Source of the DNA: Salinivirgaceae bacterium
Lineage (GTDB): Bacteria; Bacteroidota; Bacteroidia; Bacteroidales; SZUA-534
DNA length: 64,000 bases
Assembly (NCBI GenBank): GCA_017557785.1
Contig: JAFYYA010000084.1
Span: forward strand, 23,223 to 87,222
Direction: 5' to 3'
Of the stretch, positions 1-64,000 are shown one piece after another; the stretch's first letter is position 1, and each line of letters begins with the position of its first letter. The notes beneath the pieces were generated by a model. It was not told where the DNA came from, ran no database searches, and was given only the letters and a program-made list of their open reading frames with translations. A program made the position numbers and the translations under genes.

Positions 1-1
1 G

Positions 2-1309
2 TACTACGACCATCCGCCGTTGGTAGGCTACACCATTTGGTTGTTTATGAGCGTGTTCGGTCACAATATGTTCGCTGTCAAATTTGCGTCGTTTCTGATA
101 ACGCTGCTGGCGCAACTGGCATTTTTTGCGCTGGCGTCGCAGGTGTTGCGCAGCGACCGCAAATATTTGGCCTGGATCATTTTCTGCACATCGATGCTTG
201 TAACATCGCTGTCGCTGCAGAATTGTCCCGACGTGGTGCTGACGCTCTTCTGGACGCTCTCAATCTGGGCACTCTATCGCGCAATCTTCAACGGCGAGAA
301 CCGCTTTTGGATTTACGCCGGTCTCTTTATGGGACTGGCATTCGACAGCAAATTCACCGCTATCGGCCTTCCTGCCGGACTGCTGCTTTTCCTGCTCTTT
401 TCGGGGCGCTACCGCCATTTGCTTGCAAAGCCGTGGCCCTACATTGCGATCGGCATAACGCTGCTGCTGGCCTTGCCGGTTCTCATCTGGAACGCTCAAA
501 ACGATTTTGTTTCGTTCCGTCTCGATTCGGTGCTGCGCGCTGAGCCGTTCGACAGCGACACCCCGCAGAATATCTTCCAATTTGTTCTGTCACAGATAAT
601 TATCCTGATGCCAGTGCTGTTCGTGGGGTTGTGGTGGCTGTTTGGCAAATATCTGTGGCGAATAGTCACGAAACCCAACCAGACAAACCCCGAAATATGG
701 TTCCTTTTCTGCTTCTTTATGCCGATTTTCATGGGTGTCTACCTTGTATCGATTTTTGGCGAAGTCAAATACAACTGGCTGATACCTACATATATAAGTG
801 GAATTGTGCTGATGGCGCGTTTTCTTAAGATGCGCTGGCAGAAATGGCATTGGATTTCGACATCAGTGCTCTACGCCGTGTGCATATATTATATTGTGCT
901 GGCGCCGCAGTCGGCTTTCGTAAAGTACGATTTGGGGCTCGATTCCAAACAGTTGGCTGACGAAGTGGCCGAAATCCACGCCGCCAATCCAGGCACGTTC
1001 GTTTTTGCCACCGACGGCTACAAAACGGCTTCGAAAATCAGTTTCTACAGCACCGATACCATCTACGGCCCGCAGATTATCGACCAAACACCATACCATT
1101 TTGGCTATGTTGGGCTTGATACAAAGCAACTTACTGGCAAAGATGGCATTCTGGTGAAACCGCGCCTGAACAGCAGCACGCCGTTCCACCTGATTGTGCC
1201 TTATTTCAGCGAAGTGAAGAAGGTGAGAAGCATCAAAGTTGCAGGCCTGCCTGCCTACGATGTGTTCTACTGCGTTGGTTATAAGGGCGTTGCGCCGAAT
1301 AACGATTGA
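2..1309 (+). CDS. GT39-family membrane glycosyltransferase, 5' truncated
   Basis: This is the C-terminal part of a polytopic membrane glycosyltransferase of the PMT_2/ArnT-like (GT39) type, which moves a sugar from a polyprenyl-phosphate donor to a lipid or protein acceptor on the outer face of the inner membrane. The frame is open from base 2 and begins with YYDHPPL, the Asp-His-Pro-Pro loop typical of the family. The true start therefore lies before the window, and the TTG at 20 is not the start. About eight to ten hydrophobic segments follow, then a soluble tail of roughly 120 residues. Acceptor and sugar cannot be read from the sequence. metY follows 33 nt downstream on the same strand and may be co-transcribed. 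Confidence 0.8.
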   Translation, partial: YYDHPPLVGYTIWLFMSVFGHNMFAVKFASFLITLLAQLAFFALASQVLRSDRKYLAWIIFCTSMLVTSLSLQNCPDVVLTLFWTLSIWALYRAIFNGENRFWIYAGLFMGLAFDSKFTAIGLPAGLLLFLLFSGRYRHLLAKPWPYIAIGITLLLALPVLIWNAQNDFVSFRLDSVLRAEPFDSDTPQNIFQFVLSQIIILMPVLFVGLWWLFGKYLWRIVTKPNQTNPEIWFLFCFFMPIFMGVYLVSIFGEVKYNWLIPTYISGIVLMARFLKMRWQKWHWISTSVLYAVCIYYIVLAPQSAFVKYDLGLDSKQLADEVAEIHAANPGTFVFATDGYKTASKISFYSTDTIYGPQIIDQTPYHFGYVGLDTKQLTGKDGILVKPRLNSSTPFHLIVPYFSEVKKVRSIKVAGLPAYDVFYCVGYKGVAPNND

Positions 1310-1342
1310 TACAATAAATATCGAACTAAACATAAATTGATA

Positions 1343-2629
1343 ATGAATAAGAAACATAATCTGGGTACCATCTGCGTGCAAGAGGGATGGAAACCGAAAA
1401 AGGGCGAGCCGCGTGTGCTGCCCATTTATCAGAGTACTACTTTCAAATACGACAACACCGAGCAGATGGCCGACCTGTTCGACCTGAAGGCATCGGGTTA
1501 TTTCTACACCCGTTTGCAAAACCCTACAAACGACGCTGTTGCAGCAAAAATCTGCGCACTCGAAGGTGGTGTGGCAGCAATGCTTACATCGTCTGGCCAG
1601 GCAGCTAGCTTCTACTCAGTTTTCAACGTGTGCGAGGCCGGCGACCACTTTGTTTCGTCATCGACCATCTACGGCGGAACATACAACCTGTTTGCTGTGA
1701 CAATGAAGAAGTTAGGCATCGAGTGCACGTTTGTTGACCCCGACGCTTCGGAAGAGGAAATCAGCAAGGCTTTCCGCCCGAACACCAAATGTTTGTTCGG
1801 AGAGACCATCGCCAACCCGGTGCTGAGCGTGCTCGACATCGAGAAATTTGCCCGCATAGCCCATTCGCACGGTGTGCCATTGATTGTTGACAACACTTTC
1901 CCGACACCTATCAACTGCCGCCCGTTTGAGTTCGGCTGCGACATTGTGACACACGCCACCACTAAATATATGGACGGCCATGCCACTAACGTTGGCGGTT
2001 GCATTGTCGATAGCGGTAACTTCGACTGGGAAGCTCACAAGGACAAGTTCCCCGGCTTGACTGAACCCGATCCGTCGTACCACGGACTGGCTTACAGCAA
2101 GGCTTTCGGCAAGGGTGCATACATCACCAAAGCCACAGCGCAGCTGATGCGCGACCTTGGCTCGATTCAAGCTCCGCAGAACGCGTTCCTGCTCAACCTT
2201 GGTCTTGAAACCTTGCATGTGCGTATGCCGCGCCACTGCGCTAACGCTCAGGCAGTTGCCGAATATCTCGAGAAACACCCGAAAGTAGCTTGGGTCAATT
2301 ATTCGGGTCTGAAGTCGAGTCCGTACTACGAGCTGGCTCAGAAACAATTCACCAACGGCCAGTCGTGCGGTGTGGTAACATTTGGCGTTAAAGGCGGTCG
2401 CGAAAAGGCTATCACCTTTATGGACAGCCTGCAGCTTGCCTGCATTGTAACTCACGTTGCCGATGCCCGCACATGCGTTCTGCACCCGGCAAGCCACACT
2501 CACCGTCAGCTCACCGACGAGCAATTGCTCGAGGCTGGCGTTAAACCCGACCTTATCCGCTTCTCGGTTGGTATTGAGGACATTGAGGACATCATTGCCG
2601 ATTTGGACCAGGCTTTGGCAAAAATTTAA
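1343..2629 (+). CDS. metY: O-acetylhomoserine aminocarboxypropyltransferase (sulfhydrylase)
   Basis: This is a PLP enzyme of the Cys/Met metabolism family that makes homocysteine from O-acetylhomoserine and sulfide in the cytoplasm (direct sulfhydrylation in methionine synthesis). The 428 residues match the usual MetY length of about 425-435. Visible marks are the N-terminal PIYQSTTF block, the YTRLQNPT substrate and cofactor loop, and the PLP lysine in HATTKYMDGHA near residue 210. The C-terminal part carries the THVADARTCVLHPASHTHR block, typical of MetY rather than MetB. The ATG at 1343 is preferred over the in-frame TTG at 1337. A strong terminator follows. Identification is firm. Confidence 0.95.
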   Translation: MNKKHNLGTICVQEGWKPKKGEPRVLPIYQSTTFKYDNTEQMADLFDLKASGYFYTRLQNPTNDAVAAKICALEGGVAAMLTSSGQAASFYSVFNVCEAGDHFVSSSTIYGGTYNLFAVTMKKLGIECTFVDPDASEEEISKAFRPNTKCLFGETIANPVLSVLDIEKFARIAHSHGVPLIVDNTFPTPINCRPFEFGCDIVTHATTKYMDGHATNVGGCIVDSGNFDWEAHKDKFPGLTEPDPSYHGLAYSKAFGKGAYITKATAQLMRDLGSIQAPQNAFLLNLGLETLHVRMPRHCANAQAVAEYLEKHPKVAWVNYSGLKSSPYYELAQKQFTNGQSCGVVTFGVKGGREKAITFMDSLQLACIVTHVADARTCVLHPASHTHRQLTDEQLLEAGVKPDLIRFSVGIEDIEDIIADLDQALAKI

Positions 2630-2683
2630 TTATCGCTAGCAAACGAACCCGAAAGTTTTTTGGGTAGATATGATAGTAATAGA

Positions 2684-2716
2684 AAGTGCAGACCGATAGG
2701 GTCTGCACTTTTTTAT
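2684..2716 (+). terminator. Intrinsic terminator after metY
   Basis: An 11-bp perfect stem (2684-2694 with 2700-2710) closes a 5-nt loop and runs into a T-rich tract. It lies 55 nt after the metY stop. Confidence 0.9.
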
Positions 2717-2968
2717 TTGGTAAGTAGTCAATGCTGATGACGGTCATTATTTTTTATGCCTAATCGCATATATTCGGATGCTGTTTTTGTGTAAAAATAC
2801 GTCAGTGAAATCGGTTGTATTTAAGCTAAAAATTAGGCGGTTACGAGTTCGACACGATTTGCGTTTCGGATGCAATTTTTTATCCCTTTTTTTTGTCGGA
2901 TTGTCAAAAAAACGAGAACCAATGCCACTATAATGCGTATTTGGAAATCCACAAACATCTATTATAGG

Positions 2969-2976
2969 TATCTTTG
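2969..2976 (+). promoter_or_regulatory. -7 box TATCTTTG for the giant surface protein gene
   Basis: A perfect TAnnTTTG Bacteroidota -7 box lies 22 nt before the ATG at 2999. No TTTG lies at the usual 19-21 nt upstream; the nearest is at 2940-2943, about 25 nt away. The box lies inside the open frame that starts at 2870, which argues against that upstream start. The rest of 2717-2968 shows no gene and nothing else I can name. Confidence 0.6.
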
Positions 2977-3004
2977 TGGGTTGAAACTAATAGGAGAAAT
3001 GACT

Positions 3005-6000
3005 ATGAAAAATTTAGTTTTAGATATGAGATCAGTAGCAAAAATCAGAGTTTTATGCCTTTTGAGTTTGGCGCTTTTGACGGGGGCGAATAATGAGGCG
3101 TGGGGACAAACTTTCACGTCAGACAAAGATGGTGATTGGGAAACAGATCTTACATGGGTAGGAGGCGCTCAACCTTCTGGCGGTAGTGCAATTGTCATAA
3201 AAAATAAAGTCACATTGAATTCCGACTATACAGCAGTCGGCTTAACATTCAATAGTGGCGCAAAACTAAATATTAAAGAAGGTTGTACACTTACCGCAGA
3301 GAATGGCGGTAATATTGTATTTAGCGCTACAGAAACAATTATCGATGGAGTTGAGGGGCATGGTTATGGTACTTTGGTATTAAAACATAAAATCAAAGGC
3401 AATAGCAAAACTTTGACAACGTATGCAAATGTCGTTTTTGAAAAAGGGGTAAGTGATGGTGGAGACCCGGATTTCAGTTGGGCAGTAGATAATGCACCTA
3501 ACATTATTGTTTATAAAGGTACGTTTACAAACAATCGAAATTATGATAAATCTGTTGCAAACGCAGTAACCATAAATTCTGAAGGCACATTTGTTGCTAG
3601 CGATAATACTATATGTAACTATGTAACAATGAATGGAGGCACTTTGACAATAAATGAAAATAAATTTTTCAAAGTAAACAGCCAAACAGATAAACTTAGA
3701 ACTCTTTTTGTAAACGGGGATGCCACTATAAATGGAAACGGAACTCTTGATGTTGATAGAATTAAGATAACAGGAGGCACGCTTACCTTTAATGGTGACA
3801 TAACATTAAATCAAAATGTGAACATAGATGGTAATATTGAAATAGCAGAAGGACATGTATTATCGTTTACTGGTTTATCAGCGACATTTAATAACCTTAC
3901 ATCTTGTACTGGTAGTGGGTCTTGCTCATTTCCGGCAACTGTTACTTATGCTGCCACCAGCAATCATATAATTGCTGGTTCTTACACAACTCTTAACATA
4001 AATGCAAGTACCGACTACGCGGAAAGAATATTATGTGGAATAGTAGAAGTTAGTGGAACATTTGCCCCAAATAAACATTTCACTTTGAAAGGAGATGGTG
4101 ATGCTACAAAAGAATTTTCAGTTAAAGGTAGTGTTACGGGACGAAAATCGCTAACATTTGAATATGTAAATGTTTCATTAGGCAATAGTGATGGAGAAGG
4201 AACAATGGATGTCGATATTACCGAACTTAACATTGCCGAAGGTAACACTCTCACCATTGCGGGAAATGTCAATCTCAAGTCTGATAAAAACCAAAAATTC
4301 AATGGCGTTGATGGTAAAAATGGTGAGATAATAATCAATGATGAAAAAACGCTGACATCGGCTGGCACAATCAATTTTGCCAACGAACAAACAATCAGTG
4401 GCAACGGTACTTTTACAATTAACAAGCAAATTACTGGCCCTAAACTGATAACTTCCGCAAATATCAATATGAATGCTGGTAAGGCGACTACTGATATGGC
4501 CTACGAAGTTGCAGGTGGCACATTCACAAACAATAACGTCACGGACAACTTTAGATTTTACAATTTAGTTGTGTCGGGTGGAACATTTGTGGCGGCAGTT
4601 GATACTAGAGCCGAGGTTATGACAGTTACTGGCGGCACGGTTCGGATTGATAAAGACAAAACACTGACAGTTACGACTGGTAATCCTTTGTTGGTTGATG
4701 GTGATGCAACATTCGATGGTGGCACGAGAAGTAAATTGTCGACCGACAATGTTGATTTGCAGGAAGGAGCGATGCTCACCATCAAAGACACAGTAACTCT
4801 CACGCGCCCGCTGGTGGTGAACAACAATGCAACCATTAAAGGAATTGCTCTTAGCGACACTTTGCAATGGGACGCCGAGACAACCCCCAAAATAAGTGTG
4901 GCTACGGGCAAAACGCTCACCATAGGCGACACTTTGACATTGGTTGGTAATGTGACGCTCGAAGGTCAGATGGCTGTTGTTGATACTGCAATCTTTAATC
5001 TTAAGGGTAGCAATATCATCTTTACACCAACATCGAAATTCACAGGAACAGAGGGCTTGATTAGTTTTGTTCCGGGAGTGACAATCTTTGGATTGAAAAA
5101 CAACCCAGAGATATCGGCAAAGAATTTGAATTTTGCCGGAGCTGTTACTTACGATGCCACTTGTGTCGCCATGTTCCCCGGTAATTACAGCAATACATTG
5201 ACTCTGCTCACCGCAGACGGGAACGATATTGCGATGTTTGACACTGTTAAAATATCAGGCTCGCTTAGTTGGAGCGCTGGCCGCATTGTGCTGAATGGCA
5301 ATCCGTTGTTTGTTAAAGATGCAATTGGAAGCGGAACGTTTGGAGAAAAACACATGTTGGTTGCTGGCAAAAAGAGCAAATATGTTTTTGTGGCCGCAGA
5401 GAACAAGGCGGCTGGAGATTTAAACCTGACAATTCCTATCGGTACCAGCAGTCTGACAAGCTCTGGTGCATGGCAGTATAGTTATTCACCGGCAACAATC
5501 AGCATCAACGAGGAGGTTGCGATGGGCGACACCATCGAAGTGCAAGTTGAGGATGATGCCTTGAACGGAAAGGCAACTGATTTGCGCCGCTATTGGACAA
5601 TCAACAGCAATAGGGATCTTACTGGCACAGTGACATTCACTTACGCTGAGGCCGATGATGTGATGGGTTATGGCAAGAGTGCTGCCCATTATTGGCGTGT
5701 ATTCCATGGCAATGATGTTTTCGATGGGGCTGATGATCCCCAAAGTCCGTTTGAATTAGGAGGACATGAAAGGACCTTCAGCGTAGCATTAGACGGTGAC
5801 AAATATATCAACGGAACTTGGACGGCTTGCGAATGGCCGGCTGCAGTTACGCTATATTCATTCGGATCGGGTGATTGGAACAGCCCTGATAGCTGGACGA
5901 CCAATTCCGCAGGTTCGACACATGAAGGCGGTAGGGTCCCCGATGCAAACTGCGATGTTGTGATTCTTCCGAAAGACGTGATTACCGGTACCGGCGCAGG

Positions 6001-9000
6001 TATAACCGCTCGGTCGGTGATGCTTAAAAACGAGACATCAACCTTGATTATTCCCGTTGGTTGTGGTGTCTCAATAAACAATCTTTCTGGCGAAGGAAAG
6101 TTGATTATTGACGGCAGCGGTGAGTTCCCCGAAGGTATTGCCAACACCGAATTGTTTATGGCTCCTGGTGGAGGAACAACGGAGTTCAGAGGTAGTCCCG
6201 ATGGTCCTGCTGCAACTTTCATCTTGAAACAGCCAAAATTCAACAATCTGGTTATCAATTTTGGTAAAGATGGCGAAAAACTGCAGCTGCCTAACAATGA
6301 AAGTCACAAACTGATAATCAACGGTTCGCTGGAGCTTACCAATGGTACTGTTGAGTACACGCAAAAAGGCCAATACATTAGCGTGGCAGGCGACATCAAT
6401 ATTGGTAAAAAAGGTTCAATCATCAATTCTGCTACAGAAGGTGGTGTTGTGGTAGGTGGCGATACCTTGGTGGTTGGCGGTAATCTTATCAACAATGGTA
6501 TAATCAGACTGACAAGACGTGTTTGGAATGGTTATAATCCGACTGTTGCAAGTCAAGATGAGGAAGATAAAGGCCGCGGCATTCTTAGATTTGTGGGCGA
6601 GAGCAATGTTAAGTTTGAATGCTACGATACCACCAATATCAGCCAACTTATTATTGACAAGGGTTCCGATTGGACTTATAAGGTTACTCTCGATGGAAAA
6701 AAAGAGAAGGTTTTTGGTCTTTTGGGCCGTGCAACAAACATTGCTAATCCGGAAGGATTTGCAAATAAACAAGCATATCCTGCCAATCCGAAACAATTGT
6801 TTAAACCATTGTGGATAAAGGCCGGAACACTTGAACTTATAGGCGAGGTTCATATCCGTTCGCTGGCAGAACAAAGCGATGGTAATAATGGTTTGGACTG
6901 CTTCTATATCCCGGCTCAAGGATGTTTGCATTTGAATGGTGATCATGTTAAAGTGGAAGTGACGATATCTGATGCAAAATCAGTTGCTTATGCGTCTGTT
7001 ATTCCGGCAGGAAAACTTATTGTTGAAAAAGGATTATTTGATGGAAAGGGAAGTTCGGGTATTACATTCGTTGGCACATCTTTTATCGAGGTAAGAGGCG
7101 GAACACTGAAAGGTGCGCAATTCCGCCCCAGTGAATATGCATTAAAAGGAATCACCACATACATTCAGACTGGCGGATATGCAAAATTTGACGGGTGTGG
7201 TGATGATAAGGAAAACTCACCAATATTTTATATGCCCGAAGCGTCATACACATTTAAAATGACGGATGGCACATTGGAAGTTTGTTCGGCAATGAAAAAA
7301 GCTGAAAGTATAGGTTCGTTTGTTGTTAAATCTAATCCAGAAAATGGTAAGATACTGGGTGGCACAATTATAATAAACACAGGTAAGGCCATTAAGCTAA
7401 ATAAAAATAAAATTGAGGATGTAAGCAATGGTAATTATTTGATTGCCACCGAGTTGCCTTTATTCAATCTTGTGCTTAGGAACAACAATCCAGATAATCC
7501 TTCAACAAATTATGTAAGGCACTATATCGAGGACTTGCACAAAAAGGTTTTGAATTATCAATGTGACATAACCGCATCAACAATCATTCAGAACGATTTG
7601 ACAATTGAAGACGGAGTTGTGTTTGATACCCAAGGCAGACCGGTAACTGTCGGCAGGAATTTGAATATTGAATCTGGTGCTATAGTATATACCAAAGGCG
7701 GAGGCTCAACTGAGAACGAGTTTATTATGAATGGCACAGGCGAATTGACAGTCAATGGTGAAATAAAGGATATTTCCGGAAGTGCTAAAGAAGGATTCTA
7801 TAATCTGACTTTTGCCGAAGGTGCCAGTGTGTCGATGAAAAGCGACATTACAGTTCGTGGCTTGTTCAAATTAGCTGAGCGTGCTACTATGAACGATGGT
7901 TCTAAAAACAAGACATACACAATAAGTGGTGATATCGAGATTGATGGAACCTATGATAAGTGCACATCGTGTGCAAGCAAGATGGTGATTGGCGGTGAAA
8001 ACATTTATACCAAAGGCACAGGTGTGCTGAGTAATGTTGATATTAACGCCGGAAGCGAGTTGCTACTTTCCGACCGCACTAACCCCGGTCGTCAAACTAA
8101 ACTGGCTATTACCGGCAAACTCAACTTTGTCAGCGAAACACAGTTCAACATTGGCGGCAGCAATTTGGAATTCGGACCTGAGGCTGAGGTGGTTGGCTCT
8201 TTTGGCCCAACCCGTATGATTCGCACTGTGGGTACAAGTAGCCGTGGTGTTACGAAAGTGTTTGCGGCAAATGGCGAGTTCTTGTTCCCGTTTGGTTTTG
8301 TTGCCGATAAAGCATACTACACACCTGCCAAAATAAAATATACCACAGCCGACACTTACGGCAGTGTAACATCGCGCCCGGTTTACGGACAGTCGTTCCG
8401 CGACGATAATTCACTCAAAAGCTATTGGATTACCGAGGAACGCGGATTCAGCGGAGCAAGTCTCACACAATATTATTATTGGTATGATGCAACACTTTCG
8501 GAAGGCGCAACTGATGCGTGGGTACCCGCCCGTCGCAACGGTTCGATATGGGAGATGTTCGGGTCTAACATGCTTGAATTGGACGATCCAAATAACCGCC
8601 ATATTTATTTCGACCCGAGCGTGAAGAGCGCTACTGGTTATTACACTTGTGGTCTGCCGGAATCGTTTGAAAGCACTGGCACACCGTTGTATACATCGAA
8701 TGTTGTTGCCGACACGTTGGATTGGTTTGGTAGCGGAGTTACATGGTCAGAATCACCGAATGGCGATCCTTGTAACTGTATTCCTTCGGGAAACACCCCG
8801 GTTTATATTGGTGATGGCGGCGAGTATAATCGTAATGTAAAAATAGCCGTTTCCGATGATTATACCGGACCAAAAGCCGAGTGTGCAAGTTTGAACATCG
8901 CACCGGGTTCAACACTTGACATTACCAATTATAGCGAATTTAAATCACCGATTGTTGATGTTGATGAGTCGGTTGGTGCCGGAAAGTTGCGTCTGTCGTC

Positions 9001-12000
9001 AGATAAATTCCCCGAAGGCGATTTCGGCAAATTCAACGGTGAGTTTGGCGGTACGATTGAATATTACGGAAAGGGATATGCAATACCAACCGCATCAATC
9101 GATGGCTCAGCATTGACCAATTACCGCAATTTAATAATTAGCGGAGGCGCATCGGGTAGCGATTCAATCAGCATGCCAGCTTGCGGCATCACTGTTTTCG
9201 ACAGCGTTACAATCAGTGGTCGGGTTTGCACCAACCCAACAGGTGATTACACCATCAACATCAATAAGAATTTGATTATTGCCGAAGGCGGACAATTCGA
9301 GGTGTTTGATGACGGAACAAACCACATGCAGACCATCAAAGTGGGTGACAGCCTTATTGTGGCCAATGGCGCGACAATGATTGCCAATGGTACTACGCCA
9401 AACACCACTCTGAGTCTTTTGCAGATAGGTGGTAGTCTGATAGTAGATGGCACAATCAATGGCAATCGCAAAATAGACAACGCTACCTTCTACAAGTTTA
9501 ATACGGAGTTTGTAGGTAATAACGATGCGGAAATTAAGAGTAACGTGGACATGACATTTAACATGCTGACTTGCAACAAGAATTCTCTCGATGTCAAACT
9601 GATACTTAGAAAATGTAAGAAGATAAATACAGCCGTCAACAATGCTATATTGACATTGACAAAAGGAACATTGGTGGTAGCGGTTGAAGATGGACAAGGT
9701 GTTGATTTGTCGAATAACGCAGATTTTCCAATTCCTGCCGATGCATGTCTGCATGTGATTTCGGGTAATGCTAATGTCGCTAACCATACGTATAAAAAAC
9801 AATTACTGCTATCGGGACATATTGTGGTTGATGGTGGTGTGCTTAGAATTGGTAAGGAAGACGGTTCTGTACATAACGATATTTTATACGCCCCCGACGG
9901 CAAACCGTCAATCACAATCAATGGTGGAAAACTGTATGTCAACGGACAAATCAGCCGACAGTTAATTCCAGAGACAGGTTCGTTAATTTGGAAACAGACG
10001 AATGGCGACGTTGTGATTTATGGAAACGAGAGACCAACTACTGAAAACTTAAGAGGCAGGGGGGCATTCGAAGTCTTGAATGACGGCGAATTCGATATGA
10101 GTGGTGGAACAATAACTGTCATGACCGGTGGTGGTGAAGACCAATATGGTGATATTCTTATCGATCCGGCCACAATGAAATGCACCGGCGGAACAATTAT
10201 CGCAAGCAATGGCTCGCTGAAAATTCGTGTTCCGCACAATATGTACAATTTGGAGGTTGCCAATGGTGCAACACTTAACGCTTATACCGCACTCAATGTC
10301 AATGAACTGAAAATCGATAACTCCGGTGTATTCAATGCCCTTGACCATAACCTGACTATCCGCAAGGCGTTTAAGAACTATAACAATCAGAATGGTTCGG
10401 GAATCAGTGAGGGTTTCAATTATGGAACATCGGCACAGTTGACAACGTTTGTCGGTAGCGATATGACTTATGAGGGTATCAACGCTTCGGCGACACAGTT
10501 CAACACATTGGAGATAGACGGTGACTTGAATATGGTGAAAGGCCATTCTGACATGAGGGTGGGTGGCAATCTTACTCAAAATTCAGGAACAGTAACCGAT
10601 AACGGCAACGTTATATCGCTCTATGGCAACCTTGTCTACTACGGAAACTTTGTCGGTAGTGGTGGTATCGATTTCTGCCGAGGCGATGGCGATGTGCAAT
10701 ATATTGATGGTAACGGTATGGGCTCTATCGGTACGGTTATTGTCAGCAACACAAGCGAGGTATATCTCAACAACAGTCCGTTCCGTATTACCAACAAGAT
10801 TATCTTGGGTTCGTCGCTGTATATCAACCGAAACAATGTAATTCTTATTGATACTGCCACGGTTGAGGTTAAAGATGGCGTTTTCGACGGCAACCACATG
10901 ATTCGTCTTAATGGTGAGCATGAGGATGCGGGTGTGACTAAATATGTGAAGAAGAACAAGTCGGAATTTACGATTCCGGTAGGTATCCTGCATAATGGCA
11001 ACCGTTACTACACACCGGCTATTTACGAGTTTAAGAGCAACAGCGGTACAAACGTTCGTTCAATAACGGTCAAGACCATCAACTCGAGACATAAGAATCT
11101 GACATACGAACCGTCGTATGGGCTTGATTACTATTGGAATGTTGCAACTGACGGCTTTGGTGAAGACGGCTCAGATAATTTCTCGTCGGAGATAGGCGAT
11201 TACGAAGTAACACAAAAGTACGTTTATCCTGAATCGAAGATGAGTGGCACAAAAGACACTCTGTTCCCCGAATATTTGTATTACGGAGGTACCGACGAGT
11301 ATAAATGGATCGACCTTCGGGCTAAAAAAGGCGCGGGTTCCGAATTGGCCTATGTTGCTAAAGACAGCGTAATCTTCAAACCGTTCGGACACATTGCCGG
11401 TGATTATACGGTTGGCGTTGTAGGCACCACAGCGGCAGAGGATACAAACATATACACCGCCCGTCCGGTGCTTTATACAGGTGGCAACAAGAAAGGCGGA
11501 GAGTGGGACAACCCCAAGACATGGTATAATAAAGATGGAGTTTCGCTTTTTGATGAAATGGGTGGAGTCGTTCCAGAAAATTATAAGATAGATGGCAACC
11601 CGGTACATATTCTTCCCGGCGATACTGTTTATGTGAAACGTAGCGGTACCAAAGCATACAGCCTTACTTTTGAAGATGGTGAGGAGTTGGGTGTTTTGAA
11701 TATTGGTAACACAGTAGGCAGCGATTTCGGTCGTGTCAATGGTGTCGGGCATTTGGTTATGACACCTGTAAGTGCAGCTACCGGAAATTATTATAAGATG
11801 CCGGCCGGAAACTTCAGATCGTTCCTTACCGATGAGCGGAGTATTATTGAATTTGCAGGCGGCAGCGGTAAACTGCCGAACGAAATTGTCGGTCACGTCT
11901 CGATGCCGTTGCAGAATGTGATTTTGTCGGGTGGAGGCACCAAAACCTTGACAAAGGAATCGGGTGAGTACATCAACAAGAGCATGACCATCAGAAATAA

Positions 12001-15000
12001 TACGACATTGGCATTCGGTAACACACCTATTTATATTAAAGGCGATTGGATTGATGAAAATACCGGCGCGTCGGGCGGATTCCTGCCAGGCACGAACAAC
12101 AGCAGGTCTATTGTAGAGTTCAATGGCACTAGCAGACAGAAGATTGTGCTGTCGGGCGACAACGAGTCGTTCTACATACTGAAAATCAACAACCCGAGCG
12201 ATGTTGAAATTGTTAAGGCAGAATCGGCTGCCGAAGCGGGTATAACAATCAATAAATCGTTGGAGTTTGTCAGCGGCTGTTTGGTTGATACCGCACCGAA
12301 TACCAGTGTTACTCTCGCGCGGACTATCACATCGGTAAGCACCGCCAACTCGGCAAGGTTTGTGGCCGGACCGCTTAAGTGGAATTTGAAATCGGGCGAT
12401 AGCCGCAAATTCCCGGTTGGCACCATTGACAAAACTGCCGGCAAAGTGTACGCACCGACAAATGTCAACGGCGTGACGAAAGACGGTAATTACACTGTGA
12501 CGTTCTATTCGGGAGTTTACAGTTACGATGTCGTATGGCCGTTCACATCGATGAGCAACACCGAAAAGTGGACCGTGACAGCGCCAGATAACGCCAATGC
12601 AAAATTGGGTCTTCGTGTCGGCTCTCGCACATTCGCTTCAATGAGTTCGAGTATGCTCAAACGCGTGAAGATTGCAGGTAACAATGACGTTGAATGGGAG
12701 CCGATAGCCAGTTCGCACAGCGGTGGCTCGCTGCCAGAGGCAATGATAACAACCACTGCGGCTATCAATCTGTCCGATTATAGCGAATATACTCTCGGCA
12801 GCAGCAACAGTACGGCACGATTGTGGAATACAACCGACGAGAACACAACGTTCGACGTTTATATATGCGATGGCGATTACGACGCCACCGAAATCCCGGT
12901 ATACTTCACCGGCATGGGTGGCCCGTACAAGGTGAATTATAAGATAACCGACAAGGAAAAAGGGAAATCGGTTACCATTGCCAGTCCTAAATTCACCGAT
13001 AACGTGGGCTCTATAGCCATAACGGGTAGTGAGTTGGCCGCCAAGTTCGGTCGAAGCGATGGTTATTCGGACCAAGCGTACGAAATAGAAATAACCGGAA
13101 TGACCGACAATAATGAAGACGGTATGCCTGCCGGTGGCAACAAAGTCGATGTGTATGTTCTCTACAACGCCAAACCTGATATTGATGGAGCAGGAACAGT
13201 TGGTATGGGCGATGTCCGTGTTTACACAACCACAGCCAGCGACAAGGTTGATATTTATGAGTGGAGTTCAAACACCAATAAGGCAACTATCGCGCCGACA
13301 GACAATACGGCAAATGTTACATTCGGCACCAATGCCAGCACATATAATGTGACACTGACAGTGAAAAACACTTACATAGAGTCACATGGCAAGTCGTGCT
13401 ATCGCGAAAATTCGAAAGTCGTTAAAGTTGATGAAAACCCGCAACCCGAAATCAAAGGCAATTTTGGAATTTGCAGGTCTAACAGAAGTGCGACATTCTC
13501 TACCGATAAAGTGGGTACGCATACTTACGAATGGAATATCACAAATGTTGTCGGAGGTTCAGTGGGAGACATAACACTCAGCACGTCAGGCAGAACTGCG
13601 GAAAACAACGAAGTTACACTCACATGGGGCGCCGGATTTGCCGGAACAAAAGCCACTTTGGAAGTAACCGAGGAAAACAGTGGTTTGACAACAACTGTAG
13701 AACGTGTCATAACATTCTACGACGATGTTGAATTGGGTGAAACCACAATTAGCAGCCCGGATGTTTGTGACAACACTATTGGTACAGTTACTATTTCTAA
13801 CACCAATGTCGATTATTTATATAGTATTTTCCAAGATGAGACCGCACTTTGCGATGAGTTTGGCGGGTCATCATCAGAGCCAACTGTGGTAACTACCAGC
13901 GAGCCTTTGCGCTATTCGACAGGTAATCTGAACTTTACTGTCATTATTAAAAACAAAGGTTGCCAAAAAGAATTGACGAATAACGAAATTACTGTTCACG
14001 AGAAGCCGGCAATTGATGATTTCACAATCGATGACAACGATTTGTTCAAGGGCAATTTGGTTCAGATTGATTATACCAAAACAAGTGTGATTGGCCTGAA
14101 CAATTATGAGTTCGCTTATAGCGTCGCAGGTGTAAAATATCGTAATGATGAAGTACCTGCCAATTTGAGCAAGACTGTTGCAACTCCGATGGTGATTAGA
14201 ATCCCCGATGCCGACAGAATGAAGGGTACGCTCACCATCAGTAGCAACGATAATGTGTTGTCTTGCACAAACACTTACGAGATCGACAAACCAATCAGCG
14301 AGGCCTATCTGTGGAGTGGTGGCGGCAATAATACCAATTGGGATAATGCCGACAACTGGTGGGTAGGTACAGCACCTAATAGCGACGAAGTTGATGTGGT
14401 TATCCGTAAAGATAAGAAAATCACTCTTGATGGAGGAAGAGAAGAAGACAACGATATCAGCATGCCAACGGTTAATGCCGCAGTCAGTGTCAGAAACATC
14501 AAAGTTGAATCAGGTGCGGATGTAAATGTTGATAACACGCTGACCATAAATAAAGATGTGGTTTGCAATGGCTCGTTTGCCGGCACAGGCACGGTGGCGT
14601 TTACTAGCGGCTCGCATACCGTTTCGGGTGCGGGCACATTCGCCAATCTGTCGAACGAAGGAACGGTTACAGCAAGCGATGCAATGACCGTAACAGGCAA
14701 TATCGCCAACAACGGCAGCTTTGCAGGAACTATTGCTTTGAATGGTTCATCGACGCAAACCGTCGGTGGTGGCAACTTCGAGGATGTTACCGTCAACAGC
14801 TCCGGTGTCACTATCGATAACAGCATTAACATCGGCGGTAAGCTGACACTCACAAAAGGCATTATCAGCGTAGGTGACGGACAAGCTCTTGTGTTCACCA
14901 ATGGCGCTAAAGATGTTGTGGGCGGAGGAGCCAAAGCGTATGTCGATGGCACAATGTGGAAATATGGAAAAACACCATTCGTATTCCCGACAGGAAACAA

Positions 15001-15931
15001 CGGCCGCCTTGCGAAGATTGGAATAACACCCGGCACCGATGCAACCGACGCCACATATTATTCTGCATCTTACGCTCTTGATGCGGGCAAAGCACCGTTA
15101 ACCAGTGGCCTTTCCGCAGGTATGAGTCGTGTTAGCCAGGCTGAGACATGGTTAGTTGATTGCCCAGGTGGGAAATCAAGCAAGCTTACGCTCTATTGGT
15201 CTGATGCCGAAGCAAGTGGCATTACACCTGGTAAAGAGTCAGATTTGGTGGTCGCTCATTTCACAGAAGGGAAATGGAAGGCCGAGCCTGCCAAGTTCGA
15301 CGGAGTGAATTCCATCTCAACCACATCGTATGTCACCTCATACAGTCCGTTCACGTTCGGTGCTAAAAATCCAGAACCGGATATCAACCCGCTTCCTGTC
15401 ACCTTTGCAGCCTTTACTGGCCGTCAGGCGGGCAACAGCATTGTACTCGAGTGGACAACCCTTTCGGAGAAAGACAACGACTACTTCGAGATTGAGCGCT
15501 CTATCGATGGTGTCAACTTTGTAACCATTGGCTATGTTGATGGTGCTGGTAATTCGAACAGCTTGCTCAACTATCAGTTTGCCGATAACGCACCTGAGCA
15601 GGGACAACTCTACTATCGCTTGTCGCAAGTCGATTTCGATGGCACACGCGAGTATGCCGACAAGATAGTGACTGTGCTTTACGCAGGCGATGACTTTGAC
15701 CAACTGACCATTGTGCCCAACCCGACACATGGATTGTTCCGCGTCAGTGCTTCGGGTTCAATGGCAGGTGGCAGAATCGAGTTGCTGTCACAGTCAGGCA
15801 TGGTAATCCGCATTATCGACATCAGCAGTTTCGATGCCACTGTCGACATCAGCGATTTACCAAGCGGAATTTACGTTCTGCGCTTAGTGACCGACACAAA
15901 GATTCTGCAGCAGAAAGTTGTTAAATACTAA
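3005..15931 (+). CDS. Giant modular T9SS-secreted surface protein (about 4,308 aa)
   Basis: This is a very large exported protein. The ATG at 3005 has a TAGGAG RBS 8 nt upstream; the ATG at 2999 is possible. A signal peptide spans residues 1-35 (hydrophobic core, ending near AWGQ). Five modules follow. Each opens with a G-x-W-x(5)-W motif (near residues 43, 955, 1901, 2831, 3773), continues as long Gly/Asn/Thr-rich beta-solenoid-like repeats, and closes with an (F/I)P-x-G block (near 809, 1761, 2658, 3137, 3995) followed by a YW or KW motif. PKD-like folds occupy about 3410-3570. A fibronectin-like domain (about 4129-4230) precedes the C-terminal T9SS type A sorting domain, which contains VPNPTHGLFRV and ends KVVKY. 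The likely role is adhesion or surface layer; no catalytic motif was seen. The first 1.5 kb looks more A+T-rich than the rest. Confidence 0.85.
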   Translation: MKNLVLDMRSVAKIRVLCLLSLALLTGANNEAWGQTFTSDKDGDWETDLTWVGGAQPSGGSAIVIKNKVTLNSDYTAVGLTFNSGAKLNIKEGCTLTAENGGNIVFSATETIIDGVEGHGYGTLVLKHKIKGNSKTLTTYANVVFEKGVSDGGDPDFSWAVDNAPNIIVYKGTFTNNRNYDKSVANAVTINSEGTFVASDNTICNYVTMNGGTLTINENKFFKVNSQTDKLRTLFVNGDATINGNGTLDVDRIKITGGTLTFNGDITLNQNVNIDGNIEIAEGHVLSFTGLSATFNNLTSCTGSGSCSFPATVTYAATSNHIIAGSYTTLNINASTDYAERILCGIVEVSGTFAPNKHFTLKGDGDATKEFSVKGSVTGRKSLTFEYVNVSLGNSDGEGTMDVDITELNIAEGNTLTIAGNVNLKSDKNQKFNGVDGKNGEIIINDEKTLTSAGTINFANEQTISGNGTFTINKQITGPKLITSANINMNAGKATTDMAYEVAGGTFTNNNVTDNFRFYNLVVSGGTFVAAVDTRAEVMTVTGGTVRIDKDKTLTVTTGNPLLVDGDATFDGGTRSKLSTDNVDLQEGAMLTIKDTVTLTRPLVVNNNATIKGIALSDTLQWDAETTPKISVATGKTLTIGDTLTLVGNVTLEGQMAVVDTAIFNLKGSNIIFTPTSKFTGTEGLISFVPGVTIFGLKNNPEISAKNLNFAGAVTYDATCVAMFPGNYSNTLTLLTADGNDIAMFDTVKISGSLSWSAGRIVLNGNPLFVKDAIGSGTFGEKHMLVAGKKSKYVFVAAENKAAGDLNLTIPIGTSSLTSSGAWQYSYSPATISINEEVAMGDTIEVQVEDDALNGKATDLRRYWTINSNRDLTGTVTFTYAEADDVMGYGKSAAHYWRVFHGNDVFDGADDPQSPFELGGHERTFSVALDGDKYINGTWTACEWPAAVTLYSFGSGDWNSPDSWTTNSAGSTHEGGRVPDANCDVVILPKDVITGTGAGITARSVMLKNETSTLIIPVGCGVSINNLSGEGKLIIDGSGEFPEGIANTELFMAPGGGTTEFRGSPDGPAATFILKQPKFNNLVINFGKDGEKLQLPNNESHKLIINGSLELTNGTVEYTQKGQYISVAGDINIGKKGSIINSATEGGVVVGGDTLVVGGNLINNGIIRLTRRVWNGYNPTVASQDEEDKGRGILRFVGESNVKFECYDTTNISQLIIDKGSDWTYKVTLDGKKEKVFGLLGRATNIANPEGFANKQAYPANPKQLFKPLWIKAGTLELIGEVHIRSLAEQSDGNNGLDCFYIPAQGCLHLNGDHVKVEVTISDAKSVAYASVIPAGKLIVEKGLFDGKGSSGITFVGTSFIEVRGGTLKGAQFRPSEYALKGITTYIQTGGYAKFDGCGDDKENSPIFYMPEASYTFKMTDGTLEVCSAMKKAESIGSFVVKSNPENGKILGGTIIINTGKAIKLNKNKIEDVSNGNYLIATELPLFNLVLRNNNPDNPSTNYVRHYIEDLHKKVLNYQCDITASTIIQNDLTIEDGVVFDTQGRPVTVGRNLNIESGAIVYTKGGGSTENEFIMNGTGELTVNGEIKDISGSAKEGFYNLTFAEGASVSMKSDITVRGLFKLAERATMNDGSKNKTYTISGDIEIDGTYDKCTSCASKMVIGGENIYTKGTGVLSNVDINAGSELLLSDRTNPGRQTKLAITGKLNFVSETQFNIGGSNLEFGPEAEVVGSFGPTRMIRTVGTSSRGVTKVFAANGEFLFPFGFVADKAYYTPAKIKYTTADTYGSVTSRPVYGQSFRDDNSLKSYWITEERGFSGASLTQYYYWYDATLSEGATDAWVPARRNGSIWEMFGSNMLELDDPNNRHIYFDPSVKSATGYYTCGLPESFESTGTPLYTSNVVADTLDWFGSGVTWSESPNGDPCNCIPSGNTPVYIGDGGEYNRNVKIAVSDDYTGPKAECASLNIAPGSTLDITNYSEFKSPIVDVDESVGAGKLRLSSDKFPEGDFGKFNGEFGGTIEYYGKGYAIPTASIDGSALTNYRNLIISGGASGSDSISMPACGITVFDSVTISGRVCTNPTGDYTININKNLIIAEGGQFEVFDDGTNHMQTIKVGDSLIVANGATMIANGTTPNTTLSLLQIGGSLIVDGTINGNRKIDNATFYKFNTEFVGNNDAEIKSNVDMTFNMLTCNKNSLDVKLILRKCKKINTAVNNAILTLTKGTLVVAVEDGQGVDLSNNADFPIPADACLHVISGNANVANHTYKKQLLLSGHIVVDGGVLRIGKEDGSVHNDILYAPDGKPSITINGGKLYVNGQISRQLIPETGSLIWKQTNGDVVIYGNERPTTENLRGRGAFEVLNDGEFDMSGGTITVMTGGGEDQYGDILIDPATMKCTGGTIIASNGSLKIRVPHNMYNLEVANGATLNAYTALNVNELKIDNSGVFNALDHNLTIRKAFKNYNNQNGSGISEGFNYGTSAQLTTFVGSDMTYEGINASATQFNTLEIDGDLNMVKGHSDMRVGGNLTQNSGTVTDNGNVISLYGNLVYYGNFVGSGGIDFCRGDGDVQYIDGNGMGSIGTVIVSNTSEVYLNNSPFRITNKIILGSSLYINRNNVILIDTATVEVKDGVFDGNHMIRLNGEHEDAGVTKYVKKNKSEFTIPVGILHNGNRYYTPAIYEFKSNSGTNVRSITVKTINSRHKNLTYEPSYGLDYYWNVATDGFGEDGSDNFSSEIGDYEVTQKYVYPESKMSGTKDTLFPEYLYYGGTDEYKWIDLRAKKGAGSELAYVAKDSVIFKPFGHIAGDYTVGVVGTTAAEDTNIYTARPVLYTGGNKKGGEWDNPKTWYNKDGVSLFDEMGGVVPENYKIDGNPVHILPGDTVYVKRSGTKAYSLTFEDGEELGVLNIGNTVGSDFGRVNGVGHLVMTPVSAATGNYYKMPAGNFRSFLTDERSIIEFAGGSGKLPNEIVGHVSMPLQNVILSGGGTKTLTKESGEYINKSMTIRNNTTLAFGNTPIYIKGDWIDENTGASGGFLPGTNNSRSIVEFNGTSRQKIVLSGDNESFYILKINNPSDVEIVKAESAAEAGITINKSLEFVSGCLVDTAPNTSVTLARTITSVSTANSARFVAGPLKWNLKSGDSRKFPVGTIDKTAGKVYAPTNVNGVTKDGNYTVTFYSGVYSYDVVWPFTSMSNTEKWTVTAPDNANAKLGLRVGSRTFASMSSSMLKRVKIAGNNDVEWEPIASSHSGGSLPEAMITTTAAINLSDYSEYTLGSSNSTARLWNTTDENTTFDVYICDGDYDATEIPVYFTGMGGPYKVNYKITDKEKGKSVTIASPKFTDNVGSIAITGSELAAKFGRSDGYSDQAYEIEITGMTDNNEDGMPAGGNKVDVYVLYNAKPDIDGAGTVGMGDVRVYTTTASDKVDIYEWSSNTNKATIAPTDNTANVTFGTNASTYNVTLTVKNTYIESHGKSCYRENSKVVKVDENPQPEIKGNFGICRSNRSATFSTDKVGTHTYEWNITNVVGGSVGDITLSTSGRTAENNEVTLTWGAGFAGTKATLEVTEENSGLTTTVERVITFYDDVELGETTISSPDVCDNTIGTVTISNTNVDYLYSIFQDETALCDEFGGSSSEPTVVTTSEPLRYSTGNLNFTVIIKNKGCQKELTNNEITVHEKPAIDDFTIDDNDLFKGNLVQIDYTKTSVIGLNNYEFAYSVAGVKYRNDEVPANLSKTVATPMVIRIPDADRMKGTLTISSNDNVLSCTNTYEIDKPISEAYLWSGGGNNTNWDNADNWWVGTAPNSDEVDVVIRKDKKITLDGGREEDNDISMPTVNAAVSVRNIKVESGADVNVDNTLTINKDVVCNGSFAGTGTVAFTSGSHTVSGAGTFANLSNEGTVTASDAMTVTGNIANNGSFAGTIALNGSSTQTVGGGNFEDVTVNSSGVTIDNSINIGGKLTLTKGIISVGDGQALVFTNGAKDVVGGGAKAYVDGTMWKYGKTPFVFPTGNNGRLAKIGITPGTDATDATYYSASYALDAGKAPLTSGLSAGMSRVSQAETWLVDCPGGKSSKLTLYWSDAEASGITPGKESDLVVAHFTEGKWKAEPAKFDGVNSISTTSYVTSYSPFTFGAKNPEPDINPLPVTFAAFTGRQAGNSIVLEWTTLSEKDNDYFEIERSIDGVNFVTIGYVDGAGNSNSLLNYQFADNAPEQGQLYYRLSQVDFDGTREYADKIVTVLYAGDDFDQLTIVPNPTHGLFRVSASGSMAGGRIELLSQSGMVIRIIDISSFDATVDISDLPSGIYVLRLVTDTKILQQKVVKY

Positions 15932-15967
15932 ACAAGAAAGCCGGCTCAAAGCCGGCTTTCTTGTTTT
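15931..15967. terminator. Bidirectional intrinsic terminator
   Basis: A near-perfect long hairpin (AACAAGAAAGCCGGCT pairing with AGCCGGCTTTCTTGTT) lies between two convergent genes. It has a T tract on the plus side and starts at the stop codon of the giant gene. It probably serves both genes. Confidence 0.9.
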
Positions 15968-15984
15968 TGCTGTCAACCAAACTA

Positions 15985-17052
15985 TTAATCACATTTTAGT
16001 TCAAATCTGAACGGTTTGTCGAATTTTCGCTGCGAGTAGTAAGTAACTGATGGTTTGGTGAGATTCATAATCATTGTCCATTGTGTGCCACCAATGAAAT
16101 TCTCGCCCCACGGCTGCTGTGCAACCGAAAAAACAGCGTCATTCAGTTGCTGCGCGTTCATAATACCTTGTGAACCATCGTAAAGGTCGCAGAGTATGTC
16201 GTAGCGGGTATCACCAAAAATCAGACCTGCATTGAGTTTCTGTTGACACAGGTAATGGTTGGTAACTGTATGAGTCTCGGTTACCACCATCTCGTTTTCA
16301 ACGTATTCAACCACAACACTTTTGCCCGATGCGTCTGACATTGCGTAGTGGTGTGCGGCGCCTATATCGGAATGCATGTCGATTTTGCCGAGTAGTTTGA
16401 TGGCTTCATCAACAGATGCGGCTTTTTTCAGCAGATAGGCAATTGCGCTGGTGGTGGTAAGTGCAGGTTTGCCCGTATTTTGATGAGTTTCAGCATCATC
16501 GCCTGCCATTAGGTCGGCAATTGCGAATCCCTTCTCATTGATGCCATCGAGAGCCAGAAAAAGTCCGCTCAGTGCCACATATTGATTTACAAAACCCTCA
16601 GGCAGCCATCCGTCGCCTAATCCGTAAAATTCTGTATTAAAGGTGGATATGTATTCATATCCGTTTTTTGGAACAACGTGCATTATCATTGCATTTGCAG
16701 TCATATAGTCGAAATTGCGGCCCATCAGCACGTCGCCATCGGGAGTGCGCACGGTCAGTGTCGAGCAACCATAATTCATTGTGTCGGTTGATGTTGGCGG
16801 GGTGTAGTATCCTTTCGACAGGAACTGGTTGATGTAAAGAATCACTTCTTGCGAATTTTTAGCACCGCCCTTTTCCAAAAAATCGTCAAAACCGTCGTCG
16901 CCACGGTATTCCATATAATACATGCCGTCGTCAAGTTTCTGGACCGACATGGCACCCTTTATCAGTGAACCGAATGTCGCCCAAACGCAAGCAATGGCGA
17001 CAATAATCAATGAAAGAATGCCTAACAGTGTGATTTTTAATAGTTTTTTCAT
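15985..17052 (-). CDS. Membrane-anchored linear amide C-N hydrolase (Ntn/C45-like)
   Basis: This is a member of the choloylglycine hydrolase / acyl-CoA:6-APA acyltransferase superfamily, N-terminal nucleophile enzymes that cleave linear amide bonds. Residues 1-28 form a membrane anchor or uncleaved signal. The presumed nucleophile is Cys96 in NYGCSTLTV, followed by MGRNFDY, the loop that in this fold binds substrate. A conserved NEKG turn lies near residue 173 and a family-typical TTTSAIAYLL helix follows. Because Cys96 is internal, activity would need processing just before it, as in C45 proteins. The substrate is unknown: a bile-salt-type, N-acyl amino acid or peptide amide would all fit. 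It converges on the giant gene and diverges from the sensor pair. Confidence 0.75.
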   Translation of the reverse strand: MKKLLKITLLGILSLIIVAIACVWATFGSLIKGAMSVQKLDDGMYYMEYRGDDGFDDFLEKGGAKNSQEVILYINQFLSKGYYTPPTSTDTMNYGCSTLTVRTPDGDVLMGRNFDYMTANAMIMHVVPKNGYEYISTFNTEFYGLGDGWLPEGFVNQYVALSGLFLALDGINEKGFAIADLMAGDDAETHQNTGKPALTTTSAIAYLLKKAASVDEAIKLLGKIDMHSDIGAAHHYAMSDASGKSVVVEYVENEMVVTETHTVTNHYLCQQKLNAGLIFGDTRYDILCDLYDGSQGIMNAQQLNDAVFSVAQQPWGENFIGGTQWTMIMNLTKPSVTYYSQRKFDKPFRFELKCD

Positions 17053-17348
17053 ATAAAATGATTTTAAAAGTTGTTGTTATCATTGGCCGCTAAAATATTC
17101 AATATCCCGGCTATTGCAATAGCACTAATGGTAGAACGGCCGATTGATGGCCGTAATATTATAACGGTATGTTTTTCATGTAGTTGCAATATGTGCGGAT
17201 ACAAATCTCAACTATTTCTCAACTATTTCGCCAAATGATGTTTCACATTTGAAAAAAATGTAGATATTTATTTTTTGGTTTGGTAGGGACTTGCGTCAGC
17301 AATTTGCAGGTTCCGCCACTTGTGAGTTAATAGACAAAACAGAGATAT
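17053..17348. other. Divergent intergenic region with two small palindromes
   Basis: This 296-bp stretch separates two divergently transcribed units. It holds a palindrome GCTATTGCAATAGC at 17110-17123 and an ACGGCC/GGCCGT hairpin around 17136-17154. The rest is A+T-rich with no convincing TAnnTTTG box. It probably carries both promoters; no gene is seen. Confidence 0.35.
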
Positions 17349-20069
17349 ATGAAAGTCAGAATCCGTCTAAGTTACAGGGTGCTTGCACTGGTGCTGGGCA
17401 CTGTGTCAGTGGTCATATTTTTTGCCGCGCGAATAATCAATAACCAGTTCCGGTCATCGATAATTGAGACAATGGAAAAGCGCGATGCCGCATTGCTTGA
17501 AGACATTTCGACAACGTTCTCGAACATTGCCGACTGCGAGTACAAGAAACTCGTCACTATGAAATCGGTCATCGAGTCGACCATCAACGGCAGTTATGAC
17601 AGCAATGAAAGTTTCTATAGAAGCATTATCAAAAGCACCTGCAGCAGCAACCCGATGCTGGCCGCCGTTTGGATCTGCTTCGACAACGGCTACGTGAGTG
17701 GCGTGAGCAACGGACGGCAACTTCTGCGGACAGATCGCACATCATATGGCTTTGAGTCGAAAAGCACATTCTTCGACTACGACACTGACAATAACACTGA
17801 GTCGCCATATTACGTTGTTCGCAGGCTCAAAAAGCCGATGTTTTCTGAGCCGTCAACGTTCTTCCAGGACGAGTCTGTAACAAAGAAATATCTGAAATCA
17901 TCAATTGCGCTACCAATTAACAGAAAAGGCGAAACCATCGGTGTCATCAGTTCCGACATCAACCTTCACACTCTGCGCCTGATGGTCGATTCCATTTGCC
18001 AGGCTAGCAACAAGAAGATTACCATCATTTCGTCGAGCGGAATGATTGTCGATTACCATAACCCGGACCTTATTGGCCTTCAGTTTGCCGAAATCGACAC
18101 AGTGATTGCCCGTGCTGACACCAGCAACTCAAAAACCATCTTCATCAAAGATCATATGGGTAACGACAGCATTCTGTGCACGACACTGACCATCAATCCA
18201 GCGGGGCTCGGCAACCAGTGGAAACTGATTGCAACCACATCGGTGGCTGAGGTGAACGCACAGATTAGCAGTTCGCTGATGTTTGTTAGAAAGGTGATTG
18301 CTGTAGGACTTATCTTGCTGGCATTTATCATCTTCATTCTTTCGATGAAGATTGTCACCCCAATCAACAAGGTGAACGCCATAATCAGGAAACTGTCGTT
18401 AGGGCAAGTCGACAATGCTCTGAAGATGGATGTCGACAGCGATGATGAACTTGGACAGATGGCCGACTCATCGAATAAAGTGGTTGACGGACTGCTGCAA
18501 GTCACCAAATTCGCCGAGAACATCGGTAACGGCAATTCAAACTACAATTTCACGCCGCTGAGCGACAAGGACGTGCTTGGCAACGCCATCATCGAAATGA
18601 AAAACAGTCTTGAGCGCGCTAAAATTGAGGAAAACGAGCGACGCGAGGAAGAGGGGCAACTTAACTGGGCATCGAATGGTATCAACCTGTTCAACAAGGT
18701 GCTGCGCGTCGACAATAGTGATATGAAAACGCTTGCGGGCGAGATTATCAAAAACTTGACACTTTATCTTGACTCACAGATGGGCGCCTTCTACATTATT
18801 CCGCCCGATCGCAAGGGCGCCGAGTTGGTGGCACACATCGGCTTTAGCAAAGAGAAGGCATCGGTAAATGGTTTTGTTGAGCCGGGCAAGGGGCTGATAG
18901 GCCGGGCTTATCTTGAGAAAGAGACAATATTCATTAGCGACATAACACCCGATATCGACCAGATTGGCTCGGGATTGGGCCGGGCACTGCCAAAATCGGC
19001 GCTCATTGTCCCGCTGCTCTACAATAAGGACTTGGTGGGTATTGTCGAAATATACTCATTCAAAGTGCTGCAACCATACCAAATTTCGTTTGTCGAGAAA
19101 TTGTCGGAGAACATTGCATCGACAATATCGACAGTGAAAATCAACGGCCAGACAGCGCAGTTGCTCGAAAAATCGAAGCGGCAGGCTGAGATTCTGGAGC
19201 AACAGGAAGAGGAGATCCGTCAGAACATGGAGGAGATGCAGGCCACTCAGGAAGAGTCGACACAAAAAGAAGAAGAACTCACCACAATTATATCGGGATT
19301 CAACTCTGTGATGCCGACTGTCCACTACGACACAAGCAGGCACATCACCGATGTGAACGACGAATTCGCCGCATTGGTGAACAGCAAGCGCGAGAAACTT
19401 ATTGGCAAGCGCCACAAATCAGAAGTGATAATGGACGAAAAGGAGCAGACACTGCACGAACACTTCTGGGAAGAGTTGTTGAAAGGCAACATTATGGAGA
19501 GCGAGGAGTTGTACACAAACGGCAAGAAACAAGTCTGGCTGCTTGAGCGGTTCATTCCTGTGACTGATGCCGATGGTGTCATAACCGAAATAGTTGAGAT
19601 TGGCATCGACATCACGGCTCAAAAGAAAATTGAGGAGAAGATTCAGATGATTCAGGAGGGCGTGATACCCGATGACCTGAAAAAGGAAATTGTGCCCGAA
19701 TTGGCCGAGACCAAGCAGCAGCTCATCGACCTGACCAACCTGAATGTGGTTTACAAAAACGACGAGAAGAAGATTGCCGACATTCTGAAACGCTACGCGG
19801 AACAGATTCCGGCACAGATTTCAGAAATGGAGAGTCTGGTTAAGGACCGCAACTATAAGAGCCTTAAAACAGTGGCAAAATCATTGAAAACAAAGATTAA
19901 CTATCTGGGAATAAGGCATATTTACAACTCTATTGACAAAATCATCAAACTTATAGATGACGATAAGAACCTGACCGCCATCCCCGGGTTGTTCAAAACA
20001 ATGAAAACATTGTGGGATGCGGCTGGAGCCGAACTGAACGACATCGTGAACTACAAGACCAAACTTTAA
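17349..20069 (+). CDS. Cache-HAMP-GAF-PAS sensor with C-terminal degenerate HPt-like domain
   Basis: This is a transmembrane sensor of 906 residues. A first TM (about 10-28) and a second (about 315-335) bracket a periplasmic double-Cache-like region. A HAMP segment begins at TPINKVNAII, followed by a second HAMP-like DKDVLGNAI stretch, a GAF domain (about 450-590), a coiled coil rich in Glu/Gln (about 605-650) and a PAS-like domain (about 655-760). The last 90 residues resemble a four-helix histidine phosphotransfer domain, but the position of the phospho-acceptor His is Lys844 (AKSLKTKINYLG). No histidine kinase, GGDEF, EAL or chemoreceptor signalling domain is present. A paralogue follows 12 nt downstream, so the pair is an operon. 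Output partner unknown. Confidence 0.75.
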   Translation: MKVRIRLSYRVLALVLGTVSVVIFFAARIINNQFRSSIIETMEKRDAALLEDISTTFSNIADCEYKKLVTMKSVIESTINGSYDSNESFYRSIIKSTCSSNPMLAAVWICFDNGYVSGVSNGRQLLRTDRTSYGFESKSTFFDYDTDNNTESPYYVVRRLKKPMFSEPSTFFQDESVTKKYLKSSIALPINRKGETIGVISSDINLHTLRLMVDSICQASNKKITIISSSGMIVDYHNPDLIGLQFAEIDTVIARADTSNSKTIFIKDHMGNDSILCTTLTINPAGLGNQWKLIATTSVAEVNAQISSSLMFVRKVIAVGLILLAFIIFILSMKIVTPINKVNAIIRKLSLGQVDNALKMDVDSDDELGQMADSSNKVVDGLLQVTKFAENIGNGNSNYNFTPLSDKDVLGNAIIEMKNSLERAKIEENERREEEGQLNWASNGINLFNKVLRVDNSDMKTLAGEIIKNLTLYLDSQMGAFYIIPPDRKGAELVAHIGFSKEKASVNGFVEPGKGLIGRAYLEKETIFISDITPDIDQIGSGLGRALPKSALIVPLLYNKDLVGIVEIYSFKVLQPYQISFVEKLSENIASTISTVKINGQTAQLLEKSKRQAEILEQQEEEIRQNMEEMQATQEESTQKEEELTTIISGFNSVMPTVHYDTSRHITDVNDEFAALVNSKREKLIGKRHKSEVIMDEKEQTLHEHFWEELLKGNIMESEELYTNGKKQVWLLERFIPVTDADGVITEIVEIGIDITAQKKIEEKIQMIQEGVIPDDLKKEIVPELAETKQQLIDLTNLNVVYKNDEKKIADILKRYAEQIPAQISEMESLVKDRNYKSLKTVAKSLKTKINYLGIRHIYNSIDKIIKLIDDDKNLTAIPGLFKTMKTLWDAAGAELNDIVNYKTKL

Positions 20070-20081
20070 AAACTTACGGCA

Positions 20082-22448
20082 ATGATTTTCAAAAAACGCA
20101 TACATAGAAAAATGATGTTCTATTTCCTTGGAGCATCACTGTTGGTATATGTGGCATCGCTCGGATATGTCGGGATTGAAGTGAAAAACATATCAGAAGA
20201 TATGGCCAGCACCGACATTATCAAAAAATCGAACGACCTGTCGAACAAGGTTCTCGGACTGATTGACGGCAAGGCGGGGATAGTCGAGTCGCTTGCACAG
20301 ACAATGCAGGAGTATGAAGGCATGGAAGAAAGTATTCGTCGCCAAACCTTTACAGAAATGCTACGCAAGGTAATTGAAGACAACAGCGATATTCTGTCGA
20401 TATGGTCGGTTTGGGAACCTAATTCCATCGACGAGCGCGACGAAGAGTGCATCCTGGCCCCCGATGCCACCGCCATCGGCAACTATTCGCCATCGTTCTA
20501 CCGCCAGGGCGATGAAATAAAAGTTGAGGTAAATTCGAATATGCCGCCTTATGAAAAACCATACTACACCATCCCGCGCGAAACTATGAGTGTATCGCTG
20601 CTCGACCCTTATATGTACAGTTACAACAAAGGCGTTGAAGACTCGATGCTGATAACATCGATAATTGCGCCAATACAGTTGTGGGGCGAGTTCCAGGGCG
20701 TTGTCGGCATCGATTTCGCACTTGGCTATGTGGAGAAAGCTATAGAAGACTACCAGACTGACACTGGTGAGCGTATTTATCTGATGGCCGACAACGGAAA
20801 GTTCGTCTATAACACCAACATCGATAAAGTGGGCGAGGAGCAGACATTCTTTGCCGATTCGGTTTTTGAATCGCTGACTGATACCATATATGTTGGTTCT
20901 GACGAAAATAAGAAATCCGCCATTACGGTTCTGAAGCGCATCGATATGGCAAACACCCATTGGGAACTGCTAACCACCGTGCCAGTGACTGAAGCCTATG
21001 CGGAAGCCAACAGGTCGTTCATCAATGTGGTTATCCTTATTCTGGCCGGATTCATACTTCTATCGTTTGTGATTTCACTTGTGGCGCGCAACATTTCGGC
21101 ATCGATTGTGAACATCAACAACAAGTTGGCAGGCTTGTCGCTGGGTATCATCAGCAAAAACAGCAACGATAGGAAAGTGATCGAAAGTGAGATAACCGAC
21201 CTTAATGGTGCACTCGACAATCTGTTTGACAGTCTTCAGGCTTCGGTTGATTTTGCGGGCGAGATTGGCAAGGGCAACCTTAACGCAGAGTATCACTTGC
21301 TGAGCGACGACGACACATTGGGCGCATCGCTGATAACAATGCAGAATAGTCTTATCGAAGCCAAAAAGGAGGAGGACAAGAAGAAACTGCTCGACGACCA
21401 GCGCAACTGGGTAACGCACGGTCTGGCCAACTTTGGCGAGATCATCCGTCAGGATAACGACAATGTTGAAGATTTTGCCATGAATCTGCTGTCGCAACTG
21501 CTCAAGTATGTTGATGTGGTGCAGGGTGCCATCTACTTCAAGAAGGAAGACCCGTACAGCGATGAGATGAAATTCGAAAACAAAGCCGCCATTGCTTACG
21601 GCAAGCAGATAATGCTAGAGAATGCCGAAGTTACGGCCAAGGACGGCATTTTCGGACGCTCAATCGACGAGATGAAATGTATCTATCTTGAGGATATCCC
21701 CGACAGTTACGTAACCTTTACGCAAGGCAAAAAAGAAGCGCAAAAGCCGCGCAATTTGCTGGTTGTGCCGATGATTGTCAACGATGAGATTTTCGGTATA
21801 ATGGAACTTGTATCGTACAACCACATTGAGCAGTACAAAATAGAGTTCATTGAAAAACTATGCGAGAACATTGCATCAGTAGTGTCGAGCGTCAACACCA
21901 ATATTCATAACGCGCACCTGCTTGAGCAGTCGAACGAACAAGCTGAGGAGTTGTCGCAGCATGAGGAGGAAATGCGTCAGAATCTTGAAGAGATGCAGGC
22001 CACTCAGGAAGAAGCATCCAAGCGTCATGACACACTAAACGCCCAACTGATGGCGTTCTACAGCGGTTTGATGGTTGCCGAACTCGACCTTGAAGGAAAT
22101 ATTCTGAACATGTCGAAAAAAATGGCGCGGTTCTATGGCATAAACCCCGATAACGTTGAAGGTACGCCGTTCGCCACTTTGATCGCCCAGGACGATGCCG
22201 AACGCGAAGCTTATATGAATGAGTTCTGGACTGCGCTGGTTGCCAACGGAAAAGCCTTGCGCGAACAGAATGCTGACATCCGCGGAAAAGATATCTATGC
22301 CACAGAGCACTATAAAGTCATCTACAAAGATGACATGCCGTACCGTGTGATTGTGGTGGCAATCAGTAGGATGCGAGAGAAGGAATTAAACGAGCGCCTG
22401 CAAGTCGAAATACAATCATATATCGACGAGCATGGCGGAAAAGCTTAA
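20082..22448 (+). CDS. Cache-HAMP-GAF-PAS sensor without output domain
   Basis: This 788-residue paralogue of the upstream gene shares its layout: TM near residues 9-28, a periplasmic Cache domain with the typical LDPYMYSYN/VGIDFAL blocks, a second TM near 305-325, HAMP-like segments, GAF (about 450-600), a Glu/Gln-rich coiled coil and a PAS domain at the C-terminus (about 655-775). The coiled-coil stretch EEMQATQEE is identical in both proteins. It ends soon after the PAS domain and lacks the HPt-like tail. No kinase or cyclase domain is present, so it may work only through hetero-oligomer formation with its neighbour or with a separate kinase. A terminator follows. Confidence 0.75.
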   Translation: MIFKKRIHRKMMFYFLGASLLVYVASLGYVGIEVKNISEDMASTDIIKKSNDLSNKVLGLIDGKAGIVESLAQTMQEYEGMEESIRRQTFTEMLRKVIEDNSDILSIWSVWEPNSIDERDEECILAPDATAIGNYSPSFYRQGDEIKVEVNSNMPPYEKPYYTIPRETMSVSLLDPYMYSYNKGVEDSMLITSIIAPIQLWGEFQGVVGIDFALGYVEKAIEDYQTDTGERIYLMADNGKFVYNTNIDKVGEEQTFFADSVFESLTDTIYVGSDENKKSAITVLKRIDMANTHWELLTTVPVTEAYAEANRSFINVVILILAGFILLSFVISLVARNISASIVNINNKLAGLSLGIISKNSNDRKVIESEITDLNGALDNLFDSLQASVDFAGEIGKGNLNAEYHLLSDDDTLGASLITMQNSLIEAKKEEDKKKLLDDQRNWVTHGLANFGEIIRQDNDNVEDFAMNLLSQLLKYVDVVQGAIYFKKEDPYSDEMKFENKAAIAYGKQIMLENAEVTAKDGIFGRSIDEMKCIYLEDIPDSYVTFTQGKKEAQKPRNLLVVPMIVNDEIFGIMELVSYNHIEQYKIEFIEKLCENIASVVSSVNTNIHNAHLLEQSNEQAEELSQHEEEMRQNLEEMQATQEEASKRHDTLNAQLMAFYSGLMVAELDLEGNILNMSKKMARFYGINPDNVEGTPFATLIAQDDAEREAYMNEFWTALVANGKALREQNADIRGKDIYATEHYKVIYKDDMPYRVIVVAISRMREKELNERLQVEIQSYIDEHGGKA

Positions 22449-22520
22449 ACTTTGGAATAGATAAGGGTAAATTTGCAAGGCAGTTTAATTGCCTTTGCCA
22501 AATTTTGGATATAAAAATGT

Positions 22521-22546
22521 TAGGGGCTGAAGGCCCCTACTTTTTT
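22521..22546 (+). terminator. Intrinsic terminator of the sensor operon
   Basis: A stem TAGGGGC/GCCCCTA with a 5-nt loop is followed by six T. It lies about 70 nt after the second sensor gene. Confidence 0.85.
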
Positions 22547-22576
22547 GCAGGCTATTGGATCCGTAATTCGGTAATC

Positions 22577-22615
22577 ATACAAAAAACAAAAGGCATCCCA
22601 AATTGGAATGCCTTT
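22577..22615 (-). terminator. Intrinsic terminator after tsf
   Basis: On the minus strand AAAGGCAT pairs with ATGCCTTT and is followed by a T-rich run. It closes the ribosomal operon 25 nt after the tsf stop. Confidence 0.85.
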
Positions 22616-22639
22616 CATTTTTATAGATTTTGAAAAATC

Positions 22640-23638
22640 TTAGTCTTTCAAAGCATAGCGTTTGAAGCCGGTGCAAGTCAGACCTTTCGATGCTGCGTCC
22701 ATCATCTGGGCAACATTGATTTTGGCGTCCTTGATGAACTCTTGGTTCAACAAAGTGCTGTCTTTGAAGAACTTGTTCAAACGGCCTTGTGCAATGTTCT
22801 GAACCATTTGCTCCTTCAGGTTGGCAGCGGCTTCAACCGATACTTTCGCACGGATGTCGCGGGCCTGCTGTGCCTGCTCAGGAGTCAGCCAGCCTTTGGC
22901 TGTGTTCGACTCAATGTGGTCTTCAGAGTCAACGTGAGCAGGATTGATGCCGGCTTTTTTCAAAGCAGCGTCAACAGCTTTGGCAACCAATTCCTCTTTA
23001 GTCTTCTCAATAGCCACAGTCAACTCGTTCTCGACAACTGCTGCCGGAACATCGTCTTTGCTGAGCGATACAGGGTTCATAGCTGCAACTTGCATTGCAA
23101 CGTCTTTGTAAACCTGTGCGTCAACACCGGCCTTGTTGAAGGCTGCCAGAGTTGCCAGTTTGTTGCCCATATGGATGTAGGCGCAAACAACCTCGCCCGA
23201 AAGCGATTCATAGCAAGCCAGTTCAAGTTTCTCGCCGATGATACCGATTTGCTCGGTGATGATGCCCTCAACGTCTTTGCCGTTCTTGAACGGAAGAGCC
23301 TTCAAGGCTGCAAGGTCGGCAGGCTGTTTCTCGAGAGCCAGGTCGCAAATCTCGTGAGCGAGTTTTACGAAATCCTCGTTTTTAGCCACAAAGTCAGTCT
23401 CGCAGTTAAGAGCGATGAGTGCGCCGTGTTTGCCGTCGGCTGATACTTTGGCAATCACATTGCCTTCCGAAGCCTCGCGGTCGGCACGTTTGCTGGCAAC
23501 AGCCTGTCCCTTCTCGCGGATGATTTGGATGGCACGGTCAAAATCGCCGTTGGCTTCGGTAAGGGCCTTTTTGCAGTCCATCATACCGGCGCCAGTGGTT
23601 TTGCGCAGTTTTGCTACGTCAGATGCTGATATTGACAT
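22640..23638 (-). CDS. tsf: Translation elongation factor Ts
   Basis: EF-Ts is the guanine nucleotide exchange factor that regenerates EF-Tu-GTP in the cytoplasm. The N-terminal UBA-like domain is plain: DVAKLRKTTGAGMMDCKKAL, then the EF-Tu-contacting ALNCETDFVAKN loop near residue 78. The length of 332 residues is usual for Bacteroidota. It is the last gene of the rplM-rpsI-rpsB-tsf operon, 18 nt after rpsB, and is followed by an intrinsic terminator. Nothing odd was seen. Confidence 0.97.
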   Translation of the reverse strand: MSISASDVAKLRKTTGAGMMDCKKALTEANGDFDRAIQIIREKGQAVASKRADREASEGNVIAKVSADGKHGALIALNCETDFVAKNEDFVKLAHEICDLALEKQPADLAALKALPFKNGKDVEGIITEQIGIIGEKLELACYESLSGEVVCAYIHMGNKLATLAAFNKAGVDAQVYKDVAMQVAAMNPVSLSKDDVPAAVVENELTVAIEKTKEELVAKAVDAALKKAGINPAHVDSEDHIESNTAKGWLTPEQAQQARDIRAKVSVEAAANLKEQMVQNIAQGRLNKFFKDSTLLNQEFIKDAKINVAQMMDAASKGLTCTGFKRYALKD

Positions 23639-23656
23639 AATCTTAATCGTTTTTAA

Positions 23657-24499
23657 TTATTCTGCCGATTCCTCGGTTTCGTTTTCGTTGGCTTCCTCGG
23701 CCTCTGCTTCAGCCTCGTCTTCAGTCGACGCTACTTTCTTGGCAGCTGATTTTTTGCCGCCTTTAGCAGGTTTCTGCTCTTCGCCTTCAGCAGGCTCTTT
23801 GTCTTTTTCGGCTTTGCGTTCGGCCAGGCCTTCCTGAATGGCGTCGCAAACAGCGCCCAGAACGAGCGAAATTGCTTTTGCTGCGTCGTCGTTGCACGGG
23901 ATGGCGTAGTCAACAATGTTAGGATCTGAGTTGGTGTCGACCATAGCGAATACCGGAATCTGAAGGCGGTGTGCCTCAGCCACGGCAATCTTCTCTTTCT
24001 GAACGTCGATAACGAACAAGGCGGCGGGCAGACGGGTAAGGTCGGCGATGCTGCCAAGGTTTTTGGTCAGTTTGCTGCGTTGGCGGTCGACTTGCAGTCT
24101 CTCGCGTTTCGACAGGTGGTCAAGTGTTCCGTCCTGCTCCATCTTGTCGAACGAGCTCATTTTTTTGACTGCCTTGCGAACAGTGGGGAAGTTAGTCAGC
24201 ATACCACCCGACCAGCGCTCTGATACGTACGGCATGTTGATTTTTTTAACTTGTTCTGCAAGAATATCTTTTGCTTGTTTTTTGGTGGCTACAAAAAGGA
24301 TTTTGCGGCCTGATTTTGCTATCTGCTTAAGTGCATTAGCGGCTTCATCAACCTTTGCAACTGTCTTGTGCAGGTCGATGATGTGGATTCCGTTCTTCTC
24401 CATGAAGATGTATGGAGCCATTGCCGGATTCCATTTTCTTTTCAGGTGGCCGAAGTGCGCACCTGCGTCTAATAATTCTTGAAAATTAACTCTTGACAT
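23657..24499 (-). CDS. rpsB: 30S ribosomal protein S2
   Basis: Ribosomal protein S2 (280 aa) is a late-assembling protein of the small subunit head/platform junction. Marks are the start (NFQELLDAGAHFGH), the KWNPAMAPYIF block and PALFVIDVQKE. After about residue 228 comes a long, highly charged Lys/Glu/Ala tail of some 50 residues, low complexity and probably disordered. Such tails are common in Bacteroidota S2. A 108-nt gap with a strong hairpin separates it from rpsI. Confidence 0.97.
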   Translation of the reverse strand: MSRVNFQELLDAGAHFGHLKRKWNPAMAPYIFMEKNGIHIIDLHKTVAKVDEAANALKQIAKSGRKILFVATKKQAKDILAEQVKKINMPYVSERWSGGMLTNFPTVRKAVKKMSSFDKMEQDGTLDHLSKRERLQVDRQRSKLTKNLGSIADLTRLPAALFVIDVQKEKIAVAEAHRLQIPVFAMVDTNSDPNIVDYAIPCNDDAAKAISLVLGAVCDAIQEGLAERKAEKDKEPAEGEEQKPAKGGKKSAAKKVASTEDEAEAEAEEANENETEESAE

Positions 24500-24537
24500 T
24501 TTTGTTTGTTTTTCGTTTACATTCTTGTTGTAAAAGC

Positions 24538-24575
24538 AATTGTTAAGTAGTTCTGCTTCAGAAGTCTTAACAATT
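24538..24575 (-). promoter_or_regulatory. Two-level hairpin in the rpsI-rpsB spacer
   Basis: A 10-bp perfect stem (24538-24547 with 24566-24575) encloses a second 5-bp stem (24551-24555 with 24559-24563). In the mRNA it lies about 40 nt before the rpsB start. No T run follows on the minus strand, so it is not an ordinary terminator. A leader controlling S2/EF-Ts or a processing site would fit; this is inference. Confidence 0.45.
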
Positions 24576-24607
24576 TAGATACTAAACGATATTCTCGTGC
24601 AGCATCA

Positions 24608-24994
24608 TTAACGCTTACTGAACTGGAATCTCTTGCGAGCCTTCTTCTGACCAGGTTTCTTACGTTCAACCTCACGTGGGTCGCGGGTAACAAATCCGGC
24701 AGCCTTCAGAGGCTTGCGGTTTTCCTCGTCAAATTTCATCAGCGCGCGGGTGATTCCCAGACGAACGGCCTCAGCCTGTCCTTTCACACCACCACCGTCG
24801 ATGGTTGCTTTGACATCGAATTTGCCATTAAGCGACAATACACCAAAAGGTTGCATAACAATGTACTGCAGGGTGTCAATCGGGAAATACTCCTTGTAAT
24901 CCTTGCCGTTAACTGTTACGTTGCCTGTTCCTTGGCTCAAGTAAACGCGAGCGATAGCGGACTTTCTGCGTCCAACTGCATTAATTACTTCCAT
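24608..24994 (-). CDS. rpsI: 30S ribosomal protein S9
   Basis: Ribosomal protein S9 (128 aa) has a C-terminal tail that reaches the P-site tRNA. The family pattern is clear: AVGRRKSAIARVYL at the start, the DGGGVKGQAEAVRLGI core, and the basic C-terminus ending KRFQFSKR, where the final SKR contacts tRNA. It starts one base after the rplM stop, so the two are probably translationally coupled. Confidence 0.97.
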   Translation of the reverse strand: MEVINAVGRRKSAIARVYLSQGTGNVTVNGKDYKEYFPIDTLQYIVMQPFGVLSLNGKFDVKATIDGGGVKGQAEAVRLGITRALMKFDEENRKPLKAAGFVTRDPREVERKKPGQKKARKRFQFSKR

Positions 24995-24995
24995 T

Positions 24996-25451
24996 TTACT
25001 TGATTGAATTTAAGTTAATCAATTCAGGCTGCTGAGCTGTGTGTGGATGGCTCTCGCCTGCATAAACATAAAGGTTGCGGTAGAGGGCTGCGCCGAGACG
25101 ATTCTTCGGAAGCATACCTTTTACTGCTGTTTCTACCATTGCAATCGGGTTTTTAGCCATAAGTTTTTCTGCAACGATAGTGCGTTGACCACCGGGATAG
25201 CCGGTGTAGTGTGTGTACTCTTTACCTGCCCATTTGTTGCCTGTAAGTTGAACTTTTTCGGCGTTGATAATGATGACATTATCGCCGCAGTCAACGTGGG
25301 GGGTAAAGTTGGTTTTGTGCTTGCCTCTCAACAGATAGGCGGCACTGCTGGCAAGACGGCCCAAGACTTGGTCTTTGGCGTCGATGACAACCCATTTCTT
25401 CTCAACGGTTGTCTTGTTTGCCGAGATGGTTTTCAAACTAAGTGTGTCCAC
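24996..25451 (-). CDS. rplM: 50S ribosomal protein L13
   Basis: Ribosomal protein L13 (151 aa) is an early assembly protein of the large subunit. The marks are WVVIDAKDQVLGRLAS, the YLLRGKHK block, GDNVIIINAEKVQLTG and VKGMLPKNRLG. It is the first gene of the ribosomal operon. A promoter lies about 60 nt upstream, and a palindrome sits right at the predicted transcript start. Confidence 0.97.
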   Translation of the reverse strand: MDTLSLKTISANKTTVEKKWVVIDAKDQVLGRLASSAAYLLRGKHKTNFTPHVDCGDNVIIINAEKVQLTGNKWAGKEYTHYTGYPGGQRTIVAEKLMAKNPIAMVETAVKGMLPKNRLGAALYRNLYVYAGESHPHTAQQPELINLNSIK

Positions 25452-25487
25452 TCTAATCCTAACTTTTTAATTAATAAATAAATACTA

Positions 25488-25509
25488 TCCACATTTCCCC
25501 AAATGTGGA
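25488..25509 (-). promoter_or_regulatory. rplM: Palindrome at the rplM transcript start
   Basis: A perfect 9-bp inverted repeat TCCACATTT/AAATGTGGA around a 4-nt loop begins 4 nt after the -7 box. It would be either a hairpin at the extreme 5' end of the ribosomal mRNA or an operator overlapping the start point. Confidence 0.5.
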
Positions 25510-25512
25510 CTG

Positions 25513-25543
25513 CAAAAATACAATTTTATATCAAACGAACAAT
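25513..25543 (-). promoter_or_regulatory. Promoter of the rplM operon
   Basis: On the minus strand, ATTG at 25543-25540, a 19-nt spacer and TATTTTTG at 25520-25513 match the Bacteroidota -33/-7 consensus (TTTG, N19-21, TAnnTTTG). Confidence 0.65.
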
Positions 25544-25645
25544 TATTATCAATATCATTTTGTTGATATGGAATTTGGTTTGATAATCAAATGGTTGCTT
25601 GTGCTAATGTTATTAATGACGCCCTGCGAGAGTCGGTTGGGGCGC

Positions 25646-25673
25646 CGAAAAACGGAATTATTCCGCGTTTTTA
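25646..25673 (-). terminator. Probable terminator after the 25779-26867 gene
   Basis: On the minus strand an AAAAACG...CGTTTTT hairpin with inner GGAAT/ATTCC pairing and one bulge ends in six T. It lies about 105 nt after the stop. The remaining sequence of 25544-25778 shows only a small ACATAT/ATATGT palindrome and no gene. Confidence 0.5.
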
Positions 25674-25778
25674 ATGATTATTATTCGCTTTTTTCCGGTG
25701 CTGAAAGGTTTGAACGGAAAACATATATAATATGTGTGGCTCGCTTATATATAATACCAGGCGCACTTTTTTTTAGTC

Positions 25779-26867
25779 CTACTTCTTGTATGTCTTTTCG
25801 TTGTAGTATATTTTTGTGGTGTTCAGGCCTTCGTTGAAAACAACCACATCGCCCACAGCCGTGTAGCCATTGATTGGGCCATACGATATGATGTGTTTCT
25901 CGCCATCTTCAAACACTGCCAGATATCCGTTCTGATCGATATAGGTCAGCAGGTTGCCGTTGATGCTGTAACTTTGCGGCACGTAGTTCTCGACCAGATA
26001 CTGTTCGCCGTCGATGAAAGTGAAAAATTGTCCTTGAAGGCTGTATATAAGCATTTTGCGATTCAAATCATACATATCGGGGGCGAATCCGGAAATGTCG
26101 TAAATCTCGCCGTTGCTGAAAAGTCTGAAGTTTTCCATGCTGTTGATAAAAGCCACCTGCTCATATCCGCATTTGAACGATTTTGGCGCAAACTGTTCAA
26201 TGTCGTTCATCTCGCCGTTGTGGAAAATCCGGAACGCGCCATCAGAATGGTCGACAAACGCGCCCACGTTGCGCCCCAGCCCAACACTGATGCCGTCAAT
26301 GACATTGAAAAGTTCGTAAACGTGGTCGTCGCAAACCAGCCGCAGCACGTCGTGCATATCGACAAATGCAACGGTGTTGGCGCCCACCCAGAAGTCGGCA
26401 TCGTTGCCCACGATGATGTCGGCCAACTCGATTATGCGGCCGTCAGAGTAGATCGAAAAATAGTGTTTGTTGGTGTCGATGAAAGCCACCACGCTGTCGC
26501 CAACCATAAATCGGCCGGCGAATCCCGACAGCAATCGCCGATTGCCTTGTTCAAAAACGTAGAGCTGCGAACCAACGCTGAAAGTGAACAGGTTGTCGGT
26601 TATGGTGTAGCTGTCGACTGACGGTGACACATTGTAGCTGATATGATTGGCATATGCCTTCAGATGCCCACCGTTGCTCACGTAAGCCACACAACCGCTA
26701 CCCACGGCAAACGATTTGACTTCCTGAAACTCTAATTGCCGGAAGTTGCCGTCATCGAAGACAATAAAGTTTTTGTCGTAGTCGGTGTACGCGCCAAGCG
26801 ACTGGCCAACAGCCGGATGCACAGACAGTGCCATCAGGACGATTGTAAGAAATCGGGTGGTTCGCAT
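25779..26867 (-). CDS. Secreted beta-repeat (propeller-like) protein
   Basis: This is a 362-residue exported protein of unknown function. Residues 1-22 are a signal peptide (hydrophobic core, ending VGQ). The mature part is about eight imperfect repeats of roughly 40 residues. Each has a pattern of hydrophobic-AF/Y-I/V-D, a short loop, then F-x-x-F/Y-x-DG-E/R-x-x-x-I, for example SIYSDGRIIEL, RIFHNGEMNDI, RLFSNGEIYDI and TFIDGEQYLVE. This suggests a beta-propeller or beta-solenoid. No lipobox and no T9SS C-terminal domain were seen, so it is probably periplasmic. It stands alone, between the ribosomal operon and Sua5. Confidence 0.6.
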   Translation of the reverse strand: MRTTRFLTIVLMALSVHPAVGQSLGAYTDYDKNFIVFDDGNFRQLEFQEVKSFAVGSGCVAYVSNGGHLKAYANHISYNVSPSVDSYTITDNLFTFSVGSQLYVFEQGNRRLLSGFAGRFMVGDSVVAFIDTNKHYFSIYSDGRIIELADIIVGNDADFWVGANTVAFVDMHDVLRLVCDDHVYELFNVIDGISVGLGRNVGAFVDHSDGAFRIFHNGEMNDIEQFAPKSFKCGYEQVAFINSMENFRLFSNGEIYDISGFAPDMYDLNRKMLIYSLQGQFFTFIDGEQYLVENYVPQSYSINGNLLTYIDQNGYLAVFEDGEKHIISYGPINGYTAVGDVVVFNEGLNTTKIYYNEKTYKK

Positions 26868-26969
26868 GGTTGGTTTAGTTTAAAGGTTTAGAAAGCATAA
26901 TTAATGTATCCGTTCTTTTGTTTTTGTTTGCGTTTGTGTTTGTGTTATGGTTATAGTTATCGTTATCGT

Positions 26970-27536
26970 TTATTCTCTTATCACCTTCACTTCACCATTG
27001 CGGCCAATTTTCACAATGCCCGAAGCCTTATGTTTTGTTGTGTCGTCCTGGCGGTGTTTGACAACATAATCCACACTTTCGATAATGTGCGGGGCAATCT
27101 CGTCGAAGCAAGCCGGGGCAGGCTGCCCGCTGATGTTGGCCGATGTTGAGACAATGGGTTTGCGGAACCGGCTGATGAGTGTGGGGCAGAAATCGTCGGT
27201 AGCCACACGGATGCCAACGCTCTGGTCATCGGCGTTTACAACGTTGGTGGCCAGATTTTTTGCGCCTTCAAAAATTACCGTGAGCGGTGATGTAGCAAGT
27301 TCAATCATGTCGAAGGCGATGTCAGGTGCGTCCTGCACATATGACGGTATGCGCCCCGCTGTATCGACCAGCACAATCAGCGACTTGTTGTCGGCCCGCT
27401 GCTTGATTTCGTAGATGCGCTTGACAGCATCGGCATTGGTGGCGTCGCAGCCCAACCCCCAAATGGTATCGGTGGGGTAGAGAATCACACCGCCAGCACG
27501 CAGCACTTCAAGCGCGTTTTTAATGTCTTCGTTCAT
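26970..27536 (-). CDS. L-threonylcarbamoyladenylate synthase (Sua5/YrdC/TsaC)
   Basis: This enzyme makes threonylcarbamoyl-AMP from threonine, bicarbonate and ATP, the first step of the t6A37 tRNA modification. The 188-residue YrdC domain is shown by GGVILYPTDTIWGLGCDA, the basic KRIYEIKQRADNKSL segment that binds the nucleotide, and the SVGIRV and STSANISG blocks. The C-terminal Sua5 domain is absent, so it is the short TsaC type. The ATG at 27536 is preferred to the longer frame from 27641 because a -7 box lies between them. It is transcribed divergently from the Nif3-like gene. Confidence 0.9.
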   Translation of the reverse strand: MNEDIKNALEVLRAGGVILYPTDTIWGLGCDATNADAVKRIYEIKQRADNKSLIVLVDTAGRIPSYVQDAPDIAFDMIELATSPLTVIFEGAKNLATNVVNADDQSVGIRVATDDFCPTLISRFRKPIVSTSANISGQPAPACFDEIAPHIIESVDYVVKHRQDDTTKHKASGIVKIGRNGEVKVIRE

Positions 27537-27556
27537 CGCTCGATTCTTTTTTTTGC

Positions 27557-27564
27557 CAAAGATA
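27557..27564 (-). promoter_or_regulatory. -7 box TATCTTTG for the TsaC/Sua5 gene
   Basis: A perfect TAnnTTTG on the minus strand, 20 nt before the ATG at 27536. No clear -33 element was seen. Confidence 0.5.
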
Positions 27565-27727
27565 TGCATTTTGTCGGGTTGGACGGTCGCTTTCCGACAA
27601 ACAAAAACGACCTGGCGGATGCCACTATGCCGATAAATCAAAAAAAACGAATAAAAACTTGCCCGTTACCGAAAATTTGTCTATTATTGGCAATGTATTT
27701 AATGGGTAAAAAATAAGATTTCTTGCT

Positions 27728-27763
27728 AAAGCCTTTCAGCGCGTTTCTGAAAGGCTTTTTTAA
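27728..27763 (+). terminator. Intrinsic terminator just upstream of the Nif3-like gene
   Basis: A 12-bp perfect stem (27728-27739 with 27747-27758) and a T run face rightwards and end about 22 nt before the ATG at 27786. No plus-strand gene lies upstream, so it ends either a small unannotated transcript or the leader of the downstream gene (attenuator). Confidence 0.7.
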
Positions 27764-27785
27764 GTTCACGACAAAAACTTTGAGA

Positions 27786-28883
27786 ATGAAAATTGCTGAA
27801 ATAACCGATTTTATCGAGAGTGTGGCGCCGCTGGCCATGCAGGAATCGTACGACAATGCCGGGCTGATTGTGGGCGACCGCAACGCCGAAGCCACAGGCG
27901 CACTCATCTGTCTCGACGTGACCGAAGAAGTTGTCGACGAAGCCATCAGTCTGGGTTTCAATTTGATAATCGCGCACCATCCGTTTGTTTTCGGTGGACT
28001 GAAAAAGTTCAGCGGCAACAGTGAAGTCGAGCGCACGCTTGTCAAGGCAATTAAAAACGATGTGGCCGTCTATGCCGCGCACACCAATCTCGACAATATG
28101 CTTGTGAACGGTGTCAATAGTCGGATTGCCAGCAAGTTAGGACTGACAGACACACGCATTCTCAGCCCAATGGGCGGCAATCTGCGCAAGATTGTGGTTT
28201 TTGTGCCGACAGCCGATGCCGAAGTAGTTCGCAATGCCATGTTCGAAGCCGGCGCAGGCAGCATCGGAAACTACAGCCACTGCAGTTATAATCTTGAAGG
28301 TCAGGGCACATTCAAGGCCGAAGAAGGCTGCAATCCTTACGTAGGCGAAATAGGAAAGACTCATTTTGAGCCCGAGACACGGATTGAAACCATTGCACCC
28401 AAACATCTGGTTTCCAAAGTGGTGAACGCTATGCTGAGCGTCCATCCATACGAAGAGCCGGCATTCGATGTCTATCCGCTCGACAACAGTTTTGCGATGG
28501 CCGGAAGCGGCATAATCGGCTCGCTGCCACAACCCGAAAACGCTGCGGATTTTCTGCAAAGGGTGAAAAAGATTTTCGGCTGCGGCTGTATCCGTCACAC
28601 CCGTCTGCCCGAATCGCCGATAAGTAAGGTAGCAGTGTGCGGCGGCGCGGGCAGTTTCCTGATTGGCGACGCCATGAGCGCCGGTGCCGACATTCTGCTC
28701 ACCGCCGATATCAAATACCATCAGTTTTTTGATGCCCGCTATCCGTTTGTTTTAGCCGACATCGGGCATTATGAAAGCGAGCAGTTCACAAAAGAACTTT
28801 TTTATGAATTAGTTACTGGAAAATTTTCTACTTTTGCAGTCCGATTGACGAAGGTAAATACAAATCCGATAAAATACGTATAA
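27786..28883 (+). CDS. Nif3-like dinuclear metal center protein
   Basis: This is a member of the NIF3/YbgI (DUF34) family, toroidal hexamers with a two-metal site and still no settled cellular role. It has 365 residues, the long form with an inserted PII/CutA-like domain (about residues 130-230). Metal ligands are visible: HHPFVFGG near residue 62, the AHTNLD block near 100, and the C-terminal GHYESE motif. The start at 27786 (MKIAEITDF) matches family starts; the frame upstream runs through a terminator hairpin. A zinc-ribbon gene follows 3 nt later, a common pairing. Confidence 0.9.
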   Translation: MKIAEITDFIESVAPLAMQESYDNAGLIVGDRNAEATGALICLDVTEEVVDEAISLGFNLIIAHHPFVFGGLKKFSGNSEVERTLVKAIKNDVAVYAAHTNLDNMLVNGVNSRIASKLGLTDTRILSPMGGNLRKIVVFVPTADAEVVRNAMFEAGAGSIGNYSHCSYNLEGQGTFKAEEGCNPYVGEIGKTHFEPETRIETIAPKHLVSKVVNAMLSVHPYEEPAFDVYPLDNSFAMAGSGIIGSLPQPENAADFLQRVKKIFGCGCIRHTRLPESPISKVAVCGGAGSFLIGDAMSAGADILLTADIKYHQFFDARYPFVLADIGHYESEQFTKELFYELVTGKFSTFAVRLTKVNTNPIKYV

Positions 28884-28886
28884 CGC

Positions 28887-29639
28887 ATGGATGACAAAAA
28901 TCAAAAGGTGGATGTTCCAATGGAACAAAAACTGAAGAATCTGTACGATTTGCAGCAGATTCAGACAGAAATCAACAAAATCAAGAGTTTGCGCGGTGAA
29001 CTTCCGCTCGAAGTTCAGGACCTTGAAGATGAGTTGGCAGGTTTACAGACCCGTATCGCCAACCTGAAGACTGAAGTTAAGGAAAACGAGCAGAAAATCG
29101 TGAGCGAAAAACACAAAATCGCTCAGTGCCAAGAAGATATAAAGAAATACCAATCGCAGCAGGACAATGTCCGCAACAACCGCGAATACGATTCGCTGTC
29201 GAAGGAAATTGAGTTCCAAAATCTTGAAATCGAACTGAGCGAGAAGCATATTCGCGAGTACACCGCCGAAGTTGAGCACAAGAAAGAGATTATCGAGAAA
29301 TCGGAAACGACATACGAAGAGCGCAATGGCGACCTGCAGCAGAAACGCAGCGAGTTGGACAGCATTGTGTCGGAAACTCAGAAGAAGGAAGATGAGTTGA
29401 ATGCGAAAAAAGCAGAAATTGAGAAACTTATCGATGAGCGCTATCTGACCGCCTTCAACCGCATCAGTTCGAACGTGCGCAATGGTCTGGCAGTGGTTAC
29501 CGTACAGCGTGATGCTTGCGGTGGCTGCTTCAACAAGATTCCGCCACAGCGCCAGGTTGATATCCGCTCACGCAAACGCATCATTGTTTGCGAGTACTGC
29601 GGCCGTATTCTGGTTGACTCAGGTCTTGCCGAACTTTGA
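28887..29639 (+). CDS. Coiled-coil protein with C4 zinc ribbon (DUF164/zf-RING_7)
   Basis: This 250-residue protein has a long antiparallel coiled coil (about residues 10-185, rich in Glu/Lys/Gln with heptad leucines) and ends in a zinc ribbon: CGGCFNKIPP near residue 209 and CEYCGRIL near 235, giving four cysteine ligands. The family is widespread and usually sits next to the Nif3-like gene, as here with a 3-nt gap. A nucleic-acid-binding role has been proposed for the family; it is not settled. A terminator follows. Confidence 0.88.
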   Translation: MDDKNQKVDVPMEQKLKNLYDLQQIQTEINKIKSLRGELPLEVQDLEDELAGLQTRIANLKTEVKENEQKIVSEKHKIAQCQEDIKKYQSQQDNVRNNREYDSLSKEIEFQNLEIELSEKHIREYTAEVEHKKEIIEKSETTYEERNGDLQQKRSELDSIVSETQKKEDELNAKKAEIEKLIDERYLTAFNRISSNVRNGLAVVTVQRDACGGCFNKIPPQRQVDIRSRKRIIVCEYCGRILVDSGLAEL

Positions 29640-29661
29640 TTGTAAATTATTCAGTATAAGC

Positions 29662-29696
29662 AAAAAGGATTGTCGGGAACGGCAATCCTTTTTTGT
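29662..29696 (+). terminator. Intrinsic terminator after the zinc-ribbon gene
   Basis: A stem AAGGATTG/CAATCCTT, extended by inner pairs, is followed by a T6 run 22 nt after the stop. Confidence 0.85.
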
Positions 29697-29717
29697 TGGG
29701 TGGACTGCCATGGCAAT

Positions 29718-31139
29718 TCATTCCATCTCTCTCTTAGCCTTTTGGTGAATGCTTTCGCTGTAGATGGGCGAATCGGTTTTCCGGCAAATTTTGAAATATT
29801 CGTTGGCTTTCGTCTTGTCGCCTTCCGATTTGTAAATCAAGCCGATGTAATATGCAGCGTAGCAAGGGTAGTAAAGTGTTTTCTCAAGATTGCGGTCGAT
29901 GGCGGCTTCGTAGAACCGTTTGGCATTTGCCCAATCGCCGGTTTTGTGGCAGACGCGCCCCATGCGGTAGGCATACTCGTTGGCTTGAATGGGGGTGAAC
30001 CGCGATTTATGCTGCCCGGCGGCTTCGAGAATCGATTTGCAACGTTGATAGTCTGCCGCATCGAAGGATAGTCGAGCACGCAAGAGCAGCGTGTCCCAGT
30101 AGCGATACATGGCACACTCATATTTTGCCTGTGCATCGGACGGCGTTATGGCAGATGACTGCATAACCTTCTGACACAATGATTCGTACGCGGTAGTATC
30201 GCCTTTCGGAAACTTGTGCCAAGCCAGTTTGAATTTGGCGTAGAGCACATCCGATAGGTTGTTTTGGTTGCTGATGAACTGACTGAGAAATAATTCGCAC
30301 GAGTCGTTGCCTACATTGAGCATGGTGTTGCCAATCAGTAAGTTGATTGAGTTGAACTGTTTGTTGTAGCCACGTTGGCAGGCCGAAGAGAGAATCTTTA
30401 GAGCCCGGGGTGTGCTATCGTTGGCGATAAGATGTTTGGCAGCCGTGTAGGCCGCAATCGGACTGCTGACGGGCCATTCCCGGCCAAAACTCTGCATAAG
30501 TTTCAAACCGGATGAGTTGTTGTTGCTAATCAGCGGATATAGCAGCAGCGACGCTACTTTCAACTCGTTTTTGAACGGATCGGGCACTTCGGGGTTATGT
30601 GTAAGACTCTCAACTATTTTGCAATAGCGTTCAGTGCGCTTGTTTTCGGTCAGGTTATCGGCAAACAGCGGTGCCACATTTTGCACTTGGCCATCGTAGA
30701 TCAACTCAATCAGTTCGAACCGTTGCCGCCGCCAGTCGTCGGGCGGCAGACTTGCAACCGCTTGCCGGGCTTGAGTATAGGCTGTGTAAGACGACAGATA
30801 TGAGCCGTTCACAAAGCAAGCGTAGCATTTCATTAGGTAGATGTCGCTCAGACATTGCTGATAGTCGGCTGAGTTGGCTTGATGGTGACGGGCGGTTTTC
30901 AAAAGTTCGGCAAGTGCGTCGGGTTGCGGTTTCCCGAGTTCCGACAGTTGCTCAACAAACAACGTGTAGGCCGACAGCCAGGCGGTTTGGTAACCTTCGG
31001 GCATTCGGAAAATCTGTTGGCGTGCGTCGTCGAATCTGAAATTGAGAATCAGATTCTGACAACTGTCGGTTTGTGGCATGGCCATTATCGGCATTACCAA
31101 CAAAACCGTCAATATCGAAATCTTTGTAAATCTTCGCAT
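29718..31139 (-). CDS. Exported tetratricopeptide-repeat protein
   Basis: This is a 473-residue protein with a signal peptide (residues 1-22, ending MAMPQ) and an all-helical body. Clear TPR units are at the C-terminus: YRMGRVCHKTGDWANAKRFY and YYIGLIYKSEGDKTKANEYF, each with the Gly8/Ala20/Tyr pattern. Earlier helices are more divergent. TPR proteins are protein-protein scaffolds; here the partner is unknown. The location is probably the periplasm or the periplasmic face of the outer membrane. It stands alone. Confidence 0.7.
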   Translation of the reverse strand: MRRFTKISILTVLLVMPIMAMPQTDSCQNLILNFRFDDARQQIFRMPEGYQTAWLSAYTLFVEQLSELGKPQPDALAELLKTARHHQANSADYQQCLSDIYLMKCYACFVNGSYLSSYTAYTQARQAVASLPPDDWRRQRFELIELIYDGQVQNVAPLFADNLTENKRTERYCKIVESLTHNPEVPDPFKNELKVASLLLYPLISNNNSSGLKLMQSFGREWPVSSPIAAYTAAKHLIANDSTPRALKILSSACQRGYNKQFNSINLLIGNTMLNVGNDSCELFLSQFISNQNNLSDVLYAKFKLAWHKFPKGDTTAYESLCQKVMQSSAITPSDAQAKYECAMYRYWDTLLLRARLSFDAADYQRCKSILEAAGQHKSRFTPIQANEYAYRMGRVCHKTGDWANAKRFYEAAIDRNLEKTLYYPCYAAYYIGLIYKSEGDKTKANEYFKICRKTDSPIYSESIHQKAKREME

Positions 31140-31208
31140 TGCACGCGCGCTTTTTCGGCGGTGAATTTACGCTATCTTTTTTACATTTTCATCTTCACTC
31201 ATGTTCCA

Positions 31209-31244
31209 CAAAAAAAGCCCCGACGGAAAAACCATCGGGGCTTT
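31209..31244 (-). terminator. Intrinsic terminator after the GGGtGRT gene
   Basis: On the minus strand AAAGCCCCGA pairs with TCGGGGCTTT, followed by a seven-T run 22 nt after the stop. Confidence 0.9.
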
Positions 31245-31265
31245 CTCTATGAAAAACTTACTGAA

Positions 31266-32279
31266 TTACTTGTTCAGTGCGGTAGCAACGTCAACTGCCA
31301 CAGCAACGGTAGCACCAACCATCGGGTTGTTGCCGATGCCAAGGAAGCCCATCATCTCAACGTGAGCCGGAACTGAAGATGAACCAGCGAATTGAGCGTC
31401 AGAGTGCATACGGCCCATGGTGTCGGTCATACCGTAAGATGCCGGACCTGCAGCCATGTTGTCGGGGTGCAGAGTACGGCCGGTACCACCACCCGATGCT
31501 ACTGAGAAATACTTCTTGCCACGCTCGGTGCACTCTTTCTTGTAAGTGCCTGCAACCGGGTGTTGGAAGCGGGTCGGGTTGGTAGAGTTGCCGGTGATTG
31601 ACACGTCAACGCCCTCTTTCCACATAATGGCCACGCCTTCGCGAACGTCGTTGGCGCCGTAGCAGCGTACTTTTGCGCGCTCGCCGTCAGAGTATTTGAT
31701 TTCCTCAACCACTTTCAGTTCGCCTGTAAAGTAGTCGAAATCAGTGTGAACGTATGTAAAGCCATTGATACGCGAAATGATTTTGGCAGCGTCCTTGCCC
31801 AGACCGTTCAGAATGCAGCGAAGCGGTTCTTTGCGCACCTTGTCGGCCTTAGCGGCGATTTTGATAGCGCCCTCAGCGGCTGCGAATGACTCGTGGCCTG
31901 CCAGGAAGGCGAAGCATTTGGTCTCCTCGCGAAGCAGACGGGCAGCCAGGTTGCCGTGTCCCAGACCAACCTTGCGGTCGTCGGCTACAGAGCCGGGGAT
32001 GCAGAACGACTGCAGACCGATGCCGATAGCCTCAGCGGCGTCAGCGGCGTTTTTGCAGCCCTTCTTCAGAGCGATGGCGGCGCCTACAACGTAAGCCCAT
32101 TTAGCGTTCTCGAAGCAGATAGGCTGTGTGTCCTCGCAGGTTTTGTACGGGTCCAAACCATAAGATTCGCAGATTTGGTTAGCCTCTTCAATACTTTTGA
32201 TGCCGTTAGCGTTCAAAGCAGCAAGAATCTGCTTGATGCGACGGTCCTGACTTTCGAATTTTACTTCTCTAATTGCCAT
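31266..32279 (-). CDS. GGGtGRT protein
   Basis: This 337-residue protein contains the family's signature GGGTGRT (near residue 260). It belongs to a conserved family of unknown function found mostly in anaerobes, almost always beside a NifU-like scaffold gene, as here (12 nt apart). The N-terminal part (about 1-60) looks like a small helical domain; the rest is alpha/beta, with a Gly/Ala-rich block near 105-150. No known cofactor motif besides the signature is visible. The genetic linkage suggests a job in iron-sulfur cluster handling in the cytoplasm; this is inference. Confidence 0.85.
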   Translation of the reverse strand: MAIREVKFESQDRRIKQILAALNANGIKSIEEANQICESYGLDPYKTCEDTQPICFENAKWAYVVGAAIALKKGCKNAADAAEAIGIGLQSFCIPGSVADDRKVGLGHGNLAARLLREETKCFAFLAGHESFAAAEGAIKIAAKADKVRKEPLRCILNGLGKDAAKIISRINGFTYVHTDFDYFTGELKVVEEIKYSDGERAKVRCYGANDVREGVAIMWKEGVDVSITGNSTNPTRFQHPVAGTYKKECTERGKKYFSVASGGGTGRTLHPDNMAAGPASYGMTDTMGRMHSDAQFAGSSSVPAHVEMMGFLGIGNNPMVGATVAVAVDVATALNK

Positions 32280-32291
32280 ATCTGTGTCCTC

Positions 32292-32984
32292 CTATTCTTT
32301 ACGTGGGTCAATTTCTTTAACAGCCTCTTCGATGCGGCCATATTTGCCAGATGCTTTCTGAAGAGCCTCGTTGGCGTCCATTCCGCCCTTAATCATATCC
32401 ATCATACGGCCAAGATTTACGAATCGGTAGCCGATAATCTCGTTGTTCTTGTCCAAGCCGATTTTGGTGATGTAGCCCTCGGCCATCTCAAGGTAACGTG
32501 GACCTTTGACTGATGTGCCATAGAGTGTGCCGGTGATGCCGCGCAGACCTTTGCCAAGGTCCTCAAGGCCGGCGCCGATGGTCAAGCCACCCTCTGAGAA
32601 GGCGCTCTGTGTACGGCCGTAAACAATCTGCAGGAACAACTCGCGCATTGCGGTGTTGATGGCGTCGCAAACCAGGTCGGTGTTGAGAGCCTCGAGAATG
32701 GTCTTGCCCGGAAGAATCTCAGCAGCCATGGCAGCCGAGTGAGTCATACCGGTGCAGCCGATAGTCTCGACAAGAGCCTCTTGAATGACACCTTCTTTGA
32801 CGTTCAATGAAAGTTTGCAGGCACCCTGTTGCGGTGCGCACCAGCCGATACCGTGGGTGAAACCACTGATATCTTTGATTTCTTTAGCCTTCACCCATTT
32901 GCCCTCTTCAGGAATCGGGGCGGGGCCATGGTTGGCGCCTTGTGCTACGCAAACCATACCTTGTACTTCGTGTGTAAAGTTCAT
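32292..32984 (-). CDS. NifU/IscU-like iron-sulfur scaffold protein
   Basis: This 230-residue protein resembles the IscU/NifU N-terminal scaffold. The core has three cysteines in scaffold-like positions: Cys in GACKLSLNV, Cys in TIGCTGMTHSAAMAAE, and Cys in LVCDAINTAMREL. The middle one followed by hydroxyl residues and a helix is typical of the family. It lacks the NifU C-terminal thioredoxin-like part and instead has a helical tail. It is the first gene of the pair with GGGtGRT. A -7 box lies about 54 nt upstream. Confidence 0.8.
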   Translation of the reverse strand: MNFTHEVQGMVCVAQGANHGPAPIPEEGKWVKAKEIKDISGFTHGIGWCAPQQGACKLSLNVKEGVIQEALVETIGCTGMTHSAAMAAEILPGKTILEALNTDLVCDAINTAMRELFLQIVYGRTQSAFSEGGLTIGAGLEDLGKGLRGITGTLYGTSVKGPRYLEMAEGYITKIGLDKNNEIIGYRFVNLGRMMDMIKGGMDANEALQKASGKYGRIEEAVKEIDPRKE

Positions 32985-33037
32985 ATTACTAATATGTTAA
33001 AATTTATAACCGTAGTGTTTTGCCACTAACCAAGCCG

Positions 33038-33045
33038 CAAATATA
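33038..33045 (-). promoter_or_regulatory. -7 box TATATTTG for the scaffold/GGGtGRT pair
   Basis: A perfect TAnnTTTG on the minus strand, giving a predicted leader of about 45 nt. No clear -33 element at the expected distance. Confidence 0.5.
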
Positions 33046-33119
33046 ACAAAAACGCAAACACAAACTGAAAACCTGAAAAACAAACTGATTTCAGAAAACC
33101 GATAAATTTCCAATGAAAA

Positions 33120-33665
33120 TCAGTAATTCGTCCATGTGTGAAACGGGCGGTTCAATGCAAGATTCAGATACCCGTCGGTCATATAGACATTTGGGCGGTC
33201 CGCAGTGCGAACATAGGTCCAGACATTGCCCAGTTGCGGGTCGAAACCAACTTTGCCGCAATAGAAATCGGCCATAATGCGGTGTTTGCTTCTGACAACC
33301 ACATGAGTGCTGCTGTCGGCGCTTACGCCGTAACGTGGCCAAGCCTGCTCGCTGTTGCTCATCTGCCTAACGATTTCTGTTCCCGACAGGCATGCCAGCA
33401 GTTCATCAACTTGTTGGCTGTTGGTCGCCAGATTTCCCATCGGCAGCACCACAACCCAAGAGTCGGGTGTGCGGTTGAGATTAAGCACTGTGTCGTTATT
33501 GGGCCATTCAATGGTTATCGATTCAACCCGTGAAGTGTCTGTTGCCACCACAAAACGGCCGAATGAGCGGTCGGCGCGGCGGTTGCTGACGGCAATGGCC
33601 ACACAGGCACCCACAAGCACGGTGAGAGCAACGGCTACAATCGGCAGGCGGTGGTTAGTCAACAT
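33120..33665 (-). CDS. DUF4340-like membrane-anchored protein of the gld ABC operon
   Basis: This 181-residue protein has an N-terminal TM (about residues 6-25) and an extracytoplasmic part resembling DUF4340, a domain usually found after GldG-like proteins. Repeating motifs such as SITIEWPNNDTVLNL and WVVVLPMG fit the beta-sandwich repeats of that domain, but only about one unit is present, shorter than typical. The ATG at 33665 overlaps the end of the gldG-like gene by 11 nt, so translation is probably coupled. A longer frame to 33725 is not needed. Its role is unknown; it may be an auxiliary subunit of the ABC complex. Confidence 0.6.
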   Translation of the reverse strand: MLTNHRLPIVAVALTVLVGACVAIAVSNRRADRSFGRFVVATDTSRVESITIEWPNNDTVLNLNRTPDSWVVVLPMGNLATNSQQVDELLACLSGTEIVRQMSNSEQAWPRYGVSADSSTHVVVRSKHRIMADFYCGKVGFDPQLGNVWTYVRTADRPNVYMTDGYLNLALNRPFHTWTNY

Positions 33666-35172
33666 AGCCTTCTTCCATTCGTTTGATTCGCAAATTGCGC
33701 TGCTGCTGCTGACGGATGATACCAATCAGAATAACTAAAACAATGGGCAACAGCACGTTGAGCCATTTTACAAAACTCCGCATTCCGTCGTCGAGTTGGT
33801 CGATTGGGCGCGATGTGATGCCCTTGGTTCGCAAGTCGACAAGGCCGGTGTCGTCCGATAGATAATCAACCGTGTTGACAAACAGGCTGATGTTGTCGGC
33901 CGACTGTTGGTGCGGTTGGCGCGGGTCGCCGTTGAGTATGAAATCGGCATCGCCAAGCACTGCCAGTTTTGAACCGGGTACGCCGCCAATCTCGCCTTCA
34001 AGCACGCCGCCAAGCGGAATTTCGGCCAACGGAAAATCGCGCATTGTCCATTGCCGCTGAACATCGATATTGGTTGGCACATTGAGTGTTGCCGACCTGT
34101 CGGAACTGAAAAGCAGAGTTGTGAATGTGGCCGTCGAGTCGCCGGTATAGACCACAGGGCTTGCAAACTGCAGCTGCACCTGCTCGAGCCCGTTGGTGAT
34201 GGCGTGGCTAGCAAAATTGACCACAAACGGAATGTATGGAAATTTCTGCTGAACGTTGACACGATACATCCCTTGTTGCTGTTGCACGTTGACGTTTGCG
34301 CAACTGTTGTCGATGACCATCTTGCTGTCTGCTCGCACATTTTTGGTGGCCAGCCACTGCTCAAGACCAGTGTTCAACTCATCGGCAAACAGACGGTCGA
34401 GACTAGCGCTGATACGCTCGATGCAGACGAGAACCCGCCCGCCGCGCGCCATAAAGCGGTCGATGGCGGCAAAGGTTGGCGCAGTAATTGAGTCAGTAGG
34501 CGCGATGATGGCCAGTGTGGTTATGCTGTCGAGCACGTTGGCCGAACGTTCAATGCTGACGGGTTTCATGTCGTAGATGACAGACATCTCGGCCAGCACC
34601 TGCTGCATTTCCTGCGGTGATGGCTCACCGTGCCCCTGCAGAAATCCTACTACCGGCCGCTGTCCGGCCTGCATCTTGCGAATGGCTGACGACAGCGCAT
34701 ATTCAACCGGCATCGACGGCTGCACAAACGGAATCACTTCCTTCTGCCCGCCTTTCTCGATGACCGCACCCAGAAACGCGCGCTGCTGCGTCATTTGGTC
34801 CTTATCGCGGACGTTTATCATCACCGGGTAGAGCCCTTCGCTGACGGCCCGGTTTTCAAGTTCGTCGGATGCCGACGGGTTGACAAACTCAAACTCGAAC
34901 TGCCCGTGCGACGCGTTCCGGTACTCGGTGAGCAAATCTCTGAAATCGTGTTTGGCGCGGGCCACATCGGCAGGCAAGTCGTCTGAGAAATAGGCAGTTA
35001 CCGTAACCGTCTCATCGAGATTCGCAAGAATATCCTTTGTGGCGCGGCTCAAAGTGTAGCGGTTGTCGCCTGTCAGGTCGATGCGGAAAAAGAACTTATC
35101 GGAAATGATATTGACAGCCACCAACGCCGCCAACACCATAGCAACATATATTTTTATGTCTTTATTCTTCAT
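33655..35172 (-). CDS. gldG: GldG-like ABC-associated membrane protein
   Basis: This 505-residue GldG-family protein has an N-terminal TM (about 9-25), a large periplasmic region with the ABC_transp_aux fold (starting at RYTLSRATKDIL, then ALSSAIRKM and VGFLQGHGE) and a C-terminal TM (about 470-490) followed by a basic tail. In gliding flavobacteria GldA/GldF/GldG form an ABC complex linked to motility. Many non-gliding Bacteroidota keep the cluster, so motility should not be assumed. It lies 2 nt after the permease gene. Confidence 0.85.
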   Translation of the reverse strand: MKNKDIKIYVAMVLAALVAVNIISDKFFFRIDLTGDNRYTLSRATKDILANLDETVTVTAYFSDDLPADVARAKHDFRDLLTEYRNASHGQFEFEFVNPSASDELENRAVSEGLYPVMINVRDKDQMTQQRAFLGAVIEKGGQKEVIPFVQPSMPVEYALSSAIRKMQAGQRPVVGFLQGHGEPSPQEMQQVLAEMSVIYDMKPVSIERSANVLDSITTLAIIAPTDSITAPTFAAIDRFMARGGRVLVCIERISASLDRLFADELNTGLEQWLATKNVRADSKMVIDNSCANVNVQQQQGMYRVNVQQKFPYIPFVVNFASHAITNGLEQVQLQFASPVVYTGDSTATFTTLLFSSDRSATLNVPTNIDVQRQWTMRDFPLAEIPLGGVLEGEIGGVPGSKLAVLGDADFILNGDPRQPHQQSADNISLFVNTVDYLSDDTGLVDLRTKGITSRPIDQLDDGMRSFVKWLNVLLPIVLVILIGIIRQQQQRNLRIKRMEEGYVD

Positions 35173-35174
35173 AA

Positions 35175-35918
35175 TCAGGCGGTTTTTGATTCCAAAGTTT
35201 TTTCGGCGGCAAACAGTCCGGCAAAGGTCACCGATGCGAAGTAGACAATGTCTTTCGAGTCGATTACGCCGCGAGCGATGCTGTCGAAATGTGAGTTCAT
35301 GTCAAAGCAGATAGCCACTTGCCCCCCAATGCCGCCAAACTGATGCCCAACAATTCCAAACCCAATGTGGAAAAGCAGCCCGATGGCCAGCGAAATCAGA
35401 AAACTGACAATTGGATTGCCACTTATCGAACTAGCAAACAGGCCGATACCTGCATATGCGCTGCTCATCAGCAGAAGTCCGAAATATCCGCACAAGACAG
35501 CCCCGTGGTCGATGTTGCCAAGGCAGGCCACTGTGGCGTAGTAGGGCAGCGTGAGTGCCAAAGCGATTGTTATCAGCAGCATGACTGACAGATACTTGCC
35601 TGCCACAATCTGCCAGTGCGTGACAGGCTTGGTGAGCAGCATCTCGATTGTGCCGCCGCGCATCTCGTCAGCGATGGTCCGCATGGTGAGTGCCGGAATC
35701 AGCAGAAACAGTGTTACATAGGCGGTTGAGAAAAACGCTTGAAGCGATGCCTGACCGTAGAAAAAGACATCGCTGCCATAAATCCATGTGAAAATGCCGC
35801 TGAAACCCAGAAAAAGCACCAATAATATATAGGCCGAGAGCGAGTCGAAATGCGACCTTAGTTCGCGGCAGGCGATGGTCAGCGTTGGCGATGTTGTTTT
35901 GATTATCTTTTTAATCAT
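35175..35918 (-). CDS. gldF: GldF-like ABC transporter permease
   Basis: This 247-residue ABC-2 type permease has six predicted TM segments. The DEMRGGTIEMLLTKPVT block in the cytoplasmic loop near residue 90 is typical of GldF/NosY-like permeases and contacts the ATPase. It sits between the ATPase gene and the gldG-like gene in one minus-strand operon. The substrate is unknown. Confidence 0.88.
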   Translation of the reverse strand: MIKKIIKTTSPTLTIACRELRSHFDSLSAYILLVLFLGFSGIFTWIYGSDVFFYGQASLQAFFSTAYVTLFLLIPALTMRTIADEMRGGTIEMLLTKPVTHWQIVAGKYLSVMLLITIALALTLPYYATVACLGNIDHGAVLCGYFGLLLMSSAYAGIGLFASSISGNPIVSFLISLAIGLLFHIGFGIVGHQFGGIGGQVAICFDMNSHFDSIARGVIDSKDIVYFASVTFAGLFAAEKTLESKTA

Positions 35919-35941
35919 TGGTAGTCAGATGATTATCGGTT

Positions 35942-36871
35942 CTATTGTTTTGTCAGTTCCCTGAAAATATCTTCAAGTTTTGTTTCAACCGGCGATAGTT
36001 CGGTGAGCACCCAGCCGTTCTCGACGCACGCACGGAAAACGGCGCGGCGGCTCGATTCGCCCGGACGGCTCTGCACTTCAAACGAGTCGGATTTATCGGC
36101 CACAGTGTCAACCAGTTCCACTGTGTCAATGCTTTGCAGCGTGCGCACCACATCGTTGCGGTCGGCGTCTTCAACCGTTATTCGCAGGCATTCGCAACCC
36201 GACGACGCTTTTCGCAGTTGGTCGGCAGTTCCGTCGGCCACAATGCGGCCCTTGTTGATAATTAGAATACGGTCGCAGGTGGCTTCCACTTCGGCCAGAA
36301 TGTGCGAACTGAGAATAATCGTCTTCTCACGCCCGATTTTTCTAATGAGTTCGCGGATTTCGACAATCTGATTGGGGTCGAGTCCTGTAGTGGGCTCATC
36401 GAGAATGAACACCTGCGGATCGTGAATTAGAGCCTGTGCAAGCCCCACACGTTGCCGGTAGCCTTTCGACAGTTCGCTGATGCGCTTATGTTTTTCACCT
36501 TCGAGCCCGCACACATTCACCATCTCGAGAATGCGGTCGTTGATTTTGCTCGCGCGGATTCGTTGCAGTTGCGCCATATACCGCAGATAGTCGATGACGT
36601 TCATATCGGTGTAAAGCGGGTTGTGCTCAGGCAGATAGCCGATCATCTGTTTGACCATTTCGGGGTTGTCTCTGACACTGTAGCGGCCAATAGTGATGTC
36701 GCCGCCGGTGGGTGTCAGGAAGCCCGCGATGGCTTTCATGGTAGTGGTTTTGCCGGCACCGTTGGGACCCAGAAAACCGAGTATCTCGCCTGCCTTCACT
36801 TCGAACGACAAATTATCTACAGCCTTCTGCTGCCCGTAAAATTTTGTCAGGTTTTTTACAATTATGTCCAC
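35942..36871 (-). CDS. gldA: GldA-like ABC transporter ATP-binding protein
   Basis: This 309-residue ABC ATPase shows Walker A GPNGAGKTT (near residue 35), a Q-loop (GYLPEHNPLY), the ABC signature as LSKGYRQRVGLAQAL (near 133), Walker B VFILDEPTTGLD (near 152) and the H-loop SSHIL. The last 80 residues form the extra domain seen in GldA/CcmA-like proteins. The start codon is GTG. A -7 box lies 25 nt upstream. It heads the operon with the permease, GldG-like and DUF4340-like genes. Confidence 0.9.
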   Translation of the reverse strand: MDIIVKNLTKFYGQQKAVDNLSFEVKAGEILGFLGPNGAGKTTTMKAIAGFLTPTGGDITIGRYSVRDNPEMVKQMIGYLPEHNPLYTDMNVIDYLRYMAQLQRIRASKINDRILEMVNVCGLEGEKHKRISELSKGYRQRVGLAQALIHDPQVFILDEPTTGLDPNQIVEIRELIRKIGREKTIILSSHILAEVEATCDRILIINKGRIVADGTADQLRKASSGCECLRITVEDADRNDVVRTLQSIDTVELVDTVADKSDSFEVQSRPGESSRRAVFRACVENGWVLTELSPVETKLEDIFRELTKQ

Positions 36872-36895
36872 TCTTCAGCCGATTTTAAAACGCGT

Positions 36896-36903
36896 CAAAT
36901 GTA
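36896..36903 (-). promoter_or_regulatory. -7 box TACATTTG for the gld-type operon
   Basis: A perfect TAnnTTTG on the minus strand upstream of the GTG start of the ATPase gene. No clear -33 box. Confidence 0.45.
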
Positions 36904-36948
36904 GGCATTGCCCATGTCCGATTGTGTTAACGTTGTGTTAAACACAAA

Positions 36949-36982
36949 TAAAAAAGCCGCTATGCGGTTGCATAGCGGCTTT
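36949..36982 (-). terminator. Intrinsic terminator after pgk
   Basis: On the minus strand AAAGCCGCTATG pairs with CATAGCGGCTTT around a 6-nt loop, then a T run. It lies 22 nt after the pgk stop. Confidence 0.9.
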
Positions 36983-37003
36983 CGATTATTCGGATTTTAA
37001 ATC

Positions 37004-38275
37004 TTATCCAAGGATGGCTTTTACACCCGGAAGAACTTTTCCTTCAATGGCTTCGAGCAGTGCGCCGCCGCCAGTTGAGATGTAAGAAACCTTGTCAGCC
37101 AAGCCGAATTTGTTGATGCAGGCAACCGAGTCACCACCGCCGATGAGCGAGAAGGCGCCTTCTTTGGTTGCGTCAGCAATGGCGTTGGCAATGGCTTTTG
37201 AGCCGGCAGTGAAATCGTCGCACTCAAACACGCCTGCAGGACCGTTCCACAGAATGGTCTTAGCGCCCTTGATGGCAGCAGCGAATTTCTTTTGGCTTTC
37301 CGGACCAGCGTCCAAACCTTCGAAACCATTCTCGATGGCGTTCGACGGGCAAACTTTAACTTGTGCGCCCGGTTTCAGCGACATTGTGTCGAAATCGAAA
37401 GCGTTGGTAACAACCGAGTCAGTGCCAAGTACCAAGTTCACGCCTTTCTCTTTGGCTTTCTTCATTACGTCGAGAGCAAGGTCGAGTTTGTCTTCCTCGC
37501 AGATTGAGTTGCCTACGTTGCCGCCTTGTGCTTTGGCGAAGGTGTAGGTCATACCGCCGCAAAGAATCAGGTTGTCAACCTTATCCATCAGGTTCTCGAT
37601 GATACCGATTTTAGTTGATACCTTGCTACCACCCATGATTGCGGTGAACGGACGTTTGATGTTGCTCAGAATGTTATCGACAGCCTGAACCTCTTTCTCC
37701 ATCAGCAGACCAAGCATCTTGCTGTTGGCGTCGAAGTAGTCGGCAATCACAGCGGTAGAAGCGTGTGAGCGGTGAGCTGTTCCGAAAGCGTCCATAACGT
37801 AAACGTCGGCGTATGAAGCCAGAGTTTTTGCAAACTCTTTCTGTTTGGCCTTCATCTCTTTCTTGGCGGCGTCGTAGTTCGGATCATCTTTCTCGATGCC
37901 TACAGGTTTGCCTTCTTCCTCAGGATAGAAGCGCAGGTTCTCGAGCAACAGAACGTCGCCCGGTTTCAGAGCTGCGGCTGCGTCGGCTGCCTTTGCGCAG
38001 TCAGGTGCGAACTTAACTGCAGTGCCAAGAGCGGCTGCAACTGCGTCGGTGATTTGGCCAAGCGAGAGTTTGGCAGATACTTTGCCTTTCGGCTTGCCCA
38101 TATGCGACATAATGATGAGTGAACCGCCGTCGGCCAGAATTTTCTTAAGTGTCGGCAGAGCACCGCGGATGCGGGTGTCGTCGGTGATTTTTCCGTTCTC
38201 GTCCAATGGAACATTAAAATCCACGCGGACGATTGCTTTCTTCCCTTTGAAGTTGAAATCGTTGATTTTAACCAT
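37004..38275 (-). CDS. pgk: Phosphoglycerate kinase
   Basis: This glycolytic kinase transfers phosphate between 1,3-bisphosphoglycerate and ADP. The length of 423 residues is normal for Bacteroidota. Visible marks are the substrate-binding start [14 protein letters not shown] with [12 protein letters not shown], the MSHMGKPKG loop, the [11 protein letters not shown] block, [10 protein letters not shown] and the C-terminal nucleotide loop ending [13 protein letters not shown]...STGGGALLE. It is a single gene. Upstream, a small GAACC/GGTTC hairpin near 38322-38336 could lie in its leader. Confidence 0.97.
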
Positions 38276-38465
38276 TTTATTAAAATTTAAATGTTAGTGT
38301 TTCGCACAAATAACAAAAACTGAACCTTTTTGGTTCGGCGTGCGAATATAACATTTTTGATTGTCGGTTGCTGATTTTTGATTTGCAAATCAGTGTAACG
38401 CCTATAAGAAGGTTTTGTGTGATTGAAACCAATAGTTTTCCGCGCATCAGTTATTGCAATTTTTT

Positions 38466-38473
38466 TATATTTG
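38466..38473 (+). promoter_or_regulatory. -7 box TATATTTG for the 38500 gene
   Basis: A perfect TAnnTTTG 26 nt before the ATG at 38500. It supports that start rather than the open frame beginning at 38368. Confidence 0.5.
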
Positions 38474-38499
38474 CATCGTTCTCGAACAAAAAACATGCT

Positions 38500-39024
38500 A
38501 TGAATTTTATAAAAATATGCCTTTTGACGGCTTTTTTCACGGTGTCGATCAGCCTTAGTGCTGTTGCGCAAAGCGGTGATTATCAGTATTTGGTGACACT
38601 CAAACCCGATATGCAGCGCAAGGTGTTGGCCAACGAACTCTTTCTCTCGCCCGACGGCAAGCACATTATTGTGAACTACGGCAACAAGCCCACTTTCATT
38701 GCGGCTTATTCAACCGATGATTGGAAGCAGGTGGCACTTTTCCGTTTAAAAGATTGGGTCGATTTTTCAAGTGCTTATCTTGACACATCAAACCAGCAAT
38801 TTTACGTAAAGATTTCGCGCGTGTCGACTCAGTATCACAGGCTCGACATCAAGCAAGGCTCGCAGGACATTATTCCTTGTGACATCACGCCGCGTGGTTG
38901 TCCGCATATTGAGATGAAAATGGATGTGAAGTCGCTTTATACCAAAGACAAGCAATACTACATTTCTATCAACAAGCAGAACAAACGCGAAGTGAAAGTT
39001 TACAAGAAGCGTGATGACGAGTAG
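38500..39024 (+). CDS. Secreted protein of unknown function
   Basis: This 174-residue protein has a clear signal peptide (residues 1-23, core LLTAFFTVSISLSAV, ending AQS). I do not recognise a family. The mature part is beta-rich with hints of two propeller-like units: LFLSPDGKHIIVNYGNKPTF followed by AYSTDDWKQVALFRL resembles a WD/TolB-type blade (a 'pdGk' turn). It is too short for a whole propeller. It converges with the glycosylphosphotransferase gene, 2 nt apart, with no terminator in between. Confidence 0.55.
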   Translation: MNFIKICLLTAFFTVSISLSAVAQSGDYQYLVTLKPDMQRKVLANELFLSPDGKHIIVNYGNKPTFIAAYSTDDWKQVALFRLKDWVDFSSAYLDTSNQQFYVKISRVSTQYHRLDIKQGSQDIIPCDITPRGCPHIEMKMDVKSLYTKDKQYYISINKQNKREVKVYKKRDDE

Positions 39025-39026
39025 TA

Positions 39027-40451
39027 TTATTTTCCGCTGCCTTCGAGCACGGTTTTAATGGTGTAAATCAGGATTTTCATATCAAGGTAGAGCGACATGT
39101 TCTCAAGGTAGATGATGTCGTATTTGAGTCGGTCAACCATTTCATCGACATTTTCAGCGTAACCGTATTTCACTTGTCCCCAAGATGTTATGCCCGGACG
39201 GACTTTGAAAACCGTGTAGTAGTGGGGCGCTTTCTGCACAATCTGCTCAATGTAGAAGGCGCGCTCAGGCCGCGGACCAACAAGCGACATGTCGCCTTTC
39301 AGCACGTTGACAAACTGTGGCAGCTCGTCGAACCGCACTTTGCGGATAAATCGGCCTAAAGGTGTGATGCGTGGGTCATTGTCGCTCGACAGCGCCGGTC
39401 CGTACTTTTCGGCATCGACAATCATTGTGCGGAACTTAATGATATTGAACGGTTTACCATATCGTCCAATGCGTTCCTGAAGATAGAAAATCGGGCCTTT
39501 CGATGAGAGTTTGACACAAATGGCCAATATCAAATAAACCGGCAGAAGCAGGCAAATGGCTATGAATGATATTGTTACGTCGATCATCCGTTTGATGTTG
39601 GCTTGCCATGCCGGCATGGTGTCGTGCGACAGTTCGATGAGCGGCACGCCGAAAATCGATGACATGCGCACGTTACCAGAGATGATGTCGAGAATGTCGG
39701 GCACGGCGCGGATTTCCACAGGTGTCGATTTTACCTTTATGATGATTTCTTGCAGTTTCGGTTTTTCTTCGGGCTCAACAGCGATAATCACTTCTTCAAT
39801 CCGGTTGGTGTTGATGGCTTCAATCAGGTTGTCGATGGTGCCCATGCATGGGATTCGGCTTGCTAGTTCGGGGCTGTGGCTGCCGTTGATGTCGATGTAG
39901 CCCACAAAGTGCTCGCCTGCCGATTTTGGTTTGCCGGTGATGTCGTTGTAGAGTTTTAATGCCTGTTCACCGCACCCGATAATGAGAGTGGCAAAGCCAA
40001 TCTCGCGGTTTTGGATCTGTTTGGCGGTGGCATTGGTGTGCAGCAGCCTGAAGGTGTAGGTAAGCCAAAAGTGAACACCGAGCAGGTATAGAAACGATTT
40101 GTAGTAATTGCGGTATGTTACAATGTCATCGTCGAGAATCAGAACGAAAAAGATGATAACAACACCCAAAAGACTCATAAATACTGTGCTGCCAAACTCT
40201 TTCAAACGCGATTTGTGGTAGATGTTGTCATATTCGCCGGCAATGTAGTAGAGCAGAATCCAGAAGATGGGGATGACGATGATGCCGAAAATCAACGTGG
40301 GCTCGCCAGACAACAATATGTCGAGGTTTGTGATGTCGGCAAGCACAAGTTTCTTTCGGAATATGAAGAACAGCACCCATGCGCACAATGCAGCCAAATA
40401 GTCTGACGACAAGTATTTGGCAACTTGTAAACGTGGTCGTTTCTCTTTCAT
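39027..40451 (-). CDS. Exopolysaccharide polyprenyl glycosylphosphotransferase
   Basis: This 474-residue enzyme is of the WbaP/WcaJ type, which starts exopolysaccharide or O-unit synthesis by placing a sugar phosphate on undecaprenyl phosphate. Four TM segments (about 15-130) are followed by a Rossmann-like CoA-binding-like domain (about 150-270), a fifth hydrophobic segment (about 293-315) and the catalytic Bac_transf domain. That domain shows KLSSKGPIFYLQERIG, FNIIKFRTM, the RFIRKVRFDELPQ acidic site and the GDMSLVGPRPE block. The initiating sugar cannot be told. It stands apart from any large polysaccharide cluster within the window. Confidence 0.9.
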   Translation of the reverse strand: MKEKRPRLQVAKYLSSDYLAALCAWVLFFIFRKKLVLADITNLDILLSGEPTLIFGIIVIPIFWILLYYIAGEYDNIYHKSRLKEFGSTVFMSLLGVVIIFFVLILDDDIVTYRNYYKSFLYLLGVHFWLTYTFRLLHTNATAKQIQNREIGFATLIIGCGEQALKLYNDITGKPKSAGEHFVGYIDINGSHSPELASRIPCMGTIDNLIEAINTNRIEEVIIAVEPEEKPKLQEIIIKVKSTPVEIRAVPDILDIISGNVRMSSIFGVPLIELSHDTMPAWQANIKRMIDVTISFIAICLLLPVYLILAICVKLSSKGPIFYLQERIGRYGKPFNIIKFRTMIVDAEKYGPALSSDNDPRITPLGRFIRKVRFDELPQFVNVLKGDMSLVGPRPERAFYIEQIVQKAPHYYTVFKVRPGITSWGQVKYGYAENVDEMVDRLKYDIIYLENMSLYLDMKILIYTIKTVLEGSGK

Positions 40452-40637
40452 TATCAGTCCGTTGTTAGTTGCTATTAAGATGGCCGTCTACCTGCGGGCC
40501 ATTCTAATTAAAACGCTGCAAGATACGTTTATGTTGCAGCGAAATGTCAAAAATTTTGGTAATGCAGCAGTTTTTTTTACATGCCTATTAGGCATACGGT
40601 ATTATATGGCTAAAAGACAGTGAGTTGTCGGATTCTG

Positions 40638-41537
40638 TCAGAATACGTTGAAATTGATTCGCATTTTTTCGTTGATTCGTTGGCAGGCGAGCTGTGCGCG
40701 AATTTCGTTTTCAAGGCTGTTGTGCGGCTCGCTGCCGTTCATCAGACAGCAGCGGAAGGTGTCGAGCTGCATGGCCAGTTTTGAGTGTACATCGGGTGCA
40801 ATGGTCAGATGCTCAACTGAATCGGGTTCGTCACTGTTGATGATCATAATCTGGTTGCCGTTCATGTCGGCTTCAACAATGCTGTTGTAGTTGATGGCCT
40901 TTATGGTGTGAGAAGGCGTGCTGCCATAGCGGTTGATGCTGATGTTGCCCACTGCACCGTTGTCGAAATCGAGTCGGACTCGTATCGAGTCGGGCACGCG
41001 GCTGAAACTTGAGTAGACGTTGACTGCCACACGGTGCACACTTGTTCGCATCAGAGCCAGTATCAGACTCAACTCGGTACGAGCAAGCGATACAAGGTTT
41101 GTGTTGGCGTCTTTTGTGATGTGGCATTCAACATCGAGCGGACGACCGCATATCTGCTGTAGCGTTCTGAACATTCCACTGCCGATAAACGGATGTCCGA
41201 TGTGCAGGGTGCTGCTGGCTTCATCGCGAAGGGTGAGCAGTTCGTTGAGTTCTGCGGTTTGATAATTGTGCACTCCGGCAACAAAGACATTGAGTGAGTG
41301 GCGGATGGTTTCGCACACTAGTGGGTGGTACAGATTGTCGTCGATGCTGAAAATTACGGTGTCGCACTCGCAGCAAAGATCGCCCAGCGACTGAAACACA
41401 CGGAATGTAGCCTGCCGCGGCTTGTCGATGAGCAGGCTCGGGTCGTAGATGCCTTTGAAACTGAATTCCGATAGTTCGCTCATTGCGTTGATGAACGGTG
41501 CCGCATTTTTCAGTCCTACAATTCCTGTGTTCAGCAT
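40638..41537 (-). CDS. Gfo/Idh/MocA-like oxidoreductase homologue
   Basis: This 299-residue protein has the two-domain outline of Gfo/Idh/MocA proteins: an N-terminal Rossmann-like part starting NTGIVGLKNAAPFI, and a C-terminal alpha/beta part with the SVHRVAVNVYSSF and VRLDFDNGAVGNISINRYG strands. The glycine-rich NAD(P) loop (usually GxGxxG) is reduced to GIVGL, and no clear EKP catalytic motif is seen. It may therefore be a non-catalytic relative. A -7 box TAGATTTG lies 18 nt upstream. The substrate is unknown. Confidence 0.6.
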   Translation of the reverse strand: MLNTGIVGLKNAAPFINAMSELSEFSFKGIYDPSLLIDKPRQATFRVFQSLGDLCCECDTVIFSIDDNLYHPLVCETIRHSLNVFVAGVHNYQTAELNELLTLRDEASSTLHIGHPFIGSGMFRTLQQICGRPLDVECHITKDANTNLVSLARTELSLILALMRTSVHRVAVNVYSSFSRVPDSIRVRLDFDNGAVGNISINRYGSTPSHTIKAINYNSIVEADMNGNQIMIINSDEPDSVEHLTIAPDVHSKLAMQLDTFRCCLMNGSEPHNSLENEIRAQLACQRINEKMRINFNVF

Positions 41538-41554
41538 TTCAAGAATGATTTACG

Positions 41555-41562
41555 CAAATCTA
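41555..41562 (-). promoter_or_regulatory. -7 box TAGATTTG for the oxidoreductase-like gene
   Basis: A perfect TAnnTTTG on the minus strand, 17 nt before the ATG at 41537. Confidence 0.45.
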
Positions 41563-41624
41563 AACCTAAAAGGCGCGCTGCGGATGACGGAAAATGTTTG
41601 TTATCAACGCTGCAGTGTTAATAT

Positions 41625-41888
41625 TCAGCGCGTTTTGCGGGCTTTGTGTTTGTACCAGTGGCGTGGCGGAACGGGGTCGTAGCCGTGCCCGCCCCATGGG
41701 TTGCATCTTGCTATGCGTCTGAATGTTAGCCACAATCCGATTATGGGGCCGTGCACTTTCAGCGCTTCGATGGCGTAAGCAGAGCAGGTGGGGGTAAAGC
41801 GGCAACTGTTGGGCAGCAGTGGTGAAATGATGAGCTGGTAAAGTCGCACCGGCACAATCAGCATAAAGGTGAACAGTCGTCGTATCAT
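41625..41888 (-). CDS. yidD: Membrane protein insertion efficiency factor YidD
   Basis: This small (87 aa) YidD protein helps YidC-dependent insertion at the inner membrane. The family core is complete: [30 protein letters not shown], and [17 protein letters not shown]. The start at 41888 (MIRRLFTFM) gives the usual length; the longer frame to 41975 would overlap the promoter of the divergent porZ gene. Confidence 0.93.
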
Positions 41889-41976
41889 AATCCGAATTGT
41901 TACGGGCGTAAAAATAACACAAACGCAAACAGAAAAACACAAACACCTAAATCTACACCCAACACCATTTTTCAAT

Positions 41977-41984
41977 TATATTTG
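41977..41984 (+). promoter_or_regulatory. -7 box TATATTTG for porZ
   Basis: A perfect TAnnTTTG ending 10 nt before the ATG at 41995, so the transcript would be nearly leaderless from that start, or have a leader of about 15 nt from the second ATG at 42007. Confidence 0.5.
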
Positions 41985-41994
41985 CGACAATTGT

Positions 41995-44271
41995 ATGAAA
42001 ACCAAAATGACAAAATATCTGATTGCGGCAGTCTTTGTGCTGGCGGTCTTTGCGGGGCACGGGCAGATTGTTGATGAATCGTGGCGCGACCATCTGAGTT
42101 ACAGCAATGGCAAGGCTTTGGCTGTTACAAAGTCGGCTGTTTACTGCGCCACTGACATCGGTCTGTACTGCTACGATAAGGATGATGGCAGTATCCGCCG
42201 CCTGACCACCATCAACGGCTTGTCAGACATGGGTATCGGCAGTATCGCTTATAGCGAAGCAAATCACATTCTTGTAGTTGGTTATTCGAACGGCAACATC
42301 GATCTTATTGATGATAACGGTCGCATTTATAATATGTCGGGACTGAAAGACAAGAACATAGTGATGCCTAAAAACATTAACCAAATCAGTTTCGGTGGTT
42401 CGCGGGCTTATCTGTCATGCGATTTCGGATTGACTACCATTGATATGAAACGTCGGGAATTTGTTGATACCTATATTCTGCGATTAGATGCAAAACAGGT
42501 AAAAATCAATTGCTCAGCGGTGTTAGGCGATTATCTATATGCTTTTTCCGATGACGGCCTGATGCGCGGCCGGCTCGACAATCAGTTCCTGACTGATATG
42601 AAGAACTGGGAATATCTAAGCATCGACGGCCGTCCGCTCAGAGCTGTAACGGGTTGTGTTTTCAATGGTAAACTATATGTAGGAGAGCGGTATTCTGATT
42701 GGGATGGCAGCCGTCTCACAGCTTTTGACGGCCAGAATTGGACAATGATTGCTGATTCGATGCCACTAGTCAATGCCATCACCAGTCGTGATAATAAGCT
42801 TATAGTGTGTACCAATCTTGATGTGACTGCCTACGACACCAATCTTCGAGTAAGCAGAAGTTGGAAAACTGTTGGAGCAACAATGGGGTCCATTGACGGC
42901 CAGGACATTTGGTATTCTCATTCAGCGTACGGGCTCGGACGCACAAACAAAGATACTTATATGGCTGTTTTGCCTGCAGGACCACCGAATAATAAGTTTT
43001 ACAGCGTATGCTATAATGCCGGTAATATTCTTGTGGCTCCAGGCGGAATCAAACCACCAAGCGCCAATTTGTACCGCCCAGCCGATATTTACTGCTACGA
43101 CGGCACTAATTGGACTGGCATTGACAAAAACTTATACCCCGGTTTAGCCAAGTGCAGTGACGTTGTAAGCTTCGCAACATGCGGCAATCCAGACTATTAT
43201 GTTGCCGCTGCCTGGCGATACGGATTGTTGGAATACCGTAACGGAGAATACAGTTTTATCAATTCTGTTAACACTGACAGTGCGTTTAACGATTGTGTTA
43301 CCAGTTGTGCTTTCGACAGCCGTGGCAATCTTTGGGTAGCCAGTATGTTGACACAGGACCCTTTGGCCGTACGTACCGTTGATGGTAAGTGGTACAAGCA
43401 TCACTATGGTAGTAATATGGCAGGACAGGCCACAGGGAAAATTTTTTGTACTCGCAACGATGATTTGTGGCTTGTACAACCGCACGGTTCGCGAATCCTT
43501 GTCTGGAATTCGAACGGAACACCAGAAACCGCTGCTGATGACAATTATGAGTGCTTCGTCCCGAGCAATGAGAGCGGTAGTTTGCTTAATTCGAACATCA
43601 ATGATATTGCTCAGGACCGCAACGGTTCTGTTTGGATTGCTTCGGACGAAGGTGTATATGTTTATGACCACCCTGAATATATTTTGCAAGGGAAAACCTA
43701 TTATGGACGCCGGCCACAGATGATTGAAGAAGGCTACTATCAGTCGTTGCTGATTACCGAGGTGGTGAACACCATTGCCATCGACGGCGGCAACCGTAAA
43801 TGGTTCGGCACTGAGAGTGGAGGAATTTTTGTCATCTCACCTGATGGCACTGAGCAATACGCCGCTTACAACACCGGCAACTCGCCGCTGTTCTCGAATA
43901 ATGTTCTCTCGCTTGCAATTGACGACGATCACGGCATACTTTATATTGTAACTGACCGTGGATTGCAGTCGGCAGTTATCTCGTCGACCAAACCCGATGC
44001 CGGAATGAGCAGTGTTTACGCCGCGCCCAATCCCGTGCCGGCCGATTATTTCAACGATGTGGCCATTCACGGTCTGGCCGATGAAACAGTGGTCAGAATC
44101 ACCGACTTGCGCGGAAATCTGGTTCACGAGACGATGAGCAACGGCGGCGGCGCGCTCTGGAATCTTTGCAACCGCGACGGACGCCGTGTCGAGACGGGTA
44201 TCTACCTGATTCAGTGCACCACAACCGACGGCGTGACGCGCAATGTCGGCAAAATCCACGTCGTCAAATAG
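41995..44271 (+). CDS. porZ: PorZ-like T9SS surface attachment protein
   Basis: This 758-residue exported protein has the PorZ architecture. A signal peptide (about 1-25, core YLIAAVFVLAVFAGHGQ) precedes two beta-propeller domains built of 'two-component regulator propeller' blades (repeats such as GLYCYDKDDGSIRRLTTING, NGNIDLIDDNGRIYNMSGL, RNGSVWIASDEGVYVYD, NRKWFGTESGGIFVI) and a C-terminal T9SS-type domain ending GKIHVVK. In Porphyromonas PorZ is part of the attachment complex that presents A-LPS to the sortase PorU. The same role here is expected. It supports an active type IX system, which the giant protein upstream would need. recO follows after 9 nt. Confidence 0.8.
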   Translation: MKTKMTKYLIAAVFVLAVFAGHGQIVDESWRDHLSYSNGKALAVTKSAVYCATDIGLYCYDKDDGSIRRLTTINGLSDMGIGSIAYSEANHILVVGYSNGNIDLIDDNGRIYNMSGLKDKNIVMPKNINQISFGGSRAYLSCDFGLTTIDMKRREFVDTYILRLDAKQVKINCSAVLGDYLYAFSDDGLMRGRLDNQFLTDMKNWEYLSIDGRPLRAVTGCVFNGKLYVGERYSDWDGSRLTAFDGQNWTMIADSMPLVNAITSRDNKLIVCTNLDVTAYDTNLRVSRSWKTVGATMGSIDGQDIWYSHSAYGLGRTNKDTYMAVLPAGPPNNKFYSVCYNAGNILVAPGGIKPPSANLYRPADIYCYDGTNWTGIDKNLYPGLAKCSDVVSFATCGNPDYYVAAAWRYGLLEYRNGEYSFINSVNTDSAFNDCVTSCAFDSRGNLWVASMLTQDPLAVRTVDGKWYKHHYGSNMAGQATGKIFCTRNDDLWLVQPHGSRILVWNSNGTPETAADDNYECFVPSNESGSLLNSNINDIAQDRNGSVWIASDEGVYVYDHPEYILQGKTYYGRRPQMIEEGYYQSLLITEVVNTIAIDGGNRKWFGTESGGIFVISPDGTEQYAAYNTGNSPLFSNNVLSLAIDDDHGILYIVTDRGLQSAVISSTKPDAGMSSVYAAPNPVPADYFNDVAIHGLADETVVRITDLRGNLVHETMSNGGGALWNLCNRDGRRVETGIYLIQCTTTDGVTRNVGKIHVVK

Positions 44272-44280
44272 CCGCGTCCG

Positions 44281-45003
44281 ATGCTCTGTACCGACCGCAT
44301 AATCGTCTTGAGCCACACGCGTTTCAGCGATTCATCGATAATCGTTCGCGCGCTTTCGCGACAGCACGGCCGCGTGTCGCTGATGGTGTACGGCTTTGGC
44401 GGCAAAAGCAGGTCGAAGTTGGGCGCGTTCCACCCGATGGCGCTGCTCGATGTGGTCTATTCCTACAAGCCCGACCGCGACATTCAGAAACTGACCGAAT
44501 ACCGCCCCGCGCCGAATCTGGTGAGTTGCACCGCCGACCTTCGCAAGAGCACCCTGCTGATGTTTATGGCCGAAGTGGTGGGCAAGAGCATCCGCGAAGA
44601 AGCCGAAGACGATGCGCAGTTTGAGTTCATCGACGCGTCGGTGCAGATTCTTGAGCAGATGCAGGCTGGGCTGCAGTTCTTTCATCTGGCTTTTATGGTG
44701 AAGTTGAGCCGCATCATCGGCTTTTTCCCGAACATCGACGCAAGTCACCCGTTTTTCGACCTAGAACAGGGCCACAGCATCGCCGTCAGGCCAGTCCACC
44801 GCCATTTTGTCGATGCCGATATGTTCCGCCGCATAGTCTTTTTTGCCGATTGCCCCTATGAGAATTTGCGTGATGTGCAGATGTCGAAAGCCGACCGCGA
44901 TTTTATGCTCGAGACCGTGCTGCAGTGGTACCAGTTCCGCATCCCCACAATGAAGGAAGTGAATTCGTACGAGATTCTGCACGAAGTGTTTGCGGAAGGG
45001 TAG
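44281..45003 (+). CDS. recO: DNA repair protein RecO
   Basis: RecO (240 aa) loads RecA with RecR during RecF-pathway repair. It shows the N-terminal OB fold (DRIIVLSHTRFSDSSIIVRALS, then the GRVSLMVYGFGGKSR block) and the helical C-terminal part. The four zinc cysteines of some RecO proteins are not present, which is usual in Bacteroidota. It starts 9 nt after porZ and is probably co-transcribed. Confidence 0.9.
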   Translation: MLCTDRIIVLSHTRFSDSSIIVRALSRQHGRVSLMVYGFGGKSRSKLGAFHPMALLDVVYSYKPDRDIQKLTEYRPAPNLVSCTADLRKSTLLMFMAEVVGKSIREEAEDDAQFEFIDASVQILEQMQAGLQFFHLAFMVKLSRIIGFFPNIDASHPFFDLEQGHSIAVRPVHRHFVDADMFRRIVFFADCPYENLRDVQMSKADRDFMLETVLQWYQFRIPTMKEVNSYEILHEVFAEG

Positions 45004-45055
45004 AGTTGGTATTGGGTGCTCGGGTGTGGCAACTTGCGAAAAACTTCTATTACAG

Positions 45056-45090
45056 CCGTCCGTAGTCTGAAGTCCGTAGTCCGAAGTCTA
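45056..45090. repeat. Short quasi-periodic intergenic word repeat (GTAGTC type)
   Basis: The words CGTAGTCTGAAGTC and CGTAGTCCGAAGTC follow each other between recO and manA. An inverse relative (ACTAAAGACTACGGAC) occurs at 46155-46182 on the other side of manA. They are non-coding and their function is unknown. Confidence 0.5.
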
Positions 45091-46086
45091 AATATAAATC
45101 TCAAGCAGGCGCGATTCGCCGTCGAGCGGTGTGAGTTCAATCTCTTTCATTTCGGCTGGGATGAGCACGGTTTCGCCTTTTGCAATCTCAACTGGTTGCT
45201 CAAGTCCTGGCGAACTGATGAGCGTCTTCCCTTCAACGGCCATATACACCACAAACGAGTCCAGACGGCCGTAATCAATATCGATATGCTTCGCGAAATT
45301 GAGAATGTTGACCGTGAAATACTGGCATTTGGCAATGTTTGTGCTGTTGTCTTGCGGCATCGTGTACGGCGTGCGGTATTCCTTGCTGTAGGTGTAGTCG
45401 ATGGCATCCACAGCCCAATCGGTGTGCATCTCGCGTGATTTGCCGTTGGCGTCAACGCGGTCCCAGTCGTAGATCCGGTAGGTGATGTCGGAAGCTTGTT
45501 GTACTTCGGCCAGCAGAATGTTCGGACCGATGGAGTGAATGCGGCCCGCAGGGATGAAGAAAACATCGCCGGGCTTTGCGTTTTCCCAGTTCAACACATC
45601 GCGCAACGTACCGTTTTTGAAGTGCTCAAGATATTTCTGCTTATCCATCGGGCGGTTGAATCCCGCAATCAGTTTTGCATCAGGTTCTGATTCAACAATA
45701 TACCACATTTCAGTCTTACCCGAAGCGTTGTGGCGGCTTCGCGCCAGTTCGTTGTTCGGGTGCACCTGGATTGAAAGGTTGTCGCTGGCTTCGATGAACT
45801 TAAAAAGCAACGGAAATTCAGTCCCGAACTTCGAAAAAACGGCATCGCCTACAAGGTCGCCCATATAAATTTCGATGAGTTCGTCGATGGTGTTGCCCGC
45901 CAGAAAACCGTTGGCCACAACCGAAAGGTCGCCTTCGAGCCCCGACAGTTCCCAACTCTCGCCGATTTTCTGCATCGAGCCTTGGGGTTTGTTCAGCACT
46001 GTCGATAGTTTGTTGCCGCCCCAAATCTTCTCTTTCAGTATCGGTTCGAATTTCAGCGGATATAGTGTGTTCATCTTGTCAGTCAT
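45088..46086 (-). CDS. manA: Mannose-6-phosphate isomerase (type I)
   Basis: This cupin-fold zinc enzyme interconverts mannose-6-P and fructose-6-P for GDP-mannose and glycan synthesis. Its 332 residues show LKFEPILKEKIWGG at the start, the metal-site QVHPNNELA block with KTEMWYIV, and the IPAGRIHSIG motif near residue 180. An in-frame ATG at 46074 (MNTLYPLKF) is an equally good start. A TACTTTTG box at 46100-46107 lies just upstream. Confidence 0.93.
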   Translation of the reverse strand: MTDKMNTLYPLKFEPILKEKIWGGNKLSTVLNKPQGSMQKIGESWELSGLEGDLSVVANGFLAGNTIDELIEIYMGDLVGDAVFSKFGTEFPLLFKFIEASDNLSIQVHPNNELARSRHNASGKTEMWYIVESEPDAKLIAGFNRPMDKQKYLEHFKNGTLRDVLNWENAKPGDVFFIPAGRIHSIGPNILLAEVQQASDITYRIYDWDRVDANGKSREMHTDWAVDAIDYTYSKEYRTPYTMPQDNSTNIAKCQYFTVNILNFAKHIDIDYGRLDSFVVYMAVEGKTLISSPGLEQPVEIAKGETVLIPAEMKEIELTPLDGESRLLEIYI

Positions 46087-46233
46087 TTTTACAAGTCTGC
46101 AAAAGTACCCAAATTTTGATTAAGTGTATCACTAAAGTTGAGAAGGTGTTTTTGGACTAAAGACTACGGACAACAGACACCAGAAAAAGGTTGTAAATGA
46201 TATGTATGAAAGATATTTTGCATCTTTTTGTAA

Positions 46234-47340
46234 TCATTTCCATTTCTTTTTTCCGATTCCGAAAACCGCGGCCGCAGCCACTACAATTGTATATAGGGCC
46301 ACAACAAACTCAAAAACAGGCATCCACCATAGCAGACGGCGGTTGCCAAACTGCTTGCAGACTGCAGTAAGCAGCAGTGTGTCAGCGATTAGTTTTGTAA
46401 GATACAGGATGATTGCGGGCTTCCATAGCAGTGGCAGCGCGGCAATCCCGATGCAGAGCAGAACCGATTCCAAAGTTACCAACGCAGCCACAATAAGGCT
46501 GTCGGCATCGGTGTAGCCAGTGGCCTTGCCGCCCCAGCGCATCCGCTGCCGCAGAAAAGCGCCCACCGAAGGGGCGGGACGAGTTGTGGCAATGGTTTCG
46601 GGTTGTGCTGTGAAACTGATTTTGGTGCCTGCGGCCTTCATTTTGTGAAGCAGAAAAACATCGTCGCCCGAAGCGATTTTTGTATTTAGCGGGTCGGTTA
46701 ACTTGTTGTATTCCAATCGGTCGAACATCAGATTGGCGCCATTGCACATTATTGGCCGTCCGCAGCCTGCCGCACTGATTCCGCTACCCACAAGGCTCGC
46801 AAAATCAGCGAATTGGAATTTCTGAAACCAACTGCTCACAGGCGAAAGCACTACGGGTGCGGCCAGCAGAGCGCATTTCTCGTGGCTGAAAGTGGCTGCC
46901 ATCGCGTCGAGCCAGCCCTGCGGATAAGAGCAGTCGGCATCGGCGGTGATTATGGCGTTGAACTGCGCCGCGGCAATGGCTTCCGACAGTGCGTTTTTCT
47001 TTCCGCGGTCATTGGCTTCTATCAAGCGCAAACGCGGATTGGCGGCAAGCATTGCGCTTACCACACTGTGCGAGCCGTCGGTGCTGTGGTCGTCGATGGC
47101 AATGACTTCAAAATCAGCGTTGGTCTGCTGGCTCAAAATCGACTCGAGCGTGCTTTGGATTGTGTCTTCTTCGTTGTGGAATGGCACCACAGCACTCACC
47201 GCCAGATTTGCGCCATTGTGTTGTGGTTGCTGCGCTATCTTTTTGAATCCAAAACGGATACGGATAATCAGCATCGCGTAAGCGACCGAAACCGCAAGAA
47301 AAACTATTGTGATAACTGTGGGCATTTGGCTAATACACAC
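46234..47340 (-). CDS. Family 2 glycosyltransferase, membrane type
   Basis: This 368-residue processive-type GT2 enzyme has an N-terminal TM (about 8-27) and a GT-A domain with VVPFHNEEDTI, IDDHSTDGS, the DXD-like ITADADCSYP and the QRMRWGGKA (QxxRW-like) motif. Two to three C-terminal TM segments (about 285-365) follow. Nucleotide sugar and product are unknown. Its stop overlaps the region where the MltF-like gene ends and starts (both touch base 47340), so the two minus-strand genes are translationally coupled. Confidence 0.85.
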   Translation of the reverse strand: MCISQMPTVITIVFLAVSVAYAMLIIRIRFGFKKIAQQPQHNGANLAVSAVVPFHNEEDTIQSTLESILSQQTNADFEVIAIDDHSTDGSHSVVSAMLAANPRLRLIEANDRGKKNALSEAIAAAQFNAIITADADCSYPQGWLDAMAATFSHEKCALLAAPVVLSPVSSWFQKFQFADFASLVGSGISAAGCGRPIMCNGANLMFDRLEYNKLTDPLNTKIASGDDVFLLHKMKAAGTKISFTAQPETIATTRPAPSVGAFLRQRMRWGGKATGYTDADSLIVAALVTLESVLLCIGIAALPLLWKPAIILYLTKLIADTLLLTAVCKQFGNRRLLWWMPVFEFVVALYTIVVAAAAVFGIGKKKWK

Positions 47341-48755
47341 TATTTTATGAGCGTTGTATAGATTCGGTAGCGTTCCATTATGTCGCGCACAAAATTGTAG
47401 GTTTCATCGCCGCGACAGTAGCCCGAGCGCACAAGGTCGGGGTTGTAGTACGTCGGTTCCGACTTGTGCATCAGGTAGAAATCGACACCATCATCCCACA
47501 CATCGGGGTTAGCACCGTTGGCCCGAGCCACTCGCCGTGCATCGAGAATGTGTCCCAAACCAATATTGTATGCCGCCAGAACGAACTTTGTGCGTTCATC
47601 TTTATCGGCCACAGAATCAACCAGTTGTTTGTCAATCCACTTCAAATATTTCACACCAGCCTTGATGTTGGCTTCGGGCGACGAAGTGGAATCGACACCG
47701 TATTGGGCCGCCGTTTCGGGCATCAATTGCATAAGCCCGTAGGCGCCGCACCACGACCGCGCATCGGTCTTGAACCGCGATTCCTGATAGATGACCGCCG
47801 CCAGCAGCCGCCAGTCCCAGTCGATAATCTTACTGCATTTTTTTATTGCGTCGTCGTAAATAGACAGGCTGCCGCCCTTGAACGACAGGTATGGGCTCTG
47901 TGCGCGTGTGAGCGTTTTCGGGTCCTTGAAATATTTTTTGTAGAGCACCATATGGAATGTTGAGCCCTTTGTCTCTGAAATCCAATCGTTTATAGCATCC
48001 AGAAGTTTCGGATTGTCTTTGCTGACAGCCCATGCCATATTCTGTGGGAACGACACCGCAACACTGATGTCGAGCGTCGGATAGTAGGTTTGGTTAATCA
48101 TTGCCACTGGCTCGTCAGTCACGCAATAGTCGATTTCGCCGTGCGCTACCTGTTCGATAAGTTGTTCTGAATCAATATTTTCGACTTCAACAATGTCGAT
48201 AGAGTCACCAATTTCCGACTCAATGTTGCGCAGCCTTTCGGCGAAGGCCGAGTTTTTGACCACGTGGATGGTCTTGCCAGCCATATCGAGCGGCGATTTT
48301 ATCTGCATTGAGCCGTCGTAGTCGGGATTATTGCGGCGCCGCTGCCGTTCCGACAGTTGCACCAGCACCTGCCGCGTTTCCATTATTGGGCTGGTGAAGT
48401 TCATTATTTTCTGCCGTTCGGCGGTGATTGTCAGGTTGATAGCCAGTAAATCGACATCGTGGTTCACCAACTCGTCGAAATCATTTTCAAGATTGTTCGA
48501 CACGCGCAGTTCCAGTTTGAGCCCCAATCGCCGCGCCAAGTCTTGCAAAAGTTCGTATTGGTAGCCCATCGGCGTGCCGCGATATGTAAAATAACTGATT
48601 GAATTGTAGTCGGTTAATGCTAAAAGTGTGCCACGCTGCTCAATGGCGTCAAGGTCGTGGCTTGCGGCATCAAGGTCGCTCGACGGCTTCCGATTGCACG
48701 CCGACAGCAGCAAACACAAGGCAAAAACGGTTAGTATGTTCAATCTGACTTTCAT
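47340..48755 (-). CDS. MltF-like lytic transglycosylase lipoprotein
   Basis: This 471-residue protein cuts peptidoglycan glycan strands, leaving 1,6-anhydro ends. A lipoprotein signal (lipobox LLSAC near residue 19) is followed by a periplasmic solute-binding-like domain (about 40-280, with FDELVNHDVDLLAINLTIT) and an SLT domain with the catalytic Glu in YQESRF (near 318) and the GAYGLMQLMPETA motif. This is the MltF arrangement. The solute-binding part is thought to regulate the enzyme in the family. It precedes and overlaps the GT2 gene. Confidence 0.88.
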   Translation of the reverse strand: MKVRLNILTVFALCLLLSACNRKPSSDLDAASHDLDAIEQRGTLLALTDYNSISYFTYRGTPMGYQYELLQDLARRLGLKLELRVSNNLENDFDELVNHDVDLLAINLTITAERQKIMNFTSPIMETRQVLVQLSERQRRRNNPDYDGSMQIKSPLDMAGKTIHVVKNSAFAERLRNIESEIGDSIDIVEVENIDSEQLIEQVAHGEIDYCVTDEPVAMINQTYYPTLDISVAVSFPQNMAWAVSKDNPKLLDAINDWISETKGSTFHMVLYKKYFKDPKTLTRAQSPYLSFKGGSLSIYDDAIKKCSKIIDWDWRLLAAVIYQESRFKTDARSWCGAYGLMQLMPETAAQYGVDSTSSPEANIKAGVKYLKWIDKQLVDSVADKDERTKFVLAAYNIGLGHILDARRVARANGANPDVWDDGVDFYLMHKSEPTYYNPDLVRSGYCRGDETYNFVRDIMERYRIYTTLIK

Positions 48756-48953
48756 CGCTCAAACATAAAAATCGTGTTAAAGATACGAAAATTTAGCGAT
48801 AACAGTTAACGATAACGTTGGCGATAATAGAAAACGTTGTGCGTTTCAATGAAATAATCAGTGAAAATCAGTATGGTTAATGTGATAATAATTTTTTGCC
48901 GCCAGTCAGTTTTTTTTTTGTAATTCTGCGGCAAATTAAAAATCGCTTAAAAA

Positions 48954-50075
48954 ATGAACAAGATTGTACCTATCACATTGTTAACCGGCTATTTAGGTAG
49001 CGGTAAGACAACTCTGCTGAATAAGATTCTGGCCAACAACCAGGGACTGAAAATCGCCGTCATTGTAAACGATATTGGCGAGATAAACGTCGATGCGTCG
49101 CTGATTGAGAAGGGTGGCATTGTGAACAAGAAGGACGACAGCCTGGTGGCCTTGAGCAACGGCTGCATCTGCTGCACGCTCAAAACCGACCTTATCGACC
49201 AGATTACCAGCATCACCAGCACCGGCAAGTTCGACTATATTGTGATTGAGGCCAGCGGTATTTGCGAACCACTGCCCATTGCGCAGACCATTGTTGCCAT
49301 CGGCGACTATGCCCGCCAATACAATCAACCCGCGCCTTGCCGACTCGACAGCATTGCAACTGTGGTTGATGCTTTGCGTATGGCGCGCGAGTTCGGTTGC
49401 GGTAATCAACTTACACGCAATAATATCGATGACGAAGACATTGAGAATCTGCTCATTCAGCAAATAGAGTTCTGCAACATCATCATTCTGAACAAAGTTG
49501 CCGAAGTGACGGAGGACGAATTGAAACTTATCCGTGCCGTAATCAAGAAGTTACAGCCATCGGCCGAAATCATCGAGACCAACTACTGCGAGTTCGATTT
49601 CCACAAGATTATGGATGCCAAACAGTTCGACCTTGAAAAAGCGTCGATGTCGGCAGGCTGGGTTGAGGAGCTTGAGAAAGATGATGACGAGCACGAACAC
49701 GAAAGCGAGACTGAGGAGTACGGCATCGGAACATACGTTTACTATCGACGTAAAGGATTTAATTACACCAAGTTCGAGACTTTTGCCAACGACCGCTGGC
49801 CGGCAAACATCATCCGCAGCAAGGGCATCTGCTATTTCAACGACGATGCCGATATGTCGTATATGTTCGATCAGGCCGGAACGCAGAAGAAACTTGTGAA
49901 GGCGGGGCAGTGGATTTGCACCGCACCCGAAGAGGAGCAGAAGCAGCTGCTGGCTCAAAGCGCCGAGCTGCGCCACGACTGGGACGAGGAGTATGGCGAC
50001 AAGATGATTAAAATAGTTTTCATTGGTCAAAATATTGACCGCGAAGCACTTAAGGCTGAGTTGGACAAAATATGA
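48954..50075 (+). CDS. COG0523-family metal-handling GTPase (CobW/ZigA-like)
   Basis: This 373-residue G3E GTPase of the COG0523 group acts as a metallochaperone for zinc or other metals. It has Walker A TGYLGSGKTT (residues 11-20), the metal-binding CICC motif (71-74), EASGICEPLPI (switch region), NKVAE (guanine base recognition) and a CobW C-terminal domain. A short linker rich in Asp/Glu/His (DDDEHEHESE, near 243) probably binds metal. The metal is not evident; no Zur-like site was recognised upstream. A terminator follows. Confidence 0.88.
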   Translation: MNKIVPITLLTGYLGSGKTTLLNKILANNQGLKIAVIVNDIGEINVDASLIEKGGIVNKKDDSLVALSNGCICCTLKTDLIDQITSITSTGKFDYIVIEASGICEPLPIAQTIVAIGDYARQYNQPAPCRLDSIATVVDALRMAREFGCGNQLTRNNIDDEDIENLLIQQIEFCNIIILNKVAEVTEDELKLIRAVIKKLQPSAEIIETNYCEFDFHKIMDAKQFDLEKASMSAGWVEELEKDDDEHEHESETEEYGIGTYVYYRRKGFNYTKFETFANDRWPANIIRSKGICYFNDDADMSYMFDQAGTQKKLVKAGQWICTAPEEEQKQLLAQSAELRHDWDEEYGDKMIKIVFIGQNIDREALKAELDKI

Positions 50076-50100
50076 GAAATCGAAAAAGATAGATTGATAC

Positions 50101-50135
50101 GGTCGGTTGTGAATTTACAGCCGGCCTTTTTTTTT
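50101..50135 (+). terminator. Intrinsic terminator after the COG0523 gene
   Basis: A 10-bp stem with two G-U pairs (50101-50110 with 50117-50126) is followed by nine T. Confidence 0.9.
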
Positions 50136-50147
50136 GATTGTCAGAAT

Positions 50148-51053
50148 TTACTTTTTGAACAACGCCTTGAATTCGTGTGGTATTTCCGATGTGAATTCCA
50201 TCACTTCTTTGGTCATTGGGTGGGTGAACTCAATCTGCTGCGCGTGCAGGCATAACCGTCCGCAAGGGTCAGTGACAGCGCCATACTTGCCGTCACCGGC
50301 CACTGGATGCCCGATGTGGCTCATATGTATGCGGATTTGGTTTTTGCGTCCGGTTTCCAATTCGAGCGCGAGCATCGAAAACTGACCATTGGTTTTCAGC
50401 ACCTTATAATGTGTGATGGCTCGTTTGCCCTTGCCTTCTTTGGTCACGTGCATCACCATAGTATATTTATTCTCGTCAATCCAAGTGTCGATGGTGCCTT
50501 CCGGTTCATCGGGGCAGCCTTCGACAATGGCAATGTAGCGGCGGCTCTGAACGCTCTCGTTCCACGTTGTGCGCAGGCGGAACTGCACTTCTTCGCTTTT
50601 CGCGAAAATCAGTATTCCCGACGTGTCGCGGTCGATGCGGTGGACGATGAAGATGCATTCGCCTTCGCCCTTGAAGCGCATATAGGCGTCGAGATAGTTC
50701 TGCGCCGTTTGGTAACGCTCGCTCTCGTTGCCCACGGTGAGTAGTCCCGTCTCTTTCTTCACCACAATCAGCCATTTGTCTTCCCAAATGATTCTCAGCC
50801 CTTTAGGCATCGGGAATACTGGGTCGGGCTTTTTGCCGATAAAGAGCGTCTGTCCGGCTTTGAGCCTGTCCGATAGTTGGCGCAGAACAACACCATCGAC
50901 CGTGATGGCACCTTTCTGCAGCAGTTGTCGGATCGATGTCCGGCTCTTGCCCTGCATGATGCGCCCAAGGAACTCTTCAACCGTCTGGTCAGCTTTGACG
51001 GGATAGGAGTTTCCTTTCGGTTCCTGCTTCCGTGGTTTGTCGTTCATTCTCAT
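50148..51053 (-). CDS. RluA-family RNA pseudouridine synthase
   Basis: This 301-residue protein has an N-terminal S4 domain (about 18-75: TVEEFLGRIM, SRTSIRQLLQKGAITVDG) and the RluA catalytic domain with VHRIDRDTSGILIFAKS, where the Asp of HRIDRDTSG is the catalytic residue. The C-terminal block TGRKNQIRIHMSHIGHPVAGD matches. Target (rRNA or tRNA) is not determinable. The start could be 51053 or 51047; the longer frame from 51080 has less support. tRNA-Arg lies 49 nt upstream on the same strand and may share its transcript. Confidence 0.92.
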   Translation of the reverse strand: MRMNDKPRKQEPKGNSYPVKADQTVEEFLGRIMQGKSRTSIRQLLQKGAITVDGVVLRQLSDRLKAGQTLFIGKKPDPVFPMPKGLRIIWEDKWLIVVKKETGLLTVGNESERYQTAQNYLDAYMRFKGEGECIFIVHRIDRDTSGILIFAKSEEVQFRLRTTWNESVQSRRYIAIVEGCPDEPEGTIDTWIDENKYTMVMHVTKEGKGKRAITHYKVLKTNGQFSMLALELETGRKNQIRIHMSHIGHPVAGDGKYGAVTDPCGRLCLHAQQIEFTHPMTKEVMEFTSEIPHEFKALFKK

Positions 51054-51102
51054 TGCCGATAGAAAATAAAAGCCAACCACTTGACAATGATTGACTTATT
51101 TG

Positions 51103-51174
51103 TACCCCCGCTGAGAATCGAACTCAAATTTAAAGTTTAGGAAACTTCCGTTCTATCCGTTGAACTACAGGGGC
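51103..51174 (-). tRNA. tRNA-Arg (anticodon CCT)
   Basis: A 72-nt cloverleaf on the minus strand has acceptor GCCCCTG pairing with CGGGGGT (first pair G-U). The D arm carries AGTTCAACGG, the anticodon stem-loop is GAAGT-TTCCTAA-ACTTT with anticodon CCT, and the T arm has TTCGATT. Discriminator A; the CCA end is not encoded. It decodes AGG. Confidence 0.92.
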
Positions 51175-51183
51175 AGAACGGCT

Positions 51184-51191
51184 GCAAAAGT
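51184..51191 (-). promoter_or_regulatory. -7 box TACTTTTG for tRNA-Arg
   Basis: A perfect TAnnTTTG on the minus strand 9 nt before the mature tRNA 5' end, inside a small GGCT/AGCC palindrome. Confidence 0.55.
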
Positions 51192-51357
51192 AGCCAATCA
51201 AATTTAATTTGGAAATTGTGTCGGAAGAAAATTGGTTTTGCCGGATAATAGTTTTGGGGCAGTGGGTGGATGATGTATTAGTTCTGTGTCGATGAAGGAA
51301 TCCGTTATCAATCAGTGTTTTTTATCAAAAATGAAAATTTTTAAAATTTCCCCAAAT

Positions 51358-51395
51358 GTGTGCACGGATATAGCACACTGTCGGCATTATGTTTG
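51358..51395 (+). promoter_or_regulatory. Palindrome-centred promoter, copy 1 (ADP-ribosylglycohydrolase)
   Basis: Arms GTGTGC (51358-51363) and GCACAC (51373-51378) flank the 9-nt centre ACGGATATA. Exactly 9 nt later comes TATGTTTG (51388-51395), a perfect -7 box. The centre sits where -33 should be. An A/T tract ending TTTAAAATTTCCCC precedes it. The predicted leader to 51494 is about 95 nt and starts with a GCCGC/GCGGC hairpin. The rest of 51192-51493 holds no gene. Confidence 0.65.
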
Positions 51396-51493
51396 CCGCG
51401 ATTATTAAAAATAAGCGGCGCGAAAACCTGCTTAATATGTAAATTTAAGTGCGAAATAGAGCGAATATAATTAACAAATAAAAGTAAAACAAC

Positions 51494-52306
51494 ATGTTAG
51501 GAGCGATAATTGGAGATACTGTCGGGTCGATATACGAATTCGACAACATTAAAACCACTGATTTTCCGCTTTTCTCGGAGCGGAGTACGTTTACTGACGA
51601 TTCAATAATGAGCGTTGCCGTGGCCGACTGGCTTTTACGCGATAAAATGCACACTCACAAAGAGTTGGAGGTGTCAATGGAGCGTTTTGCCGACGAATAT
51701 CCCAACCCGACTGGCGGCTACGGAGGCTCTTTCTACGGCTGGCTTTTCAGCGGGCGCGAGCGCAAGCCCTACAACTCGTGGGGCAACGGTTCTGCAATGC
51801 GCGTGAGTGCTGTGGGCTGGATGTTTGGCACGCTGGAGGAGACATTGAATGTGGCAAAAATGTCGGCCGAAATTACTCACAATCACCCCGAAGGGATAAA
51901 AGGCGCACAGGCAACTGCCGCCGCCATATTTCTAGCAAGAACAGGAAAAACGAAAGCGGAAATCCGCTCGTACATTGAACGCACCTACGGATATGATTTA
52001 CAGCGCACTTGCGACGAAATCCGTCCAACGTATTGTTTCGAGGAGAGTTGTCAGGGAACCGTGCCGCAGGCGATAATCGCATTTCTAGACAGCACCGATT
52101 TTGAATCTGCCATTCGCTTGGCTGTCTCGCTCGGCGGCGACAGCGACACGCTTGCCTGTATCACAGGCGGTATTGCCGAAGCGTTTTACAAAACAATTCC
52201 GCAGCCAATAGTGAAAGAAATTTGGCAACGCCTGCCCGATGATTTCAAGGTGGTTTTACGTGAGTTGGAACAGCAATCGGAATATGAATTGCCGAAAAAT
52301 CTTTAA
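51494..52306 (+). CDS. ADP-ribosylglycohydrolase (DraG/ARH-like)
   Basis: This 270-residue, all-helical, magnesium-dependent hydrolase removes ADP-ribose from proteins (or small molecules). Metal-binding motifs are in place: GAIIGDTVGS at the start, FTDDS near residue 35 and SLGGDSDT near 217. GNGSAMRVSAVGW and NHPEGIKGAQATA fit the family core. Relatives include DraG, which reverses nitrogenase modification, and the Tri1 immunity proteins, which reverse FtsZ modification. No nitrogenase genes are in the window. It is the first gene of the accessory island and is driven by palindromic promoter copy 1. A miniature FtsZ-like gene with the same promoter lies 1.2 kb downstream. Confidence 0.92.
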   Translation: MLGAIIGDTVGSIYEFDNIKTTDFPLFSERSTFTDDSIMSVAVADWLLRDKMHTHKELEVSMERFADEYPNPTGGYGGSFYGWLFSGRERKPYNSWGNGSAMRVSAVGWMFGTLEETLNVAKMSAEITHNHPEGIKGAQATAAAIFLARTGKTKAEIRSYIERTYGYDLQRTCDEIRPTYCFEESCQGTVPQAIIAFLDSTDFESAIRLAVSLGGDSDTLACITGGIAEAFYKTIPQPIVKEIWQRLPDDFKVVLRELEQQSEYELPKNL

Positions 52307-52355
52307 TTTTACTAATAACTAAAAGTTGCGCCCGCCACGAATCAGGGTTACTAAA

Positions 52356-52661
52356 ATGATTGCAGATGTAATGTCTAAGAACAATAAGTATGTTGTTTTT
52401 AATGAACAAGGTAAGGAAATTGCCAATGGTTGGGAAGACAATTTGGGCAATCTGGTTGATTTTACCGATTCGTTCATTTTGTTCGAAAAAGGAGACAAAT
52501 TCTTCACTGTCGACGAGCGATTGAAAGAGATTGCGCACGAATGGAAAAACACTGTCGGTGAATTTAGAAATGCGGCAGGGCATATTGTGAATTTCACAAA
52601 AAGCGACAAGATTTATACTCGCGATATGAGGTTTAAAGAAATCAGTCATCGCTGGATTTAA
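52356..52661 (+). CDS. Small W-repeat protein, unknown function
   Basis: This 101-residue cytoplasmic-looking protein is made of three imperfect repeats of about 30 residues. Each ends in a KEI-x-x-x-W pattern: GKEIANGW, LKEIAHEW, FKEISHRW. Each opens with a hydrophobic beta strand (YVVFNE, FILFEKGD, VNFTKSD). I do not recognise the family; a small beta-repeat fold is likely. The start at 52356 follows ACTAAA; 52371 is possible. It sits 49 nt after the ADP-ribosylglycohydrolase gene and 28 nt before the UDG-like gene, so a three-gene transcript is plausible. It is A+T-richer than the chromosomal core. Confidence 0.55.
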   Translation: MIADVMSKNNKYVVFNEQGKEIANGWEDNLGNLVDFTDSFILFEKGDKFFTVDERLKEIAHEWKNTVGEFRNAAGHIVNFTKSDKIYTRDMRFKEISHRWI

Positions 52662-52689
52662 TATTATTAATTAACTAAAAATCAAAAAA

Positions 52690-53391
52690 ATGGCAACAGA
52701 AAGGTATAACAACATCGGAAAAGGAGGAATTGTCAAAGAAGGTATTTTTGTTAGATTTCCAGATTTGAGTCCTGCGAGTGAGAATAATTATTGGGCAAAT
52801 CCTATGCATAGTAAACTGATGATAGTAGGAGAAAGTAGTTATTTCCCTGATAGCGTACCCAGCGTTTTCAAAGACCCAGAAGCGTGGTATAAAGGGGGAG
52901 ATGTACAGCATTTAATTCCGCTATCAGATGACCCTGAAAAACCAAAAAAATATATCAATTTAGTTAACAACTGGAAAACAGAGACTGAACACGTTGACAG
53001 ATTGCTTAATTCTTTGAAAGAAGTTTCCAAAATGGATATTAAAACCATTTATACTGAAGCAATGTATTACAATTATTTCTTGCGTCCCGCAACAGACATA
53101 AAAGGCAATCAATCATTCAAAAAAGATTGCCAATCAATAGACCGTGATGTTGCAGGAACCGCATTATGTGAGATTCTTGAGTTAGATAAACCAGACATTG
53201 TGATAATTGCAAGTAAGTACGCATACGATGAGTTTCAAAAATATATAACAAAGACAAAGTATGTGCCCAAAACACGTATAGAATTTGTTTATCATCCTAC
53301 TAGTCATTTTCAGAATTGGTATAAAAATGTAAATAGCAAGCAAAAATTCGAACGTCTTTTGAAAGAATATTGGATAAAAGGAAACAAATAA
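52690..53391 (+). CDS. Uracil-DNA-glycosylase-like protein
   Basis: This 233-residue protein shows the outer marks of the UDG-like fold: LMIVGESSYFPD near residue 43 (in place of the GExPG nucleotide loop) and a late HPTSHF near residue 206 (in place of the HPS motif). The middle DIVIIASKYAYDEF strand matches the usual 'vvvlG' strand. The catalytic Asp/Asn of true uracil glycosylases cannot be assigned, so activity on uracil is uncertain. It may belong to the broader 'UDG-like' families of unknown function found in accessory islands. It is notably A+T-rich and Lys-rich compared with its neighbours, consistent with recent transfer. Confidence 0.5.
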   Translation: MATERYNNIGKGGIVKEGIFVRFPDLSPASENNYWANPMHSKLMIVGESSYFPDSVPSVFKDPEAWYKGGDVQHLIPLSDDPEKPKKYINLVNNWKTETEHVDRLLNSLKEVSKMDIKTIYTEAMYYNYFLRPATDIKGNQSFKKDCQSIDRDVAGTALCEILELDKPDIVIIASKYAYDEFQKYITKTKYVPKTRIEFVYHPTSHFQNWYKNVNSKQKFERLLKEYWIKGNK

Positions 53392-53436
53392 ATCTTTGGT
53401 TAGCCTTCAAAAACTTTTTCAAAAAATCAAAATTTC

Positions 53437-53480
53437 CCGATGCTGTGCACGGATGTTGCACAGCATCGGTTGTATAATTG
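53437..53480 (+). promoter_or_regulatory. Palindrome-centred promoter, copy 2 (FtsZ-like gene)
   Basis: A 12-bp perfect inverted repeat (53437-53448 with 53458-53469) flanks the 9-nt centre ACGGATGTT. Nine nt after the inner arm GCACAG lies TATAATTG (53473-53480), one base off the -7 consensus. The sixth arm base differs from copies 1 and 3 and is compensated (C-G for G-C). The gene starts 39 nt downstream. Confidence 0.65.
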
Positions 53481-53519
53481 CACCGTAATTGTTTAATACT
53501 TTTTTAAAAACTAAAGATT

Positions 53520-53999
53520 ATGAGTGTATTAGCAAAAGAATCAGAGAACAGCCGCACGGGAATTAGGGTTAGTGCCTATGGTGGCGGCGGAGTGAATGTG
53601 GTTAGACATTTAGGCAAGAGCGGCTTTTTTGATGGCCGTTATTCAGTTGACAGTACCAATGAACCGCAGATAGCTTTTGTGATAACCTGTTTGGGTGGAA
53701 AAACTGGAACCGAAATGGCGCCAGTCAAGGCTCGCGAGGTGCGAGAGTCGAGCGCCATAACCATCGGCATTGCAACGCTGCCGTTTGAGTTTGAAGGTGC
53801 CGAACGCTGTGAACGCGCAGCGGCAGGCCTTTGCGCCCTGGCCGAAAACACCGATGCCTTGTTCGTCTTGAACAACAACTATCTGGCAAAACACTGCGGC
53901 GAAATGCCAGCAACCGAAGCCTTCGCCCTTGCCGACGAAAAGATGTGCGACATTATCTGGAAAATTGCTCAATCATTTACCGAGAAATCAAACTTGTAA
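53520..53999 (+). CDS. Miniature FtsZ-like protein (159 aa)
   Basis: This protein aligns by eye with the nucleotide-binding half of FtsZ. Residues 21-26 give the T1 glycine loop (GGGGVN), 58-65 a tubulin signature (GGKTGTE for GGGTGTG) followed by MAPVKAREVRE, and 81-121 the TIGIATLPFEFEGAERCERA...LFVLNNNYL stretch that mirrors FtsZ's TVGVVTKPFxFEG...IPNDxL. A final helix ATEAFALADEK matches the start of H7. About 40 residues between T2 and the signature are missing, and the protein ends before the catalytic T7 loop and the C-terminal domain. The signature has two changed glycines, so GTP binding is uncertain. It cannot form a normal filament; it could cap or decoy FtsZ. A WYL gene follows 33 nt later. 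Confidence 0.7.
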   Translation: MSVLAKESENSRTGIRVSAYGGGGVNVVRHLGKSGFFDGRYSVDSTNEPQIAFVITCLGGKTGTEMAPVKAREVRESSAITIGIATLPFEFEGAERCERAAAGLCALAENTDALFVLNNNYLAKHCGEMPATEAFALADEKMCDIIWKIAQSFTEKSNL

Positions 54000-54032
54000 A
54001 TCGTTAATTTATAATCAAATGTCTGTATAGTT

Positions 54033-54914
54033 ATGACACCAAACGCAAAATTACTCTGGCTTGTAAGAAAAATTAAGAATAGAGGTCGAACGCTTAAGGA
54101 AATTCAAGAAGCCTATGAAGAAGATTTTCAAGACAAACTGCCACGCAGAACTTTTTGGAGTTGGAAAGAAAACATTGGGGATGTGTTCGGCATCGACATT
54201 GATTTTGTACGCAAAGGCAGAGAGTGTATCTATTACATTTCAACTGATTTAGATGATTTCCAAAATTGGATTCTCAACTCAATGTCGGTCAACAACGAAT
54301 TGTTAGAGAACAAATCGATACGTAACCGAATTATGCTCGAAAATGTTCCGTCGAGTCAAAAGTATCTCTCATTGATACTCAAGGCGATGCGCGAAAGCAA
54401 GGTGCTTGAAGTCGTGCACAAAAGTTTTTGGAACAATGGGGAGGAAAAGACCTTTCATCTGGAGCCATATTGCGTCAAGATGTTCAGGCAGCGGTGGTAT
54501 GTGGTCGGCAAAAACGACTACGGAAAGCCAGGCGACAACATCCGTATCTACGGTCTCGACCGCATCGGCGGTCTCTCGCTGACCGACCAGCGATTCACCT
54601 ATCCCGACAGTTTCAACCCCGAAAAGTATTTCGATGGCTGCATTGGCGTTTGCTTCGATGGCGAAGTCACCAACGTGACGCTGAAGGTGGATGTTAATCA
54701 GGCCAATTATCTGCGCTCGCTGCCACTGCACCCATCGCAAAAGGAAAAAGAGCAGCACGACGGCTACAGCATCTTTACCCTGCGTGTCCGCCCGTCATTC
54801 GATTTTGTACAGGAACTGCTTCACAACCGCGACACCATCGAGGTGCTCGAACCGAAGGCACTTCGTGATGAACTGGCCCAAATTGCCAAAAACATTTGGG
54901 AGAAGAACCGTTGA
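54033..54914 (+). CDS. WYL-domain transcriptional regulator (paralogue A)
   Basis: This 293-residue regulator has an N-terminal winged-helix-like part (about 1-65; LKEIQEAYEEDFQDKLPRRTFWSW includes the recognition helix), a helical linker, and a WYL domain (about 115-290) with FHLEPYCVKMFRQRWYVVG, the sensor core, followed by the C-terminal extension (LRSLPLHPSQ). WYL proteins bind nucleic-acid-like ligands and often control defence islands. It lies directly after the FtsZ-like gene and probably shares its palindromic promoter, so it is a candidate for the protein that binds the palindrome. A close paralogue is at 59881-60774. Confidence 0.88.
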   Translation: MTPNAKLLWLVRKIKNRGRTLKEIQEAYEEDFQDKLPRRTFWSWKENIGDVFGIDIDFVRKGRECIYYISTDLDDFQNWILNSMSVNNELLENKSIRNRIMLENVPSSQKYLSLILKAMRESKVLEVVHKSFWNNGEEKTFHLEPYCVKMFRQRWYVVGKNDYGKPGDNIRIYGLDRIGGLSLTDQRFTYPDSFNPEKYFDGCIGVCFDGEVTNVTLKVDVNQANYLRSLPLHPSQKEKEQHDGYSIFTLRVRPSFDFVQELLHNRDTIEVLEPKALRDELAQIAKNIWEKNR

Positions 54915-54923
54915 GCAGAAGTT

Positions 54924-54952
54924 GTAAGTTGAAAGTTAGTAAGTTATAAGTT
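54924..54952 (+). repeat. Word repeat AAGTTGAAAGTTA, inverted partner at 59841
   Basis: The 29-nt segment reads as the reverse complement of 59841-59868 with few differences (AGTTGAAAGTTAxTAAGTTATAAG). Each copy lies at the edge of a WYL gene: after paralogue A and before paralogue B. It could be a recombination scar or a dispersed intergenic word. Confidence 0.5.
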
Positions 54953-55129
54953 TTCTAAAGCAACCGTAGGGACTCTCTCGCAGTATGCTGGTTCATAAAA
55001 TGTGTGTTTTTGTCCTAAAAAGTGTCAAGAAAATGTGTGAATTTGCTTTCAAAAATGTCAAGAAAATGTGAGGTGGTACTGATTATCAATTTATTGCGCG
55101 ATTGTTTGGCGTATTCATAAAATGTGATA

Positions 55130-55213
55130 TTATTTGTTTGGATTTTTGCTAAAATTCCATAATTATTTATTTAGATTTTTACCAAAATGGCCCGATTATT
55201 TGTTTGGATTTTT
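55130..55213 (+). repeat. Three 18-bp direct repeats at an exact 33-bp period
   Basis: The unit TTATTTGTTTGGATTTTT starts at 55130, 55163 (two base changes) and 55196, separated by unrelated 15-nt spacers. The period of 33 bp is about three helical turns. The last copy contains the -33 box of the downstream ATPase gene. The remaining part of 54953-55129 is A+T-rich with a twice-repeated GTGTxAAGAAAATGTG-like word and holds no gene. Confidence 0.8.
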
Positions 55214-55233
55214 ATGAATATTCATTACTTTTG
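55203..55233 (+). promoter_or_regulatory. Promoter of the first AAA/DUF4143 ATPase
   Basis: TTTG at 55203-55206, a 19-nt spacer and TACTTTTG at 55226-55233 match the Bacteroidota consensus exactly. The ATG follows 20 nt later. The -33 box lies inside the third 18-bp repeat, so proteins binding the repeats would act on this promoter. Confidence 0.8.
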
Positions 55234-55253
55234 CGTCGTAAAACGCTGCAACA

Positions 55254-56627
55254 ATGTATTATAAGAGAATCATTGACGATTATCTTGTCGAATGGGCTAC
55301 ACAACCATTGCACAAGCCACTGCTTTTGCGTGGGGCGCGGCAAGTTGGAAAATCGACTGCTGTCCGACATTTGGGTGAGCGGTTTGGCAACTTTGTTGAG
55401 GTGAATTTCGAAAAGCAACCAGTCTTTAAGCAATTGTTTCAGAGCGATATGGACGTACGGCGCATTGTCCCGCAGATGGCGGCAATGGCAGGTAAGCCAA
55501 TCGATGCTGGCAAGACACTTCTTTTTCTCGATAAGATTCAGGCTTGCCCCGAGGCCATAATGGCTTTGCGGTTTTTCAAAGAGGATATGCCTGAATTACA
55601 CGTTGTTGCAGCGGGTTCGCTACTTGAATTCACTCTCAACGACCTGCCAACATTCGGCGTCGGGCGCATTCACTCAATGTTTATGTACCCGATGACTTTC
55701 GACGAGTTTATGGAAGCCAACGGTGAGCAACTGCTCATTGAAGAACGCAATCGGGCAACCGCAGCAAAACCGCCGTCAGAGCCTTTGTATCAGAAACTTA
55801 TCGAGATGTTGCGAGTCTATATTCTTGTCGGAGGAATGCCAGAACCAGTGAGTTGTTGGGTTGAGAAGCACGATTTTCTGGCTTGCCAGCAGGTGCAAGA
55901 CGACATCGTGCTAACCTACGAGGACGATTTCCCGAAATACAAAAAGAAAGTCGATGCAGACCTGTTGCGGCAGGTTCTGCGGAGTGTGGCTGTGCAGGCA
56001 GGACAAAAATTCGTCTATTCGCAGGTCGGCGACTACAAGGGAACAGATGTCAAAAAGGCTTTGGAACTGCTGCACCGCGCGGGTCTTATCGCCCCCGTTA
56101 CTCATACTAACGCCAGCGGACTGCCGTTGGGAAGCGGAGCCGACAATCACTACCGAAAGATGCTTCCGCTCGACACTGGGCTGATGCTTCGGCAGTTGAA
56201 TATGGCCTTTGGCAATGCCGCCGAACTAAACACGCAAATCCTTACCTGCAGTGCAACCGATTTGGTCAATAAAGGGGCTGTGGCCGAAGTTCTTGCAGGA
56301 TTGGAAATGCTTCGGTATCAGACACCTAACATTCGCCACGAAATGTTTTACTGGCTTCGGCAAACCAAAAACTCTTTGGCAGAAGTCGATTATCTAACAA
56401 TTTATGAATCAAACATTTTACCCGTTGAGGTAAAGGCTGGAACGCAAGGTGGGATGAAAAGCCTGTGGGCATATATGCGAGAGAAACAACTTTCAAAAGC
56501 CGTCAGATGTTCACTTGAAAACTTTGGTGCGCTCGATTACACCGATAAGGACGACGGCAACGCAGTGCGCCACATCGTTATTTGCCCGTTATTTGCTGTT
56601 TCCCAAATGTATAAGATTATGGTTTAG
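55254..56627 (+). CDS. AAA_14/DUF4143 ATPase with altered Walker B
   Basis: This 457-residue protein belongs to the ATPases with an N-terminal AAA_14 domain and a C-terminal DUF4143 domain, common in accessory regions of Bacteroidota; the family's biological role is unknown. Walker A is GARQVGKST (residues 27-35). The family's LFxDEIQ Walker B reads FLDKIQA here: Asp93 is kept but the catalytic Glu is Lys94. The DUF4143 part (about 230-420) has the nuclease-like SLAEVDYLTIY and LPVEVKAGT strands (E...D...E-x-K), which resemble a PD-(D/E)XK core. A metallophosphoesterase gene follows after 35 nt. The Glu-to-Lys change may leave ATP binding but not hydrolysis. Confidence 0.85.
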   Translation: MYYKRIIDDYLVEWATQPLHKPLLLRGARQVGKSTAVRHLGERFGNFVEVNFEKQPVFKQLFQSDMDVRRIVPQMAAMAGKPIDAGKTLLFLDKIQACPEAIMALRFFKEDMPELHVVAAGSLLEFTLNDLPTFGVGRIHSMFMYPMTFDEFMEANGEQLLIEERNRATAAKPPSEPLYQKLIEMLRVYILVGGMPEPVSCWVEKHDFLACQQVQDDIVLTYEDDFPKYKKKVDADLLRQVLRSVAVQAGQKFVYSQVGDYKGTDVKKALELLHRAGLIAPVTHTNASGLPLGSGADNHYRKMLPLDTGLMLRQLNMAFGNAAELNTQILTCSATDLVNKGAVAEVLAGLEMLRYQTPNIRHEMFYWLRQTKNSLAEVDYLTIYESNILPVEVKAGTQGGMKSLWAYMREKQLSKAVRCSLENFGALDYTDKDDGNAVRHIVICPLFAVSQMYKIMV

Positions 56628-56662
56628 ACCGATACACCATTCTGCTAACGAAAAAAATAGAA

Positions 56663-57265
56663 ATGAAAATCCTTCACTTTTCCGACACGCACACTCTTCA
56701 CCACCAGTTGGGCAATCTGCCTGCGGCCGATGTCGTGGTTCATAGTGGCGATATCTCTCACCGTGGAACGGAAGATGAGTGTCTCGATTTTCTCAATTGG
56801 TTTATCGGGTTGCCGTACAAGCACAAGATTTTCGTCTGCGGCAATCACGATTTTTGTCTCTACGAGGCTGACGGCATTGAGGATTTGCCCGCCAACGTTC
56901 ATTTCTTGCAAGACCGCGGCGTGACCATTGATGGTGTGAAGTTCTATGGCACGGGTTATCTGCATTATCAGAAACCGATTCCGACGGACACTCAAATTCT
57001 TGTTACGCACGAGCCGCCACTTGGCATTCTCGACCGCGAAATGGCTTGTGGCATTGGCGATTATGGCAGCCAGGAAATACTGCAACAGGTGTTTGAGCTG
57101 CCCGCTCTGCGGCTGCACTTGTTCGGTCATTCGCACAATGGTTATGGCCTTTACCAGAAAAATGGGATTGTCTTCAGCAACGCTGCACTTTTAACCAGCG
57201 GCGGAGTGGAGATTGCCCGTGAGCCGCGATTGATAGAGTTCGATGGTTCTGTCAAAATCTTATAA
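56663..57265 (+). CDS. Calcineurin-like metallophosphoesterase
   Basis: This compact (200 aa) member of the metallophosphatase superfamily has all five metal-site motifs in order: FSDTH (residues 6-10), HSGDIS (near 29), GNHD (near 60), THEPP (near 117) and GHSH (near 153). That implies a working two-metal centre. The substrate is unknown; short members of this family include phosphodiesterases acting on small cyclic or bis-phosphate compounds. It follows the ATPase gene by 35 nt and is probably in the same transcript. Confidence 0.88.
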   Translation: MKILHFSDTHTLHHQLGNLPAADVVVHSGDISHRGTEDECLDFLNWFIGLPYKHKIFVCGNHDFCLYEADGIEDLPANVHFLQDRGVTIDGVKFYGTGYLHYQKPIPTDTQILVTHEPPLGILDREMACGIGDYGSQEILQQVFELPALRLHLFGHSHNGYGLYQKNGIVFSNAALLTSGGVEIAREPRLIEFDGSVKIL

Positions 57266-57365
57266 AAGATTGATTTGTAAGATTAAACCATTTTTCCTGC
57301 TGATTTTTGCCAATAGGTAATACCCGAATTCACCACTCTGCGAAATTTTCAAAAATTTTTCTATT

Positions 57366-57403
57366 GTGTGCACGGATATCGCACACCCACCACCACATTT
57401 TTG
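57366..57403 (+). promoter_or_regulatory. Palindrome-centred promoter, copy 3 (73-aa gene)
   Basis: Arms GTGTGC (57366-57371) and GCACAC (57381-57386) flank the centre ACGGATATC. Nine nt later lies CATTTTTG (57396-57403), one base off TAnnTTTG. The A/T tract TTTTCAAAAATTTTT precedes it, as before copies 1 and 2. The gene starts 23 nt after the -7 box. Confidence 0.65.
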
Positions 57404-57426
57404 CATTGTTTTAAAAGCATAGAACA

Positions 57427-57648
57427 ATGAATGCACAAAACCTATTATCCGAAATCCGCCACCACAGCCTTGCGCAGCAGGAGCAAATGCTGTGGGTAGT
57501 GCTCGAAGCGCTTGACGATGAACTCAAATGCGGCGACCGCCCTGCGCAGGCTATCAAGGAGGAAATCAACATTTTGCTTGCCGCTTTGCGCGATGTGTTG
57601 AATCGAAAAGGCAGACGTATCAGTGTTGTTGAAATGAAAATTGTGTAG
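57427..57648 (+). CDS. Small helical protein of unknown function
   Basis: This 73-residue protein of unrecognised family is predicted to be mainly alpha-helical, with one long amphipathic stretch (LAQQEQMLWVVLEALDDEL), a short loop (KCGDRPAQ) and a second helix (INILLAALRDVLNR). There is no signal or TM segment. It is taken as real because it has its own copy of the palindromic promoter with a short leader. Its function may be inferred only by regulon membership, together with the ADP-ribosylglycohydrolase and the FtsZ-like protein. Confidence 0.6.
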   Translation: MNAQNLLSEIRHHSLAQQEQMLWVVLEALDDELKCGDRPAQAIKEEINILLAALRDVLNRKGRRISVVEMKIV

Positions 57649-57675
57649 GGCATAACACTATGCGTAAGGATAATT

Positions 57676-57683
57676 TACATTTG
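57676..57683 (+). promoter_or_regulatory. -7 box TACATTTG for the exonuclease gene
   Basis: A perfect TAnnTTTG 22 nt before the ATG at 57706. No clear -33 box. Confidence 0.45.
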
Positions 57684-57705
57684 TCGAACTACAAAAAAAA
57701 CTACT

Positions 57706-58200
57706 ATGCAAAACTTTGCAGCAATCGATTTTGAAACGGCCAACGGCAAGCACTCTTCGGTTTGCTCGGTGGGAGTGGTTATAGTGCGAGACGGCGAGAT
57801 TGTCGATTCGTTCTACTCGCTCATTCGGCCCGAGCCCAACTATTACGCGTGGTTCTGCCAGCAGGTGCACGGTTTGAGCCACGAAGACACCGACTCGGCG
57901 CCGCTCTTTCCCGACGTTTGGGCGCAGATTGAACCCAAAATCAAAGGCCTGCCGCTTGTGGCGCACAACAAGTCGTTCGACGAGCGCTGCCTGAAAGCCG
58001 TGTTCCAAACCTATCGTATGGATTATCCTGACTATCAGTTCTTTTGCACCTGCATAGCCGCGCGTCGGCATTTTGGCAAGGATTTGCCCGACCACCAGTT
58101 GCACACCGTGTCGGCCGCCTGCGGCTACATTCTCGAAAACCACCACCACGCCCTTGCCGACGCCGAAGCTTGCGCGGCGATTGCGAAGGTGATTTTGTGA
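57706..58200 (+). CDS. DEDD-family 3'-5' exonuclease
   Basis: This 164-residue stand-alone exonuclease domain is of the DnaQ/epsilon type. Exo I is AIDFETANG (near residue 6), Exo II is VAHNKSFDERCL (near 85) and Exo III is HHALADAEACA (near 147), giving the D-E-D-D metal ligands and the general-base His of the DEDDh group. Such small proteins trim DNA or RNA 3' ends. In islands they may serve repair or defence. It is more G+C-rich than the A+T-rich genes at 52-53 kb. Confidence 0.9.
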   Translation: MQNFAAIDFETANGKHSSVCSVGVVIVRDGEIVDSFYSLIRPEPNYYAWFCQQVHGLSHEDTDSAPLFPDVWAQIEPKIKGLPLVAHNKSFDERCLKAVFQTYRMDYPDYQFFCTCIAARRHFGKDLPDHQLHTVSAACGYILENHHHALADAEACAAIAKVIL

Positions 58201-58240
58201 GATGGATTTTGGTGTTGGGGGTTGGGCAACCGAAAATGCT

Positions 58241-58301
58241 TGAAAATTCGCAGTACCACTTCATATTTTCATTGAAAATTCGCAGTAGAGTTGCGGATTT
58301 T
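58241..58301 (+). repeat. 61-bp direct repeat, left copy
   Basis: It is nearly identical (one mismatch seen) to 59472-59532; the copies flank the second AAA/DUF4143 gene 1,231 bp apart. Inside the unit the word TGAAAATTCGCAGTA occurs twice, 32 bp apart (58241 and 58273). The unit ends just before the -7 box of the ATPase gene, so it covers the upstream promoter region. Confidence 0.85.
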
Positions 58302-58303
58302 TA

Positions 58304-58311
58304 TATATTTG
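58304..58311 (+). promoter_or_regulatory. -7 box TATATTTG for the second ATPase
   Basis: A perfect TAnnTTTG directly after the left 61-bp repeat and 17 nt before the ATG at 58329. The -33 position falls in TTCGCAGTA of the repeat rather than a TTTG. Confidence 0.5.
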
Positions 58312-58328
58312 CAGAAAATTAATAGGCT

Positions 58329-59462
58329 ATGAACGAGCGTGTTTTGCAAATTATCGACGATGAAAGCGTGTTTCTGTTCGGTGCGCGCCAAACAGGGAAG
58401 ACAACAATGCTTATGAACCGTTTTCCCGATGCCAAATATTTCGACCTGCTTCAAACCGACGTATTGAACCGCTTCCGTCAGCGGCCAGCATTGTTGCGCG
58501 AGACGCTAAAAACCGCCGCCGAAGACCAGTTGGTAATCATTGACGAGATTCAGCAAGTGCCAGAACTTCTGAATGAGATTCATTGGCTGATAACGAACCA
58601 AAATCTGCGGTTCATACTGTGTGGTTCGAGCGCGCGAAAACTTAAACGTCAGGGTGTTAACACGTTAGGTGGACGTGCCGTGCCACAGTATCTGTTCCCG
58701 TTTGTGAGTTGCGAGGTCCCTGATTTCGACATAGACCGCGCCGTGAACAACGGTATGATGCCCCGCCACTATCTGAAAGACAATCCTGCCAGTCTGCTGA
58801 AGGCTTACGTAGGCATATATCTGCGTGAGGAGATTCAAGCCGAGTCACTTGTTCGAAACCTTGCTGGCTTTTCGCGATTTCTCGAAATTGCAGCAATGAC
58901 CGACGGCGAAATGGTTAATTATATGAATATCGCGTCAGATTGTGGGGTGAGTGCAAACACGGTGAAAGAGTATTTCCAAATTCTTGCGGACACGCTGGTG
59001 GGCTATATGATTCCAGCCTATACACGCAAAGCCAAACGGAAAGTTGTGCAAGCGCCGCGTTTCTACCTATTCGACGTGGGTGTCACAAATTACTTGCTTG
59101 GTCGCTCACACCTGCAACGTGGCACAGTTGAGTATGGCCACGCGTTTGAACACCTTGTGGTTCAAGATGTTGTTGCGTATTTAAGTTACACCGACAACCC
59201 TAATAAACTATCATACTGGCGGACTTACACACAGATTGAAGTTGATATGATTTTAGGTGACGCCAAAGTTGCCATTGAAATAAAATCGACAGAAGAGGTG
59301 CTGTCCAAACACCTAAAAGGACTGAAAGCCTTTGCCGACGAATATCCCGAATGCCGCTTGATGATTGTGTCGCTCGACCGCTTCAACCGCATTGTCGATG
59401 GCATTGAACACCTGCACGTTAACGACTTCTTCAGGAAACTGTGGGCACACGAAATTATTTGA
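58329..59462 (+). CDS. AAA_14/DUF4143 ATPase (second copy, intact motifs)
   Basis: This 377-residue ATPase is of the same family as the gene at 55254 but only distantly similar and 80 residues shorter. Walker A is GARQTGKTT (residues 18-26) and Walker B IIDEIQQVPE (Asp72, Glu73), both intact. The DUF4143 part again ends with nuclease-like strands: TQIEVDMILGD and KVAIEIKST (E-x-D...E-x-K). The gene lies between two 61-bp direct repeats, one of which forms its promoter region, suggesting that it is a discrete mobile or amplified cassette. The role of the family is unknown. Confidence 0.87.
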   Translation: MNERVLQIIDDESVFLFGARQTGKTTMLMNRFPDAKYFDLLQTDVLNRFRQRPALLRETLKTAAEDQLVIIDEIQQVPELLNEIHWLITNQNLRFILCGSSARKLKRQGVNTLGGRAVPQYLFPFVSCEVPDFDIDRAVNNGMMPRHYLKDNPASLLKAYVGIYLREEIQAESLVRNLAGFSRFLEIAAMTDGEMVNYMNIASDCGVSANTVKEYFQILADTLVGYMIPAYTRKAKRKVVQAPRFYLFDVGVTNYLLGRSHLQRGTVEYGHAFEHLVVQDVVAYLSYTDNPNKLSYWRTYTQIEVDMILGDAKVAIEIKSTEEVLSKHLKGLKAFADEYPECRLMIVSLDRFNRIVDGIEHLHVNDFFRKLWAHEII

Positions 59463-59471
59463 ATAAATTAT

Positions 59472-59532
59472 TGAAATTTCGCAGTACCACTTCATATTTT
59501 CATTGAAAATTCGCAGTAGAGTTGCGGATTTT
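59472..59532 (+). repeat. 61-bp direct repeat, right copy
   Basis: It matches 58241-58301. It begins 9 nt after the stop of the ATPase gene. No TAnnTTTG box follows this copy; instead a remnant coding segment follows, as if a second cassette had lost its promoter and 5' part. Confidence 0.85.
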
Positions 59533-59548
59533 ATGGGTAAAATGCAAC

Positions 59549-59761
59549 GTGACCGAGATAACGTCGGGCGGGTTTATTATGAAGTACCACCTGAAAGCCG
59601 CAAGTAGCGTGCGCAGCGCGTTAGACAAACTTATCCGTCTCGAACTCATTTACAAAAACGACTGCGAACACACTGTGTATGACCGCTTTATGAACGAATG
59701 GCTTAAAAAATCTGAACTTATACGGCAAGGCTGTCGGTGGCTGTTTTTGAAAACGCTTTAA
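59549..59761 (+). pseudogene. Remnant C-terminal part of an AAA ATPase
   Basis: About 70 codons encode a winged-helix tail (LKAASSVRSALDKLIRLELI, then YDRFMNEWL) typical of the C-terminus of stand-alone AAA ATPases in Bacteroidota, in which a similar SSV..AL..L helix and YDRFxxxWL strand end the protein. The ATPase core and any start are missing; just upstream lies the right 61-bp repeat. It is probably a decayed gene left by recombination at the repeats. An ATG at 59579 could still produce a 60-residue peptide. Confidence 0.5.
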
Positions 59762-59840
59762 CTCACATTTAGATGTTGAATTTGCATCAAAATTGAAAGG
59801 AAAATGGTTAATTTAGGCAACAAAAAACTATCAAGACGGG

Positions 59841-59868
59841 AACTTATAACTTATTAACTTTCAACTTT
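59841..59868 (-). repeat. Word repeat, inverted partner of 54924-54952
   Basis: The words AACTTATAACTTATTAACTTTCAACTTT lie immediately before the second WYL gene (12 nt from its ATG). See the partner copy after the first WYL gene. Confidence 0.5.
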
Positions 59869-59880
59869 AAACTCAAAACA

Positions 59881-60774
59881 ATGGCACTTAATCAGTACGC
59901 AAAATATTTCTGGCTTATAAGAACAATTTATGAGGCCAAACGCATAACACTCAAAGAGATACAGCAACGCTACTTCGACCGTTTTCAGGACACGCTGCCG
60001 CGCCGCACCTTCTGCGACTGGAAGGATGCAGTTGAAGATATGCTCGACATCAACATTAATTGCGCCACCAAAGGCGGATACGTTTATTACCTTGATAATG
60101 ACATGGATGAGTTTCATCGCTGGCTGCTCGACGCAATGTCGGTGAACGAAACGCTGCTCGACAACAAATCGCTCAGCGACCGTATTCTGCTGGAGGACAT
60201 ACCATCGAGCCAGACATTCCTGGCCACCATACTACAGGCGATGAGGGAAGGCAAAGTGCTGGAAGTCACTCACAAAGGTTTCAGCAGCGACGATGAGAAG
60301 ACTTTCAATCTGAAGCCTTATTGCGTGAAATTGTTCAAGCAGCGCTGGTATGTGGTTGGCAAGAACGATTACGGAAAGGGCGACGATAACATCCGCATCT
60401 ACAGCCTTGACCGTATCATTAGCATCAATCTGACAAATAAAAAATACACTTATCCTAAAGATTTCGACCCGGAAGTCTATTTCCGTGGCAGTTTCGGCGT
60501 CATTCTCGGTTACGATTGCAAGATTGAGAACGTGCGGCTGAAGGTTGACGCCAATCAGGCCAACTATCTGCGCTCACTGCCGCTGCACCCGTCGCAGGAA
60601 GAAGTGGAGCGACACGACGACTACAGCATCTTCACCCTGCGGCTGCGTCCAACGTTCGATTTTCAGCAGGAACTGCTTCGCAATGCTGATGCACTCGAAG
60701 TGCTTGAGCCGCAATGGCTTCGCGACGATATGGCCGATAAGGTTCACCGGATGTGGGCAAGATATAATAAATAG
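59881..60774 (+). CDS. WYL-domain transcriptional regulator (paralogue B)
   Basis: This 297-residue paralogue of the regulator at 54033 is alignable over its whole length with almost no gaps. Shared blocks include LKEIQ, LPRRTF, LDNKS/LENKS, QRWYVVGKNDYGK and NQANYLRSLPLHPSQ. The N-terminal winged helix and WYL domain (about 120-295) are both complete. The divergence is greatest in the N-terminal DNA-binding part and around residues 60-80, so the two may read different sites. It is the last gene of the accessory island. Confidence 0.88.
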   Translation: MALNQYAKYFWLIRTIYEAKRITLKEIQQRYFDRFQDTLPRRTFCDWKDAVEDMLDININCATKGGYVYYLDNDMDEFHRWLLDAMSVNETLLDNKSLSDRILLEDIPSSQTFLATILQAMREGKVLEVTHKGFSSDDEKTFNLKPYCVKLFKQRWYVVGKNDYGKGDDNIRIYSLDRIISINLTNKKYTYPKDFDPEVYFRGSFGVILGYDCKIENVRLKVDANQANYLRSLPLHPSQEEVERHDDYSIFTLRLRPTFDFQQELLRNADALEVLEPQWLRDDMADKVHRMWARYNK

Positions 60775-60793
60775 AAAATCAAAGAATTGGTAA

Positions 60794-60844
60794 TTTCAAT
60801 CATTCAATCATTCAATCATTCTGTCCTTCAATCCTTCAATCCAT
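60794..60844 (+). repeat. Imperfect tandem word repeat (TTCAATCA)
   Basis: Six or so successive 8-9 nt words of the type TTCAATCA/TTCAATCC lie between the island and the hdr-like operon. Non-coding; it marks the island edge. Confidence 0.6.
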
Positions 60845-60914
60845 CGATTCCACTAAGTATAAATACCACCCCGATTTGGGCATAAAACGGCTATAGCATC
60901 TGCCTACTAACCCC

Positions 60915-60922
60915 TATTTTTG
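60915..60922 (+). promoter_or_regulatory. -7 box TATTTTTG for the hdr-like operon
   Basis: A perfect TAnnTTTG 19 nt before the ATG at 60942. No TTTG was found at the expected -33 distance. Confidence 0.5.
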
Positions 60923-60941
60923 TGGCGTTAAACAGATTCTG

Positions 60942-61637
60942 ATGGGTAAACTATACGACCTTTTGCTCGAGGATATCCGCTTTGTTGAGGGCTTGAACGC
61001 CTGTATGAACTGCGGAATGTGTACGGGTGTGTGTCCTGCGGCGGAATTCTACGATTACGACCCGCGCCGCATTGTGGACGAAGTTCAGAAGAAAGACGAT
61101 GAGGTTATCCTGAAATTTCTGAAATCGGAGACCATTTGGTACTGCGGGCAGTGTATGAGTTGCAAAACCCGCTGTCCGCGAGGCAATACGCCTGGCTTTG
61201 TCATTCAGGCGCTGCGCAAACTGTCGGTCAAACTGGGCTATTTCACCTGCTCGGAGAAGGGCCGCCAACAATTCGCCATTAAGCGTGTGGTTGGCCACAG
61301 CATTCTGGAGCGCGGCTACTGCGTCCACCCCGACATTGTTACCCCGTGGATGCACCCCGAACAGGGCCCCAACTGGGAGAATATCTACAACAACACCGAA
61401 GAGTTTATGCAGAATCTGGGCATTCCGTACAAGAAAGAAGGCCCTGGCCCGCTGCGCAAAATCGACCAAAAGAACCTTGACGAACTCAAGAAAATCTTCG
61501 ATGTGACGGGCGGCACAGAGATGTACGACTGCATTGAAAAATATTCGGCCGAAAAGGCCAAAGAGATGGGCGTCGATTTTGAGAACGGCGACTATCTGAA
61601 TATGGTTTTCAAAACAAATTCCGACTACGATGAGTGA
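60942..61637 (+). CDS. HdrC-like 4Fe-4S dicluster protein
   Basis: This 231-residue electron carrier is like heterodisulfide reductase subunit C. Two complete [4Fe-4S] motifs are seen: CMNCGMCTGVCPA (near residue 21) and CGQCMSCKTRCPR (near 68). A helical C-terminal part of 150 residues is longer than in methanogen HdrC. No TM segments, so it is soluble. Its stop overlaps the HdrB-like start by 8 nt. In bacteria such sets often work with Flx/Mvh/formate dehydrogenase partners in electron bifurcation; the partner here is beyond the window. Confidence 0.88.
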   Translation: MGKLYDLLLEDIRFVEGLNACMNCGMCTGVCPAAEFYDYDPRRIVDEVQKKDDEVILKFLKSETIWYCGQCMSCKTRCPRGNTPGFVIQALRKLSVKLGYFTCSEKGRQQFAIKRVVGHSILERGYCVHPDIVTPWMHPEQGPNWENIYNNTEEFMQNLGIPYKKEGPGPLRKIDQKNLDELKKIFDVTGGTEMYDCIEKYSAEKAKEMGVDFENGDYLNMVFKTNSDYDE

Positions 61638-62664
61638 ACAATGTGTTGCAAAACAGAACTTGTGGGCTAAATATCAGAAAGATATAGCCGACGACCACTA
61701 CTACTACTGTCGGAGTTGTATCCGTCAGACGTTCTTCCCCGCTTCGGAGAAAGCCTATCTGAACATTATGCGCGACAAGTTGGGCAAGGACCTTTTCGAC
61801 GACCCCAACCACACCACCTGCACGGGAATCGCCTACCACTCTGACTTTGTACCGATGCAGACCACCGAAACCGTCATTGCGCGGCATTTTGCACTGATGA
61901 CGGAGGCAGGATACGAGAATATGGCCATTTCGTGCGTCACGTCGTTCGGACTCTACACCGAACTGCTGCACACCTGGGATGAGTTCCCCGAAGAGGAGGC
62001 TCGGGTTCGCCAATATCTTTGGGACGCCACACGCCGCGAGTTCAAGAAACCGAAAAACATTGCCCACACGTCGGACACTATCTATAAATTCCGCAATGAG
62101 ATTGCCGCGCAAATGGTTCACCCGCTGGTGAATGTGAAGACTGGCGAGCCGCTCAAGGTGGTTGACCACATTGGCTGCCACTATGCAAAGATGTTCCCCA
62201 CGAAGGGTGTTGGCGGAGCGGAGTTTCCGCGCGTGCTCACAGGAATGGTGGATGCGTGGGGCGGCACCCCGATTGACTACCCCGAACGCCGCCACTGCTG
62301 CGGTTTCGGCTTCCGCAACTATCTGGTGATGGCCAACCGCGGATATTCAATCGCCAACTCGAAGAAGAAATTTGAGTCGATGGCGCCATACAAACCCGAT
62401 TTCATTGTTGCCAACTGTCCTGGCTGCGCAATGTTCCTTGACCGCTGGCAATATACAATCCAACAGATGGAAGGCACCACCTACGGCCCTGACGGACGAG
62501 GCATTCCGTCGCTCACCTACGAGGAGATGGCTGGCCTTGTGCTGGGTTACGACCCGTGGGAGTTGGGCTTGCAGATGCACCAAATTGATGTGGAGCCGCT
62601 CTTGGACAAGATGGGAATCGAATACACACCGCGCGAAAAATGGTGGGGAAAGGTTAAAAAGTGA
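61630..62664 (+). CDS. HdrB-like CCG-domain protein
   Basis: This 344-residue HdrB-like protein has the C-terminal CCG cluster motif in full: HIGCHYAKMFP, then RRHCCGFGFRN and ANCPGCAMFLDRW, which would ligate a non-cubane iron-sulfur cluster. The first CCG motif is degenerate: the usual CxxC is reduced to SCVTSFG. An N-terminal YYYCRSCIRQTFFP stretch has a further Cys pair. HdrB-type proteins hold the disulfide-reducing site; with only one full motif this one may reduce a different substrate. It overlaps both neighbours by a few bases. Confidence 0.85.
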   Translation: MSEQCVAKQNLWAKYQKDIADDHYYYCRSCIRQTFFPASEKAYLNIMRDKLGKDLFDDPNHTTCTGIAYHSDFVPMQTTETVIARHFALMTEAGYENMAISCVTSFGLYTELLHTWDEFPEEEARVRQYLWDATRREFKKPKNIAHTSDTIYKFRNEIAAQMVHPLVNVKTGEPLKVVDHIGCHYAKMFPTKGVGGAEFPRVLTGMVDAWGGTPIDYPERRHCCGFGFRNYLVMANRGYSIANSKKKFESMAPYKPDFIVANCPGCAMFLDRWQYTIQQMEGTTYGPDGRGIPSLTYEEMAGLVLGYDPWELGLQMHQIDVEPLLDKMGIEYTPREKWWGKVKK

Positions 62665-63695
62665 AACGGATGATTATGCAACAGAAAAACATAGCAATAA
62701 TTGGTGGCGGACCCGCTGGAATTGAGGCAGCGGCAAGCCTTGCTGGGCTCGGGCACCACGTGTGGCTAATCGAGAAGGACAGTGAACTTGGCGGCCATTT
62801 GAGGCAGATGTACAATCTCTTCCCCGACAAGCGTCCCGCCAACGAGGTTCTGCAAGAGATGCTCTCGCACGTCAAAAATGCCAATATCGATATTCTGACC
62901 GAAACGCAAGTGACTGATTGCAAACAGATTGACAATCGCTTTGCGCTGAAAACCGACAAAGGCCAAACGCTTGAGGCTGACGCCGTGCTGATGGCCACTG
63001 GCTACCGCCTGTTCGATGCCGCTCGCAAGGAGGAGTACGGCTACGGAATCTATCAGGGCGTGATTAACAGTTTCGAACTCGAGACGATGCTGAAAAACAA
63101 CACGCTGAAGAACGTGAAAGGCGAAGTGCCGAAGCGTGTGATTCTGCTGCACTGCATTGGCTCGCGCGACGAGAAAGTCGGGAATAACTATTGCTCAAAG
63201 GTTTGCTGCGTGACAGCCGTCAAACAGGCAATCGAAATCAAACGCCGCCACCCCGAAACCGAAGTTTTCTGTTTCTATATGGATATCAGAATGTTCGGGC
63301 CTTTCTACGAGGAACTCTACCGCGAGGCGCAGGAGAAGTGGAAAGTGACGTTTGTGTGCGGAAAGATTTCGGAGGCGGCCGCCAATCTCGACGGCGAGAT
63401 TCAGATAAAAGCCGAAGACACGCTCATTGGCAAGCCCCTGCATATGCGCACCGACCTTCTGGTGCTGATGTGCGGAATGGAGGCCGACACCGACGAGCCC
63501 GTCGCCAAACAACTTGGCATTGAGCGCGGCGTGAACCGTTTCTTCCGCTCAACCGACAACTACACGCTCTACAACAACACCAACGTTGCGGGAGTGTTCA
63601 CCGCTGGCGCCTGCACCGCCCCAATGAATATTATCGACACCATTGCCAACGCCCGCGCTGCGGCGATTTCGATAAACGAATACTTGAAAAAATGA
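62661..63695 (+). CDS. HdrA-like FAD-dependent subunit (short form)
   Basis: This 344-residue flavoprotein has an N-terminal FAD-binding fold (IIGGGPAGIEAAASLAGLG, then ADAVLMATGY), the HdrA-typical cysteine block NYCSKVCCVTA (near residue 178), and a C-terminal FAD strand (GVFTAGACTAPMNIIDTIANA). It lacks the ferredoxin-like [4Fe-4S] domains of full-length HdrA (about 650 residues). The start could be 62661, 62670 or 62676 (MQQKNIAI). It follows the HdrB-like gene with a 4-nt overlap. The flavin may be the branching point between electron donors. Confidence 0.87.
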   Translation: MKRMIMQQKNIAIIGGGPAGIEAAASLAGLGHHVWLIEKDSELGGHLRQMYNLFPDKRPANEVLQEMLSHVKNANIDILTETQVTDCKQIDNRFALKTDKGQTLEADAVLMATGYRLFDAARKEEYGYGIYQGVINSFELETMLKNNTLKNVKGEVPKRVILLHCIGSRDEKVGNNYCSKVCCVTAVKQAIEIKRRHPETEVFCFYMDIRMFGPFYEELYREAQEKWKVTFVCGKISEAAANLDGEIQIKAEDTLIGKPLHMRTDLLVLMCGMEADTDEPVAKQLGIERGVNRFFRSTDNYTLYNNTNVAGVFTAGACTAPMNIIDTIANARAAAISINEYLKK

Positions 63696-63797
63696 TTAAT
63701 GATTAATGGCATAAAATGCAAAGTTTCAACCCGTTAAACCTGTTAAACATTAAACTCTAAAATTAACCACTAAACACTCACCACTAAACATTAAAAA

Positions 63798-64000
63798 ATG
63801 TGGGGCTTTAAGATAGCAAAATCGCAGAGTATCAACTACGACCGCAACGACAAGGAGATAATGCGGACGGTCTTGGAGAACGAGCCGTCGCTGCGCGTTT
63901 GTATGGCCTGCGGCGGTTGCACGTCGACCTGCTCGGCGGGGAACCTGCTGCCCACATTCAACATACGCCGCCTGAACACACTGCTGCAGCGCGGCGAGTA
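63798..64000 (+). CDS. Second HdrC-like iron-sulfur protein, 3' truncated
   Basis: The first 67 codons of a gene cut by the window end. It shows one cysteine motif, CMACGGCTSTCSAGN, a [4Fe-4S] site of HdrC type, with Ser in place of Pro after the last Cys. The preceding 102 nt (63696-63797) are made of repeated words (TTAAAC, CACTAAACA) and hold no gene. It is probably part of the same hdr-like gene set. Confidence 0.75.
   Translation, partial: MWGFKIAKSQSINYDRNDKEIMRTVLENEPSLRVCMACGGCTSTCSAGNLLPTFNIRRLNTLLQRGE

What the first reader, a model, noticed from the sequence alone, without database searches (positions are those of the whole stretch)
51358..57403. Three promoters share a palindrome TGTGC-N9-GCACA centred at -33, always 9 nt before the -7 box
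Copies at 51358, 53437 and 57366 share the inner arms TGTGC/GCACA, the 9-nt centre ACGGATRTH and the spacing of 9 nt to TATGTTTG, TATAATTG and CATTTTTG. The sixth arm pair changes from G-C to C-G with compensation, and copy 2 extends to 12 bp. A/T tracts of the AAAATTT type precede each copy. The usual -33 TTTG is replaced by CGGA in the palindrome centre, so the promoters should need, or be blocked by, a dedicated factor. I know of no described Bacteroidota promoter class of this form.
Basis: seen in the sequence. Interest (0 to 1): 0.86.

Follow-up and report, generated by a model that had tools for sequence, protein, structure and literature searches.

The report
WYL-linked palindromic promoters in Bacteroidales
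Three nearby promoters carry the same mirror-image DNA site where the usual promoter element should sit; sites of this kind recur across an order of gut bacteria, often near genes for a family of stress-sensing regulators, and probably mark genes switched on by damaged or foreign DNA.

Summary
Three exact copies of TGTGCACGGATNNNGCACA lie at 51359, 53444 and 57367, each centred 20 nt before the first base of a -7-like box and directly upstream of a gene; the 3.0 Mb genome holds no other exact copy. Nine of 11 genomes of the same rumen-associated genus (Salinivirgaceae), the window's own included, carry related elements with other arms. In 393 Bacteroidales genomes, CTNTGC-N9-GCANAG centred exactly 19 nt before TNNNTTTG occurs 29 times (backward control 3; with 3 nt more spacing: 3). 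The window copies do not fit that strict pattern themselves; they belong by layout. Free arm positions covary symmetrically. Fourteen of 29 sites have a WYL regulator gene within 10 kb. Four gene families behind such sites recur between taxonomic families, among them an FtsZ-like protein and two ATPases. Best reading: operators of WYL-domain dimers lying across the -33 element, in geometry like the DriD promoters of Caulobacter, most likely activator-dependent and responsive to damaged or phage DNA. Binding, direction of regulation and signal are inferred. Eight literature searches listed no Bacteroidota WYL promoter.

The parts
51335..51349 (+). A/T tract before copy 1
51358..51378 (+). palindrome copy 1, centre 51368
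51388..51395 (+). -7 box TATGTTTG
51494..52306 (+). ADP-ribosylglycohydrolase gene (PF03747), first gene behind copy 1
52326..52661 (+). small protein of unknown function, 42% identical to one in a Paludibacteraceae WYL stretch
52690..53391 (+). protein without a Pfam match
53420..53436 (+). A/T tract before copy 2
53437..53469 (+). palindrome copy 2 (13-pair arms), centre 53453
53473..53480 (+). -7 box TATAATTG
53520..53999 (+). short FtsZ/tubulin-like protein behind copy 2; a homologue in genome G168 (another family) also lies behind a d=19 palindrome
54033..54914 (+). WYL-WCX regulator 1, second gene behind copy 2
57343..57359 (+). A/T tract before copy 3
57366..57386 (+). palindrome copy 3, centre 57376
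57396..57403 (+). -7 box CATTTTTG
57427..57648 (+). 73-aa ORF, first behind copy 3; no NCBIfam or PADLOC match
57706..58200 (+). DnaQ-like 3'-5' exonuclease, 60% identical to one in a Paludibacteraceae WYL stretch
59881..60774 (+). WYL-WCX regulator 2, 59% identical to regulator 1

Best explanation
The three palindromes are operators for a dimeric WYL-domain transcription factor, probably one or both of the two WYL-WCX proteins encoded in the same cluster (54033-54914, 59881-60774), the only WYL genes found in this 94%-complete genome. The dimer is proposed to straddle the -33 region, one half-site on each side of sigma region 4, at a fixed distance from the -7 box. It would recruit RNA polymerase to promoters that lack the normal -33 TTTG once it has bound its nucleic-acid signal, most likely single-stranded DNA from damage or phage attack. 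They are the local version of a promoter class found in several families of Bacteroidales, in which spacing and dyad symmetry are kept while the arm sequence diverges. Shown here: the sites, the symmetry, the fixed spacing, the position before genes, the nearness of WYL genes to about half of the sites, and recurring target genes. Inferred: binding by WYL proteins, activation rather than repression, the signal, and that the window copies belong to the order-wide class.
For: Fixed spacing: 29 hits at d=19 (393 genomes), 11 at d=20 (386 genomes), 3 at d=22 (393 genomes), backward controls 3, 3 and 4. Seven of the 29 are in the three genomes whose sites suggested the pattern (G168, G059, G138) or in the window's genus (G008); 22 are not. 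A WYL gene lies within 10 kb of 14 of 29 (9 of the 22) and of 0 of the 3 d=22 hits. Symmetric covariation: at free arm offset 8 the sides are complementary in 17 of 29, shuffled mean 8.0, p=0.001; offset 12 p=0.0035. Genus: model R1 has 39 matches at E<=1 in 9 of 11 genus genomes (5 of the 39 are the sequences it was built from) and none in 9 genomes of 6 other genera of the family. Of 47 matches in fetched stretches, 40 have an ORF of at least 100 aa starting within 160 nt downstream on the same strand, 7 in the opposite direction. Targets shared between taxonomic families: FtsZ-like (33% identity), AAA ATPase (51%), KaiC/DnaB-like ATPase (75%), a 140-aa protein (48%). [quoted passage not shown]
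Against: None of the three window copies fits the strict order-wide pattern: copies 1 and 3 have G-C as the sixth pair, copy 2 has TATAATTG, and the spacing is 20, not 19. Fifteen of 29 d=19 hits have no WYL gene within 10 kb (for 16 of 29 less than 9 kb was seen on one side). Contiguous palindromes of at least 6 pairs at d 18.5-20 within 150 nt upstream occur for only 4 of 63 WYL genes (10 of 809 other genes, p=0.014), so autoregulation is not general. With arms of at least 6, 10 of 700 TAnnTTTG boxes in WYL stretches have a palindrome at d 18.5-19.5, 3 of 257 in control stretches and 6 of 545 in reversed sequence: no clear difference per box. Control stretches show an excess near d=19 too (5 of 24 palindromes of at least 8 pairs at d 18.5-19.5 with the loose box), so such sites are not confined to WYL stretches. 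Model R1 finds nothing significant in 13 distant WYL loci (best E 1.6). G002 and G008 have WYL genes but no R1 match at E<=1. Some distant members keep TTTG in the right arm, and the -33 motif was not found in Flavobacterium johnsoniae (PMC7366714 passage), so a missing TTTG is weak evidence for an activator.
Confidence: 0.6

Rival explanations
1. The same WYL dimers act as repressors, as BrxR does: binding across the -33 region keeps polymerase off and the ligand releases the dimer.
For: BrxR is a repressor that binds inverted repeats (PMC9122601 passages). Some distant members keep TTTG inside the right arm, e.g. CCTATGCCATAATTTGGCATAGG in front of a WYL gene, so they could fire without help.
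Against: In the genus, TTTG starts at offsets 15-20 before the box once in 82 element-like sequences, against 10 such occurrences at 60 other box-like sites (the 82 include some antisense readings of the palindrome, and base composition differs). The BrxR repeats described lie downstream of the predicted -10, not over the -35.
Confidence: 0.25
2. The palindromes are operators of a regulator that is not a WYL protein, and the WYL link reflects clustering of both in defence islands.
For: Fifteen of 29 d=19 hits have no WYL gene within 10 kb; 4 of 63 WYL genes carry a contiguous palindrome at this place; control stretches hold some d=19 palindromes too.
Against: WYL genes within 10 kb of 14 of 29 hits is far above my own rough estimate of about 1% from the gene counts. 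In several genomes the site is directly before the WYL start (L208, L211, L197, L305).
Confidence: 0.14
3. The inverted repeats work as RNA hairpins: terminators or attenuators.
For: Some members elsewhere look like hairpin plus T run, e.g. in genome G331.
Against: None of the three window copies is among the 6 terminator-like sites found, which is no more than in shuffles. Neither of the two Rfam matches at E<=1 in 50000-61000 overlaps them. They lie before, not after, the proposed start, at fixed distance from the box.
Confidence: 0.04
4. The sites are primarily recombination joints of an integron-like cassette array; the promoter is incidental.
For: Among 1081 pairs of genus elements, 9 share only the downstream flank and 3 only the upstream flank, 2 share both; in 7 stretches listed the elements within a stretch run in one orientation.
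Against: Each site is followed by a box at one spacing, and most by a start codon. Single members without arrays exist in other families. No recombinase was sought.
Confidence: 0.05

Closest known systems
DriD promoters of Caulobacter crescentus (WYL activator)
   Same: Site of about 20-21 bp (ATACGAC-N7-GTCGTAT against CTNTGC-N9-GCANAG), centred on the -35 region at one distance from the -10; weak -35; targets dnaG, recJ and a division inhibitor (didA), parallel to DnaG, exonuclease and FtsZ-like targets here (PMC12340889, section 11 and passages; didA from the start of the PMC4211646 abstract).
   Different: Different phylum, sigma factor and promoter elements; other arm sequence; our WYL profile matches solved WYL chains only over the WYL-WCX part. 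Activation by ssDNA untested here.
PafBC and SiwR of mycobacteria
   Same: WYL activators tied to altered -35 recognition or to the -26 region; SiwR uses a 19-bp imperfect palindrome upstream of the -10 (PMC11804915 and PMC10693628 passages).
   Different: The PafBC motif is non-palindromic, at -26, read by a heterodimer; the SiwR palindrome spans from the -35 to the -10 region.
BrxR (and CapW) defence regulators
   Same: BrxR is a WYL protein binding inverted repeats at defence genes (PMC9122601 passages). CapW is a WYL factor of CBASS (start of the PMC9122588 abstract only).
   Different: BrxR represses; its repeats lie downstream of the predicted -10.
Housekeeping Bacteroidota promoters (sigma ABfr)
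   Same: -7 box TAnnTTTG (PMC7366714 passage).
   Different: -33 TTTG missing and replaced by the palindrome in the window.

Membership tests
WYL transcription regulators (candidate factor) | WYL and WCX domains above Pfam cut-off | tested here: met
   both proteins
WYL transcription regulators (candidate factor) | N-terminal winged helix for DNA binding | tested here: inconclusive
DriD-type promoter | dyad site of about 20 bp | tested here: met
DriD-type promoter | site over the -35/-33 at one fixed distance from the -10/-7 box | tested here: met
   start sites not mapped, window at 20 nt and order-wide peak at 19
DriD-type promoter | poor -35 element | tested here: inconclusive
   absent in the window and nearly always in the genus; kept in some distant members
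DriD-type promoter | activation by a WYL protein bound to ssDNA | not testable with these tools
   needs bench work
PafBC promoter | non-palindromic -26 motif | tested here: not met
   sites are dyads centred near -33; motif from PMC6789036 and PMC11804915 passages
BrxR operator | inverted repeats downstream of the -10, repression | tested here: not met
   position is upstream of the box; repression untested
Sigma ABfr promoter | -33 TTTG | tested here: not met
   the palindrome centre occupies it
Intrinsic terminator | GC hairpin plus T run | tested here: not met
   none of the three copies listed
Integron attC site | nearby integron integrase and attC core sites | not tested
   no integrase search made

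The most novel reading that the evidence does not exclude
Bacteroidales have an order-wide DNA-damage and phage response run by WYL activators instead of, or beside, LexA. Its promoters have exchanged the -33 element for a dimer site at exactly 19-20 nt from the -7 box, operator specificity has diverged with the local WYL protein, and repair, division, replication, CRISPR and methylase genes behind such promoters are shuffled between islands as promoter-gene modules.
Probability: 0.38. Interest if true: 0.85.

Novelty: new variant of a known kind. Interest (0 to 1): 0.72.

Why it matters
A dyad at one fixed distance from the -7 box gives a simple handle to predict regulons of WYL regulators in Bacteroidales from sequence alone, to list new defence and repair genes, and to ask whether the DriD mode of activation across the -35 is ancient and works with a sigma factor that reads different promoter elements.

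Tried and rejected
Exact motif search in relatives found nothing outside the window, so I moved to looser patterns and a covariance model. I considered and dropped: an RNA element, duplication of one promoter (arms change symmetrically, related elements stand before different genes), and general WYL autoregulation (weak). Palindromes with arms of 6 or more near TAnnTTTG are about as common per box in control stretches, so that count is no evidence. The one related-loci scan gave 21 WYL relatives at 34-38% identity; model R1 found nothing significant in 13 of those loci. No integrase search and no test of WYL against operator co-evolution were done. I made no search of the N-terminal part alone for a winged helix.
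Full report
What is there. The three copies are exactly as described. Each has a 9-nt asymmetric centre ACGGATRTH between arms of 6 (copies 1 and 3) or 12-13 pairs (copy 2), an A/T tract upstream, and a box TATGTTTG, TATAATTG or CATTTTTG whose first base is 20 nt from the palindrome centre. In the window no other site has a palindrome of this layout at 19 or 20 nt from such a box. The exact core occurs three times in the genome, all here, and its inner 17 bases in none of the 59 other genomes searched with them.

What lies downstream. Copy 1 precedes an ADP-ribosylglycohydrolase gene and two genes without Pfam match. Copy 2 precedes a short FtsZ-like protein and a WYL-WCX regulator. Copy 3 precedes a 73-aa ORF and a DnaQ-like exonuclease. 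A second WYL-WCX regulator, 59% identical to the first, lies at 59881. A Pfam WYL search of the genome finds only these two.

The genus. Homologues of the WYL genes in the genus led to related elements upstream. A covariance model from three window and two sister copies found 39 matches at E<=1 in 9 of 11 genus genomes, the five building sequences included, and none in the other 9 genomes of the family; only 150 candidates per genome were scored. In 27 stretches it found 47 matches at E<=3. The common genus form is A/T tract, CCTNTGC-N9-GCANAGG, about 7 nt, box; the arms vary a good deal. A motif expression with up to 2 mismatches had 88 hits in these stretches, including antisense readings of the palindrome and some clearly unrelated ones, against 8 in reversed sequence. 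Of the 47 matches, 40 have an ORF of at least 100 aa starting within 160 nt on the same strand, 7 in the opposite direction. Genes behind or inside these arrays include AAA ATPase, DnaB-like, LRR, RtcB, FtsK and DnaG proteins, SbcD-like and Schlafen-like proteins and HIRAN.

The order. Palindromes in stretches around more distant WYL genes were first seen at 19.0 nt from TAnnTTTG (five). In 52 WYL stretches 19.0 nt is the single most frequent distance in all four settings tried: with arms of at least 8, 6 sites against a mean of 0.52 per half-nt bin for TAnnTTTG, and 8 against 1.27 for TNNNTTTG. The 20 control stretches from the same genomes (two of them cut short by contig ends) have 1 (mean 0.15) and 2 (mean 0.36) at 19.0, and 5 at 18.5-19.5 with the loose box, so they too show an excess. 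The rate per box at 18.5-19.5 nt with arms of at least 6 is 10 of 700 in the WYL stretches, 3 of 257 in controls and 6 of 545 in reversed sequence. These counts support a preferred distance, not a WYL link. The decisive test for spacing was a genome search with CTNTGC-N9-GCANAG. With 8 nt to TNNNTTTG (d=19) it has 29 hits in 21 of 393 genomes; the backward control has 3. With 11 nt (d=22) it has 3, control 4. With 9 nt (d=20) it has 11 in 9 of 386 genomes, control 3. Twenty-two of the 29 lie outside G168, G059 and G138, whose sites suggested the pattern, and outside the genus (G008). The window copies do not match either pattern: the sixth pair of copies 1 and 3 is G-C and the box of copy 2 is TATAATTG. 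At the arm position left free the two sides are complementary in 17 of 29 (shuffled mean 8.0, p=0.001, all four pair types), also at offsets 4 (17 of 29, mean 9.1, none of 2000 shuffles), 12 (p=0.0035) and 13 (p=0.019); offsets 3, 11, 14, 15 and 16 are not significant. This is the mark of a dimer site with changing specificity.

Link to WYL regulators. A WYL gene (profile of A4, E<=1e-5) lies within 10 kb of 14 of 29 d=19 hits and of 0 of 3 d=22 hits; for 16 of the 29 less than 9 kb was seen on one side. Four of the 14 have distant WYL proteins scoring 92-121 bits and one a WYL gene cut by the contig end. One search lists WYL matches in 98 of 198 genomes, so chance nearness is of the order of 1% by my own estimate. 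Sites directly before a WYL gene are seen in genomes G138, G059, G190, G316 and, with an imperfect palindrome, G168; but only 4 of 63 WYL genes have a contiguous one at d 18.5-20 within 150 nt (10 of 809 other genes, p=0.014).

Targets. Between taxonomic families four genes recur behind such sites: FtsZ-like (window and G168, 33% identity), AAA ATPase (genus and G331, 51%), a KaiC/DnaB-like ATPase (G022 and G329, 75%) and a 140-aa protein (G168 and G006, 48%). Single cases outside the genus are N6 methylase (G099; a second one in G159 is just under the Pfam cut-off), PIF1-like helicase (G036) and Cas6 (two genomes of one genus). The window's exonuclease and a small protein recur at 60% and 42% identity in a Paludibacteraceae WYL stretch, there not shown to lie behind such a site.

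How it most likely works. [quoted passage not shown] The geometry here is the same in Bacteroidota terms: centre near -33, fixed distance to the -7 box, -33 TTTG lost in the window. The WYL profile matches eight solved WYL-type sequences, among them 8tp8 (E=6.3e-8) and 6sj9 PafBC, over the WYL-WCX part; that 8tp8 is DriD is recalled and comes from no call. Repression of the BrxR type remains possible, mainly because some distant members keep TTTG in the right arm and because the -33 motif is not seen in every Bacteroidota (PMC7366714 passage).

Literature. Searches of the held library listed no paper on a Bacteroidota WYL promoter. I judged from listings and abstract starts, and read passages of PMC12340889 (with section 11), PMC11804915, PMC9122601, PMC6789036, PMC10693628, PMC6927303 and PMC7366714; subscription papers are mostly missing. 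PMC6789036 gives about 2.1 WYL proteins per Bacteroidetes organism.

Limits. No start site is mapped, no binding shown. ORF calls in scripts are mechanical, so 'in ORF' labels for 9 of 29 hits are partly spurious and partly chance hits in genes. The element count of 82 includes antisense readings.

Noticed in passing
L119, L122, L125, L126, L128, L135 and other genus stretches: The same gene plus element occurs with unrelated upstream flanks (9 pairs) and the same upstream flank with unrelated downstream flanks (3 pairs), against 2 pairs alike on both sides, as if promoter-gene modules were shuffled at the palindromes.
   Followed up: partly
window 53520-53999: The FtsZ-like protein is short (159 aa) and, against its 231-aa homologue in L295, lacks a stretch of the N-terminal GTPase part; it might interfere with division rather than polymerise.
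   Followed up: partly
L301 5860-6114 and L302 9124-9786: Cas6-like genes lie behind d=19 palindromes CTATGCANAAAGGCTGCATAG, a subtype of the site, suggesting control of CRISPR loci by the same logic.
   Followed up: partly
window 51102-51174: A tRNA-Arg (CCT) gene borders the cluster just before copy 1; a possible island boundary.
   Followed up: no
window 55254-56627, 56663-57265 and 58329-59462: Two AAA/DUF4143 ATPases match PADLOC candidate PDC-S01 and the phosphoesterase matches PDC-S10, so the cluster looks like a defence island.
   Followed up: partly
G007:C9:7911, G007:C14:252803, G008:C6:35028: A near-identical CTTTGCAACTCGGTTGCAGAG site at d=20 before TATTTTTG in two sister genomes, of another sequence type; context not examined.
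   Followed up: no
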